Shown here: in pieces, positions 1-64,000 of the stretch | Position numbering within the stretch: position 1 is the first letter of the stretch | Layout: the number at the start of each line of letters is the position of its first letter | Assembly (NCBI RefSeq): GCF_003054705.1 | Contig: NZ_QAYX01000025.1 | Span: forward strand, 62,001-126,000 | DNA length: 64,000 bases | Source: Opitutus sp. ER46 | GTDB lineage: Bacteria; Verrucomicrobiota; Verrucomicrobiia; Opitutales; Opitutaceae | Direction of reading: 5' to 3' | The notes under the pieces: model-generated | Database searches by the model: none | Seen by the model: only the letters and a program-made list of their open reading frames with translations | Told to the model about the DNA's origin: nothing | Made by a program: the position numbers and the translations under genes

Positions 1-508
1 GCGGGTCCGGATTCGAAAGGGCCGCGTCGAGGAAGAACGGGCCGCCCGTGTCCTCGTAGGTGTTGGTGCGCGGAATCTCACCGGTCATCCAGATGCCGGG
101 TACGACTTCGCATGGCTCGCGTGATGTGACGACACGGCGCGGCGGGCTGCGGAAGGCCTCGCGACTGACGAACTCGGTGCTGATGCAGCGGCTGCCAGCG
201 ACCTGATCGGAGCCGCTGAACTTGGGCTCCGTGGCCCGAGGATGAAGGTAGAGCGTGGCGTTTGGCGCCAGGGCCAGGGCAGTCTCGAGGCCGCCGACGT
301 GATCATAGTGGCCGTGGCTTAGCACGATGGCATCGGCGCGGCTCAGATCGATGCGAAGCCGGGCCGCGTTGGGCTGGAGGACCATGCCTTGGCCCGTGTC
401 GAACAGGACACGATGCGCGCCGGTATCGATCCAGTACGCGAGCCCGTGTTCGCCCAGCATCCCGGCCCCGCGGGCGGTGTTTTCCGCGAGGACGGTGATC
501 GTGGGCAT
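1..508 (-). CDS. MBL-fold metallohydrolase, 3' end cut by window edge
   Basis: Reading leftwards from an ATG at 508, the frame stays open to the window edge (about 169 residues). The N-terminus runs MPTITVLAENTARG. About 60 residues in lies SHGHYDHVGG, the HxHxDH metal-binding motif of metallo-beta-lactamase-fold hydrolases. The layout resembles the family that includes the methanopterin-pathway dihydropterin phosphate synthase-like proteins, but the substrate cannot be read from the sequence. The C-terminal half lies outside the window. It is co-directional with the hypothetical gene and dnaA to its right. The fold is secure; the role is unknown. Confidence 0.85.
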   Translation of the reverse strand, partial: MPTITVLAENTARGAGMLGEHGLAYWIDTGAHRVLFDTGQGMVLQPNAARLRIDLSRADAIVLSHGHYDHVGGLETALALAPNATLYLHPRATEPKFSGSDQVAGSRCISTEFVSREAFRSPPRRVVTSREPCEVVPGIWMTGEIPRTNTYEDTGGPFFLDAALSNPDP

Positions 509-562
509 GGGGTTGAGCAGACGGCGACTGCGCTGCCGGGAGTGCCGTCCGGGAAACGGGGC

Positions 563-1141
563 TCAGTAGCCGCGACGCTGGAGCGACATGCTGAGCTCCT
601 GCATGAACGCCTGGCTGTCCGCCGCGGTGGGGCGATAGCCCGGCTTGCTGATTTCGGTCAGCCCGGGACGGCCATACTGGTCGACGATCCACTTGCCGGT
701 GACGCCATCGCTAAAGGTGACCGTGCCGCTCGCGAGCGCGCCCGGGAGCAGGGTGACCTTGTCGACCGTGACCTGGACGTTGCCCAGGCCCGGCTCGGGC
801 GCGGCTTCCTCGAGGTCGGCGTCCTCCATGTCTTCCTCGGGCGGGAGTTCCTCGTCGGCCTCCTCCTTGCCCAGGCCCAGCTTCTCCTTCGCCTTGTCGA
901 AGAAACCCTTCTTTTCCGTGGCGGGCGCGGGGCGGGCCTGCGCCTTGGTAACGTCGGTCGCGTCGACCTTGGGGGCGGCGTCCTTGATCTCGAGGTTGAG
1001 ATCGTCGACCAGGAAGCGGACGTCGCGGTAGGTGAGGGAGAGCTTGAACTGGTCGGAAAGCTTCTTCTGCACGGCCGAGAGGTTGTCGCCGGCGGCGATC
1101 CAGTCGGCCACGGCCTTGGTCTGCTCAGGAGTGAGATTCAT
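563..1141 (-). CDS. conserved hypothetical acidic protein
   Basis: A 192-residue protein I do not recognise by name. The N-terminal 50 residues (MNLTPEQTKAVADW onward) look like a small helical domain. A Lys-rich, then strongly Glu/Asp-rich linker follows at about 75-115. The C-terminal part (about 118-192) reads as a beta-rich domain with FSDGVTGKW and DQYGRPGL. There is no signal peptide or membrane segment, so it is probably cytoplasmic. I chose the ATG at 1141 over one seven codons upstream (1162) because conserved-looking sequence starts there. It lies about 145 bases downstream of dnaA in the same direction and could be cotranscribed. Function unknown. Confidence 0.7.
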   Translation of the reverse strand: MNLTPEQTKAVADWIAAGDNLSAVQKKLSDQFKLSLTYRDVRFLVDDLNLEIKDAAPKVDATDVTKAQARPAPATEKKGFFDKAKEKLGLGKEEADEELPPEEDMEDADLEEAAPEPGLGNVQVTVDKVTLLPGALASGTVTFSDGVTGKWIVDQYGRPGLTEISKPGYRPTAADSQAFMQELSMSLQRRGY

Positions 1142-1286
1142 GGAGAGATGGGTGGCGCACATGGTTGGAAGATGTGCGCGCGACGCAAGCGTGCCGGATC
1201 AGGTGTGCGCGGAACGGATCACGGGGCCCGATGCGCGCCGGGCCGGGATAGGGACGCGCGGCCTCGTCGTGGCGGGCGCCGGGCCG

Positions 1287-2699
1287 TTACTTCGAAAGCT
1301 GAGCTTTCAGGAACTCGACGGTGCTCTTCATCGACGAGTCCTGCTCCATCATGTTGTCCACGGCCTTGCAGGCGTGGATCACGGTGCCGTGGTCGCGGCC
1401 ACCGAAAGCGTCGCCAATCTCCTGCAGCGAGTGCTTCGTGAGCGTGCGCGTCAGGTACATCGCGATCTGGCGGGGGATGGCGATGTTGTTGGGCCGCCGC
1501 TTGCTGGTCATGTCGCTGTGGCGGATCTGGAAATGGTCGGCAACGCGCTTCTGGATCGTCTCGATCGTGAGGACGTTCTGCGCCTGCTCGAGGAGCACGT
1601 CGTGGAGGAGCCGTTCCGCGGTGGCGAGGTCGAGCGCGCGGTTGGTGAGCGAGGAGTAGCTCGCGACCTTGAGCAGCGCACCTTCGAGCCGGCGGATGTT
1701 CTTCGTGATGTTCTGCGCGATGAACGTGACGATGGGCTCGGGCAGCTGCTGGTTCAGCGACTGGGCCTTGGCGCGCAGGATGGCGAGGCGGGTCTCAAAA
1801 TCCGGCGCCTGGATGTCAGCTGGCAGACCCCACTCGAAGCGGGAGACGAGGCGGGACTCGAGTTTCTGAATCTCGCTGGCGCGACGGTCGCTGGTGAGGA
1901 CGATCTGCTTTCCGGATTCGAAGAGGTCGTTGAAGGTGTGGAAGAACTCCTCCTGGATGCGCTCCTTGCCGGCGAGGAACTGCACATCGTCGAGGAGCAG
2001 CACGTCGGCATGCCGGTAGCGCTGGCGGAAGCGGGTGAGGCTGTTCTCCTGCAGCGCCTGGATGAACTCGTTCGTGAACTTCTCAGTCGAGAGGTAGGCG
2101 ACGCGGGCATCCGGATTGTTCCGCATGATGGCGTGGCCAATCGCATGCATCAGATGCGTTTTGCCGAGGCCGGTCTCGCCGTAGAGGAAGAGCGGGTTGT
2201 AGGCCTGCGCGGGCGCCTGGGCCACCGCCAGGGCGGCGGCGTGCGCCATCTGATTGTTGGCGCCGACGACGAACGTCTCGAACGTGTTGCGCGGATTGAG
2301 CGTACCGGTCGCCAGCCCACGGTCATCGTAGCGGGCGGAGCGGCGGGGCGTCGTGGTGCGGGCGCGGCCGTGCGTGGTCGCGGCGCTGGCTTCGGAGGCG
2401 AGCCGGTTCGTGGCGGATTCGCTGCCGTTGGAACGGCTGGAGGCGTCGGACTTGCGGAGAGTGACGTTGACCAGCCGGCCGGCGTTCAGCCGCAGCCGCT
2501 GCGTGATCAGGTCGAGGTAATTGTCGTGGATCCAGATCGCCGCAAAGTCATTCGGGACCCCGAGGGTCATGCCGTCCGCCGTGGTCTCCAGGCACACCAC
2601 CGGCTCGAACCACATCTGGAAAACGTCTTCCGGGAAGAGCGACTTAAAGTCGCACTTGACGGTTTCCCAGAGGCTGGGAGCGAGGGCGGTTGTAGGCAT
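1287..2699 (-). CDS. dnaA: chromosomal replication initiator protein DnaA
   Basis: DnaA, 470 residues, binds DnaA boxes and opens the chromosomal origin. The domain order is canonical: N-terminal DnaB-interaction domain I (about 1-80), a variable Ser/Thr/Arg-rich linker (81-135), an AAA+ domain with Walker A GETGLGKT (174-181) and Walker B VLLLDD (233-238), and a C-terminal helix-turn-helix domain with the DnaA signature around [11 protein letters not shown]. The length is normal. It is transcribed away from a 517-base gap carrying one perfect and one near-perfect DnaA box, so autoregulation is likely. No dnaN, recF or gyrB lies beside it, so the classical dnaA-dnaN cluster is absent here. 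Confidence 0.98.
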
Positions 2700-2722
2700 G
2701 ACGAGCGGACAAAAAGGCGGGT

Positions 2723-2731
2723 TTATTCACA
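2723..2731 (+). promoter_or_regulatory. DnaA box, perfect consensus
   Basis: TTATTCACA matches the TTATNCACA consensus exactly and lies 24 bases upstream of the dnaA start codon. It is well placed for DnaA to repress its own gene. Confidence 0.7.
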
Positions 2732-3006
2732 CTGCGCCTGGGACGGAGGTTTTCGGCAGGCCACTCGGTACTCCGCGCTTCCACTCTCACGCAACAGAAA
2801 TTGGGTTCGGCCATCAGCGGGAACGCCCCCGAAAGGGCGATTCATAACTTACTGATGACTGGCTACTATCAGGCGTGCTGCGGAGGGGCTCAGCGGGCGG
2901 ATCATCGAGGGCTTGGAAAAGAACCGAAGCAAAGCACAAAGACTTCTGAAGGGGGGCGGAGTAACGGGGAACCAAAAAGTCATTTCAAGGCGAACTTTCT
3001 GACAAG

Positions 3007-3015
3007 TTGTTCACA
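3007..3015 (+). promoter_or_regulatory. DnaA box-like site, one mismatch
   Basis: TTGTTCACA differs from TTATNCACA only at the third base and has the same orientation as the perfect box about 280 bases away. It is followed within 15-35 bases by T-rich sequence. Confidence 0.45.
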
Positions 3016-3216
3016 TCGGTTCTGAGCATAAGTTTTTTCGTTTTTTGGTTGCCACGATTCTGGCCGTGGGGGCGGGGAATACCCATGCCTTGGCATCCGG
3101 GCATTTCCCGAGGGAAAGGTGGCGGGAAAACGGCTTGGGAAGCCGGGTGCGAGTCTGTCACGATTGGGTGACTTTCCCGGCGGGACGTGGCTTTTCGAAT
3201 ACGGCAGGGCGAGGGT

Positions 3217-5247
3217 TCAGGCGGACACCGGCGCCTCCGGCTCCGTCCATTTCCCGTGCTCCTTGATCAGGGCGATCAGGCGCTCGTCGGCCTCGGCCTG
3301 CGGGATGTTGTACTGCACGCATTCCTTGCCCACGTAGAGGTTGATCCGGCCGGGCGCGCCGCCCACGTAGCCGAAGTCGGCGTCGGCCATCTCCCCGGGG
3401 CCATTCACAATGCAGCCCATGATGGCGAGCTTCACGCCCTTGAGGTGACCGGTCTTCTCGCGGATGCGCTGCGTGGTCGACTGGAGATCGAAGAGCGTGC
3501 GGCCGCAGCTCGGGCAGGCGACGTATTCAGTCTTCGAAATGCGCGCCCCGGCGCCCTGGAGCACGTTATAGCTCAGCTTGGTAGCCCGGACCAGGTCAGC
3601 CTCCGTTTCGATGCTCACGAGGTCCCCGAGGCCGTCGCACAACAGCGCGCCGGTCAGGATGGATGACTCGAGGAGCTTGGAGAGAAACGTAGTCTCCGCC
3701 CGCACCGCGGTGCGCGTGGTATTGCGGATCCAAAGCGGCGCGTGCGAGCCGAGCGCGCGCAGCGCCTCCGCCAGCGCCCGGTATGCGCCCACCGCGTGGT
3801 TGGCGCCTCCAGAATCCGGATACTGTCCGCCGTCCCAGGTAAAGAGCAGGCGCGCCGGGTCCAAGGCCTGGAGCACGGGCGCCAAGGTCGGGACGGATGC
3901 AGCGCTTACCGCGCACGCGAGGACGCCGTCGGTGTCCCGGGCCACCTCCGCCCAGGTCCGGAGCGCGTCCGTCTCGCCGGCGCCGAAAGCGCGCAGGAGC
4001 ACCGTGCGCGGGCGGAGCCCGGTGAGGGCCGGGCGCACCGCTGCGGGCTCCAGGCCGGGAGCGAGTTCGAGCACGAGGAAATGTCCGGCGGGAAGCGGGG
4101 TGACGCTGGCGCGCAGCCGCGCGAGATCGGCGGCGGTATCGATCGGCAGCAGCAGGCCTTCGGCGGGCGTGTCCTTCAGCGGGTTCCGACGGTCAGCCGG
4201 CGGCAGCGACGCCAGACCGGCGAGCGAGGTGCGGACGATGACGCGCGGCGGCTGGTCGCCGCCGGCGACCACCTGGTCGGCCAAGGGCAGCGGAGCCGTG
4301 GGGCGCCGGGCAAAGTGATACGGGTCGATGGCGTCAGTCCCGGGCGCCGCCATGCCTCCCTGCCAGAGCGACATGGCCTTGGCCGCGATCGCCTGTGCGA
4401 CCGGGATCTCGTACACGCTGTCCTCGGTGAGCGAGACGCGGATCGTGTCGCCCAGGCCGTCAAGCAGGAGCGAGCCGATCCCGATGGCGCTCTTGATCCG
4501 GCCGTCTTCGCCGTCGCCCGCCTCGGTGACGCCGAGGTGGAGCGGGTAGTGCATGTTCTCCTGGGCCATGCGGGCGACGAGCAGGCGGTACGCCTGGATC
4601 ATGACCTTGGGGTTCGAGGCCTTCATCGACAGGACGATCTGCCGGTAGTCGTGGGCCTCGGCGATGCGGAGAAATTCGAGCGCGCTCTCGACCATGCCCA
4701 GCGGGGAGTCGCCGTAGCGGTTCATGATGCGGTCGCTGAGCGAACCGTGGTTCGTGCCGATGCGCATGGCCCGGCCGAGTTCGCGGCAGCGGCGCACCAG
4801 CGGCGAAAACGCGTCATGCAACCGCTGCAGCTCGGACTCATATTCGGCATCCGAATACTCGCGGACGTTGAAGCGCTTCTTGTCGGCGTAGTTGCCGGGG
4901 TTGACGCGAATCTTCTCCACGTGCTCCACGGCTTCCATCGCCGCGCTCGGCAGAAAGTGGATGTCGGCCACGAGCGGGATGTGGCTGAAGCCGGCGGCGC
5001 TGAACTGCGCGCGGATGTCCCGGAGGCACTTGGCGGCGGCGATGTTGGGCGCGGTGACGCGGACGATCTCGCAGCCGACCTCGGCGAGCGCGATGGACTG
5101 CCGCACGGTCGCGGCGACGTCCTGGGTGTCGCTCGTGGTCATCGATTGGATGCGGATCGGGTTGGATCCGCCGACGCCGACGGCGCCAATTTTCACCTCG
5201 AGCGAGGGGCGGCGGACGGTCTGGAACCGGGACGGGCAGTAGGACAT
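3217..5247 (-). CDS. ispG: 4-hydroxy-3-methylbut-2-enyl diphosphate synthase, long form
   Basis: IspG (GcpE) makes HMBPP from MEcPP in the MEP isoprenoid pathway, using a 4Fe-4S cluster. At 676 residues this is the long form with a domain inserted between the TIM-barrel and cluster domains, as in plants, Chlamydia and Bacteroidetes. The barrel starts at about residue 20 (VGGSNPIRIQSMT). The C-terminal cluster domain carries CPSCGRT and MGCIVNGPGEM, which supply the conserved cysteines. I chose the ATG at 5247 because the open frame extends 37 codons further up with low-complexity Arg-rich sequence unlike the family. It lies downstream of rseP and dxr, matching a known isoprenoid and envelope gene grouping. 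Confidence 0.96.
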   Translation of the reverse strand: MSYCPSRFQTVRRPSLEVKIGAVGVGGSNPIRIQSMTTSDTQDVAATVRQSIALAEVGCEIVRVTAPNIAAAKCLRDIRAQFSAAGFSHIPLVADIHFLPSAAMEAVEHVEKIRVNPGNYADKKRFNVREYSDAEYESELQRLHDAFSPLVRRCRELGRAMRIGTNHGSLSDRIMNRYGDSPLGMVESALEFLRIAEAHDYRQIVLSMKASNPKVMIQAYRLLVARMAQENMHYPLHLGVTEAGDGEDGRIKSAIGIGSLLLDGLGDTIRVSLTEDSVYEIPVAQAIAAKAMSLWQGGMAAPGTDAIDPYHFARRPTAPLPLADQVVAGGDQPPRVIVRTSLAGLASLPPADRRNPLKDTPAEGLLLPIDTAADLARLRASVTPLPAGHFLVLELAPGLEPAAVRPALTGLRPRTVLLRAFGAGETDALRTWAEVARDTDGVLACAVSAASVPTLAPVLQALDPARLLFTWDGGQYPDSGGANHAVGAYRALAEALRALGSHAPLWIRNTTRTAVRAETTFLSKLLESSILTGALLCDGLGDLVSIETEADLVRATKLSYNVLQGAGARISKTEYVACPSCGRTLFDLQSTTQRIREKTGHLKGVKLAIMGCIVNGPGEMADADFGYVGGAPGRINLYVGKECVQYNIPQAEADERLIALIKEHGKWTEPEAPVSA

Positions 5248-5397
5248 GGGAAGTGGCAGAGAAATGAAGCGGCAGTTCGGCCCATTGGCGAGCCCGTGAC
5301 CGCGGCTGGCCCGGGCGATGCAGCGGCGCGCGCGCGGACGTCTGGCCCGCAGCGACATGCGAGTGTCGGGCGTCCTTTTTGACGCGCCGACGGGTGT

Positions 5398-6858
5398 CTA
5401 CTTGGCGGGCGCCGGGGCCGGAGTGGGAGCTGGGGCCGACTCTGGAGCCGGCTTGGCGGGCGCCTCGGCGGCGCGCTCGGCCTTGGAGTCGCGCACGATG
5501 CGCGGGATATCCACGAAGAAGCTGATGTACCCGATCATCGCGAAGATCAGGACGAAGAAGACGCTCTGCGTGGCCATGACGAAGTTCGTCGGCAGCGCGC
5601 GGCCGCGGAGACGGGCGATGGTGGCAAACAGCATTTGGCCGCCGTCGAGCACCGGGATCGGCAGGAGATTGAGGATCGCGAGGTTCACGTTGACCAGGAT
5701 TGTGAACCAGAGGGCGAATGGCAGGCCGGCCCGCGAGACGTCCACGAAGTTGCTGATGATGCCGATCGGGCCGCTCAGATGGGAAATACCGATGTCGGAA
5801 CGGGGATTCACCAGCGCCCACAGCGTGCGGAACGTTTTCACCACGCAGTCGCCGACCTGGGCAAAAGGCGAGGGGTGCGTGTAGACGAAGTCGGTCTTGA
5901 GGGCGACGATGCCGACCTCCCCGCCGTCCTTGGGCCGGCTCATGGAGAGGGTGCGGGCCTCGCCACCGCGAAGGATGGAGAGCTCCAGCGGCTTGTCGCC
6001 GGGCGCGCGCAACGCGTCGACGAGCTGGGTGAGGGTCAGGACGGGTTTCTGGTCGATGGCAACGATGCGGTCGTCCAATTGCAGCCCGGACTGGGCGGCG
6101 GGGGTGCCGGGGGCGATGCGCCCGATGACGAGCTTGGCGACGGTGGTGAACCCGACCATGCGAACCTTCTCGTTGCCGCTGATGACGGGCTGGATGGGGA
6201 GATCGACCTGGCGGCCCTCACGTCGCACGGTGAACACCGTCTGGCGCTGGCCGTCGCTCCAGCCGCTGCTGAGCGCCAGGTGTTCGACGATGTCGTTGAA
6301 CGTCTGCACCGGCGCGCCGTCGACGGCGAGAATGACGTCACCGGGCTTGAGACCCGCCTTTACCGCCGGGCTGACGACCTCCTGTTTGTCCGCGGTTTTG
6401 ATCGTCGGCATGATCTCGGCGACCGTCGTCGACGAGAACCCGGTGGCGACGGGTTGGCCGATGTACCAGACGATGCAGGCAAGGGCGAAGGCGAACAGGA
6501 TGTTGAACGTCGCGCCAGCGACGAAGACGATCATCTTGGTCGCGTAGTTCACCGGAGGCAGCGCATCGGCGGAGGTCTTGCTTTCGCCCTCGATGGCCCC
6601 GAGGTCCGCCAGTTGCGGAAGGAGCACGTAGCCGCCGAGCGGAATCCAGGAAATTCGGTACTCCACGCCGTCACGCCCGTGCCAGGACCAGATGGCCGGT
6701 CCGAAGCCGATGGAGAAGCGTTCGACGTGGGCGCCGCGCCGGCGGGCGGCGAGGAAGTGCCCCAGTTCATGCACAAAGATCGAGCCACCAAAGAGCAGCA
6801 CGACCAGAAACATGACCCAAACGTTGGAGAAGATGGACTGCAGGAGGTCGGAGGACAC
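5398..6858 (-). CDS. rseP: site-2 protease, RIP metalloprotease RseP
   Basis: An inner-membrane zinc protease of 486 residues that cleaves transmembrane substrates such as anti-sigma factors. TM1 carries HELGH (about residue 30), the HExxH zinc site. Two PDZ-like domains fill the middle (about 160-320). A late membrane segment carries LLPIPVLDGGQ, with the third metal-ligand Asp. The last 35 residues are a Pro/Ala/Lys-rich tail. It is 14 bases from dxr, which is upstream in transcription, so the two are probably one unit. The family and active site are certain; the substrate is not known. Confidence 0.96.
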   Translation of the reverse strand: MSSDLLQSIFSNVWVMFLVVLLFGGSIFVHELGHFLAARRRGAHVERFSIGFGPAIWSWHGRDGVEYRISWIPLGGYVLLPQLADLGAIEGESKTSADALPPVNYATKMIVFVAGATFNILFAFALACIVWYIGQPVATGFSSTTVAEIMPTIKTADKQEVVSPAVKAGLKPGDVILAVDGAPVQTFNDIVEHLALSSGWSDGQRQTVFTVRREGRQVDLPIQPVISGNEKVRMVGFTTVAKLVIGRIAPGTPAAQSGLQLDDRIVAIDQKPVLTLTQLVDALRAPGDKPLELSILRGGEARTLSMSRPKDGGEVGIVALKTDFVYTHPSPFAQVGDCVVKTFRTLWALVNPRSDIGISHLSGPIGIISNFVDVSRAGLPFALWFTILVNVNLAILNLLPIPVLDGGQMLFATIARLRGRALPTNFVMATQSVFFVLIFAMIGYISFFVDIPRIVRDSKAERAAEAPAKPAPESAPAPTPAPAPAK

Positions 6859-6872
6859 GGGCGGCGAAGAGG

Positions 6873-8051
6873 TTAGGCGAGCCGGGACGTGGCAACACGC
6901 CGGGCTTCGGAGTCGGTGGCGAGGACAGCGGCGAGATCGCCGGGTTCAAAGTTGGTGATCGTGTCGAGAGTCTGCTCAACAACCCGCGGAATCGCAAGGT
7001 ACGGGATCCGGTGCGCGAGGAAGGCGGCGACAGCAATTTCGTTGGCGGCGTTGAACACGGCGGGGGCGACGCCGCCGATCCGCATGCAGTGGCGCGCCAG
7101 CCGGAGCATGGGGAAACGCGTCTCGTCGACCGGTCGGAACTCGAGCCCGATCAGCCGTGAGAAGTCCAGGGGCGCTTCGACGCCGTTCACGCGCTCGGGG
7201 TGGAGGAGCGCATGTTGGATCGGGAACGTCATCGAGGGAGGACAGAGCTGCGCGAGCAGCGCGCCGTCGGTGAACTCGACCAGGGAGTGGACGATACTCT
7301 GCGGGTGCAGGACCGTGGTGCACTGGTCGCACTGCAGGCCGAACAACCATTGGGCCTCGATCAGTTCGAGCCCCTTGTTGGCCAGCGTGGCGGAGTCGAC
7401 GGTCACCTTGGGCCCCATGGCCCAGTTGGGGTGCTTGAGGGCGTCGGCTGGCGTGACATGCGCGAGGCGCTCGGCCGGCCAGTCGCGGAATGCTCCGCCG
7501 CTGGCCGTGAGAATGATGCGACGGACGGCCTCGTGCCGGTGCCCTTCGAGGCATTGGAAGACCGCGTTGTGTTCGCTGTCGACCGGCAGCAGGCGGGCGT
7601 GGTTCGCCCGGGCCGAGGCCATCACGAACTTGCCGGCGAGGACGAGGATCTCCTTCGAGGCCAGGGCCAGGGCCTTGCCGGCCGCCAGGGCCGCGAGCGC
7701 GGGTTCGAGGCCGGTGGTGCCGACAACGGCGACAAGCACGATATCGGCCTCGGGCAACTGCGAGAGCTCAACCAAGCCCGCCAGTCCGCCCACGATCTTC
7801 GTGTCCGGGGGAAAGGAGCTGGCGTCGGCCCGGGCGGCGCGGAACGCCTCGTCCTCGAACACGCCGACGTGCCGCACGTTGTGTTCGCGCGCGATGGCCG
7901 CGAGCTTGCCCCAATTCGCCCGGGCGGCGATGCCGACCAGTTCGAGCTTGTCGCGGTGGGCGTTGATGACGCGCAGCGTGTTTTCGCCGATGGAACCCGT
8001 GGCGCCGAGGAGGACGACACGTTTGCGGGGGCGTGAAGTGGAGGCTGGCAC
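6873..8051 (-). CDS. dxr: 1-deoxy-D-xylulose 5-phosphate reductoisomerase
   Basis: Dxr (IspC) converts DXP to MEP with NADPH, the first committed step of the MEP pathway. The NADPH-binding motif LGATGSIGENTL lies near the N-terminus, and the active-site region reads PVDSEHNAVFQCLEG, close to the family SEHSAIFQ motif. I prefer a GTG start at 8051 (VPASTSRPRKRVVLLGATG), giving 392 residues, the normal length. The only upstream ATG (8195) would add 48 Arg/Pro-rich residues and start almost on top of the divergent gene at 8198. No strong ribosome-binding site is visible before the GTG, so the exact start is uncertain. Confidence 0.95.
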   Translation of the reverse strand: MPASTSRPRKRVVLLGATGSIGENTLRVINAHRDKLELVGIAARANWGKLAAIAREHNVRHVGVFEDEAFRAARADASSFPPDTKIVGGLAGLVELSQLPEADIVLVAVVGTTGLEPALAALAAGKALALASKEILVLAGKFVMASARANHARLLPVDSEHNAVFQCLEGHRHEAVRRIILTASGGAFRDWPAERLAHVTPADALKHPNWAMGPKVTVDSATLANKGLELIEAQWLFGLQCDQCTTVLHPQSIVHSLVEFTDGALLAQLCPPSMTFPIQHALLHPERVNGVEAPLDFSRLIGLEFRPVDETRFPMLRLARHCMRIGGVAPAVFNAANEIAVAAFLAHRIPYLAIPRVVEQTLDTITNFEPGDLAAVLATDSEARRVATSRLA

Positions 8052-8197
8052 GAAAGGCGACGTTATGCGGCAGCGTCGCCGGGGTTCGCAAGCATTCCGT
8101 CGGGAGCGGAGAACCGGCGCGATGGGCGGCAGTTTTGGCAGCCCGGGACGGCCGCCTGGTGCGTTGACTCTCCTCTGGGCGCGGCTAGAGAACACCC

Positions 8198-8674
8198 ATG
8201 AAGAATCCGCCCCATTCTTCGACTGTTACCCCAGAGCGGCGACTCAAGCTTTTGACCGGCATCCCCGGTTTTGGGAGTCTGCCTGAAACGTTGTTGACCG
8301 AACTCGCTGCCAACCTGCACGAAGAGCACTTCCCGCTCGGCGCGGTGATCGTCGCCGAGGGCGACGTTGGCGACCGGCTTTACCTGATCGAAAGTGGGGA
8401 GGCGGAGGTTTCCACTCCGGGTGCGGTGGAGGCCGTTTCGCTGGCGGTGCTGGGACCCGGCGACATGTTTGGCGAGATTGCGCTTCTCTCGGCCCAAGGG
8501 CGGCGGCAGGCCACCGTCACCGCCCTCACGCCCGTGACCACGCTCAGCCTCATGTCGTCCGCGTTCGAGGCGGCGCTGGCGGCTTGCCCCGACGTGCGCT
8601 TCGACCTCGCCGCCACGGCGGACACGCTCCTGACCGCCAAATTCCTGAAGCAGCAGGGCAGTTGGCGATCCTGA
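8198..8674 (+). CDS. small cyclic-nucleotide-binding domain protein
   Basis: A 158-residue protein that is almost entirely one cyclic-nucleotide-binding (CAP effector) domain, with no DNA-binding or enzymatic partner. The phosphate-binding cassette is clear: PGDMFGEIALLSAQGRRQATV (about 92-112) keeps the Gly-Glu pair and Arg that hold the cyclic phosphate. It is probably a cytosolic sensor or regulatory subunit. It lies between cdsA and dxr on the opposite strand, and its stop is only three bases from the convergent cdsA stop. What it controls cannot be inferred. Confidence 0.85.
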   Translation: MKNPPHSSTVTPERRLKLLTGIPGFGSLPETLLTELAANLHEEHFPLGAVIVAEGDVGDRLYLIESGEAEVSTPGAVEAVSLAVLGPGDMFGEIALLSAQGRRQATVTALTPVTTLSLMSSAFEAALAACPDVRFDLAATADTLLTAKFLKQQGSWRS

Positions 8675-8677
8675 GCG

Positions 8678-9514
8678 TCAGGTCAGGAGCGTCAGGAAGA
8701 AGTAGCCGGCCGCGCCCGTCAGCATCAGGCTGTCACTCATGTCGAAGAACCCGCCTTGGGCGGGGAGGATCGAGCCTGAGTCCTTGATGTTGGCGCGGCG
8801 CTTGATCGCCGACTCCACGAGGTCGCCCACAATGCCCAGCAATGCGATGGGCAGCGCGAGCAGCGCGCCCATCAGCGGCGTAAGCGCGGCGGGCAGCAGG
8901 CTGCGTCCGAACCAGGCGATCGCCGCGCCGATGGCCATCGACGCGAGGGTGCCGCCGATCGCGCCTTCCCACGTTTTCTTGGGGCTGATCAGCGGCGACA
9001 TCTTGTGCCGCCCGATCGCGAGGCCCGTCAGAAGGCCGCCCATGTCGCAGAACTTCGTCGCGGCAATCACCCAGAGGCAGAACACCAGCCGGCCGTCCGG
9101 CGAGATCGCCTCGCCCGGCAGCGGCAGGAGGATGCGCACGAAGTACTGCATCAGCAGCGAAACGTAGAGCAGCCCGAACAGGGTGGGACCGAGCGCCTCG
9201 ACCCGATTTTCCGGCGTGCGTTCACCGAGGAGCCGGACGGAGAAGACGATCACAGCGAGAGCCAGGAAAAGATGCGCGGGCAGGATTGGCAGATAGAGCT
9301 CGATCACCGGCGCGGCGGTCACGAGTCCACCCAGCACGGTCGCGGTCTTGTCGAAGGGTGCGTAGCCGCAGCCCCGCATGAGCACGTAGAATTCGCGCAA
9401 CGTGCCCATGGACACGATCAGCGCCAGGGCGATGGCGCCGTAGTTGCGGAAGTACCACATCGTCGCGACCACGATCGCCCAGAGGAGCGTGGAACTGAAA
9501 ACACGTTTGCCCAC
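8678..9514 (-). CDS. cdsA: phosphatidate cytidylyltransferase
   Basis: CdsA makes CDP-diacylglycerol from phosphatidic acid and CTP at the inner membrane. It has 278 residues with about seven to eight hydrophobic segments. The conserved C-terminal region runs GDLVESAIKRRANIKDSGS, then LPAQGGFFDMSDSL. The usual CdsA signature has PGHGG followed by DRxD, so here the Gly-His pair and the Arg are replaced. Similar departures occur in Planctomycetes and Chlamydia relatives, so I still call it functional. uppS ends 11 bases upstream in the same direction, which is the common uppS-cdsA arrangement. Confidence 0.92.
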   Translation of the reverse strand: MGKRVFSSTLLWAIVVATMWYFRNYGAIALALIVSMGTLREFYVLMRGCGYAPFDKTATVLGGLVTAAPVIELYLPILPAHLFLALAVIVFSVRLLGERTPENRVEALGPTLFGLLYVSLLMQYFVRILLPLPGEAISPDGRLVFCLWVIAATKFCDMGGLLTGLAIGRHKMSPLISPKKTWEGAIGGTLASMAIGAAIAWFGRSLLPAALTPLMGALLALPIALLGIVGDLVESAIKRRANIKDSGSILPAQGGFFDMSDSLMLTGAAGYFFLTLLT

Positions 9515-9525
9515 GGTGAGTCGGT

Positions 9526-10278
9526 TTAGCGGACGTTCGCGGGCGCGGTGGCCCTGATCTGTTCACTGGTGAGGCCGAAACGGCGCTCGCGGCGGTTGTA
9601 GTCCGCGATGGCCGCCTCGAGGTCTGCCTTGGTGAAGTCCGGCCAGAGCACCGGGGTGAAGACGAACTCGGCGTACGCCGCCTGAAGCAGGAGAAAGTTG
9701 CTGACGCGCCGCTCGCCGGAGGTGCGGATGACGAGATCCGGATCGGGCATGTCGCTCGTGTACAGGTACCGGCTGAACGACGACCAGTTGGGATCGTTGA
9801 GCTTGGCCTCGCCGTTCGCGACGGCTGCAGCGTACGCGCGGGCGGCATCCATCACCTCGGTGCGGGCGCCGTAGTTCAGCGCGAGCACGAGCGTGTAGTC
9901 GGTGAAGTGTTTGGTCTCCTCGGCGGTCGCCGTGAGGAGTTTCCGGATGCCGGCCGGCAGCTCTTCGGTGCGTCCGATGGTGCGGAAACGCACGCGGTCG
10001 CGCACGAACGTCTCGAGCTCCTTTTTCAGGTAGAACTCGAGCAGGCTCATCAGCGTGCCGACCTCGTCCTGCGGCCGCTTCCAGTTCTCGATCGAGAAGG
10101 CGTAGAGCGTGAGCATGCGCACGCCCAAGTCGCGCGCGGCGAACGTGATTGTCCGCACGGTTTCCACTCCCCGCCGATGGCCTTCGGCACGCGGCAAACC
10201 CCGTTGCGTGGCCCAGCGGCCGTTGCCGTCCATGATGATGGCTACGTGGGCGGGACTGTTTGCGGTGGGTGCGGCCAT
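9526..10278 (-). CDS. uppS: isoprenyl (undecaprenyl) diphosphate synthase
   Basis: A cis-prenyltransferase of 250 residues that builds undecaprenyl diphosphate, the lipid carrier for peptidoglycan, from farnesyl and isopentenyl diphosphates. The catalytic motif IIMDGNGRWA (14-23) carries the essential Asp. GHRRGVETVR and YAFSIENWKRP are family landmarks, and the C-terminal RTSGERR region binds diphosphate. The length is normal. It heads a probable uppS-cdsA pair. A lipoprotein gene lies 72 bases upstream and may share the transcript. Confidence 0.96.
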   Translation of the reverse strand: MAAPTANSPAHVAIIMDGNGRWATQRGLPRAEGHRRGVETVRTITFAARDLGVRMLTLYAFSIENWKRPQDEVGTLMSLLEFYLKKELETFVRDRVRFRTIGRTEELPAGIRKLLTATAEETKHFTDYTLVLALNYGARTEVMDAARAYAAAVANGEAKLNDPNWSSFSRYLYTSDMPDPDLVIRTSGERRVSNFLLLQAAYAEFVFTPVLWPDFTKADLEAAIADYNRRERRFGLTSEQIRATAPANVR

Positions 10279-10350
10279 GCGGTTTGGCGAAGGTAGGGCG
10301 GCCGCGTGCGCGTTGACAAGGCTCGTGAACGGCGAGGTGAGCCGCGGGCG

Positions 10351-11091
10351 CTAAAACACCCGCAGAAAGGCGTGCGGGCCCACGTCGAGGAACGTCGGGG
10401 TGTCCGGCGCGGGGAGCGTGCGCATCAGTTGTCCCTGCTCGTCGAAGACGCCAATTTCGGCATCGGCATCGGCCAGGGGCGCGTAGAGCTCCCGGGCGTC
10501 GGAGTCGAAGGCGATGGCGGCGCGGACGTGCCGCGCGAGCTGGAACTTACCGGTGTTCAGGCCGGTGAGGGAAAAGCGGTGGAGGGTCAGCCCGTCCTCG
10601 AGCAGCACGAGCAGAGAGTCCTGCCGCGCGTCGAACGCGACGCCCAAGGGCGGGGTTGCGACGCCCTGCAAGGGAATGCGCCCGATGATGGCGCCCAGGC
10701 GGCTCGTTTCGACGAGTTCGGCGCGCGTGGCGTCGAGGAGGAAAAGGTGGCCGTCGCGGGGATTGAGCGCGAGGTCGCCGCCCGGTCCCGGGCTCGGGTC
10801 GATGGTGAACGCCCGCTTGATCGCCCGGGCGGGGCGGTCGACGACGCGGATTTGGTTTCCCGGCGCGAGCCGCAGGAAGAAGTGGTCGGTGAACGGATCG
10901 TAGGCGAACCCGGTAACGGTGTCGCCGGGTTCGAGAAAGCTGGGGACGTCGCGCGCGACGTCGCGGCCGTCCAGGGCGCGGTCGCGAATCTCGGGGGCGC
11001 GGGGGGCGACCGTGTAGAGATGCGCCGGCCCGGGAGTGGCGCACCCGGCCAGAAGCAGGGAGGCGAGCAGGGGCAGGAGTTGGCGAAGCAT
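10351..11091 (-). CDS. putative lipoprotein with beta-propeller-like repeats
   Basis: A 246-residue predicted lipoprotein. The N-terminus MLRQLLPLLASLLLAGC is a signal sequence ending in a lipobox (LAGC) and is followed by a mature part with repeated short beta patterns such as GFAYDPFTDHFF, LALNPRDGHLFLL and GVAFDARQDSLL, typical of NHL/YVTN-like propellers. I chose the ATG at 11091 because it starts exactly at the signal peptide; the frame is open another 73 codons upstream with no family support. It is divergent from the phosphorylase gene at 11180. A binding or scaffolding role outside the cytoplasmic membrane is likely; no specific function is recognised. Confidence 0.75.
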   Translation of the reverse strand: MLRQLLPLLASLLLAGCATPGPAHLYTVAPRAPEIRDRALDGRDVARDVPSFLEPGDTVTGFAYDPFTDHFFLRLAPGNQIRVVDRPARAIKRAFTIDPSPGPGGDLALNPRDGHLFLLDATRAELVETSRLGAIIGRIPLQGVATPPLGVAFDARQDSLLVLLEDGLTLHRFSLTGLNTGKFQLARHVRAAIAFDSDARELYAPLADADAEIGVFDEQGQLMRTLPAPDTPTFLDVGPHAFLRVF

Positions 11092-11179
11092 CGCGGCCGG
11101 GGTGGCGGCGGACTGCGCGCGTGGGCCGTTCATCCAAATCGGTGTTGTCATCGTTCGAGGCGCTGGTGTGACTCGCCGC

Positions 11180-11878
11180 ATGAAAGTCGCGTTTGTAAGT
11201 GGCACCAGCATCGTCAACTCCACGTTGTTTTCGTCCTGGGAGGTGAAGACGGTCGAGACGAAATATGGGCCGGTGACGTACAAGAGCCGGGGCGAGCATG
11301 CCCTCATCAACCGGCACGGCTACCAGTTTCCGCTCCCGCCGCACTCCATCAATTACCGCGCGAACATCCGCGCTCTGGCCGATCTCGGCTTCGTCGACAT
11401 CGTTTCGCTGAACTCGGTGGGGTCGCTGAAGAAGGACCTGCCCCCGGGGACGTTCGTGTCCTGCTCGGACTACGTGTGCCTGCAGCAGGGGCCGATGACG
11501 TACTTTGATAACGAACTGCGCGGTGGCGCGCCGGGCATCGCCAACAACCTGATTCCCAAGCTCACCGCGGGACTCGCATCAGAGTTCACGATCGAGACCG
11601 GCAAAGTCTACGTGCAGATGCGCGGCCCGCGCTTCGAGACCAAGGCGGAGATCCGCGTGGTGAAGGACTGGGGCGACGTGATCGGCATGACCGCGGCGCA
11701 CGAGGCGGACCTGTGCACCGAACTCGGCCTGCGGTACAACAGCCTCGCGCTGATCGACAATTACGCCAACGGGCTCGAGGGGACCGAGATCGACTTCGCC
11801 AAGTTCAAGGAGCTGGTGAAAGACAATCAGCTCCGCGTGAACCGGCTCTTCCAGCGCATGCTGGAGATCCTGGCCTGA
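11180..11878 (+). CDS. MTAP/PNP-family nucleoside phosphorylase
   Basis: A 232-residue member of the purine nucleoside/methylthioadenosine phosphorylase family, which splits nucleosides with phosphate. Family marks are an N-terminal FVSGTS, the substrate region YVQMRGPRFETKAEIR, and IGMTAAHEADLCTELGL, the usual GMT...E motif that contacts base and ribose. The length is shorter than a typical MTAP (about 270-290). The ATG at 11180 starts right at the conserved MKVAFVSGTS; the upstream extension is antisense to the lipoprotein signal region. The exact substrate (MTA, inosine, guanosine) is not certain. Confidence 0.85.
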   Translation: MKVAFVSGTSIVNSTLFSSWEVKTVETKYGPVTYKSRGEHALINRHGYQFPLPPHSINYRANIRALADLGFVDIVSLNSVGSLKKDLPPGTFVSCSDYVCLQQGPMTYFDNELRGGAPGIANNLIPKLTAGLASEFTIETGKVYVQMRGPRFETKAEIRVVKDWGDVIGMTAAHEADLCTELGLRYNSLALIDNYANGLEGTEIDFAKFKELVKDNQLRVNRLFQRMLEILA

Positions 11879-12004
11879 CGCGCTTCGCCGCGCGCAGGTC
11901 GTCCAACCTTCGATCTCACTTCCAAGCTTCGCCACGGTGGAGCGCGGGCCTCAGGAGGCCGCCACTCCGCCGGGCCCCCACGCTGCCAACGGCCTCTTCC
12001 CACC

Positions 12005-12829
12005 ATGAGCCAGCCCTACGTCCACGGCTACGCGCCACGTGAACGCGAACGCCTGGAAGACCAGGCGGACGCCCTCGTCGAGCTGCTGCACGCGGACACG
12101 GCGTACCCGGCGGGGAGCCGCGTGCTCGAGGTGGGGTGCGGAGTGGGGGCGCAGACCATCCAGCTGGCGCGCCGCAGCCCGGGGGCGCGCATCACGTCGG
12201 TCGATGTGTCGAGCGAGTCGGTGGCCGCCGCGCGGGAGAAAGTGACGGCGGCGGGGCTGACGAACGTGTCCTTCCGGCAGGCGGACCTATTTGCCCTGCC
12301 GTTTCCGCCGGCGTCATTCGATCACGTGTTCGTCTGCTTCGTGCTCGAGCATCTGCGCCGCCCGGTGGATGCGCTGCTGAGTTTGCGCAGCCAACTGACG
12401 CCGGGCGGGACAATCACCGTGATCGAGGGCGACCACGGCTCGACCTGCTTTCATCCCGACAGCGCGGCGGCGCGCGCCGCGATCGCGTGTCAGGTCGAAC
12501 TGCAGCGTCGGGCCGGCGGCGACGCCCTGATCGGGCGGCAGGTTTACCCTTTGCTCATCGCGGCCGGTTACGACGACGTGCGCGTCACGCCCCGGCAGGT
12601 GTACGTCGATTCCAGCCGGCCGGCGTTGGTGGATGGCTTCACGTGTCGGACCTTCACCGCGATGATCGAGGGCGTGCGCGAATCGGCCGTGAACGCCGGT
12701 CTGGCCAAGCCCGCCGAGTTCGACGCGGGCATCCACGACCTGAAGCGCACCGCCGGCGCTGACGGGGTGTTCTGCTACACGTTCTTCAAGGGCACGGGCC
12801 GCAAGCCCGCGGCCGGCAGCGCCGTCTGA
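12005..12829 (+). CDS. class I SAM-dependent methyltransferase
   Basis: A 274-residue methyltransferase with motif I VLEVGCGVGAQT near residue 40, the acidic motif II at ITSVDVSSES, and a motif IV/V region ADLFALPFPPASFDHVFVCFVLEH typical of the UbiE/Methyltransf_11 group. There is no membrane segment, so it is cytosolic. It is 126 bases after the phosphorylase gene and 14 bases before the membrane protein gene on the same strand, so the three may be cotranscribed. The methyl acceptor is unknown. Confidence 0.87.
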   Translation: MSQPYVHGYAPRERERLEDQADALVELLHADTAYPAGSRVLEVGCGVGAQTIQLARRSPGARITSVDVSSESVAAAREKVTAAGLTNVSFRQADLFALPFPPASFDHVFVCFVLEHLRRPVDALLSLRSQLTPGGTITVIEGDHGSTCFHPDSAAARAAIACQVELQRRAGGDALIGRQVYPLLIAAGYDDVRVTPRQVYVDSSRPALVDGFTCRTFTAMIEGVRESAVNAGLAKPAEFDAGIHDLKRTAGADGVFCYTFFKGTGRKPAAGSAV

Positions 12830-12843
12830 CGCATCTTTCCTCC

Positions 12844-13428
12844 ATGCCCACATCCGACCTCGAACTCGAAAGAGATTCCTTCATTGCGCAGAGCGGCCGG
12901 TTCCTGGCGTTTCCGATCGCGGGCGCGGTGGTGTGGACGGTGGTCGGTATCCTGGGCCTGCTGCTCCCGCCGCTCACCGCCCGTTACGCGCTGGTCTTCG
13001 GCAGCGGCGTGATCTTCCCGCTGGCGTTGCTGGTGGCCCGGTTCACCGGCCAGCGCGTGTTCATCCCGGGCAATCGTTTTGCCAACCTCATGGGCTTGTC
13101 GGTCCTGATGGTGAACCTGCTCTGGGCGTTGCACCTGGCCCTGCTCACGTCGCGGTCCGCGCACCTGATGCCGCTGTCGCTCGCGATCGGCCTTGGCCTG
13201 CACTGGATCGTGTTTGGCTGGATCATCCAGGCCCCGCTGGGCCTCGTGCATGCGATCGTGCGCACGGTGCTGTGCACAGTGGTGACGTTTGCCTTCCCGC
13301 AGCACAGCCTCACCGCCGTGGCGTTTGCGGTCGTCGCCTGCTACGCGATGACGATGGTGCAACTCGTGGCGTTCTTCCGCCGGTGGACGCCCGCCGGGGC
13401 CCGGGCGGAGACGGCGATCAGCGCCTGA
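12844..13428 (+). CDS. integral membrane protein, DUF7010-like
   Basis: A 194-residue protein with about six hydrophobic helices after a short polar N-terminus (MPTSDLELERDSFIAQSG). The pattern of an SFIAQSG start, a second helix containing ALVFGSGVIFPLALL and a later IVFGWIIQAPLG resembles the DUF7010 family, which has no known function. It starts 14 bases after the methyltransferase stop. It converges on the nuoN gene of the proximal complex I operon, with a hairpin terminator in the 62-base gap. Confidence 0.7.
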   Translation: MPTSDLELERDSFIAQSGRFLAFPIAGAVVWTVVGILGLLLPPLTARYALVFGSGVIFPLALLVARFTGQRVFIPGNRFANLMGLSVLMVNLLWALHLALLTSRSAHLMPLSLAIGLGLHWIVFGWIIQAPLGLVHAIVRTVLCTVVTFAFPQHSLTAVAFAVVACYAMTMVQLVAFFRRWTPAGARAETAISA

Positions 13429-13430
13429 GC

Positions 13431-13465
13431 AAAAAAACAGCGGCGCGGCAGATGCCGGGCCGCTG
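13431..13465 (-). terminator. intrinsic terminator of the proximal nuo operon
   Basis: On the minus strand, CAGCGGC pairs with GCCGCTG (7 bp), with an inner CGGCA/TGCCG stem, followed directly by seven Ts. It lies 26 bases past the nuoN stop in the gap between convergent genes. It could also act weakly on the plus strand for the DUF7010-like gene. Confidence 0.88.
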
Positions 13466-13490
13466 GGCGGAGAGGATGGCGTTCGGGCGC

Positions 13491-14954
13491 TTACCGGCCC
13501 GCGATGGTCGTGGCGATCGGCGCGATCGTGTCGGTCACGGCGCGGCCGAAGCCCTCCAGGACCGGGGTGGGGACGACGCCGAGGGCGACGATGCAGACGA
13601 TGAGCGCGACGCACAGGCCGCGGGTCTGCCAGTCGAGGACGATCGGGCTTTCGTCCGCGTGCTCGACCTTCTCGCCGAACACCGCCTTCCGAACGACGTT
13701 CAGGTAGTAGTAGATCGCGATCGCGGCGTTGAGCATCGCGATCACCACCAGGGCCACGTGGCCCTGGGCGAACGCCGCCGTGAGGAGCGAGAGCTTGCCC
13801 ATGAACCCGACGAAGGGCGGGATGCCGGCGAGGCCGAAAAGCCCGACCAGCAGCGTGAGCGCCAGCAGCGGGGAACGGCGATGGAGGCCGGCGAGTTCGT
13901 CGATGCCGACGTTGGCGCCGTCGCGCGCCACCCGGCTGATCACCAGGAAGCAGGCGAGGACCATGAGCATGTAGCCGGAGATGTAATACAGAGCAGCGCC
14001 GTACCCGGCCTCGCTGAGGGAGACGAAGCCGACGAGCGCATAGCCGGCGTGCGCGATGGCGGAGAAGCCGAGGAGGCGCTTGAGGTCCTTCTGGGCGAGG
14101 GCGATGAGGTTGCCGTAGAACATCGAGCCGATCGCCAGGCAGGTCAGGATCGTGGCGATGGCGTGATTCGCGGGCGTCGCGAGGGAGACGAAGCGCACCA
14201 GCACCGCAACGGCGCCGATCTTCGGGAGGGAGGCGATCAGGCTCGTCGTCTCGTTGGAGGCGCCCTGGTAGACGTCGGGGGTCCAGAAATGGAAGGGGAA
14301 GACGGCCAGCTTGTAGAGGAAGCCGGCGAAGGTGAGCGTCAGGCCGGCGATGGCGAGCGGCGTGCCCATGACCGGGGCGAGGCGGGCGACCATGGCCGGG
14401 ATGTGCGTCGTGCTGGTCAGGCCGAACAGGTAGCTCAGGCCGAAGAACATGATGCCGTTGGCGGCGACGCCGAACATGATGTACTTCACGGCCGACTCCA
14501 TCTGCATGCGCTGGCCCTCGCGCTCGCGGCGCATGGCGACCATCAGGTACAGCGGGAAGGAGGAGAGCTCGAGGGCGATGACGATCGTGATCGCGTCGAG
14601 GCTGCTGACCAGCATCAGGAGGCCCGAGATGCTGAGCGTGAGGAACAGGTAATATTCGGGGCGGACCTTCTCGCGGACATCCGGCAGCCGGCCATTGATG
14701 ACGGCGACGGCGGTGAAGCCGGCGGTGAGCACGAGCTTGAGCAGCTGGGAGAAGAGGTCGACCCGGTACGCGCCGCTGAACAGGACCGCGGTCTGGCCCA
14801 GCGTGCCGATGCTGGCGAGCAGCGCGACCAGTCCGGTGGCCAGCGCGACGTGGCGGGCACGTGTGCCGGCTGATTCGCCGAGCGTCAGCGCGAACAGCAC
14901 GAACGCGCCGAGCAGGACGACCAGCTCAGGGAGGAAGGCGAGGAAGGAATTCAT
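13491..14954 (-). CDS. nuoN: complex I subunit N (proximal set)
   Basis: NuoN, 487 residues, is an antiporter-like proton channel of the complex I membrane arm. It has about 14 membrane helices. The TM7 region carries the conserved Lys in FLYKLAVFPFHFWTPDVYQG, and a second Lys lies in SLPKIGAV. I chose the ATG at 14954 (MNSFLAFLPELVVLLGAF); the 29 codons upstream are Pro-rich and do not match the family. It is the last gene of the proximal nuo operon, 77 bases after nuoM, and ends just before a strong terminator. Confidence 0.95.
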   Translation of the reverse strand: MNSFLAFLPELVVLLGAFVLFALTLGESAGTRARHVALATGLVALLASIGTLGQTAVLFSGAYRVDLFSQLLKLVLTAGFTAVAVINGRLPDVREKVRPEYYLFLTLSISGLLMLVSSLDAITIVIALELSSFPLYLMVAMRREREGQRMQMESAVKYIMFGVAANGIMFFGLSYLFGLTSTTHIPAMVARLAPVMGTPLAIAGLTLTFAGFLYKLAVFPFHFWTPDVYQGASNETTSLIASLPKIGAVAVLVRFVSLATPANHAIATILTCLAIGSMFYGNLIALAQKDLKRLLGFSAIAHAGYALVGFVSLSEAGYGAALYYISGYMLMVLACFLVISRVARDGANVGIDELAGLHRRSPLLALTLLVGLFGLAGIPPFVGFMGKLSLLTAAFAQGHVALVVIAMLNAAIAIYYYLNVVRKAVFGEKVEHADESPIVLDWQTRGLCVALIVCIVALGVVPTPVLEGFGRAVTDTIAPIATTIAGR

Positions 14955-15030
14955 CGGAGAACCCGGGCAGGGCGCGGGTGATAAGTTGGGCGTTGAAAAG
15001 CGGGGAAGCGGAGGGCGCGGAGGCGGCAGA

Positions 15031-16551
15031 TCAGCCGGCAACGGAGGCGACCGCGGCGGCGGCGGCCGGCACCGCGTGCCCCGCCTGCTGGAGGATCCGA
15101 AGGACGCTGGCGTGCATCACGTCGATGAACGGCTGCGGGTGGAGGCCGATCCAGAAGACGAAGACCAGCAGCGGCAGCAGGGTGACGACCTCGCGGAAGT
15201 TGAGATCGGTGAGGTCATGATGCTGCGGGTTCTGCGGGCTGCCGTAGGCGACCTTCTGCAGCGTGCGGAGCATGTAGGCCGCGGCCAGGATGACGCCCGG
15301 GACGACGCAGAGCGTCATCCACTTGGAGTGGCTGAAGCTGCCGGCCAGGACCAGGAACTCGCCGACGAAGCTGTTGGTGGCCGGGAAGGCGAGGGAGGAG
15401 AGGCAGAAGACGCCGAAGAAGCCGGTGAACACGGGCATGTACTTGCCGATGCCGGCCGCGGCGCTGAGGTCGCGCGTGTGCAGGCGCTCGTAGATGATGC
15501 CGACGCAGATGAAGAGCGCGCCGGTCGTGATGCCGTGGTTGATCATCACCAGCGTGGCGCCTTCGACGCCGTTCACGTTCAGAACGAAGATGCCGAGCGT
15601 GGCGAAGCCCATGTGGGCGACGCTGGAGTAGGCGACCAGCTTCTTGAGATCGGTCTGGGCGAGGGCGGTGAAGCCGCCGTAGAGGATCGCGACGACGGAC
15701 AACGCGAGAATGTACGGGGCAAAGACGGCCGTCGCGTGCGGGGTGATCGGCAGGCAGAACCGCAGGAAACCGTAGGTGCCCATCTTGAGGAGCACGCTGG
15801 CGAGGATCACGCTGCCCGCGGTCGGTGCCTCCACGTGCGCGGCGGGGAGCCACGTGTGGAACGGGAACATCGGCACCTTGATGGCGAAGGAGACGAAGAA
15901 CGCGGCGAAGACCCAGAGCTGGAAGGTGTCGCTGTACGGCTGCCCCATCATGCCCGGGAGGCTGAAGCTGCCGGTCTGGAGGCGCAGGGCGATCAGCGCC
16001 ACGAGCAGCATCACGGAGCCGGCCATGGTGTAGATGAAGAACTTCAGCGAGGCGTACACCTTGCGCGGGCCGCCCCAGACGCCGATGAGCAGCGCCATCG
16101 GGATGAGCATCGCTTCCCAGAAGATGAAGAAGAGGATCGCATCGAGCGCGCTGAACACGCCGACCATGGCGGCCTCCATGACCAGCATGCAGATCATGAA
16201 CTCCTTCACGCGCGTCTTGATGTAATTCCAGGAGGCCAGGACGCACAGCGGCATGATCAGGGTCGTCAGCAGGACCAGCAGCAGGCTGATGCCGTCGACG
16301 CCGAGGGCGTAGTCGATCTTCAGCGCCGGGATCCAGGCGTGCTGTTCGCGGAACTGGAACTCGGCGGACGCCGGGTTGAACCGGCTCCACAGCGGCAGCG
16401 AGACCAGCGCGATCGCAGACGTGGCAAGAAACGCCCACCAGCGCAGGAGGCGCTCATTGCCAATCAGGGCGGCCACCGCGGCGGCGACGAGCGGGCTGAA
16501 GATCAGCACGCTGAGCAGCGGGAGGCTTTCGGTGAAACAGGAGGAGCTCAC
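15031..16551 (-). CDS. nuoM: complex I subunit M (proximal set)
   Basis: NuoM, 506 residues, an antiporter-like subunit. The ion-path residues are intact: Glu in the TM5 region FFIFWEAMLIPMALLIGVWGG, and Lys in FAIKVPMFPFHTWLPAAHVEAPTAGS, the signature of true NuoM. It starts 18 bases after the NuoL-like stop and is cotranscribed with nuoN. This is the most conventional of the four antiporter-type subunits in the proximal set. Confidence 0.96.
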   Translation of the reverse strand: MSSSCFTESLPLLSVLIFSPLVAAAVAALIGNERLLRWWAFLATSAIALVSLPLWSRFNPASAEFQFREQHAWIPALKIDYALGVDGISLLLVLLTTLIMPLCVLASWNYIKTRVKEFMICMLVMEAAMVGVFSALDAILFFIFWEAMLIPMALLIGVWGGPRKVYASLKFFIYTMAGSVMLLVALIALRLQTGSFSLPGMMGQPYSDTFQLWVFAAFFVSFAIKVPMFPFHTWLPAAHVEAPTAGSVILASVLLKMGTYGFLRFCLPITPHATAVFAPYILALSVVAILYGGFTALAQTDLKKLVAYSSVAHMGFATLGIFVLNVNGVEGATLVMINHGITTGALFICVGIIYERLHTRDLSAAAGIGKYMPVFTGFFGVFCLSSLAFPATNSFVGEFLVLAGSFSHSKWMTLCVVPGVILAAAYMLRTLQKVAYGSPQNPQHHDLTDLNFREVVTLLPLLVFVFWIGLHPQPFIDVMHASVLRILQQAGHAVPAAAAAVASVAG

Positions 16552-16569
16552 TGGAAAAGGGCGCGGTGG

Positions 16570-18366
16570 TTAGAAGAACAGGACGAAGGCCACGACGATC
16601 ACGGCGCCGACGCCGAAAGCCATCGTGAGGTTTTCCTGCAAGGCGCCGCGCTGCGAGGTGCGCAGGCGTTCGCCGAGGCGCTTGACGCTGCCGGCGAGGC
16701 CGTCGACGACGCCGTCGATCACCTTGCCGTCGAAGACGGCGGCGAGGCGCGAGGAGGCCATCAGCGGGACGAGGCCGCCTACGCGGTAGATCTCACCCAC
16801 GGCGGTGTCGATCGCCTGGATCGGCTTGGACGCGAGCCACAGGAAGGCCTGGCCGCCCTTGCGGTAGGGCCAGTCGAGATCGAGGCTGATCTTGGCCTCC
16901 GGCTGCAGTTTCTTGATCAGCAGGAAGAAGCCGAGCGCGGTGAAGAGGAGGATCTGCAGCGTCTCCGAGACGTGATAGCTGCTGTAAACCACGGCCGCAT
17001 ACTCCGTCGCCGCATTCTGGTAGGGGAGCATCCGATACAGGTACGGCGTGTAGCAGCCGATGAAGATGCAGAGGAATGCCGTGACGCCCATGGCGGCCAT
17101 CATGTTCCAGGTGGGCTCGCCCGCGCGGTCCCAGGTCTGCTTCGCGCAGTTGTTCTTCCCGAACCAGATGAAGTACGGGACCTTCAGGCCGGTGTGGAGG
17201 AAGGTACCGGCGGACGCCAGCATCAGGAGGAAGCCGACCCACAACTTGTGGCTCTCAAACCCGGCGGAGACGATCATCGACTTGCTGACGAAGCCGCTGA
17301 AGAGCGGGAACGCCGAGATGGAGAGACCCCCGATGAGGGTGAAGAGGAACGTCCACGGCATCTTCGGGTAGAGGCCACCGAGTTCGGTGAACTTGCTCTT
17401 GCCGGTCATGTACAGCACCGAGCCGCAGCCCATGAAGAGCAGGCCCTTGTAAAGGATGTGGGCGAAGGCGTGGGCCACGGCGCCGTTGATGGCGAGTTCC
17501 GTCCCGAGGCCGACGCCGGCGACCATGTAGCCGACCTGGCTGATGATGTGGTAGGCGAGGAGGCGACGGCAGTCGTTTTCGAGCACCGCGTAAACAACGC
17601 CGTAGAGCGCCATGATGACGCCGAGGGCGATCAGGATCTCCATGCCGGCGAAACCACGGATCAGGGCGTACACCGCGGTCTTCGTCGTGAACGCGCACAT
17701 GAAGACCGAGCCATTGAAGGTGGCTTCACCGTACGCGTCAGGCAGCCAGGCGTGCAGCGGGGGCACCGCGGCGTTGACCAGGAAGCCGATCAGGATGAGC
17801 CAGTCGGCGAGGCCGGCGTGGCTGACGTTGAAGAGATTGAAGGCGAGGCTGCCGGTCGCGTGGTAGTGCAGGACGATGCCCGCGAGGAGCGAAACGCCGC
17901 CGGCCACGTGGACCAGCAGGTAGCGGTAACCGGTAGCGAGCGACTGCTCGCGGCCGCGGAACCAGACCAGGAACACCGAGGAGAACGCCATCACTTCCCA
18001 GAACAGGAAGAGGGTGAGGAGATCGCCAGCGAAGATCGCGCCGATCGATCCGGCCACATAGGTCCACGCGGCCATGTGCTCGGCGGTGCGCTGCACATGC
18101 AGACCGTACAGCGTGCCGAGGATGGCCATCAGCCCCATGATGTAGCCGAACACCTGGCTGAGCTCGTCCACGCGGCCAAACGTCAGCGTGAATTGCGCGA
18201 CCGTGACCTCGCCGTAAACGCCCTTGGTCAGCGCGACGATGCGAATGAACGTCAGCAGCGGGATGACGATGAGGTAGGCCTTCCGCAGCTGCGCCGGAAT
18301 CAGCGGCAGCAGCAATCCGCCCAGGAGGAGGATCAGAGCCGGATGGAGCCAAAGGTCACTTATCAT
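16570..18366 (-). CDS. NuoL/MrpD-like antiporter subunit with lateral-helix tail
   Basis: A 598-residue proton-translocating subunit of the NuoL/MrpA/MrpD superfamily. The core resembles Mrp-type subunit D: FLVNAAVPPLHAWLPDAY in the TM7-8 region, with Asn where NuoL/M have Lys, and a conserved Lys in FTTKTAVYALIRGF. Unlike plain MrpD it has about 110 extra C-terminal residues. These include a long charged amphipathic stretch (VDGLAGSVKRLGERLR) and a final membrane helix, which looks like the NuoL lateral helix and its anchor. Its start overlaps the 86-residue gene upstream by 11 bases. I infer it is the distal L position of the proximal complex. Confidence 0.88.
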   Translation of the reverse strand: MISDLWLHPALILLLGGLLLPLIPAQLRKAYLIVIPLLTFIRIVALTKGVYGEVTVAQFTLTFGRVDELSQVFGYIMGLMAILGTLYGLHVQRTAEHMAAWTYVAGSIGAIFAGDLLTLFLFWEVMAFSSVFLVWFRGREQSLATGYRYLLVHVAGGVSLLAGIVLHYHATGSLAFNLFNVSHAGLADWLILIGFLVNAAVPPLHAWLPDAYGEATFNGSVFMCAFTTKTAVYALIRGFAGMEILIALGVIMALYGVVYAVLENDCRRLLAYHIISQVGYMVAGVGLGTELAINGAVAHAFAHILYKGLLFMGCGSVLYMTGKSKFTELGGLYPKMPWTFLFTLIGGLSISAFPLFSGFVSKSMIVSAGFESHKLWVGFLLMLASAGTFLHTGLKVPYFIWFGKNNCAKQTWDRAGEPTWNMMAAMGVTAFLCIFIGCYTPYLYRMLPYQNAATEYAAVVYSSYHVSETLQILLFTALGFFLLIKKLQPEAKISLDLDWPYRKGGQAFLWLASKPIQAIDTAVGEIYRVGGLVPLMASSRLAAVFDGKVIDGVVDGLAGSVKRLGERLRTSQRGALQENLTMAFGVGAVIVVAFVLFF

Positions 18367-18616
18367 AGTAGTCCTCCCGCGTCATGATGCCGGCATGGCC
18401 GAAGGCCTTGGAGGCGATGACAATCAGCACACAGGCCAGAAAGCCGAAGACCGACCAGAAGCCGGGGAGGTGCTCGACCTTGGTGTGCGCGTGATGCTTG
18501 TCGACGAGCGCCGGAATCGCGTCCGCGATCACCAGCAGGACGAGGACCGCCAGGCACACCTTGACGGTGGTGCGCAGGTTCCGGCGGAAGAACTCGATCA
18601 GAGAAAGGAGTTTCAT
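18356..18616 (-). CDS. small two-helix membrane protein in nuo operon
   Basis: An 86-residue protein with two hydrophobic helices (about 17-36 and 52-70), joined by a His-rich loop (DKHHAHTKVEHLPG) and ending in a charged tail (TREDYYDK). It lies between two antiporter-like genes, 16 bases after one and overlapping the next by 11 bases, so translational coupling is likely. I do not recognise a named family. Position suggests an accessory subunit that fits the extra antiporter module into the membrane arm. The loop histidines could be protonatable or bind metal, which is speculation. Confidence 0.8.
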   Translation of the reverse strand: MKLLSLIEFFRRNLRTTVKVCLAVLVLLVIADAIPALVDKHHAHTKVEHLPGFWSVFGFLACVLIVIASKAFGHAGIMTREDYYDK

Positions 18617-18632
18617 GGTGGGCGTCAGAGGG

Positions 18633-20102
18633 TCATTTCACGACGGCTTGCGCCAGGTTGAGGAAAACGTCGGGGAAGAAGCCAATCAGGACCGAGATGA
18701 GGGCCGTGAGGCAGAGCGGGATCACCATTGCGAGCGGCGCCTCGTGGTGCGGGTGATGCGCGTCCTCGGCGGAGGGCTTGCCGAAGAAGCCCTGGTAGAC
18801 GATCGGGGCGAAGTACGCGGCGTTCAGGACCGTGGAGGAGATCAGGACGACCACGATGCCGATCGACTTCGCGTCGAGCGCGCCGACGAGCATGTAGAGC
18901 TTGCTGATGAACCCGCCGACCGGCGGGGCGCCGATCATGCTGAGGGCGGCGAGGCCGAAGGCGCCGAAGGTGAAGGGCATCGCGCGGCCGAGGCCATTGA
19001 GCTCGGAGATGTTCTTCTTGTGGGCGGCGACGTAGATCGCGCCGGCGCAGAAGAAGAGGGTGATCTTCGCGAAGGCGTGGGCGGCGATGTGGAACAGGCC
19101 GCCCGCGATGGCCGTCGGCGTGAGCAGGGCGACGCCGAGGATGATGTACGAAAGCTGGCTGACGGTGGAGTAGGCGAGCCGCGCCTTCAGGTTGTTTTTG
19201 CTGAGGGCGACGATCGACCCCACGAGGATCGTGATCGAAACGAAGTAGGCGGTGGGCAGCCCGAGGTTGAGCCGGTCCATCGTATCCACGCCGAAGACGT
19301 AGAGCATCACGCGGACGGTCGAAAAGACGCCGACCTTGACGACGGCGACGGCGTGCAGGAGCGCGCTGACGGGCGTGGGCGCCACCATTGCGCTGGGCAG
19401 CCAGCTGTGCAGCGGCATGATGCCGTTTTTGGCGAAGCCGAGCAGACAGCAGATGTAGAGACCGGTGATGACGCCGTTGTGGACGCTCACCGGGATGATG
19501 CCGGTGTGGATGTTGGAGGCGAAATCCAGCGTGCCGGAGAGCACGTAGATCAGCGCCATGGCGGGAAGGATCAGGCCCTTGGCCGTCGTGGTGAGATAGG
19601 TGATGTACTTGCGGGCGCCGGCGTAGCCTTCCTCGTCCTGGTGGTGGGCGACGAGCGGGTAGGTGCAGATGCTGACGATCTCGTAGAAGAGGTAGAGCGT
19701 CAGGAGATTGTCCGAGAACGCGCAGCCAATGGCGCCGAAGAGGGCGAGGGCGAAGCAGGTGTTGAAGCGCGTCTGGGCGTGCTCCTCGAGGGAGCGCATG
19801 TAGCCGGCGGCGTAGAAGACGGTCAGGATCCAGAGGAACGACGCCGCGACGGCGAAGATCATCGAGAGCGCGTCGGCGCGCAGCGAGACGCTCAGCCCAG
19901 GGAGGAGCTCAAAGACGGTGAACCGGAGCGTTTCGCCGTGGAGGACCGCCGGGAGCAGGGAGGCGATGATGCCGAACGTGGTGACCGCTGCGAGGAACGA
20001 GCACGCTTCGCGCACATTGGGCCGCTTGCCGGTGGCCATCACGAGCCCGGCGCCCGCGAGCGGAGCCAGGATGGCGAACAGGAGGCGAATGTCTGGTTGC
20101 AT
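18633..20102 (-). CDS. MrpD/NuoL-family antiporter-like subunit
   Basis: A 489-residue membrane protein of the proton_antipo_M family. It lies directly after nuoK where nuoL normally sits, but is short and lacks the long NuoL C-terminal tail. Key residues are visible: Glu in LLTLYLFYEIVSICTYPLVAHH, Lys in GFAKNGIMPLHSWLPSAMVAPTPVS, and a second Lys in VAVVKVGVFSTVR. It resembles MrpD and the membrane-bound hydrogenase antiporter modules more than classical NuoL. Together with the 598-residue protein it gives the proximal complex two L/Mrp-type channels. Confidence 0.88.
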   Translation of the reverse strand: MQPDIRLLFAILAPLAGAGLVMATGKRPNVREACSFLAAVTTFGIIASLLPAVLHGETLRFTVFELLPGLSVSLRADALSMIFAVAASFLWILTVFYAAGYMRSLEEHAQTRFNTCFALALFGAIGCAFSDNLLTLYLFYEIVSICTYPLVAHHQDEEGYAGARKYITYLTTTAKGLILPAMALIYVLSGTLDFASNIHTGIIPVSVHNGVITGLYICCLLGFAKNGIMPLHSWLPSAMVAPTPVSALLHAVAVVKVGVFSTVRVMLYVFGVDTMDRLNLGLPTAYFVSITILVGSIVALSKNNLKARLAYSTVSQLSYIILGVALLTPTAIAGGLFHIAAHAFAKITLFFCAGAIYVAAHKKNISELNGLGRAMPFTFGAFGLAALSMIGAPPVGGFISKLYMLVGALDAKSIGIVVVLISSTVLNAAYFAPIVYQGFFGKPSAEDAHHPHHEAPLAMVIPLCLTALISVLIGFFPDVFLNLAQAVVK

Positions 20103-20105
20103 TGG

Positions 20106-20432
20106 TTAGCCGTTCAGGTCCGAGAGGTCCTCGGAGTGGATCGAGCGGTAATTGCGGTACACCGCGATGATGATGCTGAGCGCGATCGCGACCTCGGCGG
20201 CCGCGATGCCCATGATGAAGAGGACGAAAATCTGACCGACGGTGGGATCGGTGACGAAGAAGCGGTTCACCGTCATCAGATTCAGCGACGCGGCGGCGAA
20301 GATGAGCTCCCCGGCGATGAGCATGCCGATCAGCGTGCGGCGGCGGATGAGGCCGAAGATCCCCGCGGCCAGGAGGAACGCCGCGAGGATGAAGTACACC
20401 GTCGGTTGGTTGGGCAGGTTGACGAGGTTCAT
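20106..20432 (-). CDS. nuoK: complex I subunit K (proximal set)
   Basis: NuoK, 108 residues, a three-helix membrane subunit linking the Q module to the antiporter-like channels. A buried Glu lies in IGMLIAGELIFAAASLNLM and a second in GIAAAEVAIALSIIIAVYR, as in the family. It overlaps nuoJ by four bases (ATGA) and ends three bases before the next start. The last 12 residues (SIHSEDLSDLNG) match the pattern of the family tail. Confidence 0.96.
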   Translation of the reverse strand: MNLVNLPNQPTVYFILAAFLLAAGIFGLIRRRTLIGMLIAGELIFAAASLNLMTVNRFFVTDPTVGQIFVLFIMGIAAAEVAIALSIIIAVYRNYRSIHSEDLSDLNG

Positions 20433-20965
20433 CCTTTGGCCCTCCCCGAGCGCGCGATGACGAGGGCGCCCAGAATCGCCACGAGCAGCACGAGCGAGAT
20501 CAGTTCGAACGCCATGCTGTAGGTGGTGAGGAGGGAAATGCCGATGGCGCGCACGGAGCCGTCCGTGACGCGCTCCGCCGGGACGGTCCAGCCGCCCTTC
20601 AAGCTGAGGAAGGAGATGCCCCAGAAGATTGCCCCGCTGACGATCAGCGCGCCGACGCCCCAGAGAATCGAGGAGGAGCGGCCGCCCGCGCGGGCCGGCT
20701 CATCCGGCTCGGAGAGCATGATGCCGAAGACGATCGTGACGCAGACGGCGCCGACGTAGATCAGGATCTCCATCAGCGCGAGGAACGGGCTGTTGAGAAA
20801 ATAGTAGAGGCCAGCGAGGCCGACGCAGGCGAGCATCAGGCCGCAGACGCCGCGGATGATGCGCCGGCTGAGTGCGGCGATCAGCGCGCCACCGATCGTC
20901 AGGCCGACCGCGAGGGCGAACACGGCCAGGACGATGTAGCTGGAGAACGGGAAGAGTTCGTTCAT
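20429..20965 (-). CDS. nuoJ: complex I subunit J (proximal set)
   Basis: NuoJ, 178 residues with five hydrophobic helices. The conserved third helix is present as FLALMEILIYVGAVCVTIVFGIML, with the invariant Glu, Tyr and Gly that form the pi-bulge region of this subunit. A polar loop rich in Glu/Pro/Ala/Arg follows. It is 39 bases after nuoI and overlaps nuoK by four bases, consistent with coupled translation of membrane-arm subunits. Confidence 0.95.
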   Translation of the reverse strand: MNELFPFSSYIVLAVFALAVGLTIGGALIAALSRRIIRGVCGLMLACVGLAGLYYFLNSPFLALMEILIYVGAVCVTIVFGIMLSEPDEPARAGGRSSSILWGVGALIVSGAIFWGISFLSLKGGWTVPAERVTDGSVRAIGISLLTTYSMAFELISLVLLVAILGALVIARSGRAKG

Positions 20966-21004
20966 GGAGGGAGCTGGAAGCCGGGAAAGGAGCAGTGGCG
21001 CGAC

Positions 21005-21589
21005 TCAGGCCGCGGGGGAGGGGGACGGGGCGGTCGGCGGCAGCGTCGACGCGGCCGGAGCGGCGGGCTGGGCGGCGGCAGGTGCGGCGGGTGCTTCCGC
21101 GGGCGGGGCCGGCGGGGTTGGATGGGTCTTCGCCCACTCGGCGGCCTGGGCCTCGACCTTCGCGTAGAGGTCCATGTGGTCGAAATCACCGCGGCTGAGG
21201 CTGACGACGTTGTACTGTTTCGAAAAGTCGATGGCGTCGCTCGGGCAGACCTCGACGCACGAGCCGCACAGGCTGCACTTGGTGAAGTCGAGGATGTACT
21301 TCGAAACAGACTTCTTCTTGTCGCCTTCGCGCTTGAGGCCGTCGAGGTCGATGCAGTTGCTCGGGCAGGCCTTGGCGCAAAGCGTGCACGCGGTGCAGCG
21401 CGGGCGGCCGGTTTCGGGATCGAGCACCAGCTGGATGTGACCGCGGAAGCGCGCCGGCATCGGCAGGGTGTCGTGCGGGTACTGGCACGTGATGACCGGC
21501 TTGAGGGCCTCACGGCCGGTGATGCGCATGCCGATGAGCAGGCTCTTGAACCCGGAGAGGGTGTCGCGGACGGCTTTGATCAGGCTCAT
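21005..21589 (-). CDS. nuoI: complex I subunit I, two 4Fe-4S clusters, Ala/Pro tail (proximal set)
   Basis: NuoI, 194 residues, carries clusters N6a and N6b that pass electrons towards NuoB. Both ferredoxin motifs are complete: CTACTLCAKACP and CSLCGSCVEVCP, each CxxCxxCxxxCP. The last 40 or so residues are an Ala/Pro-rich tail (from about 155) not usual in NuoI and similar in composition to the insertion in the neighbouring NuoCD. It is 37 bases after nuoH. In this set I follows H, while in the distal set I precedes H. Confidence 0.96.
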   Translation of the reverse strand: MSLIKAVRDTLSGFKSLLIGMRITGREALKPVITCQYPHDTLPMPARFRGHIQLVLDPETGRPRCTACTLCAKACPSNCIDLDGLKREGDKKKSVSKYILDFTKCSLCGSCVEVCPSDAIDFSKQYNVVSLSRGDFDHMDLYAKVEAQAAEWAKTHPTPPAPPAEAPAAPAAAQPAAPAASTLPPTAPSPSPAA

Positions 21590-21626
21590 GAGGTGGGAAG
21601 CGGGCGTTGGCGTTTCGTCTCCAGGC

Positions 21627-22646
21627 TCAGAAGAGGAGCGGCAGCTTCATCATCACGCCGGTCAGCATCAGCGTGGCCAGCGAGACCGGGATGAGGATCT
21701 TCCAGGAGAGGTTGAGCAGGTTGTAGAACTGCGTCCGGGGGAAGGTCCACCGGACCCAGATGACGGTGAAGATCAGCGCGTACGTCTTGAGGAGGAACCA
21801 GGCCACGCCCCAGACGCCGCCGGAGAGAATGCCGATCGGGCTCTGGTAGCCGCCGAAGAAGAGGACGGTGGCGATGCTGGCACCGACGACGATGTTGGCG
21901 TACTCCGCCATGAAGAAGACGCCGAAGCCCATGCCGCCGTACTCGGTGAAGGCACCGGCCACGAGCTCGCTCTCGGCCTCGGCCATGTCGAACGGCGCGC
22001 GGTTGGTTTCGGCGAGCATGCAGATGAAGTAGATGACGAAGGTGACCGGCATCAGCGGGTTCACCCAGAGCTTGAGCACGTTCCAACGCCAGAAGCCGCC
22101 GGCCTGCTGCTGGACGATCTCGTCGAGGTTCAGCGTGCCCGTGACCATCAGCACGGTGACGACGACCAGAAGCATCGGAATCTCGTAGGCGACGTTCTGC
22201 GAGACGACGCGGGCCGCCGACATGATCGAGTACTTGTTGCGGGACGCCCAGCCGCTGAGCATCAGCGCCATCACGTTGATCGAACCGAAGGCGAAGACGA
22301 AGAGCAGGCCGACATCGAGTTTCCGCGCGACCACGCCGTCGCCGAACGGGATCGCGACGAGGCACATCAGCGGGGGCATCAGCACCATCAGCGGCGCGAG
22401 GCGGTAGAGCAGGCCGTCGGTGCCGGGCGGCATCATGACCTGTTTCGAGAAGAGCTTCAGCACGTCGGCGAACGGCTGGAAGATGCCGCCCCAGCCGGCC
22501 TCGTTCGGGCCGGGCCGGCGCTGGATGTAGCCCGCGCCCTTGCGCTCGGCGAGCACCAGGTACGCCGCGTTCAGGCCGACGAAGGCCAGCACGCCAATGA
22601 CGTAAACGAGGATGCGAACAGGTTCGAGGGACAGAAAGGTCGTCAT
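21627..22646 (-). CDS. nuoH: complex I subunit H (proximal set)
   Basis: NuoH, 339 residues and eight helices, forms the quinone chamber entrance at the base of the membrane arm. Landmarks are AERKGAGYIQRRPGPNEAGWGGIFQPFADVLKLF (read in parts) and AETNRAPFDMAEAESELVAG, the acidic loop near the quinone. The usual ERK-x-G-x-x-Q-x-R-P-G-P-N pattern is intact. It lies 13 bases after nuoCD. The length and motifs are ordinary. Confidence 0.97.
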   Translation of the reverse strand: MTTFLSLEPVRILVYVIGVLAFVGLNAAYLVLAERKGAGYIQRRPGPNEAGWGGIFQPFADVLKLFSKQVMMPPGTDGLLYRLAPLMVLMPPLMCLVAIPFGDGVVARKLDVGLLFVFAFGSINVMALMLSGWASRNKYSIMSAARVVSQNVAYEIPMLLVVVTVLMVTGTLNLDEIVQQQAGGFWRWNVLKLWVNPLMPVTFVIYFICMLAETNRAPFDMAEAESELVAGAFTEYGGMGFGVFFMAEYANIVVGASIATVLFFGGYQSPIGILSGGVWGVAWFLLKTYALIFTVIWVRWTFPRTQFYNLLNLSWKILIPVSLATLMLTGVMMKLPLLF

Positions 22647-22659
22647 CGGAGCGGGACGT

Positions 22660-24702
22660 TCAGCGGTCGATATCGGGAATGACGAGGTCGAGCGTCGCCA
22701 TCATGGCGAGCGCGTCGGGCAGCATCATGCCTTTGCTGGCCTCCTCAAAGAGGCTGAGGTTGGAGAGCGACGGCGTCCGGAGCTTCACGCGATAGGGGAT
22801 CTCCTTGTTGTCGCTGACGATGCGGACCATGAAGCGGCCGCGGGCGGCCTCGACGGCGTAGGTGTAGTCGCCCGGCGGCAGCTTGAGCACGCGCGGCACC
22901 TTCGGCGCCATGAACGGACCCGGCTGGATCAGGTCGAGGCACTGCTCGATGATGTGCAGGCTCTCCTCCATCTCGTCCATGCGGACGAGATAGCGGGCCA
23001 TCGAGTCGGCCTGCGGGTACACCGGAATTTTGAACTGAAGCTTCGGATACACCGAGTACGGCTCGACCCGGCGGACGTCGTAGGCGACGCCCGCGCCGCG
23101 GATGACCGGGCCGGTGGCGCCGTACTTGCGGCACATGTCGGCGCTGATCGGGCCGATGCCCTCGAGGCGCTTGCGGAGGATGATGTTATCGGTGACGAGG
23201 TCCCGGTACATCTTCAGCCGCGGCGGCATGTGCTTCACGAAGTCGCGGACGGCCTTGAGGAAGGCGTCGTCGGCATCGTTGTAGAGGCCGCCAAAGCGAT
23301 AGTAGCAGTAGGTGAGCCGTGCGCCGCAGAGCGCTTCCAGCGCGTCGAGGATGCGCTCGCGATCGTCGAAGGCGTACAGGAAGGGGCTCAGACCGCCGAG
23401 GTCGGAGAGCATCGCGCCCCACCACACCATGTGGCTGGAAATGCGGTTCAGCTCCGAGGTGATGACGCGCACGTATTCGGCGCGCTCGGGCACCTCGATC
23501 TTCAAGGCACGCTCCACCGCCCCCACGTAGGCGTGGGTGTAGTGCATGGCCGAGAGGTAATCGATGCGGCTGGTGTTCGGCAGGAACTTTGCCCACGTCC
23601 GATTCTCCCCCATCTTCTCGTGCATCCGGTGGATGTAGCCGACGACGGGCTCGGCATTCTCCACCCACTCGCCATCCATCGTCATGAGCACGCGGAGCAC
23701 GCCGTGGGCGGCGGGGTGCTGGGGCCCGAGATTGAGGACGAAGGTTTCCTCGGGGGCGCCGGCCGCAACGGCGGCGGGCGTGAGGACGGGCAGAGCGGGG
23801 GCGCTGGGGGCAGGCGCCGCCGGCGCGGTCGGGACCGGGGCGGTGTCCGGCTGGTAGTCCTTCCGCAGCGGATGGAAGTTGGCGTCCTCGGGAAGGAGGA
23901 ACGGCTTCAGGCCGCGGTGGCCGGTGAACTTGATGCCGAAGAAGTCATGCGTCTCGCGTTCGTGCCAGTCGGCGCCGCCGAAGATCTTTGAGATCGTCGG
24001 CACTTCCGGGGTGGCGCGGGGGACGCGGGTGCGGACGGCGACGCGCAGGGAGGCGGTCGGATGGAAGAAGTCGTACACGACCTCCATCTCGTTTTGCGCG
24101 ATCCAGTCGACGCCGGTGATCGTATCGAGGCCGAAGCCATCGGCGTCGAGGATCTCGGCGGCTTTTACCACCTGGTCAGGCGCCACGATGGCGTCGAAAT
24201 CATAGCCCTTCGCGGCGTGGTTCGTTGCCTCGACGGGCAGCGGCGGAAGGACCGGGGCGGCAGGGGCCGGAGCGGGACGGGGCGCGACGGGCGCGGCAGC
24301 GCCGGCGGCGGGAGCCGGACGGGGGGCAACGGGAGCGCCGGCCACGGCCGGGCGGGGGGCAACCGCAGGACGCGGGGCGGCCGGAGCCGCGGCAGGAGCG
24401 GGCGTCGCGGCGGCGGCCGGAGCAGGGCGCGGGGCCGCGGGGCCGGTTGCGGCGGGAGCTACGGCACTGGCCGCGGGCGCGGGACGCGGAGCAGCCGGAA
24501 CCGCGGGCGCCGGAGTGGCGCCGGCCGTGGCGGCAGCGGCTTTGGCCGCGGCAGCAGCGGCTGCGGCCTTGGCGGCGGCAGCTTCAGCGGCGACCTTGGC
24601 CGCGGCTTGCGCGGCGGCGCGGGCGGCGGTGGCTTTCGCGAAAGCTTCCGGCCCGATGAGCTGGGTGAACTGCTCGGTGAGGCGCTCGACGGACGGTTTC
24701 AT
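22660..24702 (-). CDS. nuoCD: fused complex I subunits C and D with long Ala/Pro-rich insertion (proximal set)
   Basis: A 680-residue fusion of NuoC and NuoD, the quinone-site subunits of the peripheral arm. Residues 1-20 look like the NuoC start. Residues about 22-158 are a low-complexity Ala/Pro stretch with Ala/Lys at first and PRPAP repeats later. The NuoC domain resumes at about 165 and ends with the conserved PLRKDYQ. A second short Ala/Pro linker (about 290-320) leads into NuoD, which starts at [14 protein letters not shown] and keeps the HEKMGENRT and GGLYND motifs. Its start overlaps the nuoB stop by four bases. Fusion of C and D is known; the 135-residue insertion is unusual. Confidence 0.95.
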
Positions 24703-25295
24703 TCTTTGAGTTTCGCGACGGGGAAGCGGCGCTTGCCGGTAATTTTCTCTTCGAGCTTCAGGATGCCCTCGATCAGGGCTTCAGGACGGGGCGGGCAGCC
24801 CGGGACGTACACGTCGACCGGAAAGAGTTTGTCCACGCCTTCGACGATGCCGTACTGGCCCTCGTACTTGAACGGGCCGCCGGAGATCGCGCAGTTGCCC
24901 ATCGCGATGACCCACTTCGGCTCGAGCATCTGATCGTAAAGGAGCTTCACCGCCGGGGCCATTTTCTTGTTCACCGTGCCGGCCACGACCATCACGTCGG
25001 CCTGGCGGGGAGACGGGCGGAACACCTCGGCGCCGAAACGGGCGAGGTCCCAGCGCGCCATGCCGGTCGCCATCATCTCGATGGCGCAGCAGGCGAGTCC
25101 AAACGTGAGGGGCCAGAGCGAGTACGAACGGCTGATCGCCAGGAGGTCGTCGAGTTTCGCGAACTGGACCAGTTGCGAGGTCTCGACGGGGCCTTCGGAC
25201 GGAACCGGACAGGCCTGCGTCGTCGGCGGGACCGCGAGGCCCTGCTTGGCAGCGACGAGCGGACCCGGGGACTGGGCGTTCAGCGGCGTTTCCAT
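24699..25295 (-). CDS. nuoB: complex I subunit B, N2 cluster (proximal set)
   Basis: NuoB, 198 residues, binds cluster N2, the last iron-sulfur centre before quinone. All four ligand positions are visible: adjacent Cys in [11 protein letters not shown], Cys in MGNCAISGG, and Cys in [12 protein letters not shown] chose the ATG at 25295; the frame runs further up through Arg-rich sequence inside nuoA. It overlaps nuoA by 16 bases and nuoCD by four, so A, B and CD are tightly coupled. The N-terminal 45 residues are a Pro-rich extension. Confidence 0.96.
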
Positions 25296-25666
25296 TCGAA
25301 GACTCCTTTTTTCCAGGCGTAAATGATTACGAGAGAGAGAATTCCGACGAAGAGGGAGAGCTCCACCAGATCGCGGACCACAAATTCGCGGCCGTACACC
25401 AGGGCGACCGGAATGAGGTACAGGACGTCGACGGCGAACGCGACGAACACGAGGGCGTAGAGATAGTAAACGGCGCTGTAGCGGATCCACGCGTCACCGA
25501 TCGGATCCATGCCGCACTCGATCGCCTGGCCGGTCTTCTGTTGCGTCGTGCGCAGCATCCGCGGCGCGAGGAGGTACACCGCCACAAACGGGCCGACGGC
25601 GAACGCCAGCCCGGCCATGCAGAACACGAAGATATAGATCAGATCGGTGGCGAGGATGTCGTTCAT
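25280..25666 (-). CDS. nuoA: complex I subunit A (proximal set)
   Basis: NuoA, 128 residues, three membrane helices. The conserved loop reads [22 protein letters not shown], with the ECG motif that lines the quinone path, followed by [22 protein letters not shown] with the buried Asp. I chose the ATG at 25666; upstream sequence does not match the family. It is the first gene of the proximal operon A-B-CD-H-I-J-K-MrpD-small-L-M-N, preceded by a 521-base gap that must hold the promoter. No nuoE, F or G is present. Confidence 0.96.
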
Positions 25667-25990
25667 CCGAGTGAGCAGGTTGAGGAGGGAGAGACGAACA
25701 TGGCTGGATCGGAATAGATAGTCGCAGGAATGAAAAGGGGGGGCATCGCACGCGTTGGCGTTCAATCCGCATTTATTGTACAGGGGTCGGCCCGACGCCG
25801 GCGCGGCGGCCGGGACGCCGCGTGTAATTAGCATCCTGATACATGAGGCCGCGCCGCACCGGTTTTTCACTCGTAAAACGTCGCACTGGCCGGGCTGCCG
25901 CCGGACGGTCCGAAGGTCGAGCGTGTTGCGGGGGCTGACGTCAACGCGCTAAGGGAAAGGGTTGGCCCATTAGCAGTTCGAATTCTGGGG

Positions 25991-26025
25991 TGTCGGTAAG
26001 TGGATTTGAACTTATGCGTCCTTCA
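25991..26025 (-). other. tRNA or tmRNA 3'-end-like fragment
   Basis: On the minus strand, GGACGCA is followed by TAAGT-TCAAATCC-ACTTA, a 5-bp stem containing the T-loop-like GTTCAAATCC, and then CCGACACC. The order variable region, T arm, acceptor strand is that of a tRNA or tmRNA 3' end. I find no matching 5' acceptor strand or anticodon arm nearby, the loop is one base too long, and the A/T-rich stem is odd in this genome. It may be a relic or an attachment-site remnant, or chance. Confidence 0.25.
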
Positions 26026-26124
26026 CCGGCACAGTTTCCGGGGGCCGCGACGCGGGACTGTGCTGCGCGGCCGTATCCGTGGGACGCATGCGGGCGGCCG
26101 CGTCCGTCGGCCGGGCGGTGACGC

Positions 26125-26156
26125 AAAAAAACGCCGGGACGAGGCACGTCCCGGCG
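26125..26156 (-). terminator. intrinsic terminator after the 2-oxoacid oxidoreductase operon
   Basis: On the minus strand a perfect 10-bp stem CGCCGGGACG/CGTCCCGGCG with a 5-base loop is followed by seven Ts. It lies 32 bases beyond the beta-subunit stop. It separates the ferredoxin/oxidoreductase transcript from the proximal nuo operon. Confidence 0.93.
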
Positions 26157-26187
26157 TGGTAAGACCGATGAAATCTCCGTGGACGGA

Positions 26188-27068
26188 TTAGCCGGCGAGT
26201 TCCTGCTGCCGGTTCCGGATGTAGGTGTCGTACGTCTCCGGCGGATTCGGATTCTGGTAGAAGACGCCGGTGTACAGCTCCGTGGTGTAGTCCTGTGCGA
26301 GTTCCATCGCCCGGAGCCGGTTGGTGCGGTCATGGCCGAGCGTGACCAGGTTCTTCATCCGCGTCTTCTGCACCTTCACCTGGTCCTCCGGATCGCCGTA
26401 GGTGACACAGGGGGACTGGATGTTGATGAACGCGAAACCCGGATACCGGATGCCCGCCTCAATCATCTTGGTGAGGCCGTCGAGGTCGGCGGGCACGCCC
26501 TGCGCAACGAAGCCGGCGCCGTAGGCGAGGCAGTAGAGCAGGGGATTCACCGGGTCCTCGATGCTCCCGTACGTGCTGCTGCTGGTCTTGGCCCCGCGCT
26601 TCGTCGTGGGGGACAACTGGCCCTTGGTGAGGCCGTAAATGTGGTTGTCCATCACGATGTAGGTGAGGTCCAGGTTGCGACGGATGGCGTGAGGCACGTG
26701 CCCGCCGCCGATCGAGAAGCCATCGCCATCGCCGCCGGCGCACAGCACGAGCAGGTCGGGCCGCGCCATCTTGATGCCTTGGGCGACGGGGAGCGCGCGG
26801 CCGTGCACGGTGTTGAAACCGTAGGCGGTGGTGTAGCCGGGGATGCGGCTCGAACAGCCGATGCCCGAAATGAAGGCGACCTCATGTGGCGGGCGGCCGA
26901 CCGCGGCGAGCGCGCGATAGATGGCCGTGACCACGCCATAGTCACCGCAACCCGGGCACCAGATCGGCTTCAGGGTGCTCTTGAAGTCCTTCGGCGTCAG
27001 CGCGGGCGCCGCCGGGGTGGTTTGCGCATCGGATGGCTGCGGGCAGCCGCAGCCGGCACTGGGAGTGG

Positions 27069-27072
<4 letters not shown>
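26188..27072 (-). CDS. korB: 2-oxoacid:ferredoxin oxidoreductase, beta (TPP) subunit
   Basis: The beta subunit, 294 residues, binds thiamine diphosphate and decarboxylates a 2-oxoacid such as 2-oxoglutarate. IWCPGCGDYG starts the domain, GIGCSSRIPGY follows, and the TPP/Mg motif is GDGDGFSIGGGH with downstream NHIYGLTKGQ. It also has an N-terminal Cys pair (GCGCPQ) about 40 residues before the domain, not common in the family. I chose the ATG at 27072, which overlaps the alpha stop by four bases. It ends 32 bases before a strong terminator. The substrate (2-oxoglutarate or another 2-oxoacid) is inferred from family resemblance. Confidence 0.92.
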
Positions 27073-28847
<1,775 letters not shown>

Positions 28848-28891
28848 AGAAGTGGTGGGTAGGAGAGAACGGAAACCGCGGGAAGTAACCT

Positions 28892-29125
28892 TCAGGCGCC
28901 ATCATTGCCGATCGAGCCGGTGGCGCACGACGCCAGCGCCTCTTCGGCGAGGGCAATCTCGTCATCCGTGAGCGGCTGGCGCTTCACATAGCCCAGACCC
29001 GTATCGGGATTGCGGGCGAAGACGTCGGGGGCGAGCACGCGACATTGGTCGCAGTCGATGCAGCTCGAGTCGACGTAGTAGCGGCCAGGAACATTGTCGG
29101 GGGTGCGATCGGATGAATTGGCCAT
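28892..29125 (-). CDS. ferredoxin (single iron-sulfur cluster)
   Basis: A 77-residue ferredoxin. CIDCDQCRVLAPDVF (about 22-36) gives three Cys spaced CxxCxxC, and the last ligand is in ASCATGSIG near the C-terminus, the layout of one-cluster 4Fe-4S or 3Fe-4S ferredoxins. The start is the ATG at 29125; the frame extends far upstream only as a shadow of nuoN. It directly precedes korA, so it is probably the electron acceptor of that enzyme. It is 152 bases after the distal nuoN stop with no visible terminator between them, so readthrough from the distal nuo operon is possible. Confidence 0.92.
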   Translation of the reverse strand: MANSSDRTPDNVPGRYYVDSSCIDCDQCRVLAPDVFARNPDTGLGYVKRQPLTDDEIALAEEALASCATGSIGNDGA

Positions 29126-29277
29126 ATTGATCCGAGAGTAGTGGCAGCGCTGGGCGGGTGCATCGCGCGGGATCATTTTTGCTGCGCAAATTTTGCGATG
29201 CAGCGCGCGAAGTGTGTCACCAAAACCCGCGGCGCGCCCGCGCCCGATCTCCGCGCCTGCCGGCCCGGCCGCAGCGG

Positions 29278-30741
29278 CTAGACCAGCCGCAGGATCACCG
29301 ACGGGAACACGCCTAGCAGCACCAGCAGGCCGGCGGTGATGATCAACGCGACCGCGGTCTCCGGCGGCACGGGGATTCGCGCCGCCTTCGGCGCCGGTCG
29401 CGCGACGAGCGCCTGCTTCAAGACGACGAGGTAGTAATAAAGCGCCACCGCGCTCAGGAGGATCGCCAGCAACGCGAGCCAGCCGAGCAGGCCGGCGAGT
29501 CCGTTGACCTTCAAGGCGGCCGCGAAGACGCCGAACTTGCCGAAGAATCCCGCGAGCGGCGGGATGCCCGCCAGGGAGAGAATGAAGATCAGCAGGCAGC
29601 CGGCCAGCAGCGGTGACCGCCGATGCAGTCCCGCCAGGTCGGTGATCTGCGCGCACGGACTGCTCTGCGCCACGGCGCCGATCACGCCGAACGCGCCGAC
29701 GGTGGCGAGGCCGTAGGTCAGCGCGTAGTAGAACATCGGGCCCATGCCGTCGCGGCGGACGACGATCACGCCGAGCAGGATCACGCCCGCGTGCGCGATG
29801 GCCGAGTAGGCGAGGAGCCGCCGGACGTCCTTCTGGGCGAGCGCGGCAAAGTTGCCCAGCAGCATCGAGGCGAGCGCGATCATCGCGACCACCGGCACCC
29901 AGCCGGGCAGGGTTTCGACGCGCGCCACGCTGCCGGCGACCGGGCCGAACCCGGTCCAAAGCATCCGCGTGAACAGCACGAAGCCCGCGAGTTTCGAGGC
30001 CGACGCGATCAGCGCCGCCGACGAGGGCGGGGCGCCTTCATAGACGTCGGGTGCCCAGAGATGAAACGGCGCGGCCGCCGCCTTGAAGCCGAAGGCTACC
30101 AGGATCATCACCAGCGCCACCACCAGCAGCGGGCTCAGCGGCTGGTCGTGCAACTGCCGCGCGACCACGGGGAAGTCGATGGACCCGGTCAGCCCGTAGA
30201 TGAGGCTGAAGCCAAACAGGAGGAACGCGGCCGCGGTGCCGCCGACCAGGAAGTACTTCAGCGCAGCTTCGGCGGATTCGCGGCTCTTGTCGAACCCGGC
30301 CAGGATGTACAGCGAGAGGCTCGCCAGCTCGAGCGCCAGGAAAGCCACCAGCATCTGGCGTGCGGCCGCCATCAACATGAAGCCAACGGTCGCCCCCAGC
30401 ATCACCGTGAGATACTCCGCCGGATGGCGGGCCTTGGTCGTTCCGGTTGCGATCACCAGCGTCAGTTGCGTCAGGAGGAGCACCGCGACGCGTGTCGCCA
30501 CCGCCAGGCGGTCGAGCACGAGCACCCCGCCAAACACCGGGCCGATCGGCCCGAGTGCGATGATGTGGTACAGCGCGCCCACGATCGCGAACGCCCCGAT
30601 GACCGTGGCCGTCCGCAGGCGGTCGGACATGGTCGCGCGACGCCCCCAGGTGAGATCGACGGCGAGCGCGAGCAGAGCGCCCAGCACCAGGCAGGCTTCC
30701 GGCAGGAGGGCACGGGCGAGAATTGAGAAGTCGGGGTTCAT
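29278..30741 (-). CDS. nuoN: complex I subunit N (distal set)
   Basis: A second NuoN, also 487 residues but clearly divergent from the one at 13.5 kb. The TM7 Lys is in GFKAAAAPFHLWAPDVYEGAP, the later Lys in SASKLAGFVLF, and the TM5 Glu in FLALELASLSLYILAG. The ATG at 30741 overlaps the nuoM stop by four bases. It is the last gene of the distal operon A-B-C-D-I-H-J-K-L-M-M-N. The two NuoN copies differ enough to suggest separate ancestry of the two operons rather than recent duplication. Confidence 0.95.
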   Translation of the reverse strand: MNPDFSILARALLPEACLVLGALLALAVDLTWGRRATMSDRLRTATVIGAFAIVGALYHIIALGPIGPVFGGVLVLDRLAVATRVAVLLLTQLTLVIATGTTKARHPAEYLTVMLGATVGFMLMAAARQMLVAFLALELASLSLYILAGFDKSRESAEAALKYFLVGGTAAAFLLFGFSLIYGLTGSIDFPVVARQLHDQPLSPLLVVALVMILVAFGFKAAAAPFHLWAPDVYEGAPPSSAALIASASKLAGFVLFTRMLWTGFGPVAGSVARVETLPGWVPVVAMIALASMLLGNFAALAQKDVRRLLAYSAIAHAGVILLGVIVVRRDGMGPMFYYALTYGLATVGAFGVIGAVAQSSPCAQITDLAGLHRRSPLLAGCLLIFILSLAGIPPLAGFFGKFGVFAAALKVNGLAGLLGWLALLAILLSAVALYYYLVVLKQALVARPAPKAARIPVPPETAVALIITAGLLVLLGVFPSVILRLV

Positions 30742-32243
30742 CGCACACCTCCCTGCAGCGCGGCTTGGAAGAGGGGAGACTCGAGCGCCGGGCTGATCCA
30801 GCTGAGGAGGACGTCCGGTTTCAGGCCGATGTACACCGACGCGCCGATCAGGAGCGCCGCGCCGATGCGTTCCGGCCAGGTGATGGGCGGCAAGCCATGG
30901 TGCGGGGTGCCCGCCGCGTGCGCCGGCTGCTCGGTCGCGCCAAAGAAGGCGAGCTGCATCACGCGCAACGTGAAGGCGGCCGCGACCAGGACGCCCACCG
31001 CGCCGCCTGCCGCCCAGCCCGGGGCCGTGCGCCACGCGCCGATCAGGATCGTGAGCTCGGCGGGAAAACCGCTGAAACCGGGCATGCCCATCGATGCCAG
31101 CGCCGCGAGCACGAAGGTCAGCGCTGCGAACGGCAGCATCCGGTGCAGCGGCAGCGCCCGCAGGTCCGCCAGCATCCGCGTGTGCGTGCGGTCATAAACC
31201 ATGCGCCCGACCACCGCGAACAGGAGTCCGGCGATCACGCCGTGGGAGAACATCTGCAGGACGGCCCCGCTCACCGCCTGGGCATTGGCCGCCGCGAGGC
31301 CGAGCAGGACAAAGCCCATGTGACTCACGCTCGAATAGCCGATCACAAACTTGAAGTCGTCCTGCACGAGAGCCACGAAACCGGCGTAGAGAATACCCGC
31401 GATGGCGAGCACCGCGATGACGGGCTGCCAGGCCGCCAGCCCCACGGGGAACGTTGCCATCGCGACCCGCAGGCAGCCGTACGCGCCGAGTTTCATTACC
31501 ACGCCGGCCAGCAGCATCGACGCCCCGGTTGGCGCCGCCACGTGGCCCGTCGGCGCCCAGGTGTGGAACGGGAAAAGGCCGGCCAGGATGCCGAAGCCGA
31601 GGAACGTGAGCGCAAACAATGCCGACTGCTGTCCGGGCGTGAAACGCGTCGCCGCCGCCGCGAGTTCGGCCAGCCCGAAGCTGCCGCCGCCCGCCAGCGC
31701 GTACGCCCAGAGCACGCCCGCCAGCACGAGCGAGCTGCCGACGAACGAGTAGAGCACGAGCTTCATCGCGCCGTACTCGCGGTTGGTCGAACCCCAGCCC
31801 GCGATGAGGAAGTACTTCGGGACGATCGCGATCTCGTAGAAGACGAAGAGCACGAACGCATCGGCGCTCAGGAACACGCCGTAAACGCCGCCAATCAGCG
31901 CGAGATAAAGGCCGAAGAAATCGCCCGGCCGTTCCGTGATGTTCCAGGAAAAGAGCACGCCTGCCGTGGCCGCCAGCCCGGTGAGAACCACGAGCGTCAG
32001 GCTGATGCCATCCGCCGCCAGGTGATACCGCACGCCCAGTTCAGGAATCCAGGCGACATCGACGATCGTCTGCAGCCCGGCCTGCGGGATGAAGTCTGCC
32101 CCCGCCACGAGGGCCAACGCGGCGCCTGCCGCCGCGGTCGCGAGCGCGACCCAGCGGGCGGCGCGCGCCGATTTCCGCCCGGCCAGCCAGGCCAGCAGCG
32201 CACCGGCGAACGAGAGGTAGAGAGTGCCGGGAAGCGTGTTCAT
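30738..32243 (-). CDS. nuoM: second NuoM-like subunit, TM7 lysine replaced (distal set)
   Basis: A 501-residue NuoM paralogue in tandem with another NuoM. It keeps the TM5 Glu (LFVFYEIAIVPKYFLIAGWG) and the PFHTW motif with VMKLGAYG. In the TM7 region it reads GFGILAGLFPFHTWAPTGHVAAPTGAS. The position that holds the channel Lys in the neighbour (AVKVPLWPFHTW) is Leu here. I chose the ATG at 32243, overlapping the upstream nuoM stop by four bases. Two NuoM genes together are a mark of the extended 2M-type complex I. Confidence 0.92.
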   Translation of the reverse strand: MNTLPGTLYLSFAGALLAWLAGRKSARAARWVALATAAAGAALALVAGADFIPQAGLQTIVDVAWIPELGVRYHLAADGISLTLVVLTGLAATAGVLFSWNITERPGDFFGLYLALIGGVYGVFLSADAFVLFVFYEIAIVPKYFLIAGWGSTNREYGAMKLVLYSFVGSSLVLAGVLWAYALAGGGSFGLAELAAAATRFTPGQQSALFALTFLGFGILAGLFPFHTWAPTGHVAAPTGASMLLAGVVMKLGAYGCLRVAMATFPVGLAAWQPVIAVLAIAGILYAGFVALVQDDFKFVIGYSSVSHMGFVLLGLAAANAQAVSGAVLQMFSHGVIAGLLFAVVGRMVYDRTHTRMLADLRALPLHRMLPFAALTFVLAALASMGMPGFSGFPAELTILIGAWRTAPGWAAGGAVGVLVAAAFTLRVMQLAFFGATEQPAHAAGTPHHGLPPITWPERIGAALLIGASVYIGLKPDVLLSWISPALESPLFQAALQGGVR

Positions 32244-33781
32244 GGCATGACGGCCGCCCCGGCCCAGGCCGTGACCAGCGGATTGAAGATGGCGGCGAGC
32301 AATTGGGGCGCGACGCCGAGGAGGAACATCAGCGCGACGAGCGGCAGGAGCGCCAGGTACTCGGAGCGGTGCACGTCGCGAAAGCCTGCCAGGGTGGCTC
32401 CGGCCTTTGGCCCGTGGAAGACGCGCTGCCAGAACGTCAGGAGGAACCACGCGGTGGCGAGCAGACCCAGGCAGGCGACGCCGGCCGCCCAGGGCGCGAG
32501 GCCAAACACGCCGCGAAAGATCAGGAACTCACCGACGAAACCGTTGAGCCCCGGGAGCCCGAGCGACGAGAAGAGCGCGATCCCGGCGAGGCCCGCGAAG
32601 ATCGGCGCGATCGTCCGGAGTCCGCCGAAGTCATCCAGCCCCCGGCGTCCGCCGGAGCGCGCCTCGAGCAGCCCGACACAGTAGAACAGCGCGGCGGCCG
32701 AGAGGCCGTGGTTGAACACCTGGAAGATCGTGCCGCTCAGCGCCGCCGTGGCGGAGGCGCGGTCGTAGGCTGGGGTCCCGGTGGCGGCGGCGACCGCGAA
32801 CAGCGCGAGGAGGCAGTAGCTCAGGTGGTTGACTGATGAGTAGGCGACCATCCGCTTCAGGTCGCGCTGGCGCATCGCCGCCAACGCGCCGAACACAACC
32901 CCGGCGAGCGCGAGCCACAGCAGGCACGGCGCGGCGCGGTGCAACTGCTCCGGGAAGATCGGCCAGAGGAGCCGCAGGAACCCATAGACGCCCATCTTCG
33001 ACATCACGCCGGTGAGGAACATCGACGCCGCGGTCGGGGCTTCGGCGTACGCCGGAGGCAGCCAGGTGTGGAAGGGCCAAAGCGGGACCTTCACCGCGAC
33101 GCCGAGAAACACGCCGACGAAAATCGCCGTCGGCCAGAAAGCCCCCACGTCCGCCAGGGTGACATCGAGTTCGCCGCTCGCGGCGAGTTGGGCCAGCGCC
33201 ACGAAGTCCGCCGTGCCGGTCGTCGCCAGCAGGGCGGCGAAAGCGAGGAGCAGGAAGGCGCTGCCGCCGATCGTGTACACGACGAACTGATAGGCGGCCC
33301 GCGTCGCGCCGGGTCCGCCCCACAGCTTGATGAGGAAGTACACCGGGATGAGGCTGAGCTCCCAGAACAGGAACCAGGGGAAGAAATCCAGTGCCAGGAA
33401 CACGCCCAGCGCCGAACCCTGCGCCAGCAGGAACAGCACGCCGACGAAGCGCGGCTGCCGTGGATCGTGCCAGGTGGCCACCAGCGCGACCGGCGTCACG
33501 ATCCCGGTGAGCAGCACCAGCACGAGGCTGAGCCCGTCGAGGCCGAGGTGGTAGTGGATGGCAAGGCTGCTGATCCACGCCTCGTTCTCCTCGAACTGCA
33601 TGCCGGTTTGCGTCGGATCGAAGCGCGCCCAGAGGAGGACGCCGAGCAGGAGGGTCGAGAGGCTGAACGCCATTGCGAGCGCGCGGCTCAAAGTCGCCGG
33701 CGCACTGCGCCATACCGCGAGCAGCACCGCGCCGATCCACGGCGTGAACACCACGATTGAAAGCAGCGGGAAGGAGGTCAT
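32240..33781 (-). CDS. nuoM: first NuoM subunit (distal set)
   Basis: A 513-residue NuoM with all expected channel residues: Glu in FPWFLFWELSLIPVYFLIKLWGG, Lys in GVAVKVPLWPFHTWLPPAYAEAPTAAS, and Lys in MSKMGVYGFLR. The ATG at 33781 is chosen because MTSFPLLSIVVFTPWIGAV starts the first helix. It follows nuoL by 49 bases, the widest gap among the membrane-arm genes of this operon, and overlaps the second nuoM by four bases. Confidence 0.94.
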   Translation of the reverse strand: MTSFPLLSIVVFTPWIGAVLLAVWRSAPATLSRALAMAFSLSTLLLGVLLWARFDPTQTGMQFEENEAWISSLAIHYHLGLDGLSLVLVLLTGIVTPVALVATWHDPRQPRFVGVLFLLAQGSALGVFLALDFFPWFLFWELSLIPVYFLIKLWGGPGATRAAYQFVVYTIGGSAFLLLAFAALLATTGTADFVALAQLAASGELDVTLADVGAFWPTAIFVGVFLGVAVKVPLWPFHTWLPPAYAEAPTAASMFLTGVMSKMGVYGFLRLLWPIFPEQLHRAAPCLLWLALAGVVFGALAAMRQRDLKRMVAYSSVNHLSYCLLALFAVAAATGTPAYDRASATAALSGTIFQVFNHGLSAAALFYCVGLLEARSGGRRGLDDFGGLRTIAPIFAGLAGIALFSSLGLPGLNGFVGEFLIFRGVFGLAPWAAGVACLGLLATAWFLLTFWQRVFHGPKAGATLAGFRDVHRSEYLALLPLVALMFLLGVAPQLLAAIFNPLVTAWAGAAVMP

Positions 33782-33830
33782 GCGCGTTCCTCCGGGGTCG
33801 CGGCGCCGGCGCGGGTCATGGGGTGCGCGT

Positions 33831-35870
33831 TCATCGGCCACCTCCCAGCATCACGATCAGCACCAGGATGACGAAGCCGAGTGCCACGACCCGCAGGTAG
33901 CCGTGCGGGTCGCCGGATTGTCGGCGAGCATAGGCCTGCCCGGTGGCGCGGAACTGGGCGCTGACGTGGTCGAAGCCGCCATTGAGCACCGACTCGTCGG
34001 TCTCACGGTTGACCACGCCGGTGAACTCGCCGAGCTGCGCCAGGAAGCGCACGACGCCGTCCCAAAGATACCGGTCGAGCAGGTCCGCCGCGGCCGCCCC
34101 CGCGGTCGCCAGCCGGCCGATCGAGGCGGCGTAGAGTTCGTCGAAACCGAGCCGGCCCGCCAACGCGGCGAACGCTCCTGGCGCGGCCTGCTGCAACGGG
34201 TCCTTCGCCTCGGGCGCGGTGCGCGGCCGGCGTCCATACAGCGCCCAACCGGAACCCAGGCCCAACGCGACGAGCACGATCGAGAGCATCATCAGCCCGG
34301 CGCCCTCCAGGAGCGAGTGGCCGTGCACCTCGGCGTGGCCTTCGAGCGCGGCCTGCAGCCAGGGCCACGCGGGCGTGCCGAGGAAGCCGAGCAGCACCGC
34401 GCCGGCCGCGAGCAGCACGAGTGGCACGGTCATGACGGCCGGGCTTTCGTGCGCGTGTTCGGCGGCGGCACTGCGGGCACGGCCGAAGAAGGTCTCGGCG
34501 ACCAGGCGGGTCATGTAGAAAGCGGTCAGCACGACGGCGAGGAGCCCGATGACCAGCGGCAGCGGAGAGACCGGCCAGCCGTGGGCGGCGTGGAGGATGC
34601 CTTCCTTGCTCCAAAAGCCGGAGAACAGGAACGGCACGCCGGCCAGCGCCATCATGCCGATCGCGAAGGTGATCGTGGTCACGGGCATCCGCCGGCCGAG
34701 TCCGCCGAGTTGCCGGACGTCCTGCTCGTGATGCGCCGCGTGGATCACCGAACCGGCGCCGAGGAAGAGCAGGGCCTTGAAGAAGGCGTGCGTGAGAAGA
34801 TGGAAGATCGCCGCCACCCAGGAGCCCACCCCCAGCGCCAGCATCATGTAGCCGAGCTGGGAGACGGTGGAAAACGCGAGCACCCGTTTGATGTCGTGCT
34901 GCGCCACGGCAACCAGCGCCCCGAGCAGCGCGGTGATGGCGCCAATTGCGGCGACGACCGTGAGCGCGTGCACCGGCACGGCGGCGAGCGCCTGGTCCGC
35001 CGCCATGAGCGGATACACCCGCGCGATCAGGAACACGCCGGCCGCCACCATCGTGGCGGCGTGAATCAGGGCCGAGACGGGGGTCGGACCCTCCATTGCG
35101 TCCGGCAGCCACACGTGCAGCGGGAACTGGCCGGACTTGCCGATCGCGCCGCAGAAGATGAGGACGCCGATCGCGGTGGAGACGGCGAGCCCGCCGACGG
35201 TGAACTGGGCGGTGAGCTGTCCAAGCGCGGTCGGCTCAAGCACGCCCCGACCGGCGTCGAAGAACAAGAGCGAGCCGGTCTCGTGATACAGCCAGATCAT
35301 CCCGATCAGCAGGCCGAGGTCGCCGATGCGGGTGGTGATGAAGGCCTTCTTCGCCGCGGCCGCGGCGGCAGGGCGGTCGAACCAGAAGCCGATCAGCAGA
35401 TAGGACGCGAGGCCCACGAGCTCCCAGCAGACGAAGAGCAGGAACAGGCTGTTCGCGACGATCAGCCCAAGCATCGCGGCAGCGAACAGGCTCAGGAAGC
35501 AGAAGAATCGCGTGAAATTCGCATCGGTCCGCATGTAGCCGAGGCTGAAGATGAAGATCAGCAGGCCGACGAACGTGACCATCACCGCCATGCACGCCGT
35601 GAGCGGATCGAGCAGCCAGCCGAGCTGGAACGCGTCGGTGCCCACATCGAACCACGTGAAGTTGGCGACCTGGTGCGCCGCCGGGGCCTGCAGCGCGCCA
35701 ATCAGGGCGCCGCACGCGAGCAGGAACGACAGCCCCATCGCCGCGATCGCGGCGGTCGCGGCCACGCGCCGGCCGTGACGCGGGGTGAGCGCGCCGATGG
35801 CCGCCGCGAGCAGCGGCAGCGCGGGAACCAGCCAGAGAAGGTGGACGGGGAGCGACATGGCCGGTGTCAT
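33831..35870 (-). CDS. nuoL: complex I subunit L, extended C-terminus (distal set)
   Basis: NuoL, 679 residues, the distal antiporter-like subunit with a lateral helix. It has Glu in LFVCWELVGLASYLLIGFW, Lys in GAIGKSGQFPLHVWLPDAMEGPTPVS, and the NuoL marker HAATMVAAGVFLIAR. The segment between FDELY and the last membrane helix is about 30 residues longer than I recall for E. coli NuoL, consistent with a lengthened lateral helix bridging an extra channel subunit. The ATG at 35870 overlaps the nuoK stop by four bases; a second ATG four codons on (35858) has better spacing from AAAGG. Confidence 0.95.
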   Translation of the reverse strand: MTPAMSLPVHLLWLVPALPLLAAAIGALTPRHGRRVAATAAIAAMGLSFLLACGALIGALQAPAAHQVANFTWFDVGTDAFQLGWLLDPLTACMAVMVTFVGLLIFIFSLGYMRTDANFTRFFCFLSLFAAAMLGLIVANSLFLLFVCWELVGLASYLLIGFWFDRPAAAAAAKKAFITTRIGDLGLLIGMIWLYHETGSLLFFDAGRGVLEPTALGQLTAQFTVGGLAVSTAIGVLIFCGAIGKSGQFPLHVWLPDAMEGPTPVSALIHAATMVAAGVFLIARVYPLMAADQALAAVPVHALTVVAAIGAITALLGALVAVAQHDIKRVLAFSTVSQLGYMMLALGVGSWVAAIFHLLTHAFFKALLFLGAGSVIHAAHHEQDVRQLGGLGRRMPVTTITFAIGMMALAGVPFLFSGFWSKEGILHAAHGWPVSPLPLVIGLLAVVLTAFYMTRLVAETFFGRARSAAAEHAHESPAVMTVPLVLLAAGAVLLGFLGTPAWPWLQAALEGHAEVHGHSLLEGAGLMMLSIVLVALGLGSGWALYGRRPRTAPEAKDPLQQAAPGAFAALAGRLGFDELYAASIGRLATAGAAAADLLDRYLWDGVVRFLAQLGEFTGVVNRETDESVLNGGFDHVSAQFRATGQAYARRQSGDPHGYLRVVALGFVILVLIVMLGGGR

Positions 35871-36178
35871 CCTTTGAGCCGGTTGGCCTCCTCAAGCCGG
35901 GCGTTCTTCTGGTGGCGGTAAAGCGCGATCACCAGGGCGAGGCCGACTGCCGCCTCCGCCGCGGCGATGCCGATGGCGAAGATCACGAAGATCACGCCGG
36001 TGGCCGCGGTTTGCGGCGGCCCGTAGCGCCAGAACGCGATGAAGTTCAGGTTGGCCGCGTTCAGCATCAGCTCCACGCCCAGCAACACGAGGATCGCGTG
36101 GCTGCGGGACAACGCACCCACGAGTCCAATCACGAAGAGGGCGCTGGACAGCAGGAGGCAGAGTTGAAGGGGGGACAT
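35867..36178 (-). CDS. nuoK: complex I subunit K (distal set)
   Basis: NuoK, 103 residues, three helices. It has the conserved LLGVELMLNAANLNFIAF with the buried Glu, and FVIFAIGIAAAEAAVGLALVIALYR with the second Glu. I chose the ATG at 36178 (MSPLQLCLLLSSALFVIG); the upstream extension does not fit. It starts 34 bases after the nuoJ stop and overlaps nuoL by four bases. It is closer to classical NuoK than the proximal copy. Confidence 0.96.
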   Translation of the reverse strand: MSPLQLCLLLSSALFVIGLVGALSRSHAILVLLGVELMLNAANLNFIAFWRYGPPQTAATGVIFVIFAIGIAAAEAAVGLALVIALYRHQKNARLEEANRLKG

Positions 36179-36212
36179 CAGCTGGAAAGCGGACGGGATG
36201 AGGTCGGTGAAC

Positions 36213-36749
36213 TTAGGAGGAAGGTGGGCGCGGAGATCCGGGTGGGAGCGGCTCGTCACGGTCGATGGCGGCGAGGACCACGGCGCCGAGGAGGGTGATG
36301 GTGAGCAGCAGGCCCATGATGAGCACCGCCGCGGCGTGCGGGCCCAGGAGCTGCCGGCCGAGTTCGCGCACCCCGATCGTCGGGGCGGGAGTGGCGACGG
36401 GCATCTGGACGTCGGTGCCCACGACGGCGCCGGCCAGCGCCCCGAACACGGCCCCACCGGTGAGGAGCGCGCTCGCGAACCGCCGGCGGGATTCGGCTCC
36501 GATCGTGGCGTCGCCCGGCGCGCGGCGCGTCAGGAGCACCGCGAACAGGACGATCATCGAGACCGCGCCGACATAAACCAGCACCTGGGCGAAAGCGACG
36601 AACTCGGCGCCCGCCCAGAGGTAGAACGCCGCGATGCCCGCCCAGCAGCCGACCAGCAGGAGGGCGCTGTGGATCAGGTTGCGCAGTGCCATCGCCACGG
36701 CGGCGGGGCCGAGGATGACGAGTGCGAGGGCGAGAAAGATCAGGCTCAT
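36213..36749 (-). CDS. nuoJ: complex I subunit J (distal set)
   Basis: NuoJ, 178 residues. The third helix reads FVAFAQVLVYVGAVSMIVLFAVLLT, with the VYVGA motif of the family, though the usual Glu before it is Gln here (proximal copy: ALMEILIYVGA). The C-terminal part has a Pro-rich tail (EPLPPGSPRPPSS). The ATG at 36749 overlaps the nuoH stop by four bases. It is otherwise ordinary. Confidence 0.94.
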   Translation of the reverse strand: MSLIFLALALVILGPAAVAMALRNLIHSALLLVGCWAGIAAFYLWAGAEFVAFAQVLVYVGAVSMIVLFAVLLTRRAPGDATIGAESRRRFASALLTGGAVFGALAGAVVGTDVQMPVATPAPTIGVRELGRQLLGPHAAAVLIMGLLLTITLLGAVVLAAIDRDEPLPPGSPRPPSS

Positions 36750-37942
36750 GCGGCGTATGTGTAGCGGCGCGGCCCGAGTCCGCGGAAGAGCGCGCGACTG
36801 AGCAGGAGATAGGGACCGACCACCAGCACCGCGCCGATCAGCCAGCGGCTCACGCGCAGCGCCCCGGACCAGTCGCGCGTGAGCACCCAGAAGGCGGCGG
36901 TCGCGAGGTTCACGAGCGCGAGCGGCACAAGGAACTTCCAGGCCAGGCGGGTGAGTTGGTCGATCCGCAGCCGCGGGAAGGTCGCCCGGATCCAGATGAA
37001 GCCCAGCAGCAGGCCGATGAGCTTGAGGCCGAACCAGGCGTACGACGGGACGATCGCCAGGAAGGGCAGGGGGGGCTGCCACCCGCCGAGGAAGAGCGTG
37101 ACGGCCAGGCCGCTGAGCGCGCACATGCCGAAGTACTCGGCCATGAAGAACAGGGCGTATTTGAAACCCGAGTACTCCGTGAGGTGGCCGGCAATCAGCT
37201 CGCTCTCGGCTTCCGGCAGGTCGAAGGGCGAGCGGTTCGATTCGGCGAGCGCTGCGATCATGAAGATAACGAAGCCGGCGAAGCCCCACGGCGAAAACAC
37301 GTGCCATTGCGGGAGGAAGCCGAAGGTCCAGCCGCCCTGCGCCTCGACGATCCCCGCGGTGGACAACGTGCCCGCGAGCATGACGACCGGCACGACGGCA
37401 AGCAGGAGCGGCAGCTCGTAGCTGATGAGCTGCGCGAGCGCGCGCATGGCGGCGAGGAGCGCGTACTTGTTGTGGCTGGCCCAGCCGGCCATGAAGACCG
37501 CGAGCTCCGTGGCGGCGCCGGCGGCGAAGAAATACAGCACCGCGGCATCGAGCTCCACCGGCAGGAGGTGACGCCCGTACGGGATGACCGCGAAGGTGAG
37601 GATGGAGAAGGCGAGCAGCAGCACCGGCGCCAGGAAGTGCAGCACCTGATCGGCCGAGCGCGGCACGATGTCCTCCTTCGTGAGCATTTTGATGCCATCG
37701 GCGAACGGCTGGAGCACGCCGAACCAGCCGGTGCGGTTCGGGCCGGGGCGGTTCTGCACGCGCCCGAGGACCTTGCGCTCGACGAGCGTGAGAAAGGCGA
37801 AGAGCAGGCCGAACACCGCCAGGATCACTGCGATCGCGATCAGGCTGTTGGCCAGCCAGCGCCAAGGCTCGGGCAGGGCGCCCGTCACCCAATCGCGGAG
37901 CAGGAGGGGCGCGCGCTCGAGGAAGTGTTCCGGGGCGTTCAT
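36746..37942 (-). CDS. nuoH: complex I subunit H (distal set)
   Basis: NuoH, 398 residues, somewhat longer than usual because of an N-terminal leader and an extra C-terminal helix and Arg-rich end (GLGPRRYTYAA). The core is intact: VERKVLGRVQNRPGPNRTGWFG and AESNRSPFDLPEAESELIAG, and FKYALFFMAEY. The ATG at 37942 overlaps the nuoI stop by four bases. In this operon I precedes H, the reverse of the proximal set. Confidence 0.96.
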   Translation of the reverse strand: MNAPEHFLERAPLLLRDWVTGALPEPWRWLANSLIAIAVILAVFGLLFAFLTLVERKVLGRVQNRPGPNRTGWFGVLQPFADGIKMLTKEDIVPRSADQVLHFLAPVLLLAFSILTFAVIPYGRHLLPVELDAAVLYFFAAGAATELAVFMAGWASHNKYALLAAMRALAQLISYELPLLLAVVPVVMLAGTLSTAGIVEAQGGWTFGFLPQWHVFSPWGFAGFVIFMIAALAESNRSPFDLPEAESELIAGHLTEYSGFKYALFFMAEYFGMCALSGLAVTLFLGGWQPPLPFLAIVPSYAWFGLKLIGLLLGFIWIRATFPRLRIDQLTRLAWKFLVPLALVNLATAAFWVLTRDWSGALRVSRWLIGAVLVVGPYLLLSRALFRGLGPRRYTYAA

Positions 37943-38511
37943 ACGGTTGGCGCCGAGGGCGCTGGCGGTTTTGGCGCGGCGGCGGCTTTCTTTTCCTCCG
38001 CCGCGCGCTTCATCGCGGCGAGCCGGGCGTCCACCTCGGCCGCTTCGGTGGGGTGGATCTGGTGAAAGTAGGCGTTCGGCTTCGCGAGTTGCTCGCGGTG
38101 GAGGAGCAGCGACGCAAAGCGCTCGGGCGTCGCGATCTCGTATTGCTGGTCCATCTTGATGGCGTCGAACGGGCAGACCTCGACGCAGATCTGGCAGCTC
38201 ATGCAGACCGACACGTCGATGTCGAAGACCCGCGGCTTCTTCGCCGGCCGGCCGCGTTCGTCGCGCTCCGGGATGATGTAGATGCACTGCGGCGGGCACT
38301 CGTTCTCGCAGATCTTGCAGGCCACGCAGCGGAGCCCGTCGATCGCCTGGTCGCCGTCGTGGACGAGGAACGGGAAATTTCGGAAGCTCTCCGGCAGGGT
38401 CGTGCGCTCCTCCGGATACTGCGTCGTCACGAACCGCGCCGGATCATGGAAGCTCCCGACGAAGTTCTTCGCCGTGACGGTCAGGCCTTTGATGAGTCCG
38501 GTGCCGAGCAT
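37939..38511 (-). CDS. nuoI: complex I subunit I, two 4Fe-4S clusters (distal set)
   Basis: NuoI, 190 residues. Both cluster motifs are complete: CVACKICENECPPQC and CMSCQICVEVCP. The C-terminus is an Ala/Lys-rich helix followed by Pro/Ala (about 160-190). It starts 112 bases after the nuoD stop, a gap that holds a repeat element, so this is the only loose joint in the distal operon. It overlaps nuoH by four bases. Confidence 0.96.
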   Translation of the reverse strand: MLGTGLIKGLTVTAKNFVGSFHDPARFVTTQYPEERTTLPESFRNFPFLVHDGDQAIDGLRCVACKICENECPPQCIYIIPERDERGRPAKKPRVFDIDVSVCMSCQICVEVCPFDAIKMDQQYEIATPERFASLLLHREQLAKPNAYFHQIHPTEAAEVDARLAAMKRAAEEKKAAAAPKPPAPSAPTV

Positions 38512-38527
38512 GGGAAAGGCAAAGGGC

Positions 38528-38618
38528 GAATTAAGAATTATGAATGCAGAATGCCTGCCGCCGGCGCGCGGCCGCGGGTTTGGTCAAATTCTGCATTCTC
38601 CATTCTGCATTCTTCATT
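38528..38618. repeat. inverted-repeat element inside the distal nuo operon
   Basis: Left arm AATTATGAATGCAGAATG (38536-38553) and right arm CATTCTGCATTCTTCATT (38601-38618) share a perfect 12-base core. The right arm is preceded by a near-copy (ATTCTGCATTCT at 38589-38600), giving a 13-base tandem. The centre is GC-rich (GCCGGCGCGCGGCC). The AT-rich arms contrast with the surrounding genes. It sits between nuoD and nuoI and looks like a dispersed palindromic intergenic repeat. Confidence 0.7.
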
Positions 38619-38623
38619 GGTTT

Positions 38624-39829
38624 TCACCGGTCCACTTCGCCGAGGACGATATCGACGCTGCCGAGGATGATCACCGCATCGGCGACGGTTTGGCCGAGGC
38701 ACATGTCCTCGAGCACGGTGAGGTTGACGAAGGACGGCGCGCGGACCCGGTAGCGGTAGGGGTTCCCGGTGCCGTCGCTGATCAGGTAGAAGCCGATTTC
38801 ACCCTTGGGACCCTCGATCCGACCGTAGGCTTCGCCCGGCTTGGGCTTGAAGCCGCGGATCTTCGCCTTCGGGTCCATGATCGGTCCCGCGGGGAGGTCG
38901 CGAAACGCCTGCCGCAGGAGCTGCAGCGATTCGCGCATCTCCAGCACGCGGACCATGTACCGATCGTAGGTGTCGCCGTGCGCGCCGAGCGGCACGCGGA
39001 ACGGCAGCCGCGGATACACGCCGTAGCCGTCGACCTTGCGCAGGTCGTAATCGACGCCGCTCGCCCGGAGCATGGGACCGGTGACGCCGGCGGCGATGGC
39101 CAGGTCGGGTGGGAGCACGCCGACGCCCTGCGTGCGGGCCATCAGGATCTCGTTGCCGGTGATCAGCGCCTCGTACTCGTCGAGGAAGGCGCCATAGCCG
39201 TCGGCCAGGCGCTGGGCGGCGGCCAGCCATTCCGGAGACGGATCGACGCGGCAGCCGCCGAAGCGCTGGTAGTTGTACATCATACGCGAGCCGCTCAGGG
39301 CCTCGAACAGGTCGAGGATCTTTTCGCGTTCGCGGAACGCGTACATGAGCGGCGTGCCGCTGCAGCCGGTGTCCTGGAGCAGGAAGCCGGCGAGACAGGT
39401 GTGATTCAGCAGGCGCGTGAGCTCCGCGAGGATGACACGGAGGTATTCGGCGCGTTCGGGTACGGGCTGGCCGGCGAGTTTCTCGACCGCCAGCGCGTAC
39501 GCCCAGTTGTTCGTCATCGACGAGAGGTAATCGAGCCGGTCGGTGTACGGCATCGAGGCGAGGTACGTCGTGTTCTCGCCGAGCTTCTCGTGATTGCGGT
39601 GGAGGTAACCGAAGACGGGCTTCAGCCGGACGATCGTTTCGCCGTCCAGGGTCACCATCATCCGGAACACGCCGTGCGTCGACGGGTGGTGCGGTCCCAT
39701 CGAGACCTCGAGGAGGTCGCCGTGAAAGCTGTCGTGCACGGGGCGCACGTGGACGCCGCCCGCCTGGTCGAAAGGCGGCAGGCCGGACGCGCCGGCGCCG
39801 GTCGGATCGGGAAGGGGCGTGGCGCTCAT
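38624..39829 (-). CDS. nuoD: complex I subunit D (distal set)
   Basis: NuoD, 401 residues, forms the quinone pocket with NuoB. Landmarks are [13 protein letters not shown], the quinone-side [11 protein letters not shown], and RFGGCRVD. It is a separate polypeptide here, unlike the fused NuoCD of the proximal set. A 45-residue N-terminal extension (Pro/Gly/Ala-rich) precedes the conserved start. The ATG at 39829 overlaps nuoC by four bases. Transcription continues leftwards through the repeat element into nuoI. Confidence 0.96.
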
Positions 39830-40485
39830 GCGTCGGGCAGCCGCTCCTGGGGCGGCGCGGGATAATGCCGCTGGGCCTTGGCGAGCACCTCGTCGTGGGG
39901 CGTCGGCTCCCACTCGTAGTCGTCGGGTTCGACGTAGTCCTTGCGCATCGGATGTCCGACGAACTCGTCCCACATCAGGATCCGGCGCAGGTCGGGGTGG
40001 CCGGAGAAGCGGACGCCATAGAGATCGAAGACCTCGCGCTCCTGGAACTCGCACGCGCGCCACACCGGGGTGAGCGAAGGCAGCGTGACCTGGTCGGCGC
40101 GATTGGCGGTGCGCAGCCGCAGAATCACGGGCCCGTGCTTCCGGGCGACGGAGTAGAGGTGGTAAACGACCTCGAGGCAGCCTGGCACCACGCGCTTCGC
40201 CTTGGTCTCGATCACCTTTGGCGGCCCGCCGGCCGGATTGGGCACCTCGGTGCGGGTCACGTCGACGACCTCGCGCTCGGGCCAGTCGATGCCGGTGACG
40301 TTGGAGCAGGTGTCGAAGCGGAGTTCGGACGAATCGCGCAGGAACCGCGCGATGGCGAGGGCGTGATCGGCGCCGATGAGCAGCGAGTGCTGGGCCGCCG
40401 GCCCGGGATTCTCGACGATCGTCACCGTGGCGGCCGGGACGGTCGTCAGGATGAGGCGGCGGAGTTCGTCGAGCGGGGGAAGCAT
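39826..40485 (-). CDS. nuoC: complex I subunit C (distal set)
   Basis: NuoC, 219 residues, a 30-kDa-type peripheral subunit. The conserved C-terminal region reads [20 protein letters not shown], then [14 protein letters not shown]. An insertion of about 25 residues with [17 protein letters not shown] sits in the middle and looks like a loop. The start is the ATG at 40485 ([17 protein letters not shown]); the frame upstream is a shadow of nuoB. It is 26 bases after nuoB and overlaps nuoD by four bases. Confidence 0.94.
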
Positions 40486-40511
40486 GGGCGGGGTGGCGGT
40501 GGGCGTCAGGC

Positions 40512-41153
40512 CTAGTCGGGCCGGACGATCACGGGCGGGTGCCAGAGGGAGGGATCCTTGGGGGGGATGAGGTCGTGCGGGCCGAAGGCGGGGACGGTGC
40601 AGTCGCCGCGGACGTCGTCGCGCAGGTGTGGCGGGGCGTCGGGGCCGGCGATGGCCTGGCCGCGGATCTTCTCCTGCAACTGCATCAGCCCGTGGAGGAG
40701 CGCCTCGGGGCGGGGCGGGCAGCCTGGGATGTACACGTCGACCGGGATGAAGCGGTCGATGCCCTTGAGCACGTTGTAGCCCTGCTTGAAGGGGCCGCCG
40801 GAAATCGCGCACGCGCCCATGGCGATGCAGTATTTGGGCTCGGGCATCTGGTTCCAGAGCCGCACCACCTGGGGGGCCATCTTCTTGGTGACGGTGCCGG
40901 AGACGATCAGCAGGTCGGCTTGGCGGGGGGACGGGCGAAAGACCTCGGAGCCGAACCGGGCGAGGTCGAAGCGCGCCATCGAGGCGGCGATCATCTCGAT
41001 CGCGCAACAGGCGAGCCCGAATTGCAGCGGCCAGACGGAGTGGCTGCGGCCCCAGTTGTAGATCTCCTGGACGCTCGTGAGCAGGATCCCGTGGCGGCGC
41101 AGTTCGTCGCGCTCGGCGTCAGAAATTGGGGAGGGGGCCGGGGCGTCGCTCAT
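40512..41153 (-). CDS. nuoB: complex I subunit B, N2 cluster (distal set)
   Basis: NuoB, 213 residues. It has adjacent Cys in [11 protein letters not shown], Cys in MGACAISGG and Cys in [11 protein letters not shown], the N2 ligands. It has a C-terminal extension of about 40 residues ([21 protein letters not shown]) with an extra Cys, not found in the proximal copy. It starts three bases after the nuoA stop, so the two are coupled. Confidence 0.96.
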
Positions 41154-41156
41154 TGC

Positions 41157-41528
41157 TTATTTCCATTCGAGGTGACCGCGGTGCCACGCCCAGACGAGTC
41201 CCTCGGCCAGCAGCAGGATGAAGACGAGCACGGCGAGCAGCGCGCCGGATGGCAGGCTGGTGAACGCGGCGGCCGCCGGAAGGAGAAACAGCACCTCGAC
41301 GTCGAAGATCAGGAACAGGAGCGCGTACAGGTAGTAGTGGGCTTTGAACTGGATCCACGCGTCGCCGCTGGGCGGCAGGCCGCATTCATAGACGGCGTTC
41401 TTGGTGGGGCCGGGCTTGGGCGGCTGGAAAAGTCTGAACCAGAGCCGGGCGACGCCGAGCAGGAGGACGGGGAAGGCCACGGCCACGGCGGCGAAGAGCG
41501 CAAGGAAGGCGTAGGGGTGGCCGTTCAT
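41157..41528 (-). CDS. nuoA: complex I subunit A (distal set)
   Basis: NuoA, 123 residues with three membrane helices. The loop carries KNAVYECGLPPSGDAWIQF with the ECG motif, then YYLYALLFLIFDVEVLFLLP with the acidic residues of the family. It is the first gene of the distal operon, divergent from the response regulator at 41789, with a 260-base gap that must hold both promoters. No nuoE, F or G follows in the operon. Confidence 0.96.
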   Translation of the reverse strand: MNGHPYAFLALFAAVAVAFPVLLLGVARLWFRLFQPPKPGPTKNAVYECGLPPSGDAWIQFKAHYYLYALLFLIFDVEVLFLLPAAAAFTSLPSGALLAVLVFILLLAEGLVWAWHRGHLEWK

Positions 41529-41788
41529 CGCGTGACGAGCCTTTGCGTCCCGGTGCAGACCTCAAAGCCCAAACGCCCCCGTTTCTTGGGGAAAACCGCG
41601 CAGGACTTGCAAACGAGGTGGGGCATGGTTCGGCGGCGGGCCGGGGTGAGCCGATAGAATTGGGGGGCGGCGCCTGGAATTGCAACTCCCCGGGTTCTGG
41701 CGGCCTTGCGTTCGCGGAACGGAACGAACCGGATCGCGCTTGCGGCGCCCAGACACCCCCGACAGCCTGCGCCAACACCCCAAGTGCC

Positions 41789-42433
41789 ATGGCTATACGT
41801 ATTTTGTTGGTCGACGACCATCCGATGCTGCGGGGCAGCGTCACCGATTGCCTCTTGCGGCAGGGTTCCAAGTTTGAAGTGGTCGGGGAGGCCGGCAGCA
41901 GCGAGGAGGCATTGCAGAAGGTGGCCCAGCTCGAGCCGAACCTGATCATCATGGACGTTGAGATCCCCGGTGAGAACGGGATCGAACTCACCCGCCGCAT
42001 CCGGCGGCTGTACCCGGCAGTGGTCGTGCTGATCCTGACGGCGCACGGGGGCATTCAGCGCATCAACAACGCGCTCGATGCCGGCGCCTCCGGCTACCTG
42101 CTCAAGGACTGTACGGCGCAGGAGCTGATCGCGGCGGTGGACGCGACCATCTCGGGTCAGGTGTATCTTTCGCCCGCCGCCTCGACGGCCATCGTGAGGG
42201 ACTACCAGCGGCAGATGAAAGGCGAGGGGAACGCGGGGCTCACGCCGCGCGAGATCGATATCCTACGGCGGATCACCGATGGGCAGACGACCAAGGAGAT
42301 CGCGTACGCCATGGGCTTGAGCACCAAGACGGTGGAGACCCACCGGGTGAACATCATGACGAAGCTCGACATCAACACGGTGGCGGGCCTCACGAAGTAC
42401 GCCATCCGCGAGGGTCTTTGCCGGCCGGAGTAG
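41789..42433 (+). CDS. NarL/FixJ-type response regulator
   Basis: A 214-residue transcription regulator. The receiver domain has the acidic pair (LLVDDHP), phospho-acceptor Asp56 in LIIMDVEIP and Lys in YLLKDC. The C-terminal LuxR-type helix-turn-helix runs from LTPREIDILRRITDGQTTKEIA to LSTKTVETHRVNIMTKLDI. I chose the ATG at 41789 because the receiver begins there; the longer frame upstream is Arg/Gly/Pro-rich. No histidine kinase is adjacent; the hybrid kinase at 58-61 kb is the nearest candidate partner. It is divergent from the distal nuo operon. Confidence 0.93.
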   Translation: MAIRILLVDDHPMLRGSVTDCLLRQGSKFEVVGEAGSSEEALQKVAQLEPNLIIMDVEIPGENGIELTRRIRRLYPAVVVLILTAHGGIQRINNALDAGASGYLLKDCTAQELIAAVDATISGQVYLSPAASTAIVRDYQRQMKGEGNAGLTPREIDILRRITDGQTTKEIAYAMGLSTKTVETHRVNIMTKLDINTVAGLTKYAIREGLCRPE

Positions 42434-42440
42434 CGCCTTT

Positions 42441-42457
42441 CCTGAGTGCGGCTCAGG
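42441..42457. repeat. short hairpin after the response regulator
   Basis: CCTGAG-TGCGG-CTCAGG, a 6-bp stem, begins 8 bases after the regulator stop codon. There is no T-run after it, so it is at best a weak terminator. Confidence 0.35.
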
Positions 42458-42654
42458 AGAAACGGAAGTCCGGCGGCGTCAGTTCCCGAGGTGGTCGACG
42501 CCCTGTCGGGCTTGATCCATCCTGTTGACGACAGATTTCGGCCGCGCCGCCGCCTGATTCGCTACATAACGGTAAAGGCCGCAGGCGTTCGCGGCGCAGG
42601 CATGAGTTTTGCGCGCGCCGCGTGGGTTTTGACTCAGGAATCGCGAGGTAAAAC

Positions 42655-42678
42655 CGCCAACCATCCCGATGGTTGGCG
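42655..42678. promoter_or_regulatory. perfect 11-bp inverted repeat upstream of the degenerate receiver gene
   Basis: CGCCAACCATC-CC-GATGGTTGGCG. It lies 28 bases upstream of the TTG start at 42707, with a possible ribosome-binding AGGA between them. The position suggests an operator or a 5' leader hairpin. A loop of two bases favours a protein-binding palindrome over RNA structure. Confidence 0.45.
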
Positions 42679-42706
42679 CGCCGGCGGACCGGTAGGATGA
42701 GCGGCG

Positions 42707-43144
42707 TTGAACTTCGCGTCCGACAACTCCGCCCGCCATCGCACCACCGTCCTGGTCGTCGAGCACACCGCTGTGCTGCCGACGGGGATCGCGGCTGCGC
42801 TGGCGGATGGCGGGCTGCACGTGGTCGAGTGCCCGGACGGCGCCGCGGCGATCGACATGCTCTCGCTGATGCTGGTCGACGTCATTGTCGCCGCGGTCGA
42901 CGCGCCCGCCGTGGAGAGTGCCCGGCTGCTGCAGCAAGCGCGCGCGCTTCCCGGCTACGCGGACGTGCCGGTCGTGCTCCTGACCTGCCGTTGTGATCCG
43001 GCCGCGGAAGCGGCCGCCCGGCAAGCGGGGGTGGCGGCGTGGCTGGAACGGCCGGTGACCCGTGAACGGTTGCGGGATGTTGTTGCCCGTTGCCTTGCGC
43101 CCGCGACGCGCGCCGCGAGCGCCCCATTGGCGGCAAGCGCCTGA
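42707..43144 (+). CDS. degenerate receiver-domain protein
   Basis: A 145-residue stand-alone receiver fold whose signalling residues are lost. The usual acidic pair is VVEHT (Glu-His). The phospho-acceptor position is Ala63 (VIVAAVDAP, where active receivers have Asp-Val-x-Met-Pro). The conserved Lys-Pro is Arg-Pro (LERPV). It starts with TTG at 42707, preceded by AGGA; no ATG in frame fits the fold. It lies 33 bases upstream of the PatA-like gene and probably opens the chemosensory operon. It may act as a phosphorylation-independent partner protein. Confidence 0.75.
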   Translation: MNFASDNSARHRTTVLVVEHTAVLPTGIAAALADGGLHVVECPDGAAAIDMLSLMLVDVIVAAVDAPAVESARLLQQARALPGYADVPVVLLTCRCDPAAEAAARQAGVAAWLERPVTRERLRDVVARCLAPATRAASAPLAASA

Positions 43145-43177
43145 ACCGGCTGCTCCAGCCAGCATCCCTTTACCAAC

Positions 43178-44824
43178 GTGGCCAAAATACTCGCAATCGA
43201 TGACAGCCTGACGATCCGGAAGCTCGTCGGCATGGTCCTGCGTGGCGCGGGGCACGAGGTGCTGCTGGCCGAGAAGGGCGCAACGGGCCTCGAACTCGCC
43301 CAGAGCGAGCACCCGGAACTGATCCTGCTCGATTACGTGCTGCCGGACATGCAGAGCCCCGTCATCTGCCAGCGACTGCTGGAGGATCCGACGACGGCGG
43401 ACATTCCGGTGCTGCTCATCAGCACCAACGGAGGCGCGATCCGCCAGCTGTATGCCGACAGCCGCAACGTGCGGGACTATCTGACGAAGCCGTTTCAGGC
43501 GAAGGTGCTCGAGAGTGTCGTGGAGCATCTGTTGACGAAAAAGCCGAGCGGGGCCGCGGGAGAGAGCGAGGCCGCCGCCGTGCTGCCGACCGGTTCAAAC
43601 GCCCCGGTTCCGGCGCTCACTGCCTCCGGTTCCACGCCTCCCGCGCCCGTGGTGGGCGTGGTGGTGCCGTTTGCCGATCCGGAGCCCGCCGGTGCCCAGC
43701 CGGTGCCGCCGGCGCGAGCCGAGCCCGCGTCCGTGCCCCCGCCGCCGGCGCGCTTCGGACCCGGCGTGGCGTCGGCCATGGCCAACGACGGCCACGCCGG
43801 CCTGCGCACGCTGCTGAACGCGCGGTTCCGGGCAATCGCCAGGATGCTCCCGGAACTCGAGACGCGGCGCGGGCCGCTGCCGGCGGAAACGTACTACCTG
43901 CCGTTTCTCCTGCGCAACGAACTCGTGTCCGAGATCGTGGCCGAGGTCAGCCGCACGCAGATCTCCGCCGACCAGGCGATGCCGCTGATTGCCGGCACGC
44001 ACGAGTGGATGGGAATCGACACGACGTTCTTCCACCTCGGCCGCACGCTCGCCACCGGCGTCTTTTCCCTGCGCCTGCCGCAGGAGACGGTCGATGTTAC
44101 GCTGTTGCGGGGCCAGGTCGTGATGGTGGGTTCGAATAACCCGCGCGTGTATTGCGCCGGCGCCACCTACAACTTCCGGTCCGCTCCGCCGCCCGCCATT
44201 GCCGCGGCGGTCGCCGCGCAACAGCGCGACGGCACGCCCTTCTTCGTCACGCTCGCGCGCCTGGGCGCGTTGCGCGACGCCGCGGTGCTCGCCGCGCTGC
44301 TGCGCACGCAGGGCGTGCGCGCCGTCCACCGGGCCATGGTGACGCCTGGAACGCGCTACGCCTTTCTCCCGCGCGAGAACCTGCCGGAGTTCACCCGCCA
44401 GTTCGCGCTCAACCTCGACGTGCGCCAATTCGTGCTCGAGGTGCTCCGGGGTGTGGACGACTGGCTCGAGATCGAGAGCACCACCGGATCGGTGGAAACA
44501 ATCTTCGCCCGAGACGGCGCCGCCGAAATGATTCTCCCGCTCCTTTCGCTTACGCCGGAGGAGTCCGCGGTCGTGGCCGCGGTGGATGGCCGCTTGGCGC
44601 TCCAGGAACTCGCCGCCCGCGCCGGCCTGGATCTCTTCGGCTCCTGCGCAATCGCGTACCGGCTGCTCAAGCTCGGCATCATCCGCGTCGCCGCGAGCGC
44701 GGCGCCGGCCGCGCCCTTTTGCGACCCCAGCGTCGAGGAGTTCCTCCAGGGAACGGCTGCCGAAGCCTGGAGCCCGCCACCCTCGACGCCCCGGTCCCGC
44801 CACCCGCTTTCCTCCCAAGATTAA
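43178..44824 (+). CDS. PatA/PixG-like receiver-DUF4388 protein
   Basis: A 548-residue protein with an intact N-terminal receiver (IDDSLTIRK; Asp52 in LILLDYVLP; Lys in YLTKPF), a Pro/Ala linker (about 125-195), and a DUF4388/PatA-like region (about 205-340, including LGRTLATGVFSLRLP and VVMVGSNNPRVY). A C-terminal helical part follows and ends in Pro/Ser-rich sequence. PatA-type proteins act in cyanobacterial heterocyst and type IV pilus signalling. The start is GTG at 43178, right at VAKILAIDDS. It leads a row of CheY, CheW and MCP genes in the same order as the pix genes. Confidence 0.82.
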   Translation: MAKILAIDDSLTIRKLVGMVLRGAGHEVLLAEKGATGLELAQSEHPELILLDYVLPDMQSPVICQRLLEDPTTADIPVLLISTNGGAIRQLYADSRNVRDYLTKPFQAKVLESVVEHLLTKKPSGAAGESEAAAVLPTGSNAPVPALTASGSTPPAPVVGVVVPFADPEPAGAQPVPPARAEPASVPPPPARFGPGVASAMANDGHAGLRTLLNARFRAIARMLPELETRRGPLPAETYYLPFLLRNELVSEIVAEVSRTQISADQAMPLIAGTHEWMGIDTTFFHLGRTLATGVFSLRLPQETVDVTLLRGQVVMVGSNNPRVYCAGATYNFRSAPPPAIAAAVAAQQRDGTPFFVTLARLGALRDAAVLAALLRTQGVRAVHRAMVTPGTRYAFLPRENLPEFTRQFALNLDVRQFVLEVLRGVDDWLEIESTTGSVETIFARDGAAEMILPLLSLTPEESAVVAAVDGRLALQELAARAGLDLFGSCAIAYRLLKLGIIRVAASAAPAAPFCDPSVEEFLQGTAAEAWSPPPSTPRSRHPLSSQD

Positions 44825-44835
44825 CTCATCCAATT

Positions 44836-45198
44836 ATGGCCAAAGTTCTTGTTGCTGATGATTCCGCCACCGCGGTGGCACTGCTGCAAAATGCCGTGTC
44901 CGAAGCCGGACACGTCTCGCTGGTCGCCACGAATGGCGATGACGCGATGCGACTCGCCGTCGCCGAAAAGCCCGCGCTCATCCTCCTCGATGTGGTGATG
45001 CCGAAAGTCGACGGCTTCCAGGTCTGCCGCCGGCTGCGCAAGCAGCCCGAAACGGCGAGCACGCCGATCGTCATCGTGACCTCCAAGGACCAGGAGACCG
45101 ACAAGTTCTGGGGCATCCGCCAGGGCGCGAACGACTACATCACGAAGCCGTTCGAGCCCAAGGCGCTCGCCGACTTGATCCGCAAACACATCGGTTGA
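44836..45198 (+). CDS. CheY-like single-domain response regulator
   Basis: A 120-residue stand-alone receiver. All active residues are present: ADDSATA, Asp52 in LILLDVVMP, Thr in VIVTSKD, and Lys in DYITKPF. There is no output domain, so it probably acts by protein binding, for example on a pilus motor or on another signalling protein. It starts 11 bases after the PatA-like gene. The position matches PixH/PilH-type CheY proteins. Confidence 0.92.
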   Translation: MAKVLVADDSATAVALLQNAVSEAGHVSLVATNGDDAMRLAVAEKPALILLDVVMPKVDGFQVCRRLRKQPETASTPIVIVTSKDQETDKFWGIRQGANDYITKPFEPKALADLIRKHIG

Positions 45199-45209
45199 GC
45201 GACCGCGCG

Positions 45210-45674
45210 ATGAAACCCGCCGATCGGGCCAACTCCACCGTGCATCTCGTCGCCCAGCGCGCGGGGCAGCGCTTTGCGCTCTCCGTCGCGCATGTGCGCG
45301 AGGCGATCGTGCTGCCGGAACTCGAGCGCGTGCCGTTGGCGCCGCCCGAGGTGCTGGGTTCATTCCAGCTCCGGGGCGAGATCGTGCCGGCGGTCCTGCC
45401 CGATCGGCTGCTGGCCATCGACGCTGGCACCTCGGCGCCGGGCGTGCTCGCGCTGGTGCGTGAGCGCGATACGACGATCGGTTTCGCCTTCGACCGCCTG
45501 CTCGGCGTCACCGCGGTGGATCCCGCCGCGCTGCTCCCGCACCCGCTGGCGAAGCGCTGCCGCTGGATGTCCAGCCTCGTCCTCGATCCTCGATATCAAC
45601 TTGTGACCGTCATCGATGGCTCGGCCCTCATCACCGCGCTGATCGACCAGCTCCAATTTACCCCCGCGGCCTGA
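45210..45674 (+). CDS. CheW-like adaptor
   Basis: A 154-residue CheW domain that would link the chemoreceptor to CheA. The typical pattern is seen: [45 protein letters not shown] (read in parts), then VTVIDGSAL near the end. The ATG at 45210 is chosen; a TTG at 45195 that overlaps the CheY stop is an alternative. It lies 137 bases before the chemoreceptor gene. It is the first of three CheW-domain proteins in the operon apart from CheA. Confidence 0.85.
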
Positions 45675-45811
45675 CCGGTCGCGGCCTCCTTTTCCTCCCC
45701 CCCCCAGTTCCGTGGCCGTCCGCCGCCGGCCCTCCGCGCTTCCGCGTCGGAGCCGGCGGAGCGCCTGTCCTTCCTACCGCCTCGTCCGCGACGCGTCGTG
45801 GTTCCAGCCCA

Positions 45812-48214
45812 ATGAAACCGAACACACCTCAAGCCATTCCCAACCCCTCCGCGGGAGCGGAGCATGCCTCCCGCAAGAGCTCCCTCAAGGTCAGCACGAA
45901 GATCACCCTCCTGAGCTTCTCCATGGTCGCCCTGACGGTCGTCGTCCTCACCGCGATTGTCTTCGTGCAGAAGAGCCGCCTGGCGCCGGTGCTGGGCAGG
46001 TATCTCGACGAACAAGCCTTCGCGGAATCCAGCAAGATCGTACGGATCATCCGTGACAACTGCGCCAGCGCCCAAACGCAGTCTCACCGCCAGCTCGAGC
46101 ACGGGCTGACGGTGGCACGCGAGACGCTGTTGGCCAAGGGCGCGGTGACGTTTGCCGGCGAGAGCGTCGCATGGGAGGCCGAAAACCAGGTCAACCAGCA
46201 GAAGGTGCGCGTCGACCTGCCGAAGTTCTGCGTCGGCGGCGAATGGATCGGTCAAAACGCGAACTGGAAGGCCCGGTCGCCGATCGTGGATGAGGCCCGG
46301 CACTTGACGAACCTCCAGGTCACGCTGTTCCAGCGCATGAACGACGCGGGCGACATGCTCCGTGTCGCGACGACGCTGCAGCGTGCCGATGGGTCGCGCG
46401 CGATCGGCACCTTCATCCCGGCCACGAATGCGGACGGTCAGCCCAACGCCATCGTCGCGTCGGTCCTGAAGGGGGAAAACTACCTTGGCCGCGCCATGGG
46501 CATGGATACGTGGTACCAGGCGATGTACGAGCCGCTCTGGGATGCCGCGCATCAGAAGGTGATCGGCATGCTCTTCGTGGGTATGGACATGACCGAGGCC
46601 ACCCGCGCCGTGCGTGAGAGCATCGCGAAGATCACGGTGGGCAAGACCGGGTACGTCTTCGTTTTCGGCAGCAAAAATGACCTCCGCGGCAAGTACATCG
46701 TTTCCCAGAACGGCGCGGCCGACGGAAAGCAGATGTGGGAGACCCGCGACACCAACGGCGAGTTTGTTGTCCAGAACATCATCAAGGCCGGCCTTGCCAG
46801 CCGCGGCGACCGTGCCGAGCGGGTTAATTACCTCTGGTCCGACCCAGGCGCCGCGCGGGCGCGCGAGAAATTCTCCGCGGTCACCTATTTTGAACCCTGG
46901 GACTGGGTCATCGGCGTGAGTGCATACTACGACGAGTATCGCGAGTCGCAGGACGCCGCCCTGAGCACGCTCTCCCAACTCCTGGTGTGGACTGCCGGCG
47001 TCGCGCTCGTCCTCGTGGCGGCCGCCTTCATCGTGAGCAAGCGCCTCGCGCTCAGCGTTACCCGCCCACTCACCGTGCTCATGCACACGGCGCAGCAGAT
47101 CGCCCGCGGCGACAACAACGCTCGGGCTGCAGTGGAGTCCGACGACGAAATTGGCCAGCTGGGCGAGGCTTTCAACTCGATGCTGGATGCGCGCGTGAAG
47201 GCGAAGGAGGAGACCGATGATTACAAGAAGCTCCAGGAGGGCATTCAGCAGCTTCTCCGCGTCACGGCCGACGCCTCCGACGGCGACCTGACGGTGCGCG
47301 CGCCGGTGACCGACGGCGCGCTCGGCAACGTGAGCGACGCCGTGAACCTGATGCTCGAGAATGTCGGTGAGCTGATCAAAAACGTGCAGGAGTCGGCCAA
47401 GGTGGTCGCGAACTCCGCGATGGAGATCCAAGCCTCCTCCGAGCAGCTCGCCCGCGGCGCCAACACGCAGAACCAGGAGATCGTCAACACGAGCTCGGCC
47501 GTGCAGGAGATGGCGGCCAACACCGAGTCCGTCTCCAGCAACGCTGCGGCTGCCAACGAAGCCGCCGGTCGCGCCCGCAAGGCCGCTGAAGAGGGCACCA
47601 AGGCCGTTCAGGACGTCATCAGCGGCATGGAACGCATTCGCGAGAACGTGCAGGCCGGCGCCAAGAAGATCAAACGCCTCGGCGAGCGCTCGATGGAAAT
47701 CAGCACGATCGTGAACACGATCAACCAGATCTCCGCCCAGACCGACATGCTTGCGCTCAACGCTGCGATCGAAGCGGCGCGCGCCGGCGAACACGGGCGC
47801 GGCTTCACCGTGGTCGCCGAGGAAGTCCGCAAGCTGGCCGAACGCGCCGCCGCCGCCACGCAGGAAATCGAGAAGCTGGTCGCCTCCATCCAGGCGGAGA
47901 CCAACGAGTCGGTGACCTCGATGGAACAGCAGACCGTGCAGGTCGAGGAGGGCTCGCAGACGGTGACGACTGCCGGCGCGTCGCTGGACCGCATTCGCGA
48001 AGCGTCCGTGCAGTCGGCCGAACTGATCAACGAGATCTCTCTGGCGGCCAAGCAGCAGGTGCGCGGCGCGAACGGCGTGGTGTCCGCCATGCAGACGGTC
48101 TCCCAGATCGCGCAGCAGGCGCAGGGCGGCGCCGGCCAGACCCGCCGCGCCACCGAGTCGCTGGTGACGCTCGCCAACGAGCTCCTCGGCCGCGCCGTCA
48201 AGTTCAAGGTCTGA
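45812..48214 (+). CDS. methyl-accepting chemotaxis protein with periplasmic Cache domain
   Basis: An 800-residue chemoreceptor. Its first membrane helix is at about 31-52. A large sensory region (about 53-385) contains a Cache-type fold with [16 protein letters not shown] and [10 protein letters not shown] as typical segments. The second helix is at about 390-412, followed by HAMP (about 413-465) and a long signalling domain with the conserved hairpin tip at [34 protein letters not shown]. Glu/Gln-rich segments could be methylated by the CheR encoded next to it. The ligand is unknown; Cache domains usually bind small organic molecules. Confidence 0.95.
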
Positions 48215-48235
48215 GCCCAACCCTGACGCCCGCGC

Positions 48236-49063
48236 ATGATTGCCCTGCCGCCCATCGTGGGTGCCGTGGCTTCGGCTGGCACCGACGCCGCCTTCGCCGA
48301 CCGCGTACGCGCGCTCGTCGCGGCTCGGTTCGGGTACTCCCCGCGGCCTGCTGCGATGGCTTACCTGCGGAGCGTGCTGGCGCAAAGGCAGGCATCGCGG
48401 CCGGCGGAGGATTACTGGCGGCTGCTCCTCGGCTCGCCCGAGGAGTTGCAGGCGCTCGTGGAAGATATGCTCAACCACGAGACCGCCTGCGGTCGCACGC
48501 CGCCGCACTTCGAGGCGCTGCGCCGGTTCGTCCTGCCGGTCCTGCTGACCAGCGGCCGGGCCGTGCGGATTGCGTCGCTGGGCTGCGCCACGGGGGAGGA
48601 AGCGTACACGCTGGCGCTGACCGCGATCGAGGCCGGTGACGTCGGGGACGCGGTGCAGGTGGTCGGGCTCGACCTCTCGCACCGCGCGCTCCGCACCGCG
48701 CGGGCCGGCGAGTACTCCGAGTTCAGCGTGCGCGAACTCAGCGACCCGCAGTGCGCCGCGGGTTTCATCCGGGCCGGCGGCACCTACCGGGTGCGGCCGC
48801 AGGTCGCCCGGAAGGTGCGTTTCGTCCAGCATAACCTGCTCGAGCCGCTGCCGTTGGTGGGCGTCGAGGTCATCTTCTGCCGCAACGTGTTGATCTATTT
48901 CGAACCGGAGGCCGCGAATCGCGTGCTGGCCAATATCCGCGACGCGCTGGCCCCCGGCGGCTGGCTGTTCCTGGGCCACTCGGAGTCCGCGCTGCATCTG
49001 CGGGCGTGGTTCGAGCCCGTGTCCTTCGCCGAGACGCTAGTGTATCGCCGACGCTCGTCATGA
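48236..49063 (+). CDS. cheR: chemotaxis methyltransferase CheR
   Basis: CheR, 275 residues, methylates Glu residues on chemoreceptors using SAM. It has an N-terminal helical domain (about 20-90), the SAM motif SLGCATGEEAYTLAL, and the late landmark EVIFCRNVLIYFEPEAANRVL. It starts 21 bases after the receptor gene and its stop overlaps the cheA start (ATGA). Along with cheB it shows the system adapts by methylation, which PixG-L-type systems often lack. Confidence 0.94.
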   Translation: MIALPPIVGAVASAGTDAAFADRVRALVAARFGYSPRPAAMAYLRSVLAQRQASRPAEDYWRLLLGSPEELQALVEDMLNHETACGRTPPHFEALRRFVLPVLLTSGRAVRIASLGCATGEEAYTLALTAIEAGDVGDAVQVVGLDLSHRALRTARAGEYSEFSVRELSDPQCAAGFIRAGGTYRVRPQVARKVRFVQHNLLEPLPLVGVEVIFCRNVLIYFEPEAANRVLANIRDALAPGGWLFLGHSESALHLRAWFEPVSFAETLVYRRRSS

Positions 49064-52000
49064 ATTCTTCCTCTTCTTCCCCCGAACGCCTTGCGGAACT
49101 GGTGCAGCAACTCGCTGCGTGCCTCGTCACCGCGGTGGGCTCCGATCGCGGCGAACAGGCGCGTGCCATCGCCGGCCAGATTGAACAGACCGCGCTCGAT
49201 GGCGGGCTGCCGCTCCTCGCCGGGGCGGCGATCTGCATCCAGCAGCGGCTCCAGCAGGCCGCGCTGTCTCCCGATCCGACGTCCGATCTCGCCGGACTGG
49301 CCGAGGCCTGGACGAGCTACGGTCCGGGGCTCCTCGCCCCCGCCGGTGATCCCGTGCTCGAGGAAGCCTGGCTCGCGCTGCAACCTCATCTCGCGGTCCA
49401 GCTCGAGGAGGGCGGTGATCCGCTCGTGGCCGGGTTGCCCGCCAGCGCGGGTCCCAATGATGCCATCGATGCCGGCGCGTTTCTCGACAGTCTTGACGCC
49501 CCGGCGGATGAGCAGCCGGCACCCGAAGCGCCGTTGCCCACGGCGGAGACTCTTGCCGCGGCGGTGACGCCGGAGCCGTCCGCGCTGCCGGCCGCCGCAC
49601 CTGCACCAGTACTCGCACCCGCCGCCGCACCCACGCCGGCCGCGCCGGCCGAGGAAGAGGAGGTTCCCGCCGAGATCATGGATGCGTTCGCGCAGGAGTC
49701 GCGCGAAGCGTTCGAGGCGATGGAGCAGTCGATCATGGCCTGGGAAAAGCAGGGCCAGGGGCGCGAGGACCTGCGCAATGTTTTCCGTCTCACCCACTCG
49801 GTGAAGGGCGCCGCGAATTCCGTCGGCCTGAAGGTCGTCGGCACCGTCCTGCATCGGCTCGAGGACACGCTGGAAGATCTCGTCGAGGGCCGCGGCCGGA
49901 TTGCTCCGGAGCCACTTTCGGCGCTGGTGCTTGCGATCATCGACACGTTGCGCAGCGACTTCGCGAGCGGCGCCTGCAGCCAGCCGGCCTGGCAGGCGAC
50001 CGCCGACGCGCTGGTGGCGCGGATCGTGGCGCTGCGGAGCACGATGGCGCCGCTGGACGCGCCCGCGGAAGTCGTCGAGCCCGCGGCTGAAGCCGCAGTC
50101 CCGGCCCCGGCTCCGGCGGACGAATCTGACCTGTCCACCGCCCCCGAGGCGCAATCCCTCGCTGCCGCTCCCACCGAGGCACCGGTCGCGACGGCTCCGA
50201 GCAAGACGAGTGTCGTCTCCGGCACGCCGCCGGCTGCGGTGGCCGAAGCGGCGCTCGCGCATCCCGAGCGCAGCACGATTCGGGTCGAGACGTCTCACCT
50301 CGATTCGCTGATGAACCTGGTCGGCGACCTGCTGATCAACCGGCACCGGCTCAACCGGAAACTGCAGCAGGTGACGTCGCTGCGCGCCGAACTGGTGCGC
50401 GCCCGCGAGCGGCTCCTGCACGTGGTGGGTGATTTCAACAGTCGCTACGAGTTCTCCCAGCGTCGCGCCGCCGCGGCCGCGCCGAGCGACGGGTTCTCCG
50501 ACCTGGAGCTGGATCGTTACGATGACTTCAACATTCTCTCGCGCTCGCTCGTCGAGATCGCGGCCGACGCCGAGGAGATTGTCACCCAGATCGACGGTCA
50601 TTTTGGCTCGTTCTCCGAGGAGGCGGTGCAGTTCACCACCGTCACCCGCCAGCTCCAGGAGGAGGTGGCGCGCACCCGCATGGTGCCGCTCGACCAGCTC
50701 TTCCGCCGGCTGCACCGCGCCGTGCGCGATGCGAGCGCCTCCGAGGGCAAGGCCGTCACGTTCACGGTCGAGGGCGCGGATAACCGGATCGACAAGTTCA
50801 TCAGCGACCAGCTGTTCCGCCCCCTGCTGCACATCGTCCGAAACGCCGTGGCTCACGGCATCGAGTCCGGCGCGGAACGCAAGGCAGCGGGCAAGGCGGC
50901 CGAGGGCCGGCTTCACGTCCGGAGTCGCACCGAGGCCGGCCGGCTCGTGCTGGAATTCACCGACGACGGCGGCGGGTTGCGGCGGAAGGCGATCACGCAG
51001 GTGGCCCGCGCGCGCGGGCTCCTGGGGGAGAACGCCGAGGTCGACGACACGCAGCTCGCAGAGCTGATCTTCCAGCCCGGGTTTTCCACGGCCAGCGCGA
51101 CGACCGATGTCGCCGGTCGCGGGGTCGGGCTCGACGTCGTCCGGCAGGAGGTCACCAACCTGGGCGGCACGGTCAACGTCGTCAGCCACGAGGGCGCCGG
51201 CTGCTCTTTTATTCTCACGCTCCCGGTGACGCTGGCGATCAACCAGGTGATGTTCGTCCAGTGCAGCGACCGCGTGTACGCGCTGCCGATCAACTTCGTC
51301 GAACGGGTGGTCAAGGCTTCCGCCGGGGCGTTTACGCACAGCGGCACCTCCGAGTTGCTCCTGCTGGAGGGCCAGCAGGCGATCCCGGTCGTCCGGCTGC
51401 ATGGTCGGCTCGGGCTGCCGGACACGCAGCAGGCCTCCACTGCGATCATCCTCATGCTCGCCGAACGTCGCACGGCGCTGGTGGTCGACCGGATCCAGAG
51501 CAAGATCGACATCGTCGTGAAGCCGCTCGGGCCGGTGCTGAACCGGCACCCGTACTTCTCCGGGGCGACGCTGGCTGGCGATGGCCGCGTGATCTTCATC
51601 CTGGACGTCCCCGGGTTGGTTGCACCGGGCGCCGTGCGCTCCCGCACCGTGGCGGTCGCCGCCCCGGAGGTGTCCGAGCCACTCGATCAGGCCACGCGCA
51701 TCCTGGTGGTCGACGACTCGCTCAGCATCCGGCGCATCGCCGCCCGACATCTCACCGACGCCGGCTACACGGTGGAGACGGCGGTAGACGGCAGCGAGGC
51801 GCTGGAGAAGCTGCGCGAAGGCGGCTATGCGCTGGTGGTCTCGGATCTCGAGATGCCGCGCGTGAACGGTTTCGAACTCATCGCAGAGATGCGGCGCCGG
51901 CCGGACCTGGGCGAGATCCCCGTGTTGATCCTGACCTCGCGCGATGCAGCGAAGCACCGCGACCGCGCCCGCGAACTCGGCGCCGCCGACTACCTCATCA

Positions 52001-52071
52001 AGCCAGTGTCGCGGGAACAGCTGACCGGCGCGGTCGCGGCCAATCTCCGCCGCGCCGGGGCGGCGGCGTGA
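49060..52071 (+). CDS. cheA: hybrid histidine kinase CheA with C-terminal receiver
   Basis: A 1003-residue CheA hybrid. Residues 1-200 are a helical N-terminus plus an Ala/Pro linker. An HPt domain (about 205-290) has the phospho-His at His246 (LTHSVKGAANS). After another linker come the dimerisation helices (about 405-520), the ATPase domain (LHIVRNAVAHG near 590, TDDGGG, GRGVGLDVVRQ), a CheW domain (about 730-860), and a receiver (about 875-1000) with Asp929 in LVVSDLEMP. The ATG at 49060 overlaps the cheR stop. This architecture matches ChpA, FrzE and PixL, which control type IV pilus or gliding systems. Confidence 0.96.
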   Translation: MNSSSSSPERLAELVQQLAACLVTAVGSDRGEQARAIAGQIEQTALDGGLPLLAGAAICIQQRLQQAALSPDPTSDLAGLAEAWTSYGPGLLAPAGDPVLEEAWLALQPHLAVQLEEGGDPLVAGLPASAGPNDAIDAGAFLDSLDAPADEQPAPEAPLPTAETLAAAVTPEPSALPAAAPAPVLAPAAAPTPAAPAEEEEVPAEIMDAFAQESREAFEAMEQSIMAWEKQGQGREDLRNVFRLTHSVKGAANSVGLKVVGTVLHRLEDTLEDLVEGRGRIAPEPLSALVLAIIDTLRSDFASGACSQPAWQATADALVARIVALRSTMAPLDAPAEVVEPAAEAAVPAPAPADESDLSTAPEAQSLAAAPTEAPVATAPSKTSVVSGTPPAAVAEAALAHPERSTIRVETSHLDSLMNLVGDLLINRHRLNRKLQQVTSLRAELVRARERLLHVVGDFNSRYEFSQRRAAAAAPSDGFSDLELDRYDDFNILSRSLVEIAADAEEIVTQIDGHFGSFSEEAVQFTTVTRQLQEEVARTRMVPLDQLFRRLHRAVRDASASEGKAVTFTVEGADNRIDKFISDQLFRPLLHIVRNAVAHGIESGAERKAAGKAAEGRLHVRSRTEAGRLVLEFTDDGGGLRRKAITQVARARGLLGENAEVDDTQLAELIFQPGFSTASATTDVAGRGVGLDVVRQEVTNLGGTVNVVSHEGAGCSFILTLPVTLAINQVMFVQCSDRVYALPINFVERVVKASAGAFTHSGTSELLLLEGQQAIPVVRLHGRLGLPDTQQASTAIILMLAERRTALVVDRIQSKIDIVVKPLGPVLNRHPYFSGATLAGDGRVIFILDVPGLVAPGAVRSRTVAVAAPEVSEPLDQATRILVVDDSLSIRRIAARHLTDAGYTVETAVDGSEALEKLREGGYALVVSDLEMPRVNGFELIAEMRRRPDLGEIPVLILTSRDAAKHRDRARELGAADYLIKPVSREQLTGAVAANLRRAGAAA

Positions 52072-52082
52072 CAAGGAGCGCC

Positions 52083-53219
52083 ATGGCCATTGCCGCCACT
52101 CCTGTCCCTTCGGCCCGCCCCGGAGCTCTCCGGGTGCTCGTCGTGGACGACTCTCCCTTCATGCAGCGCCGCATGGGCGAACTGCTGGAGCGGGATGGCG
52201 ACCTGCGCATCGTGGGCACGGCGCGCGACGGGCTGGACGCGATCCGGCGGGCGGCGGAGCTGCAGCCGGACGTGATCACGATGGACATCCAGATGCCCCG
52301 CATGGACGGGCTCGCGGCCATCGAGCAGATCATGGGCACGCAGCCGCGGCCGATCGTGGTGGTGAGCTCGGTGGTGCGGAGCGACTCGGCGGCGGCGATC
52401 GCCGCGCTCGAGCGCGGGGCGGTCGAGGTGATCGCGAAGCCCTCGGAGGGCGCAATTTCGCTGGACCTGGCGCACATTGGGCACGAGTTGCGCCGGAAGG
52501 TTCGGCTGGCCGCGCGCGTGCGGGTGGTGCGCACCGCCCGGCGGCCGGGGCCGGTGGCGCCGGTCGCGACCGCCGGTGTGAGCGAATTGCCGCGGGGCCA
52601 GTCGACCGCGGAACCGAGCCTGGCGGCGCCGCCGGAGCCGGCGAGCGACGCGCTGACCCTGATCGGCTGTTCGACGGGCGGTCCGGCGGCGTTGCTGGAG
52701 CTGGCGCGCAGCTGGCGGGGCGCGGAACTGCCCCCGGTGATCGTGGCCCAGCATCTGCCGGCGGAGTTCACCGGGGAGCTGGCGCGGCAGATGGCGGAGC
52801 ATCTCGGTGGCTCCGTGCGGGAGGCCCAGACCGGAGATCGGCCCCGCTCCGGCGTCGTGCTGATCGCGCCCGGCGGGCAGCATGTGGACCTTGATGCCGC
52901 GGGCGTCGTGCGCCTGGTGCCGGCGCGGGCCACGGACCCGTGGGTGCCATCGATCGACCGTTTGTTCGAGAGCGGCGCGGCGGCGTATGGCGCGCGCACA
53001 CTCGGCATCGTGCTCACCGGCATGGGCAATGACGGCACCGCCGGCGCGCGGGCCATCAGTGGCGCGGGTGGCACCGTTTGGGCGCAGGACGAAGCCTCGA
53101 GCATCATCGACGGCATGCCGCGCGCGGTGCGCGAGGCGGGGCATGCCGCGCGCGTGTTGCCGCTGGGCGAAATCGGCCGCGCCCTGATCAGAAAACCCCG
53201 GCCCCTTTTGTCCTCATGA
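52083..53219 (+). CDS. cheB: chemotaxis methylesterase CheB
   Basis: CheB, 378 residues, removes methyl groups from receptors. The receiver (about 15-135) has VVDDSPFM and Asp68 in VITMDIQMP. The esterase domain keeps the catalytic triad: Ser197 in IGCSTGGPAAL, His in VAQHLPAEFT, and Asp in LTGMGNDGTAG. An AAGGAG ribosome-binding site precedes the ATG at 52083. The stop overlaps the next start (ATGA). Confidence 0.96.
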   Translation: MAIAATPVPSARPGALRVLVVDDSPFMQRRMGELLERDGDLRIVGTARDGLDAIRRAAELQPDVITMDIQMPRMDGLAAIEQIMGTQPRPIVVVSSVVRSDSAAAIAALERGAVEVIAKPSEGAISLDLAHIGHELRRKVRLAARVRVVRTARRPGPVAPVATAGVSELPRGQSTAEPSLAAPPEPASDALTLIGCSTGGPAALLELARSWRGAELPPVIVAQHLPAEFTGELARQMAEHLGGSVREAQTGDRPRSGVVLIAPGGQHVDLDAAGVVRLVPARATDPWVPSIDRLFESGAAAYGARTLGIVLTGMGNDGTAGARAISGAGGTVWAQDEASSIIDGMPRAVREAGHAARVLPLGEIGRALIRKPRPLLSS

Positions 53220-54211
53220 GCGACCGATCGAAACCTCTCACCGGGCTGCTCTGGCTGCGGACCGGCGGCCTGGACCTGTCCCTTTCCCTGGCGGGCGTGC
53301 AACGGGTCGCCCTTGGCAACCAGCTGCGTGTGGCTCCCGCCGGCCCGCGCGTGCCGCCCTGGTGGAGCGGCGTCGCGATCGCGGACGAACGCGCGCACCC
53401 CCTGCTCAACATGGCGGAGCTGCTCGGCACCACGCCGCATGCGCGGCGGGTGGGGGACGCGGTCGTCGTGCTCACCGCGATGGGCGGACAGCCCGTGGGC
53501 CTCGTGTGCGATCGCTTCCGGGGCATCATTCCGCCGGGGCAGGCCGATTGGGCGCTGCCGGGCACGCTGTTTACCAGCGCCGAGTGCGCGCCCAGCCGGG
53601 CCCGACTCTGGGAGGGTCGGCTGGTGCTGGACTTTGAAACCGAACGCTTTTTCCCGGCGCGGCGGCGCGCCCAACTGGAGCAGGCCATGAAGAATTCGAA
53701 GGAGAACGTCGATCAACTGTGGGAGCTCAGCGAGCTGGAGCAGCAGCTCGCGAATGCGCCTACCGCGAAGGGCTATCGCAACCTCGCCGACCGGTACCGG
53801 AAACTCGGGTGGCTCGAGGATGCGGAACGGATGCTCGCCCGCGCGGCGGAGGTGAAGTCGGACGCGCCCGCCGCCCGGACGACCACCACGGCCGGTGGCC
53901 TCACCGGTCCGCTCACGCCGCGGGTGCTCCTCGAACTCCTGCAGGTGCTGCACACGACCGTGAAATCGGGCGAGCTCCTGCTCGATGCGCCCGGCGCGAT
54001 CGCGGGCAGCATCACGCTCAGCCGCGGCGAGATCATCGACGCGCGGTCGGCCGACGCGGACGATGCCGCCGGCACGCTCCGGAAATTGAGCGCGATCAAG
54101 GCCGGGAGGTACCAGTTCTTTCCCGGGGCGCCCACCGATGCCGAGTCGAAGCTGCCGACGGACACCGCGGCGGTGCTCGCCGAACTCAGCCGGCAGCTCA
54201 GCACGCCATGA
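53216..54211 (+). CDS. CheW-DUF4388 fusion protein
   Basis: A 331-residue protein with a divergent CheW domain at the N-terminus (about 8-150, LSLAGVQRVALGNQL and GQPVGLVCDRFRGIIPP), a coiled-coil-like charged stretch (about 150-215, QLEQAMKNSKENVDQLWELSELEQQL read in parts), and a C-terminal DUF4388 domain (about 230-331, LLQVLHTTVKSGELLLDAPGAIAGSITLSRGEIIDA in parts). I know of no named protein with this architecture. It overlaps cheB and the next cheW by four bases each. It may connect the receptor array to a PatA-type output. Confidence 0.75.
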   Translation: MSDRSKPLTGLLWLRTGGLDLSLSLAGVQRVALGNQLRVAPAGPRVPPWWSGVAIADERAHPLLNMAELLGTTPHARRVGDAVVVLTAMGGQPVGLVCDRFRGIIPPGQADWALPGTLFTSAECAPSRARLWEGRLVLDFETERFFPARRRAQLEQAMKNSKENVDQLWELSELEQQLANAPTAKGYRNLADRYRKLGWLEDAERMLARAAEVKSDAPAARTTTTAGGLTGPLTPRVLLELLQVLHTTVKSGELLLDAPGAIAGSITLSRGEIIDARSADADDAAGTLRKLSAIKAGRYQFFPGAPTDAESKLPTDTAAVLAELSRQLSTP

Positions 54212-54657
54212 ACGCGCCCCGCCACGCTGCTCCCGCGCCTGCGGCCGATTTTCGCCCGGGTGCGCTGGCCCTGCGCATTCGCCGCGGCACCACGCAGTTT
54301 CTCATCCCCCGTGCCTGGGTCCGCAGCGTTGCGCCGATCACCCAGGTTGCGCCGCTCCCGCGCGTGAAGCCGTGGGTGCTCGGGATGGCCCTGCACGCCG
54401 ACCGCCCCGTGCCGCTCCTCGACCCGGCCGCCTATGCGGGCGCGGCCGCGGACGGCATCAAGGCGGCGGTGCTCATCGGCAGGTCGGATGGCGCCGGGCT
54501 GGCGCTGGTCGCGACCGATGTGCCGGGACGTTTCGTGTCGGTGCCGGCGACCGCCTACCTGGAATCGGGCGAGGGTTGGCTGGCGCGGCTGCATGGCTGT
54601 CCGGCCGCCGCGTGGTGGCTTGAGGCCGAGCGGCTGACGACGGAGCTGAAGAGCTGA
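54208..54657 (+). CDS. second CheW-like adaptor
   Basis: A 149-residue divergent CheW domain. Family features are the start strand ALALRIRRGTTQFLIPRAWVRSVAP, the turn VLGMALHADRPVPLLDP, and the end strand GRFVSVPATAYLESGEG. The ATG at 54208 overlaps the upstream stop by four bases, and the gene ends four bases before the next, so it lies firmly in the operon. It is less conserved than the CheW at 45.2 kb and could serve a different receptor or output. Confidence 0.75.
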   Translation: MNAPRHAAPAPAADFRPGALALRIRRGTTQFLIPRAWVRSVAPITQVAPLPRVKPWVLGMALHADRPVPLLDPAAYAGAAADGIKAAVLIGRSDGAGLALVATDVPGRFVSVPATAYLESGEGWLARLHGCPAAAWWLEAERLTTELKS

Positions 54658-54661
54658 GACC

Positions 54662-56362
54662 ATGGCGCGGATCCTGATAGTCGAAGACGACAAGGAAATG
54701 GGTGATCTCATGATCATGCTCGTCGAGGGCATGGGGCATGAGGTCGAACTGGCGACGTCCGGTCCGACTGCGCTGGAGCTGCTGGGCAAGTTTCACCACG
54801 ACGTGGTGTTCACGGACGTGCACATGGAGCCGATGAACGGCCTGCAGCTGGTGGAGCACGTGAAGCAGCTCCACCCGTGCGCGGTCATCGTGTTCATCTC
54901 GGGCGACCTCAGTCCGGAGCTCCAGGCTCAGGGCATGCGCCGCGGCGCGCTGGAGTTCCTGCACAAACCGATCCGGGTCGAGCAGCTGAAGCACGTCCTG
55001 CGGCGGGCGCTGAACCGGTCGGAACGCGAGAAGGTGGCGGCGCGGCCCGAGCCGGACGCGGGCGGGGCGCCGGTGCCCACGGTGCCGGGGCGGCAAAACC
55101 TCGCCTCGGTGGAACTCGAGCTGGAGACATTTTATCCCGGCGCGCCCTTCGCGGTCCTGCGCAACAAGCTCGCGCAGCTCGCGTTGTTGAATCGCTACGC
55201 GCTGATCGAGGCCGCGCCCGACATGCTGAGCGTCGATCTGTGGCGGGTGCTGCACGGGTCGGGACCGTCGGCCAATCTCCCGCTGGTCGTGCGTGACGTG
55301 GCCGCCCAACCCGTGACGACGGCGGACGAGCTGCTGCTGCCGAAGAACGAGGGCACGCTCGTGTTGATGAATGTCGAGGCGCTGCCGGTCGAGGTGCAGC
55401 GGGAGTTGATCGCGGAGATGCGGGAGGCGCGGCGGATGCAAATCATCGCCACCACCGCCTGTGATCCCGACCAGCTGACCGTCGATGGCCGCCTGGTGGG
55501 CACGTTCTACTCGCGGCTGGCCTTGGGAAGCCTGCGCGTCGGCGCGTTGAGTGAACGCGAGGAGGAGCTCCCCGAGATCCTGGCCGCGGCGATGCGGATG
55601 ACCCCGTTCTATCCCTTCCGCACCGCGGCGGTGGAGATTGACCCGGCGGCGGCGGAAGCGGTCCGCGCCTATGCTTGGCCCGGCAACCTGGCGGAGCTGT
55701 GGGCCATCGCGAGCCGGGCGTTGACGGCGATGAAGGAGCCGCGGCTGACGCTGAGCGTGCTCCCCGACCGGATCCGCGGCGCCAAGCTGCCGACGCTGAC
55801 GGCGTCGCTGCGCGAAACCGAGCAGGCCTGCGTGGCCCGCGCTCTGCGGACGCTCGGGACCGTCGAGCGCGCCGCCGAGTCCCTGGGGGTGGCAGCGGCG
55901 GAACTCGAGACCTTTCAGGCGCAGCCGGCCGATTCGCTCTTTATCCTGAAGCGCGACCTGTCGGCGCCGATCCCGGCCGCGGCGCAGCCGATTCAGCGCG
56001 TGCTGCTGGTCGTGGGGGACAACCTCGTCCGCGAAACGGCCGCGGCTGCGCTCGCGGGCCATGACCTCGAAGCGACCATCGTGAGCGACCTGCTGGCGGC
56101 GATTGCCGCCGTGGTGCTGGCGCCGCGGCCCTTCGCCGCCGCCGTGCTGGTGTCACCGCTGACGGCGTTCGATCCCATGGAGGCGGGACAGGAGCTCGCC
56201 CGACTGGCGCCGCAGATGCGGCTCGGGCTGCTCGGTGGCCGCGCGCCGGATGGCGATCCCGGTCCCTTCAAGCTGGTCGCGTCGTCGTTCCGCACGGGGG
56301 CCGACGTCGAAGCTGCCTTTCAGACGCTCATCCACGGCGACATCCAGCGTACGGCCGCGTGA
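54662..56362 (+). CDS. receiver protein with degenerate NtrC-type AAA+ domain and pseudo-receiver tail
   Basis: A 566-residue regulator. Residues 1-120 are an intact receiver (IVEDDKEMG; Asp52 in VVFTDVHME; Lys in FLHKPI). Residues about 150-370 align with the sigma-54 activator ATPase, but the Walker A region reads LIEAAPDMLS with no GxxGxGK, the GAFTGA loop is missing, and Walker B is GTLVLMNVEA instead of GTLFLDE. Later marks survive (TFYSRLALGSLRV, AWPGNLAEL). A Fis-like segment (about 382-425) and a second receiver-like domain (about 436-566) without acidic residues follow. It cannot hydrolyse ATP in the usual way; I infer a scaffold or inhibitor role. It is four bases after cheW. Confidence 0.8.
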   Translation: MARILIVEDDKEMGDLMIMLVEGMGHEVELATSGPTALELLGKFHHDVVFTDVHMEPMNGLQLVEHVKQLHPCAVIVFISGDLSPELQAQGMRRGALEFLHKPIRVEQLKHVLRRALNRSEREKVAARPEPDAGGAPVPTVPGRQNLASVELELETFYPGAPFAVLRNKLAQLALLNRYALIEAAPDMLSVDLWRVLHGSGPSANLPLVVRDVAAQPVTTADELLLPKNEGTLVLMNVEALPVEVQRELIAEMREARRMQIIATTACDPDQLTVDGRLVGTFYSRLALGSLRVGALSEREEELPEILAAAMRMTPFYPFRTAAVEIDPAAAEAVRAYAWPGNLAELWAIASRALTAMKEPRLTLSVLPDRIRGAKLPTLTASLRETEQACVARALRTLGTVERAAESLGVAAAELETFQAQPADSLFILKRDLSAPIPAAAQPIQRVLLVVGDNLVRETAAAALAGHDLEATIVSDLLAAIAAVVLAPRPFAAAVLVSPLTAFDPMEAGQELARLAPQMRLGLLGGRAPDGDPGPFKLVASSFRTGADVEAAFQTLIHGDIQRTAA

Positions 56363-56369
56363 GCGTACG

Positions 56370-56386
56370 GCCGGGTCGCACCCGGC
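56370..56386 (+). terminator. weak hairpin after the chemosensory operon
   Basis: GCCGGGT-CGC-ACCCGGC, a 7-bp stem 7 bases after the stop codon, is followed by GCCTTCCTCCC rather than a clean T-run. It could be a weak terminator or attenuator before the porin gene. Confidence 0.35.
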
Positions 56387-56477
56387 GCCTTCCTCCCTTC
56401 CCGCGACGGCTGTGCCCGCGGGCTGATCTGTCGTGGCCGGTCCTCCGGCGGCGGCGAAAAACACAACCAAACGAACC

Positions 56478-57845
56478 ATGCATAAATCGATACAACTTGC
56501 CCGGGTCCTCGCCCTGGCTGCCGCCTCGACGCTTCCGCTGGCTGCGGCCTCCGAAGCCGACGACGTACGGGTGTTGCGCGAACAGGTCGCCGCCCTCCAG
56601 CAGCAGCTCACCGCGTTGACCCAGCGCATTGAGGCGAAGGAGCAGGCGCCGGCGCTGGCCGCTCCGAAAATCAACCTGACCGACAAGGGCTTCTCGTTTT
56701 CCTCGGCCGATGCGGCGAACCTGATTCGTTTCCGCGGGGTCGCGCAGTTTGATTCGCGCGTGTTCCTCAACGACGAAGGCATCACCAACAACTCGTTCCT
56801 CCTGCGCCGGGCGCGGATCATCACCGACGGCACCTTCGCGAAGAACTACTCCTTCGTGTTCGTGCCGGAGTTCGGCGGCGGCAGCGTCAGCATCCTCGAT
56901 GCGGCCGTCGGCATCGCGATCGATCCCGCGCTGCAGCTGAAGTTCGGCAAGTTCACACCCCCGCTCGGGCTCGAGCGCCTGCAGGGTGTTTGCTGGAACT
57001 TCCTGAACGAGGCGTCGCTCGCCTCCAACCTCGTGCCCGTGCGCGACGTCGGCGCCCAGGCCTCGGGCGCGCTGGCGAAGGGCGTCGTGAACTATGCCGT
57101 CGGCGTGTTCAATGGCGTCGCCGACAACGCGGCGAGCAGCAACTCGGACTTCGACAACGACAAGGAGGTGATGGCCCGCGTGATGGTTTCGCCGTTCAAG
57201 AACGCCGAGCAGTCCGCGCTGCGCGGGCTCACCGCGGGCGTCGCCGCGAGCTACGGTCGTTCGAAGACCGCCTCCGGCCGCGCTGCCGCCTACAAGACCG
57301 ACGGCCAGCAGACCTTCTTCAGCTACAACTCGAGCGTGGTCGCCGATGGCGCCGCCTGGCGGCTGGTGCCGCAGCTCGATTACCGCAGCGGCCCGCTCGG
57401 CGTCATGAGCGAATACGTCGTCTCGACGGTGAATCTCCGGCCGGGCGCCGGTGCGCCGAAGGTGCAGCTCGCCAATCGCGCATGGCAGCTCGCGGCCGGC
57501 TATGTGCTGACCGGTGAGGCGTCGTCGTACACGGGCCTCACGCCGCGGTCGAACTTCGACCTCGCCGCGGGCACCTGGGGCGCGTTCGAGGTGGTCGGCC
57601 GCTGCTCCGGCTTTCAGGTGGATGACGATGCGTTCCCGCTTCTGGCTTCGGCCGCCGCGAGTGCCAACGAGGCGACGAGCTACGCCGCCGGCCTCAACTG
57701 GTACCTCAGCAAGACGGTCCTCTTCAGCACCGACTGCTACCTGACGCATTTTGGTTTCAATGCCGCCGCTCCGGCGACTGCGACCAATGCCGTGCTCCGG
57801 CAGGACGAGAAGGCACTGATCATGCGCGTCCAGATTGCGTTTTGA
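56478..57845 (+). CDS. outer-membrane porin, OprO/OprP-like
   Basis: A 455-residue outer-membrane beta-barrel. The N-terminus MHKSIQLARVLALAAASTLPLAAASEA is a signal peptide. A short coiled coil follows (VLREQVAALQQQLTALTQRIEAKE in parts), typical of phosphate-selective and related porins, then a barrel of alternating strands ending in VQIAF with a terminal Phe. Substrate selectivity (phosphate, pyrophosphate or other) cannot be read. The ATG at 56478 is chosen because it starts the signal peptide. It lies 115 bases after the chemosensory operon and ends before a perfect 15-bp hairpin. Confidence 0.88.
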   Translation: MHKSIQLARVLALAAASTLPLAAASEADDVRVLREQVAALQQQLTALTQRIEAKEQAPALAAPKINLTDKGFSFSSADAANLIRFRGVAQFDSRVFLNDEGITNNSFLLRRARIITDGTFAKNYSFVFVPEFGGGSVSILDAAVGIAIDPALQLKFGKFTPPLGLERLQGVCWNFLNEASLASNLVPVRDVGAQASGALAKGVVNYAVGVFNGVADNAASSNSDFDNDKEVMARVMVSPFKNAEQSALRGLTAGVAASYGRSKTASGRAAAYKTDGQQTFFSYNSSVVADGAAWRLVPQLDYRSGPLGVMSEYVVSTVNLRPGAGAPKVQLANRAWQLAAGYVLTGEASSYTGLTPRSNFDLAAGTWGAFEVVGRCSGFQVDDDAFPLLASAAASANEATSYAAGLNWYLSKTVLFSTDCYLTHFGFNAAAPATATNAVLRQDEKALIMRVQIAF

Positions 57846-57851
57846 GGGTGT

Positions 57852-57890
57852 CCCGATGTCCGCCGGCGCCCGGCGGACATCGGGCTTTCC
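57852..57890 (+). terminator. intrinsic terminator after the porin gene
   Basis: A perfect 15-bp stem CCCGATGTCCGCCGG/CCGGCGGACATCGGG with a 3-base loop starts 6 bases after the porin stop. The T-tract is short (CTTTCC). The stem strength makes termination likely. Confidence 0.75.
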
Positions 57891-57978
57891 GCGGGTGATT
57901 TGCCGGAATCGATAAAGAGACCGTCAAATCATGGTAGAAGAGAGAGTTTCCGTGCGTTCCAACGTCGGGGAGGAACGT

Positions 57979-58119
57979 ATGTGGCGTGCGTCTCTTTCTC
58001 GATCCTTGCTCCTCTTGTCTGCGGCCGCGGTCCCGTGGTCCGCGGCAGCTGCACCGCGGCCAGCCGGCGGTGAAGCGTGGCTGGGCGGATGGCGGAACGG
58101 GCAGGTGACACGGTCATGA
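57979..58119 (+). CDS. short secreted peptide overlapping the hybrid kinase start
   Basis: A 46-residue reading frame with a strong ribosome-binding site (GGGGAGGA, five bases before the ATG) and a clear signal-peptide-like start (MWRASLSRSLLLLSAAAVPWSAAAAP). The mature part would be only about 20 residues (RPAGGEAWLGGWRNGQVTRS). Its stop overlaps the kinase ATG (ATGA), so it probably drives kinase translation by coupling. It could be a leader peptide or a small exported protein. An upstream ATG at 57931 is in frame but is not needed. Confidence 0.5.
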   Translation: MWRASLSRSLLLLSAAAVPWSAAAAPRPAGGEAWLGGWRNGQVTRS

Positions 58120-61100
58120 TCAGCCGCCTCATTCTGGACTGGCGCCTCGACCTCGTGGCGTTCGCGATCGTGGTGGGATTCAGCATCGGCTGCGCGCGGA
58201 TCCTGGCGCGACGGCGGGGCATCGTGGGCCCGCCGCGCACGCGGACTCTCGCCGTGGCGGCTCTGGCCATCGTGCTCGGTGCCTTCGTCGCAGAGGGGAT
58301 CGGCCGCATCTCCCAGCGTCAGCTGCAGCGGTGGGTGATGATCTTTGCGGCCACCTACGGCGGCGACTTGGAGCGGATGGGCCATGCGCGGATTGCGGCG
58401 GACACGCCGGTCGGTGACGCCGGCTACCAGGCGATGCTCGCAACCCAGCGGGCGTGGCTGCGGGCAAACTCCTTCATCGGCGCGCTGTACACCTGCCGGC
58501 GGATGCCGGACGGCTCTTGCCTCAGGGTCACTGACACCATGGACACAACGGGTCCCGGCACGACGGTGGGGGCGCGTCCCCGGTGCAATGATGCGGGGGT
58601 GTGCGGCCAGTTGGCGCCCAGCGACCGGGCGCATGCGGGAGAGGCGGTGTTCGATCCGGCGGTGGTGCAGGACGAGCGCGGCCGGTGGGTGCGCGGTTTC
58701 CAGCCCATTCGGGACGAGGCGGGAAAGGTGGATGCCGTGCTGGTGGTCGAGGTGCCCGCGGAGACCTGGGGATTAACCACGCTTTTTGCGCGGCTGTCGG
58801 CGCTTGCGACCATCTTTGCGGGCACGATGCTGCTCGTCGGCATTGCGTACTTCTCCCGCCAGCAGGCGACGCTCGTGGCGCGGGAGCAGGCCGGGCGCCG
58901 GCTGCGCGAGAGCGAGCTCCGTTTTCGGTCGTTGTTCGAGAACGTCCCCAGCATCGCGGTGCAGGGATACGACCGAGACCGTCGGGTGATTTTCTGGAAC
59001 GAGGCGAGCGCCGAGCTCTACGGCTATACCGCCGCCGAGGCGCTGGGCCAGCGGCTCGAGGAGCTCATCATTCCGCCGCCGATGCGGTCCGACGTGGTGG
59101 AGCTGATTCGCCGGTGGGCGGAGGAGGACGTGCCGATTCCGCCCGGGGAGCTGGTGCTGATGCGCAAGGGCGGTGCGGCGGTGAACGTGTTTTCGAGCCA
59201 CGTGATGCAGCGCAATGTGAGCGGCGATCTGGAGATGTACTGCATCGACATCTCGCTCGCCGACCGCAACCGCGCCCTGGCGGCACTGGCCGCCAGCGAG
59301 GTGAACTACCGGACCCTCTTCGCGGTGATCCCGCACCCGATGTGGGTCTGCGATGCCGAAACCGGGGCGTTCCTGGCGGTGAACGAGGCGGCCCTCACGA
59401 AGTACGGCTATTGGCGGGAGGAGTTCCTGCAGATGAGCCAGAGCGACCTCGGCGCGCCGTTGCCGGCCCCGGCGCTGCGCCCCTCCGAAGCTGGGCGTCC
59501 GGCCCTCGAGTGTTGGCATCGCAAGAAGAACGGCGAACCGCTTCGGGTGGAGCTGAGTTCGCACCCCCTCGCGTGGGGGGGCCGCAAGGCGCGCATCGTG
59601 CTCGCCCAGGACGTCACCGAGCGCCGCAACGCCGAGCGCCGCATCGTCGAGCAGGCCGAGCTCCTCGACGAAATCAACGAGGCGGTCGTGGCGGTCGACG
59701 CCGGCGGCCGGATCAATTTCTGGAACCACGGCGCGGCCCAGCTCTTCGGCCGTCCCGCCTCCGAGATGCAGGGCCGGCTCCTCTCCGAAGTCGGCCATGT
59801 TGACGCGAGCGTTGCCGCCCTGGCCGATGTGCTGCGCACCCAGCACGACGGCTGGCGCGGCGAGGTGCCGACCCGGCATGCCGATGGCCGTGCGGTGTAC
59901 CTGGAAACCAGCATCACCATCATCGCCGGTGACTCCACCCGGCCCGCCCTGCGGGTGAGCGTGAGCACCGACATCACCCCGCGCAAGGAGTTGGAGGCGC
60001 AGGTGATCGAGGCGCAGAAGATGGAGGTCATCGGCCGGCTGGCCGGAGGCGTGGCCCATGATTTCAACAGCATCCTCATGGCCATGGCGCTGAACCTCGA
60101 GATGCTGCAGTCCGACCTGCGTGACAACCAGGCCGCCCAGCCGCTGCTGGAGGACCTGCGCGCCATGAACGAGCGCGCCACGACGCTCGTGTGCCAGCTG
60201 CTGGTGTTCGCGCGCAAACACGCGATGAAGCCGCAGCCGCTGGAGGTGGATGGCGCCATCGCGACGGTGGCGAAGATCCTGCACCGCCTGCTGGGCGCGC
60301 ACGTGACGCTTCATGCGCCCTCCGCGTCGGGCGAACTGTGGATCAATGCCGACCCCTGCATGTTCGACCAGGTGCTGCTGAACCTGTGCGTCAATGCGCG
60401 CGATGCGATGCCCGACGGCGGCACGCTCACGATCTCGACGCAGCCGCTGCAGTTAACGGCGGACGAAGCGGCGGCGACCCCGGGGGCGCGAGCCGGCGAG
60501 TTCGTGTGTGTGCAGGTCACGGATACCGGCTGCGGCATGAGTCCGATGGTGCTGGCCCACGCCTTTGAACCGTTCTTCACGACGAAAGAAGCCGGCAAGG
60601 GCACCGGCCTCGGCCTGGCGACCGTCCATGGTATCGTGCACCAGCACGGCGGCTGGCTGACCGTTGAGAGCGAGGTGGGACAGGGAACGACGTTCCGGGT
60701 CTTTCTGCCCCAGACCACGGCCCCGCGCGGCGACGCCGAGGACGATCTCGACGCGGACATTCGCCGCGGCACCGAGACCATCCTGCTGGTCGAGGACGAC
60801 CCGGCGGTCCGGCGAGTCACCACGGCCATGCTCCTGCGGTTCGGTTACAAGGTGCTCGTCAGCGCGAACGGGCCGCAGGCGCTGGAGGTCTGGTCGAAAC
60901 GGTCGTTCCCGATCCAGGTCCTGATCACCGACGTGGTCCTGCCCGAGGGCATGAACGGCCTCGTGCTCGCGCGCCGGCTGACGGCGGTCGCGCCGGAGCT
61001 CAAGGTGATCGTCATGAGCGGCTACAACGTGGAGATGATGGAGGCCGGCAGCGACGGCCTGTATGGCTACACGTTCCTGCAGAAGCCGGTCAACTCGCGT

Positions 61101-61136
61101 ACCCTCGCCTCCGCGATCCGAGCCGTACTGGACTAG
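58116..61136 (+). CDS. membrane-bound hybrid histidine kinase, three PAS domains
   Basis: A 1006-residue sensor kinase. Membrane helices lie at about 10-28 and 43-62, then an extracytoplasmic region (63-222) with four Cys (127, 135, 157, 163), then a helix at about 226-246. Three PAS domains follow (about 268-390, 395-510, 520-630). The H-box GRLAGGVAHDFNSIL has phospho-His648. The ATPase shows NLCVNARDAMPDGG, DTGCGM and GKGTGLGLATVHGI. The C-terminal receiver (about 890-1006) has Asp939 in VLITDVVLP. The ATG at 58116 overlaps the small upstream frame. The NarL-type regulator at 41.8 kb is a possible partner. Confidence 0.94.
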   Translation: MISRLILDWRLDLVAFAIVVGFSIGCARILARRRGIVGPPRTRTLAVAALAIVLGAFVAEGIGRISQRQLQRWVMIFAATYGGDLERMGHARIAADTPVGDAGYQAMLATQRAWLRANSFIGALYTCRRMPDGSCLRVTDTMDTTGPGTTVGARPRCNDAGVCGQLAPSDRAHAGEAVFDPAVVQDERGRWVRGFQPIRDEAGKVDAVLVVEVPAETWGLTTLFARLSALATIFAGTMLLVGIAYFSRQQATLVAREQAGRRLRESELRFRSLFENVPSIAVQGYDRDRRVIFWNEASAELYGYTAAEALGQRLEELIIPPPMRSDVVELIRRWAEEDVPIPPGELVLMRKGGAAVNVFSSHVMQRNVSGDLEMYCIDISLADRNRALAALAASEVNYRTLFAVIPHPMWVCDAETGAFLAVNEAALTKYGYWREEFLQMSQSDLGAPLPAPALRPSEAGRPALECWHRKKNGEPLRVELSSHPLAWGGRKARIVLAQDVTERRNAERRIVEQAELLDEINEAVVAVDAGGRINFWNHGAAQLFGRPASEMQGRLLSEVGHVDASVAALADVLRTQHDGWRGEVPTRHADGRAVYLETSITIIAGDSTRPALRVSVSTDITPRKELEAQVIEAQKMEVIGRLAGGVAHDFNSILMAMALNLEMLQSDLRDNQAAQPLLEDLRAMNERATTLVCQLLVFARKHAMKPQPLEVDGAIATVAKILHRLLGAHVTLHAPSASGELWINADPCMFDQVLLNLCVNARDAMPDGGTLTISTQPLQLTADEAAATPGARAGEFVCVQVTDTGCGMSPMVLAHAFEPFFTTKEAGKGTGLGLATVHGIVHQHGGWLTVESEVGQGTTFRVFLPQTTAPRGDAEDDLDADIRRGTETILLVEDDPAVRRVTTAMLLRFGYKVLVSANGPQALEVWSKRSFPIQVLITDVVLPEGMNGLVLARRLTAVAPELKVIVMSGYNVEMMEAGSDGLYGYTFLQKPVNSRTLASAIRAVLD

Positions 61137-61180
61137 CCGGAGAACCGGCGCTGGCGCCTCAGGCGGGTGGTGAGGGGTGG

Positions 61181-62419
61181 ATGGCGGACCCGAGCGGACA
61201 GATTGTCGTGAGAGACATGACTTCCGAGGTCCAGGGCAAGGCGTACCCCGATTACGTAGCCGAGTTGAAGGCCAAGTTTGGCGAGGAAGCCGGCCTGCGC
61301 GCCGCGGTCGGCGGCGACTTCATCGCCACCGGCGTGCTGGAGGAACAACTGCTCCGCTCGCTGGGGTTGCGGGACGACTCGGTGGTCGTGGATGTCGGCT
61401 GCGGGAGCGGCCGGCTGGCGTATCAGCTGCGGCGGTACCCGGGGCTGCGTTATCTCGGCACGGATGTCGTTCCGGAATTGATGGCGTACGCGAAAAAGCT
61501 CTGCGGGCGGTCGGACTGGCGCTTTGAGCCGGCGAGCGGGGTGGGGCTGCCGGCGGAGAGCGGGAGCGCGGATTTCGTGTGTTTCTTTTCGGTGATCACC
61601 CACCTGCCGCACGTGCATTCGTACCGTTATCTGCAGGAGGCGTACCGCGTGCTGAAACCGGGCGGTTGCGTGGTGCTGTCCTTCCTGGAGTTCCGGCTCG
61701 CCTCCCACTGGATCGTCTTCACGGACACGGTGAATACGCCGGGCCAGCACCTGAACCAGTTTGTCGAGCGGGAGGCGATCCGGGCGTGGGCCAAGGCCAT
61801 CGGCTTTGCGGTGGAGCACCTCTTCGACGGTGACCGGCCGCACATCCCGCTGGAGCAGGATCTGGTCTGGCCTGATGGCACGGTGATGCGGGGCCGCGGC
61901 AACCTGGGGCAATCGGTGGCGGTGCTGCGAAAGCCTGACGTCTCGCAGGCACGAAAGCTGGAGGCGCCGGCGACGGGCGACGACGGCGCGACGGCGCGCG
62001 TGACGGCCGCCACACCGGGTTCGCCGTTCGTCGCGCTGTCCACCCGCGGATTTGTCGGCGGGGACGACGCGGTGTTGATCAACGGATTTCAGCTCGCGGC
62101 GGCGGCCTCCGTGGTGGTGCGGGTGTCGGGGCGCCGGCTGGTTTGTCATGGCCTGCGGAACACGCTGGCGCGATCGCACGTTCGGCTGCACGACGCGCAG
62201 GGCCGGGTGATCGCCGAGAATAGCGGCTGGGCGCTCGGCTCGCCGGCGGAGCAGGAGGCGGCGCACGCCTTCCTGGCCAAAGTGGGTACCGAGCCGCTCG
62301 ACGAAACCGGCGAGGAGGCCGTGATTCTGAGGCACCTCGAGCCCGGCGCGTACACCGTGGTGGTCGCCGGCGACGCCGGCACCACCGGGCTGGTGCACAT
62401 CGAAATCGTCGCCGGCTGA
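61181..62419 (+). CDS. methyltransferase fused to a secreted-protein-like beta domain
   Basis: A 412-residue protein. Residues about 1-250 are a class I SAM-dependent methyltransferase (VVVDVGCGSGRLAYQL, YLGTDVVPELM, LKPGGCVVLSF). Residues about 265-412 form a separate beta-rich domain: LSTRGFVGGDDAVLINGF, HVRLHDAQGRVIAENSGW, and PGAYTVVVAGDAGTTGLVHIEI (read in parts). The second domain resembles the C-terminal domains of large secreted Verrucomicrobia proteins, yet no signal peptide precedes the enzyme. A purine-rich GAGGGG lies just before the ATG; a later start at 61217 is possible. The substrate is unknown; the FF-VITHLPHVHSY region is similar to glycan-associated methyltransferases. Confidence 0.8.
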   Translation: MADPSGQIVVRDMTSEVQGKAYPDYVAELKAKFGEEAGLRAAVGGDFIATGVLEEQLLRSLGLRDDSVVVDVGCGSGRLAYQLRRYPGLRYLGTDVVPELMAYAKKLCGRSDWRFEPASGVGLPAESGSADFVCFFSVITHLPHVHSYRYLQEAYRVLKPGGCVVLSFLEFRLASHWIVFTDTVNTPGQHLNQFVEREAIRAWAKAIGFAVEHLFDGDRPHIPLEQDLVWPDGTVMRGRGNLGQSVAVLRKPDVSQARKLEAPATGDDGATARVTAATPGSPFVALSTRGFVGGDDAVLINGFQLAAAASVVVRVSGRRLVCHGLRNTLARSHVRLHDAQGRVIAENSGWALGSPAEQEAAHAFLAKVGTEPLDETGEEAVILRHLEPGAYTVVVAGDAGTTGLVHIEIVAG

Positions 62420-62458
62420 GCGCACCGGCGGTGCCCGCGGCCGACTGAACTTGGCCCA

Positions 62459-62479
62459 CACAGGTTTCTAGGACCTGTG
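62459..62479. terminator. possible bidirectional hairpin between convergent genes
   Basis: CACAGGT and ACCTGTG form a 7-bp stem with a 7-base loop in the 75-base gap between the convergent methyltransferase and SemiSWEET-like genes. There is no T-run on either side, so termination is uncertain. Confidence 0.4.
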
Positions 62480-62494
62480 CGGGGAGGCGGCGCC

Positions 62495-62761
62495 TCAGTT
62501 CGCGCGGCGCTTCGCGGCGAAGGCGAGACCGGCGATGATGAAGTCGAGGAGGGCGGTGAGGAGGAGGCCGATGATCGACTGCCACTCGGTGTAGCGTTCG
62601 GCGTAGATGTAGAGCGCGATGTTCGCGACGCCGAAGAGGGTCCATGTCGCCACACTCACGCCGGCGGAGGCCTTGTCGCGCACCATGTGCACGAGCTGCA
62701 GCGCCGTGGCAGTGGGGAAGATGATGGCCGGGAGGATGCCGGCGATTTGGCTCACAGTCAT
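62495..62761 (-). CDS. SemiSWEET/PQ-loop-like small membrane protein
   Basis: An 88-residue protein with three hydrophobic helices. It starts MTVSQIAGILPAIIFPTATALQLVHMVRDKASAGVSVATWTLFG (in parts). A Pro in the first helix, a short loop with RDKASAGVS, and an aromatic-rich second helix (ALYIYAERYTEWQS) match SemiSWEET transporters, which dimerise to move sugars or similar small solutes. I chose the ATG at 62761; the frame goes on upstream through Arg/Pro-rich sequence that is not membrane-like. It is divergent from the purine permease gene with a 259-base gap. Confidence 0.65.
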   Translation of the reverse strand: MTVSQIAGILPAIIFPTATALQLVHMVRDKASAGVSVATWTLFGVANIALYIYAERYTEWQSIIGLLLTALLDFIIAGLAFAAKRRAN

Positions 62762-62819
62762 TTGCGTAACAGGGGAACAGATTTTGCGCCCGGCGTCTGC
62801 GCGAATGTTGCGAACTCTG

Positions 62820-62853
62820 CTCGCAAAACCTGCACGGCGGCAGGTTTTGCGAG
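62820..62853. promoter_or_regulatory. perfect 14-bp inverted repeat in a divergent promoter region
   Basis: CTCGCAAAACCTGC and GCAGGTTTTGCGAG flank a 6-base loop (ACGGCG). It lies 59 bases upstream of the SemiSWEET-like start and 168 bases upstream of the permease start. Because the genes diverge, a terminator is unlikely; an operator or a structured 5' leader is the better guess. Two further TTGCG words lie just to its left. Confidence 0.6.
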
Positions 62854-63020
62854 AAGGGGGGTGGGGCGCGGCGCGAAAGCGCCGGCGGCCGGGGGGCGAC
62901 GAACGGCGGCAGGCGGGGCGATGCGGCGGCGGGGCGGGTTCTAGACGGAAGGGGGTTGGGCGTTTTCTTTTGCGCTTGGGGCGGGGCTCGGCAGCGTGCG
63001 CGGTTTCTCCCGCTCTTCCG

Positions 63021-64000
63021 ATGCTCTCGCGCTTCTTCAAACTGCACGAAAACGGCACGACGTTCGGCCGTGAGATCCAGGCCGGCGTCACGACGTTTGC
63101 CGCGATGGCGTACATCCTGGCCGTCAACCCGGCCATCCTCGCCAACACGGGCATGGACCGCGCGGCGCTGGTCACGGTAACGGCGATCACGGCGGCCGTG
63201 GCGACGGCGATCATGGCGCTGCTGACAAACTACCCGATCGCGCTCGCGCCCGGCATGGGCATCAACGCGTTCTTCACGTTTACCATCTGCCTCGGCAGCG
63301 GCGTGCCGTGGTCGGAGGCGCTCGGCATGGTTTTGGTCAACGGCGTGATCTTTCTCCTACTCTCGGTCACCGGCGTGCGCGAGCGGATCATCGCGGCGAT
63401 CCCGCACGGGTTGAAGGTGGCGGTGACGTGCGGCATCGGGTTCTTCATCGCGTTCATCGGCCTCAAGAATGGCGGCGTGATCGTGCCCAATCCCGCGACG
63501 TACGTCTCGCATGGCAACTTCGCCTCGGGCCCGGTCGCGCTCTGCCTCGCGGGCATCCTGCTCACGGCCATCCTCATCGCGCGGCGCGTGCCCGGCGCGA
63601 TCGTGCTCAGCATCGCGGCCGTCACGCTCGCCGGCCTGTTCGTCACCGACGGCACCGGCAAGCACGTCGCGTCCATGCCCGCCGCGCTGCTGTCGCTGCC
63701 GGCGTCACCCGAGCCCGTGTTCTTCAAGCTGACGTTTCAGTTTCTGACGACGGGCGCGGCCTTGAAGCTTGCGCTGCCGCTGATCCTCACGCTGCTGCTG
63801 GTGGATATGTTCGATAACATCGGGACGCTGATCGGCGTCACGAAACGCGCGGGGTTCCTGCGGCCCGATGGCACCTTACCGCGGGCGGGGCGCGCGTTGG
63901 TCGCGGATTCGATAGCGACGATTTTGAGCGCGCTCTGCGGCACCTCGACGGTGGTGAGCTACATCGAGTCGGCGTCGGGCGTGGAGGCGGGCGGCCGCAC
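63021..64000 (+). CDS. NCS2-family purine permease (AzgA type), 3' end cut by window edge
   Basis: The first 326 residues of a membrane permease. It starts MLSRFFKLHENGTTFGREIQAGVTTFAAMAYILAVNP, then LAPGMGINAFFTF and LLVDMFDNIGTLIGVTKRAG, which are hallmarks of the AzgA subgroup of adenine, guanine and hypoxanthine transporters. About nine hydrophobic segments are visible before the window ends. The ATG at 63021 begins the conserved N-terminus. The adjacent region contains no recognisable purine riboswitch. Confidence 0.93.
   Translation, partial: MLSRFFKLHENGTTFGREIQAGVTTFAAMAYILAVNPAILANTGMDRAALVTVTAITAAVATAIMALLTNYPIALAPGMGINAFFTFTICLGSGVPWSEALGMVLVNGVIFLLLSVTGVRERIIAAIPHGLKVAVTCGIGFFIAFIGLKNGGVIVPNPATYVSHGNFASGPVALCLAGILLTAILIARRVPGAIVLSIAAVTLAGLFVTDGTGKHVASMPAALLSLPASPEPVFFKLTFQFLTTGAALKLALPLILTLLLVDMFDNIGTLIGVTKRAGFLRPDGTLPRAGRALVADSIATILSALCGTSTVVSYIESASGVEAGGR

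Follow-up and report, generated by a model that had tools for sequence, protein, structure and literature searches.

What work is left to a response regulator that is built like a sigma-54 activator and has lost the residues by which such an activator acts? The question is raised by a gene of Opitutus sp. ER46 (NZ_QAYX01000025.1) in the window, the stretch of 64,000 nt from position 62,001 to 126,000 of this contig that was analysed as a whole. There the gene is the last in a same-strand run of chemotaxis (Che) genes, with a porin-like gene next downstream. A sequence-only reading had described its product as an intact receiver fused to a decayed NtrC-type ATPase, kept as a pseudoenzyme and reused as a phospho-dependent scaffold. 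The features of the gene, whose orthologues we call family II, and of its neighbours are collected in Table 1.

Table 1. Features of the focal gene and of the chemosensory operon, in positions of the window
Feature	Coordinates	Strand	Basis
Receiver + DUF4388 (PatA/PATAN-like) response regulator	43178..44824	+	DUF4388 5.6e-5, 23.6 bits vs cut-off 25
CheY-like single receiver (start approximate)	44845..45198	+	Response_reg 3e-25, residues 232-343 of ORF 44152-45198
CheW	45195..45674	+	domain match
Methyl-accepting chemotaxis protein (MCP) with Cache domain	45812..48214	+	domain match
CheR	48236..49063	+	domain match
CheA with C-terminal receiver (start uncertain)	49006..52071	+	domain match
CheB (start approximate)	52116..53219	+	domain match
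CheW-TPR-DUF4388 fusion gene (start approximate)	53213..54211	+	TPR-DUF4388 part is the conserved family II neighbour
Second CheW-like gene; ends 4 bases ahead of focal ATG	54205..54657	+	ORF list, domain match
Focal ORF, family II pseudo-NtrC response regulator	54662..56362	+	566 aa, ATG to stop
Receiver domain; phospho-acceptor D52, S80, K102 present	54662..55015	+	Pfam Response_reg 5e-20, residues 4-113
Pseudo-AAA+ domain, residues about 148-378	55103..55795	+	AlphaFold2 pLDDT about 93 (residues 151-370)
Former Walker A site, AAPDMLS; Lys replaced by Ser190	55211..55231	+	alignment with canonical regulators
GAFTGA (L1) loop deletion point, LLLPKNE	55331..55351	+	alignment with canonical regulators
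M236-N237 in place of Walker B DE	55367..55372	+	alignment with canonical regulators
Second arginine finger R285 present; first is V279	55514..55516	+	alignment with canonical regulators
A344 in place of sensor-II Arg (WPGNLAEL)	55691..55693	+	alignment with canonical regulators
Fis-type helix-turn-helix, cut off; recognition helix unrecognisable	55796..55936	+	alignment with canonical regulators
C-terminal pseudo-receiver; phospho-Asp and Lys lost, D453 kept	55988..56338	+	AlphaFold2 pLDDT 79; Foldseek, VIA-align

The receiver is indeed intact. Besides the Pfam match and the three residues of Table 1, the focal protein has the acidic pair E8-D9, and in the family II alignment the phospho-acceptor Asp is present in 12/12 rows reaching the site, with Ser and Lys in 14/14 each. 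By these residues the focal protein qualifies as a phospho-acceptor response regulator. It had further been argued that the frame is uninterrupted and the gene therefore maintained. Antisense to it runs an open frame of 529 aa (54473-56062, minus strand), which we do not count as a gene; because of this frame, an open frame is by itself weak proof of retention in such DNA. The retention holds on other grounds, namely orthologues and dN/dS (see below).

The middle of the protein is predicted with high confidence to be an AAA+ fold of the enhancer-binding protein (bEBP) type, as the sequence-only reading had supposed for residues 150-370. An AlphaFold2 model built from an alignment of 30 rows (25 other regulators besides the focal protein and 4 of its orthologues) reached a mean pLDDT of 85, about 93 for residues 151-370, with a pTM of 0.53 that leaves the relative placement of the domains uncertain. 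The best Foldseek match to the whole model was NtrX (5m7p, E 2.6e-25, low whole-chain TM), and the isolated AAA+ domains of PspF and FleQ matched at a TM of 0.67-0.68 by target length (rmsd 4.0-4.7); NtrX, NtrC1, LuxO, VpsR and FleQ are among the best fold matches. In Pfam, AAA_lid_14 matched residues 322-375 at 4e-8 and Sigma54_activ_2 residues 197-296 at 0.0013, the latter under the family cut-off. The best 25 of 98 NCBIfam families all stayed under their cut-offs, the best matches being bEBP models.

Within this fold, the alignment bears out the absence of the Walker A lysine, of GAFTGA and of the Walker B pair; the Walker A stretch reads IEAAPDMLS, so that the P-loop glycine is gone together with the lysine. 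Two segments had been listed as kept. TFYSRL does preserve the second arginine finger, but the first is lost, and AWPGNLAEL cannot be counted as a kept motif, its sensor-II arginine having been replaced. A loss that had gone unmentioned is that of the Fis-type helix-turn-helix, which ends at the turn and continues into a linker. Pfam gave no HTH_8 match in the focal protein; helices at 401-408 and 412-420 remain in the AlphaFold2 model. The set of features that marks a sigma-54 enhancer-binding protein (Walker A and B, GAFTGA, both arginine fingers with the sensor-II Arg, and a Fis-type DNA-binding domain) is thus not present. The protein is by descent a sigma-54 activator; judged by its residues, it has most likely ceased to activate transcription and is probably devoid of DNA recognition. 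A part in oligomerisation or in weak contact with DNA could remain for the retained second arginine finger and for what is left of the helices.

A VIA-align search with the whole model yielded mainly receiver domains, and the C-terminal domain was therefore folded and searched separately. Folded alone from a 5-row alignment, its 124 residues reached a pLDDT of 79. Foldseek returned receiver folds at E 2e-5, and the top seven VIA-align rows had a Z of about 15 and an rmsd of 2.0-3.5 across 111-120 residues. This C-terminus had been called receiver-like and free of acidic residues: the receiver likeness and the loss of the phospho-acceptor stand, but the aspartate D453 remains, and it is found in 13/13 family II rows that reach this position.

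Are these losses the accident of a single gene? A profile search found family II in 14/252 Opitutaceae genomes, namely the window genome, ten genomes of genus g7, two of genus g32, and G121. Complete copies number eleven; of the other three, two are merely truncated by the end of their contig (L197 and L201; G270 and G121) and one is frame-broken (G267). The Walker A Lys is absent in 14/14 rows; the GAFTGA loop, the Walker B pair, the first arginine finger and the sensor-II Arg are missing in all 13 rows reaching these sites, the contig of L201 ending before GAFTGA and the row being tabulated as a gap for that reason alone. The same losses hence recur across the relatives examined. In G267 (L198), the family II gene and its TPR-DUF4388 neighbour each carry frame breaks, by decay or assembly error; the former may be dispensable there. 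A plasmid search with the focal protein matched 614 records, none of them spanning 80% of it, and the five rows listed are annotated as sigma-54 regulators. A scan of genome contigs gave at least 4 family II loci, these being among the 80 loci listed, on contigs of four genomes already counted.

We compared synonymous and non-synonymous changes by pairwise NG86 dN/dS in 8 pairs from 10 family II sequences. The pseudo-AAA+ domain gave 0.05-0.27 in 7/8 pairs, the eighth being saturated. In these pairs the receiver evolves most slowly, at 0-0.14; the C-terminal pseudo-receiver lies at 0.04-0.26, and the first linker reaches 0.66. In family I, introduced below, the pseudo-AAA+ domain gave 0.07-0.30 in 4/5 pairs, with the fifth saturated. 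These values are rough, since sequences are shared between pairs, the borders of the domains are set approximately and dS approaches or exceeds 1 in several cases; no dN/dS value reaches 1. The pseudo-AAA+ and C-terminal domains are under purifying selection. Recurrent losses, a confidently modelled AAA+ fold and purifying selection on a dead domain together sustain the view of a pseudoenzyme that has been reused and maintained.

The next-best matches after family II are proteins of about 420 residues, which we call family I and of which the window genome also has one (G000:C24:416270-417517). In 63 distinct sequences, counted after leaving out L076 (masked) and L034 (a duplicate of L052), GAFTGA is absent throughout, the Walker B DE pair and the first arginine finger are found in 0/63, and the sensor-II Arg in 0/62 rows with the site. 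The second arginine finger is Arg in 60/63 (3 Lys), the receiver Asp is present in 62/63, and the Walker A Lys in 47/63 (12 His, 4 Arg). Close homologues with intact Walker motifs, named in the sequence-only reading as what would speak against it, are thus absent from family II, and family I often has the Walker A lysine and never the Walker B pair. Of 372 genomes sampled from the order, 80 have a match of family I type at E 1e-75, and these belong to five families; the 63 rows are the sequences fetched, a subset of the genomes with matches, so that some of the 80 are motif-checked. In a sample of the phylum, 29/387 genomes matched at E 1e-70, 28 of them Opitutaceae. The other, G744, is the single relative outside the order at this threshold and has a fully canonical NtrC-type regulator, HTH_8 included.

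The DNA-binding end of family I is shortened as well. In the 58 rows that reach the turn of the helix-turn-helix, the stretch beyond the turn is no longer than 9 residues in 49, 10-13 in 4 and longer in 5, versus 13-40 in canonical regulators (24 rows); L217, L218 and L219 end ahead of the helix-turn-helix. The longer tails are those of L072, L207 and L208 (113-126 residues) and of L205 and L206 (20 each). By eye, the tails of L207, L208 and L072 (about 110-125 residues) appear coiled-coil-like; they come from two different families of the order.

The neighbourhood of family I is nearly constant: a T2SF platform (PilC/GspF) gene lies directly upstream in 28/30 loci. The two exceptions are L206, with no T2SF within 3 kb, and L205, whose contig ends 1.2 kb upstream. 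L205 (G291) is a second family I copy, in whose receiver phospho-Asp and conserved Lys are gone (ARLSM and KIPF, respectively). For the two platform proteins tested, the E values as PilC and as GspF were 1.7e-105 vs 4.8e-102 and 4.4e-110 vs 1.5e-109, and PilC was the best solved-structure match of the one compared. The window genome has four T2SF genes; the one next to its family I gene is not the one adjoining the T2SSE motor gene on the same contig.

How the two families relate to canonical regulators was addressed with trees that take in 8 of the 14 rows of family II and 30 of family I. In a tree of 62 proteins, the decayed proteins separate at 100/100 from 24 NtrC-type regulators, of which eight come from the window genome and were selected by script for at least three canonical motif words, hence canonical by choice, and the other 16 were hand-picked, one of them (L120) without GAFTGA. 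A tree of 63 proteins gave the same split against 25 NtrC-type regulators, again at 100/100; on the NtrC-type side, G744 is the first to branch off. The split recurs in a receiver-only tree (96/74; few columns, long canonical branches) and in one of the lid and helix region (100/99), so that it is not a mere artefact of the lost catalytic motifs; the GAFTGA-less L120 stays outside the decayed group. Family I forms a clade at 94/84 in the 63-protein tree; the tree of the lid region alone gives two changes. Family II may sit beside family I as its sister or may have arisen inside it. From alignment and trees, we regard families I and II as a retained pseudo-NtrC lineage, with which the focal protein clusters and whose losses it shares. 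What had been proposed as a possible new class of output protein is better described as a decayed NtrC-type clade.

Does the protein belong to chemosensory operons? It does so in the window and in G121, as had been claimed from the window, but no Che genes were seen around the gene for 12/14 family II copies in the flanks read (5.8 to 19 kb). A window-type CheA (at least 77% identity) is found in the window genome, G121 and G082 among 16 genomes searched; at E 1e-20 the family II genomes G267, G269 and G270 were without a match to the window CheA. G082 (L238) in turn has a Che operon with the CheW-TPR-DUF4388 fusion but no focal gene after it; where CheB would stand, G082 has no more than 35 residues similar to the end of CheB (E 0.004). 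The TPR-DUF4388 module, on the other hand, occurs at E 1e-12 in 15/252 Opitutaceae, the 14 family II genomes and G082. Its gene lies directly upstream of the family II gene, with a CheW intervening only in the window and G121, where the module is fused to CheW within the Che operon; in G270 the two genes are on separate contigs. Family II is accompanied throughout by DUF4388, and by Che genes in certain lineages only. Because of the three genomes without a CheA match and the G082 operon without the gene, we take the Che link to be either recent or optional. In the focal protein itself Pfam finds no DUF4388; two other genes of the operon have this domain, the PatA-like one below cut-off. The PatA-like regulator, CheY-like protein and CheW ahead of the MCP (43178-45674) give the operon a resemblance to cyanobacterial Pix/Pil chemosensory operons.

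With group I bEBPs of the NtrC family (NtrC, NtrX and PilR type), the focal protein has the receiver, the AAA+ fold with lid, the Fis remnant and its descent in common, whereas it lacks Walker A and B, GAFTGA, the first arginine finger, the sensor-II Arg and the recognition helix and has an extra pseudo-receiver. The loss of the GAFTGA loop it shares with VpsR, HupR, TyrR and the NtrC proteins of R. capsulatus and Caulobacter, each of which presumably keeps its DNA-binding domain. Regulators of the VpsR/HupR type act at promoters according to PMC10274813 and PMC3162934, whereas the focal protein appears to be without DNA recognition. These papers also describe bEBPs without GAFTGA, some of them at sigma-70 promoters, and some bEBPs without a receiver or without a DNA-binding domain are described in PMC7175178. 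The PATAN-CheY regulators of the cyanobacterial Pix/Tax systems (PixG, PixE, LsiR) are likewise Che-tied response regulator outputs with a PATAN/DUF4388 part; unlike in these, the focal chain has a pseudo-AAA+ domain instead of DUF4388, which is found in neighbour genes. Pil-Chp and Pix-type operons controlling type IV pili are alike in gene content, but the operon of the window, for which pilus control would be a candidate role, ends with a pseudo-NtrC. Our literature search found no paper on the pseudo-NtrC family, nor a description of a conserved bEBP-derived clade without catalysis, sigma-54 contact and, by sequence, DNA recognition; among the papers listed, DUF4388 was named in one on Chloroflexi denitrification. 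As far as this search shows, the clade appears new; loss of GAFTGA by itself is already known.

Based on gene neighbourhoods and the Pix/PATAN regulators, we propose with a probability of roughly one half that the retained pseudo-NtrC is a phospho-controlled protein-protein output acting on a pilus or secretion platform. D52 would be phosphorylated by a kinase, in this case most likely the operon's own CheA, and the receiver would in turn alter the assembly of the pseudo-AAA+ domain. The focal protein would then bind a partner without ATP, the nearest candidate being the DUF4388 protein encoded alongside, and the final target would probably be a type IV pilus or type II secretion platform with its motor, so that the chemosensory signal would set pilus activity directly. 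Family II would work through DUF4388, and both families would be phospho-switched adaptors for the platform. The earlier suggestion of a phospho-dependent scaffold fits the intact receiver. We propose such adaptors because the operon of the window is made up of parts like those of a Pix system and because family I adjoins the platform gene. The operon's PatA-like, CheY, CheW, MCP, CheR, CheA and CheB genes correspond in kind to those of the Pix system, and DUF4388 is the PATAN domain. The PATAN regulator PixG binds PilC and PilB1 (PMC12288463), and PATAN-type regulators act on pilus motors (PMC12288463, PMC7690835). Against a pilus target count the position of the focal gene, which is not beside a pilus gene as its sister family I is, the nearly equal scores of the family I platform protein as GspF and PilC, and the finding that the T2SF gene beside family I in the window genome is another than the one adjoining the T2SSE motor gene. 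The recent or optional Che link, the kept second arginine finger with the helical remnant, and the broken gene pair of G267 also weigh against the proposal.

Could the protein instead still work at promoters, like VpsR, HupR or Caulobacter NtrC, with GAFTGA lost and with DNA binding and phospho-regulation of sigma-70-type promoters kept? The GAFTGA-less regulators cited above provide the precedent, VpsR and FleQ are among the fold matches, the two helices persist in the model, and five family I rows have longer tails. The recognition helix is nevertheless cut off or replaced in family II, 53 of the 58 family I rows that reach the turn have at most 13 residues past it, below or at the lower end of the canonical range, and three others stop short of it; we consider a promoter function rather unlikely. 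To a similarly small degree, the pseudo-AAA+ domain might be a sensor for ATP, ADP or c-di-GMP, a nucleotide that it would bind and report on but not hydrolyse. The many Walker A lysines of family I and the fold neighbours FleQ and VpsR, which by their entry titles bind c-di-GMP, are consistent with such a sensor, but the P-loop glycine and lysine are gone from family II, the focal protein included.

A receiver that is complete and evolves most slowly could also mean that the receiver alone matters, as a phosphate sink or a competitor of CheY, with the remainder passive. However, the pseudo-AAA+ domain and the C-terminal domain are likewise under purifying selection, and three family II genomes have no CheA match, which makes this explanation unlikely. 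That the same pseudo-NtrC scaffold serves another envelope or chemosensory protein rather than the platform is doubtful to a greater degree: the DUF4388 neighbour is the sole constant companion of family II, yet family I nearly always adjoins the platform gene, and the PATAN-type regulators described above act on pilus motors. A dying gene or a sequencing artefact, of which the frame breaks in G267 are reminiscent, is highly improbable given that dN/dS is low throughout and that only one copy is frame-broken, with 11/14 complete and the other two merely cut by contig ends.

In summary, we favour the platform-adaptor reading and, more tentatively and at somewhat less than even odds, a joint scenario for both families. 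In an order of Verrucomicrobiota, a sigma-54 activator would have been converted once, a transcription motor becoming a phospho-controlled adaptor that acts directly on the type IV pilus/secretion platform (family I, next to the PilC/GspF gene); duplication, loss of the last nucleotide-binding residues, acquisition of the pseudo-receiver, wiring to DUF4388 and, in some lineages, to a Pix-like array would then have given rise to family II. The intact relative, the family that often has Walker A and the fully stripped family form a graded series of AAA+ decay. If the scenario is true, it would describe a bEBP-derived protein without ATPase, sigma-54 contact or DNA recognition, which automatic annotation is expected to label a sigma-54 or NtrC-type transcription regulator. 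The protein is a candidate output for chemosensory systems, and the link to the pilus makes this reading testable. A group of supposed transcription factors would then be post-translational switches.
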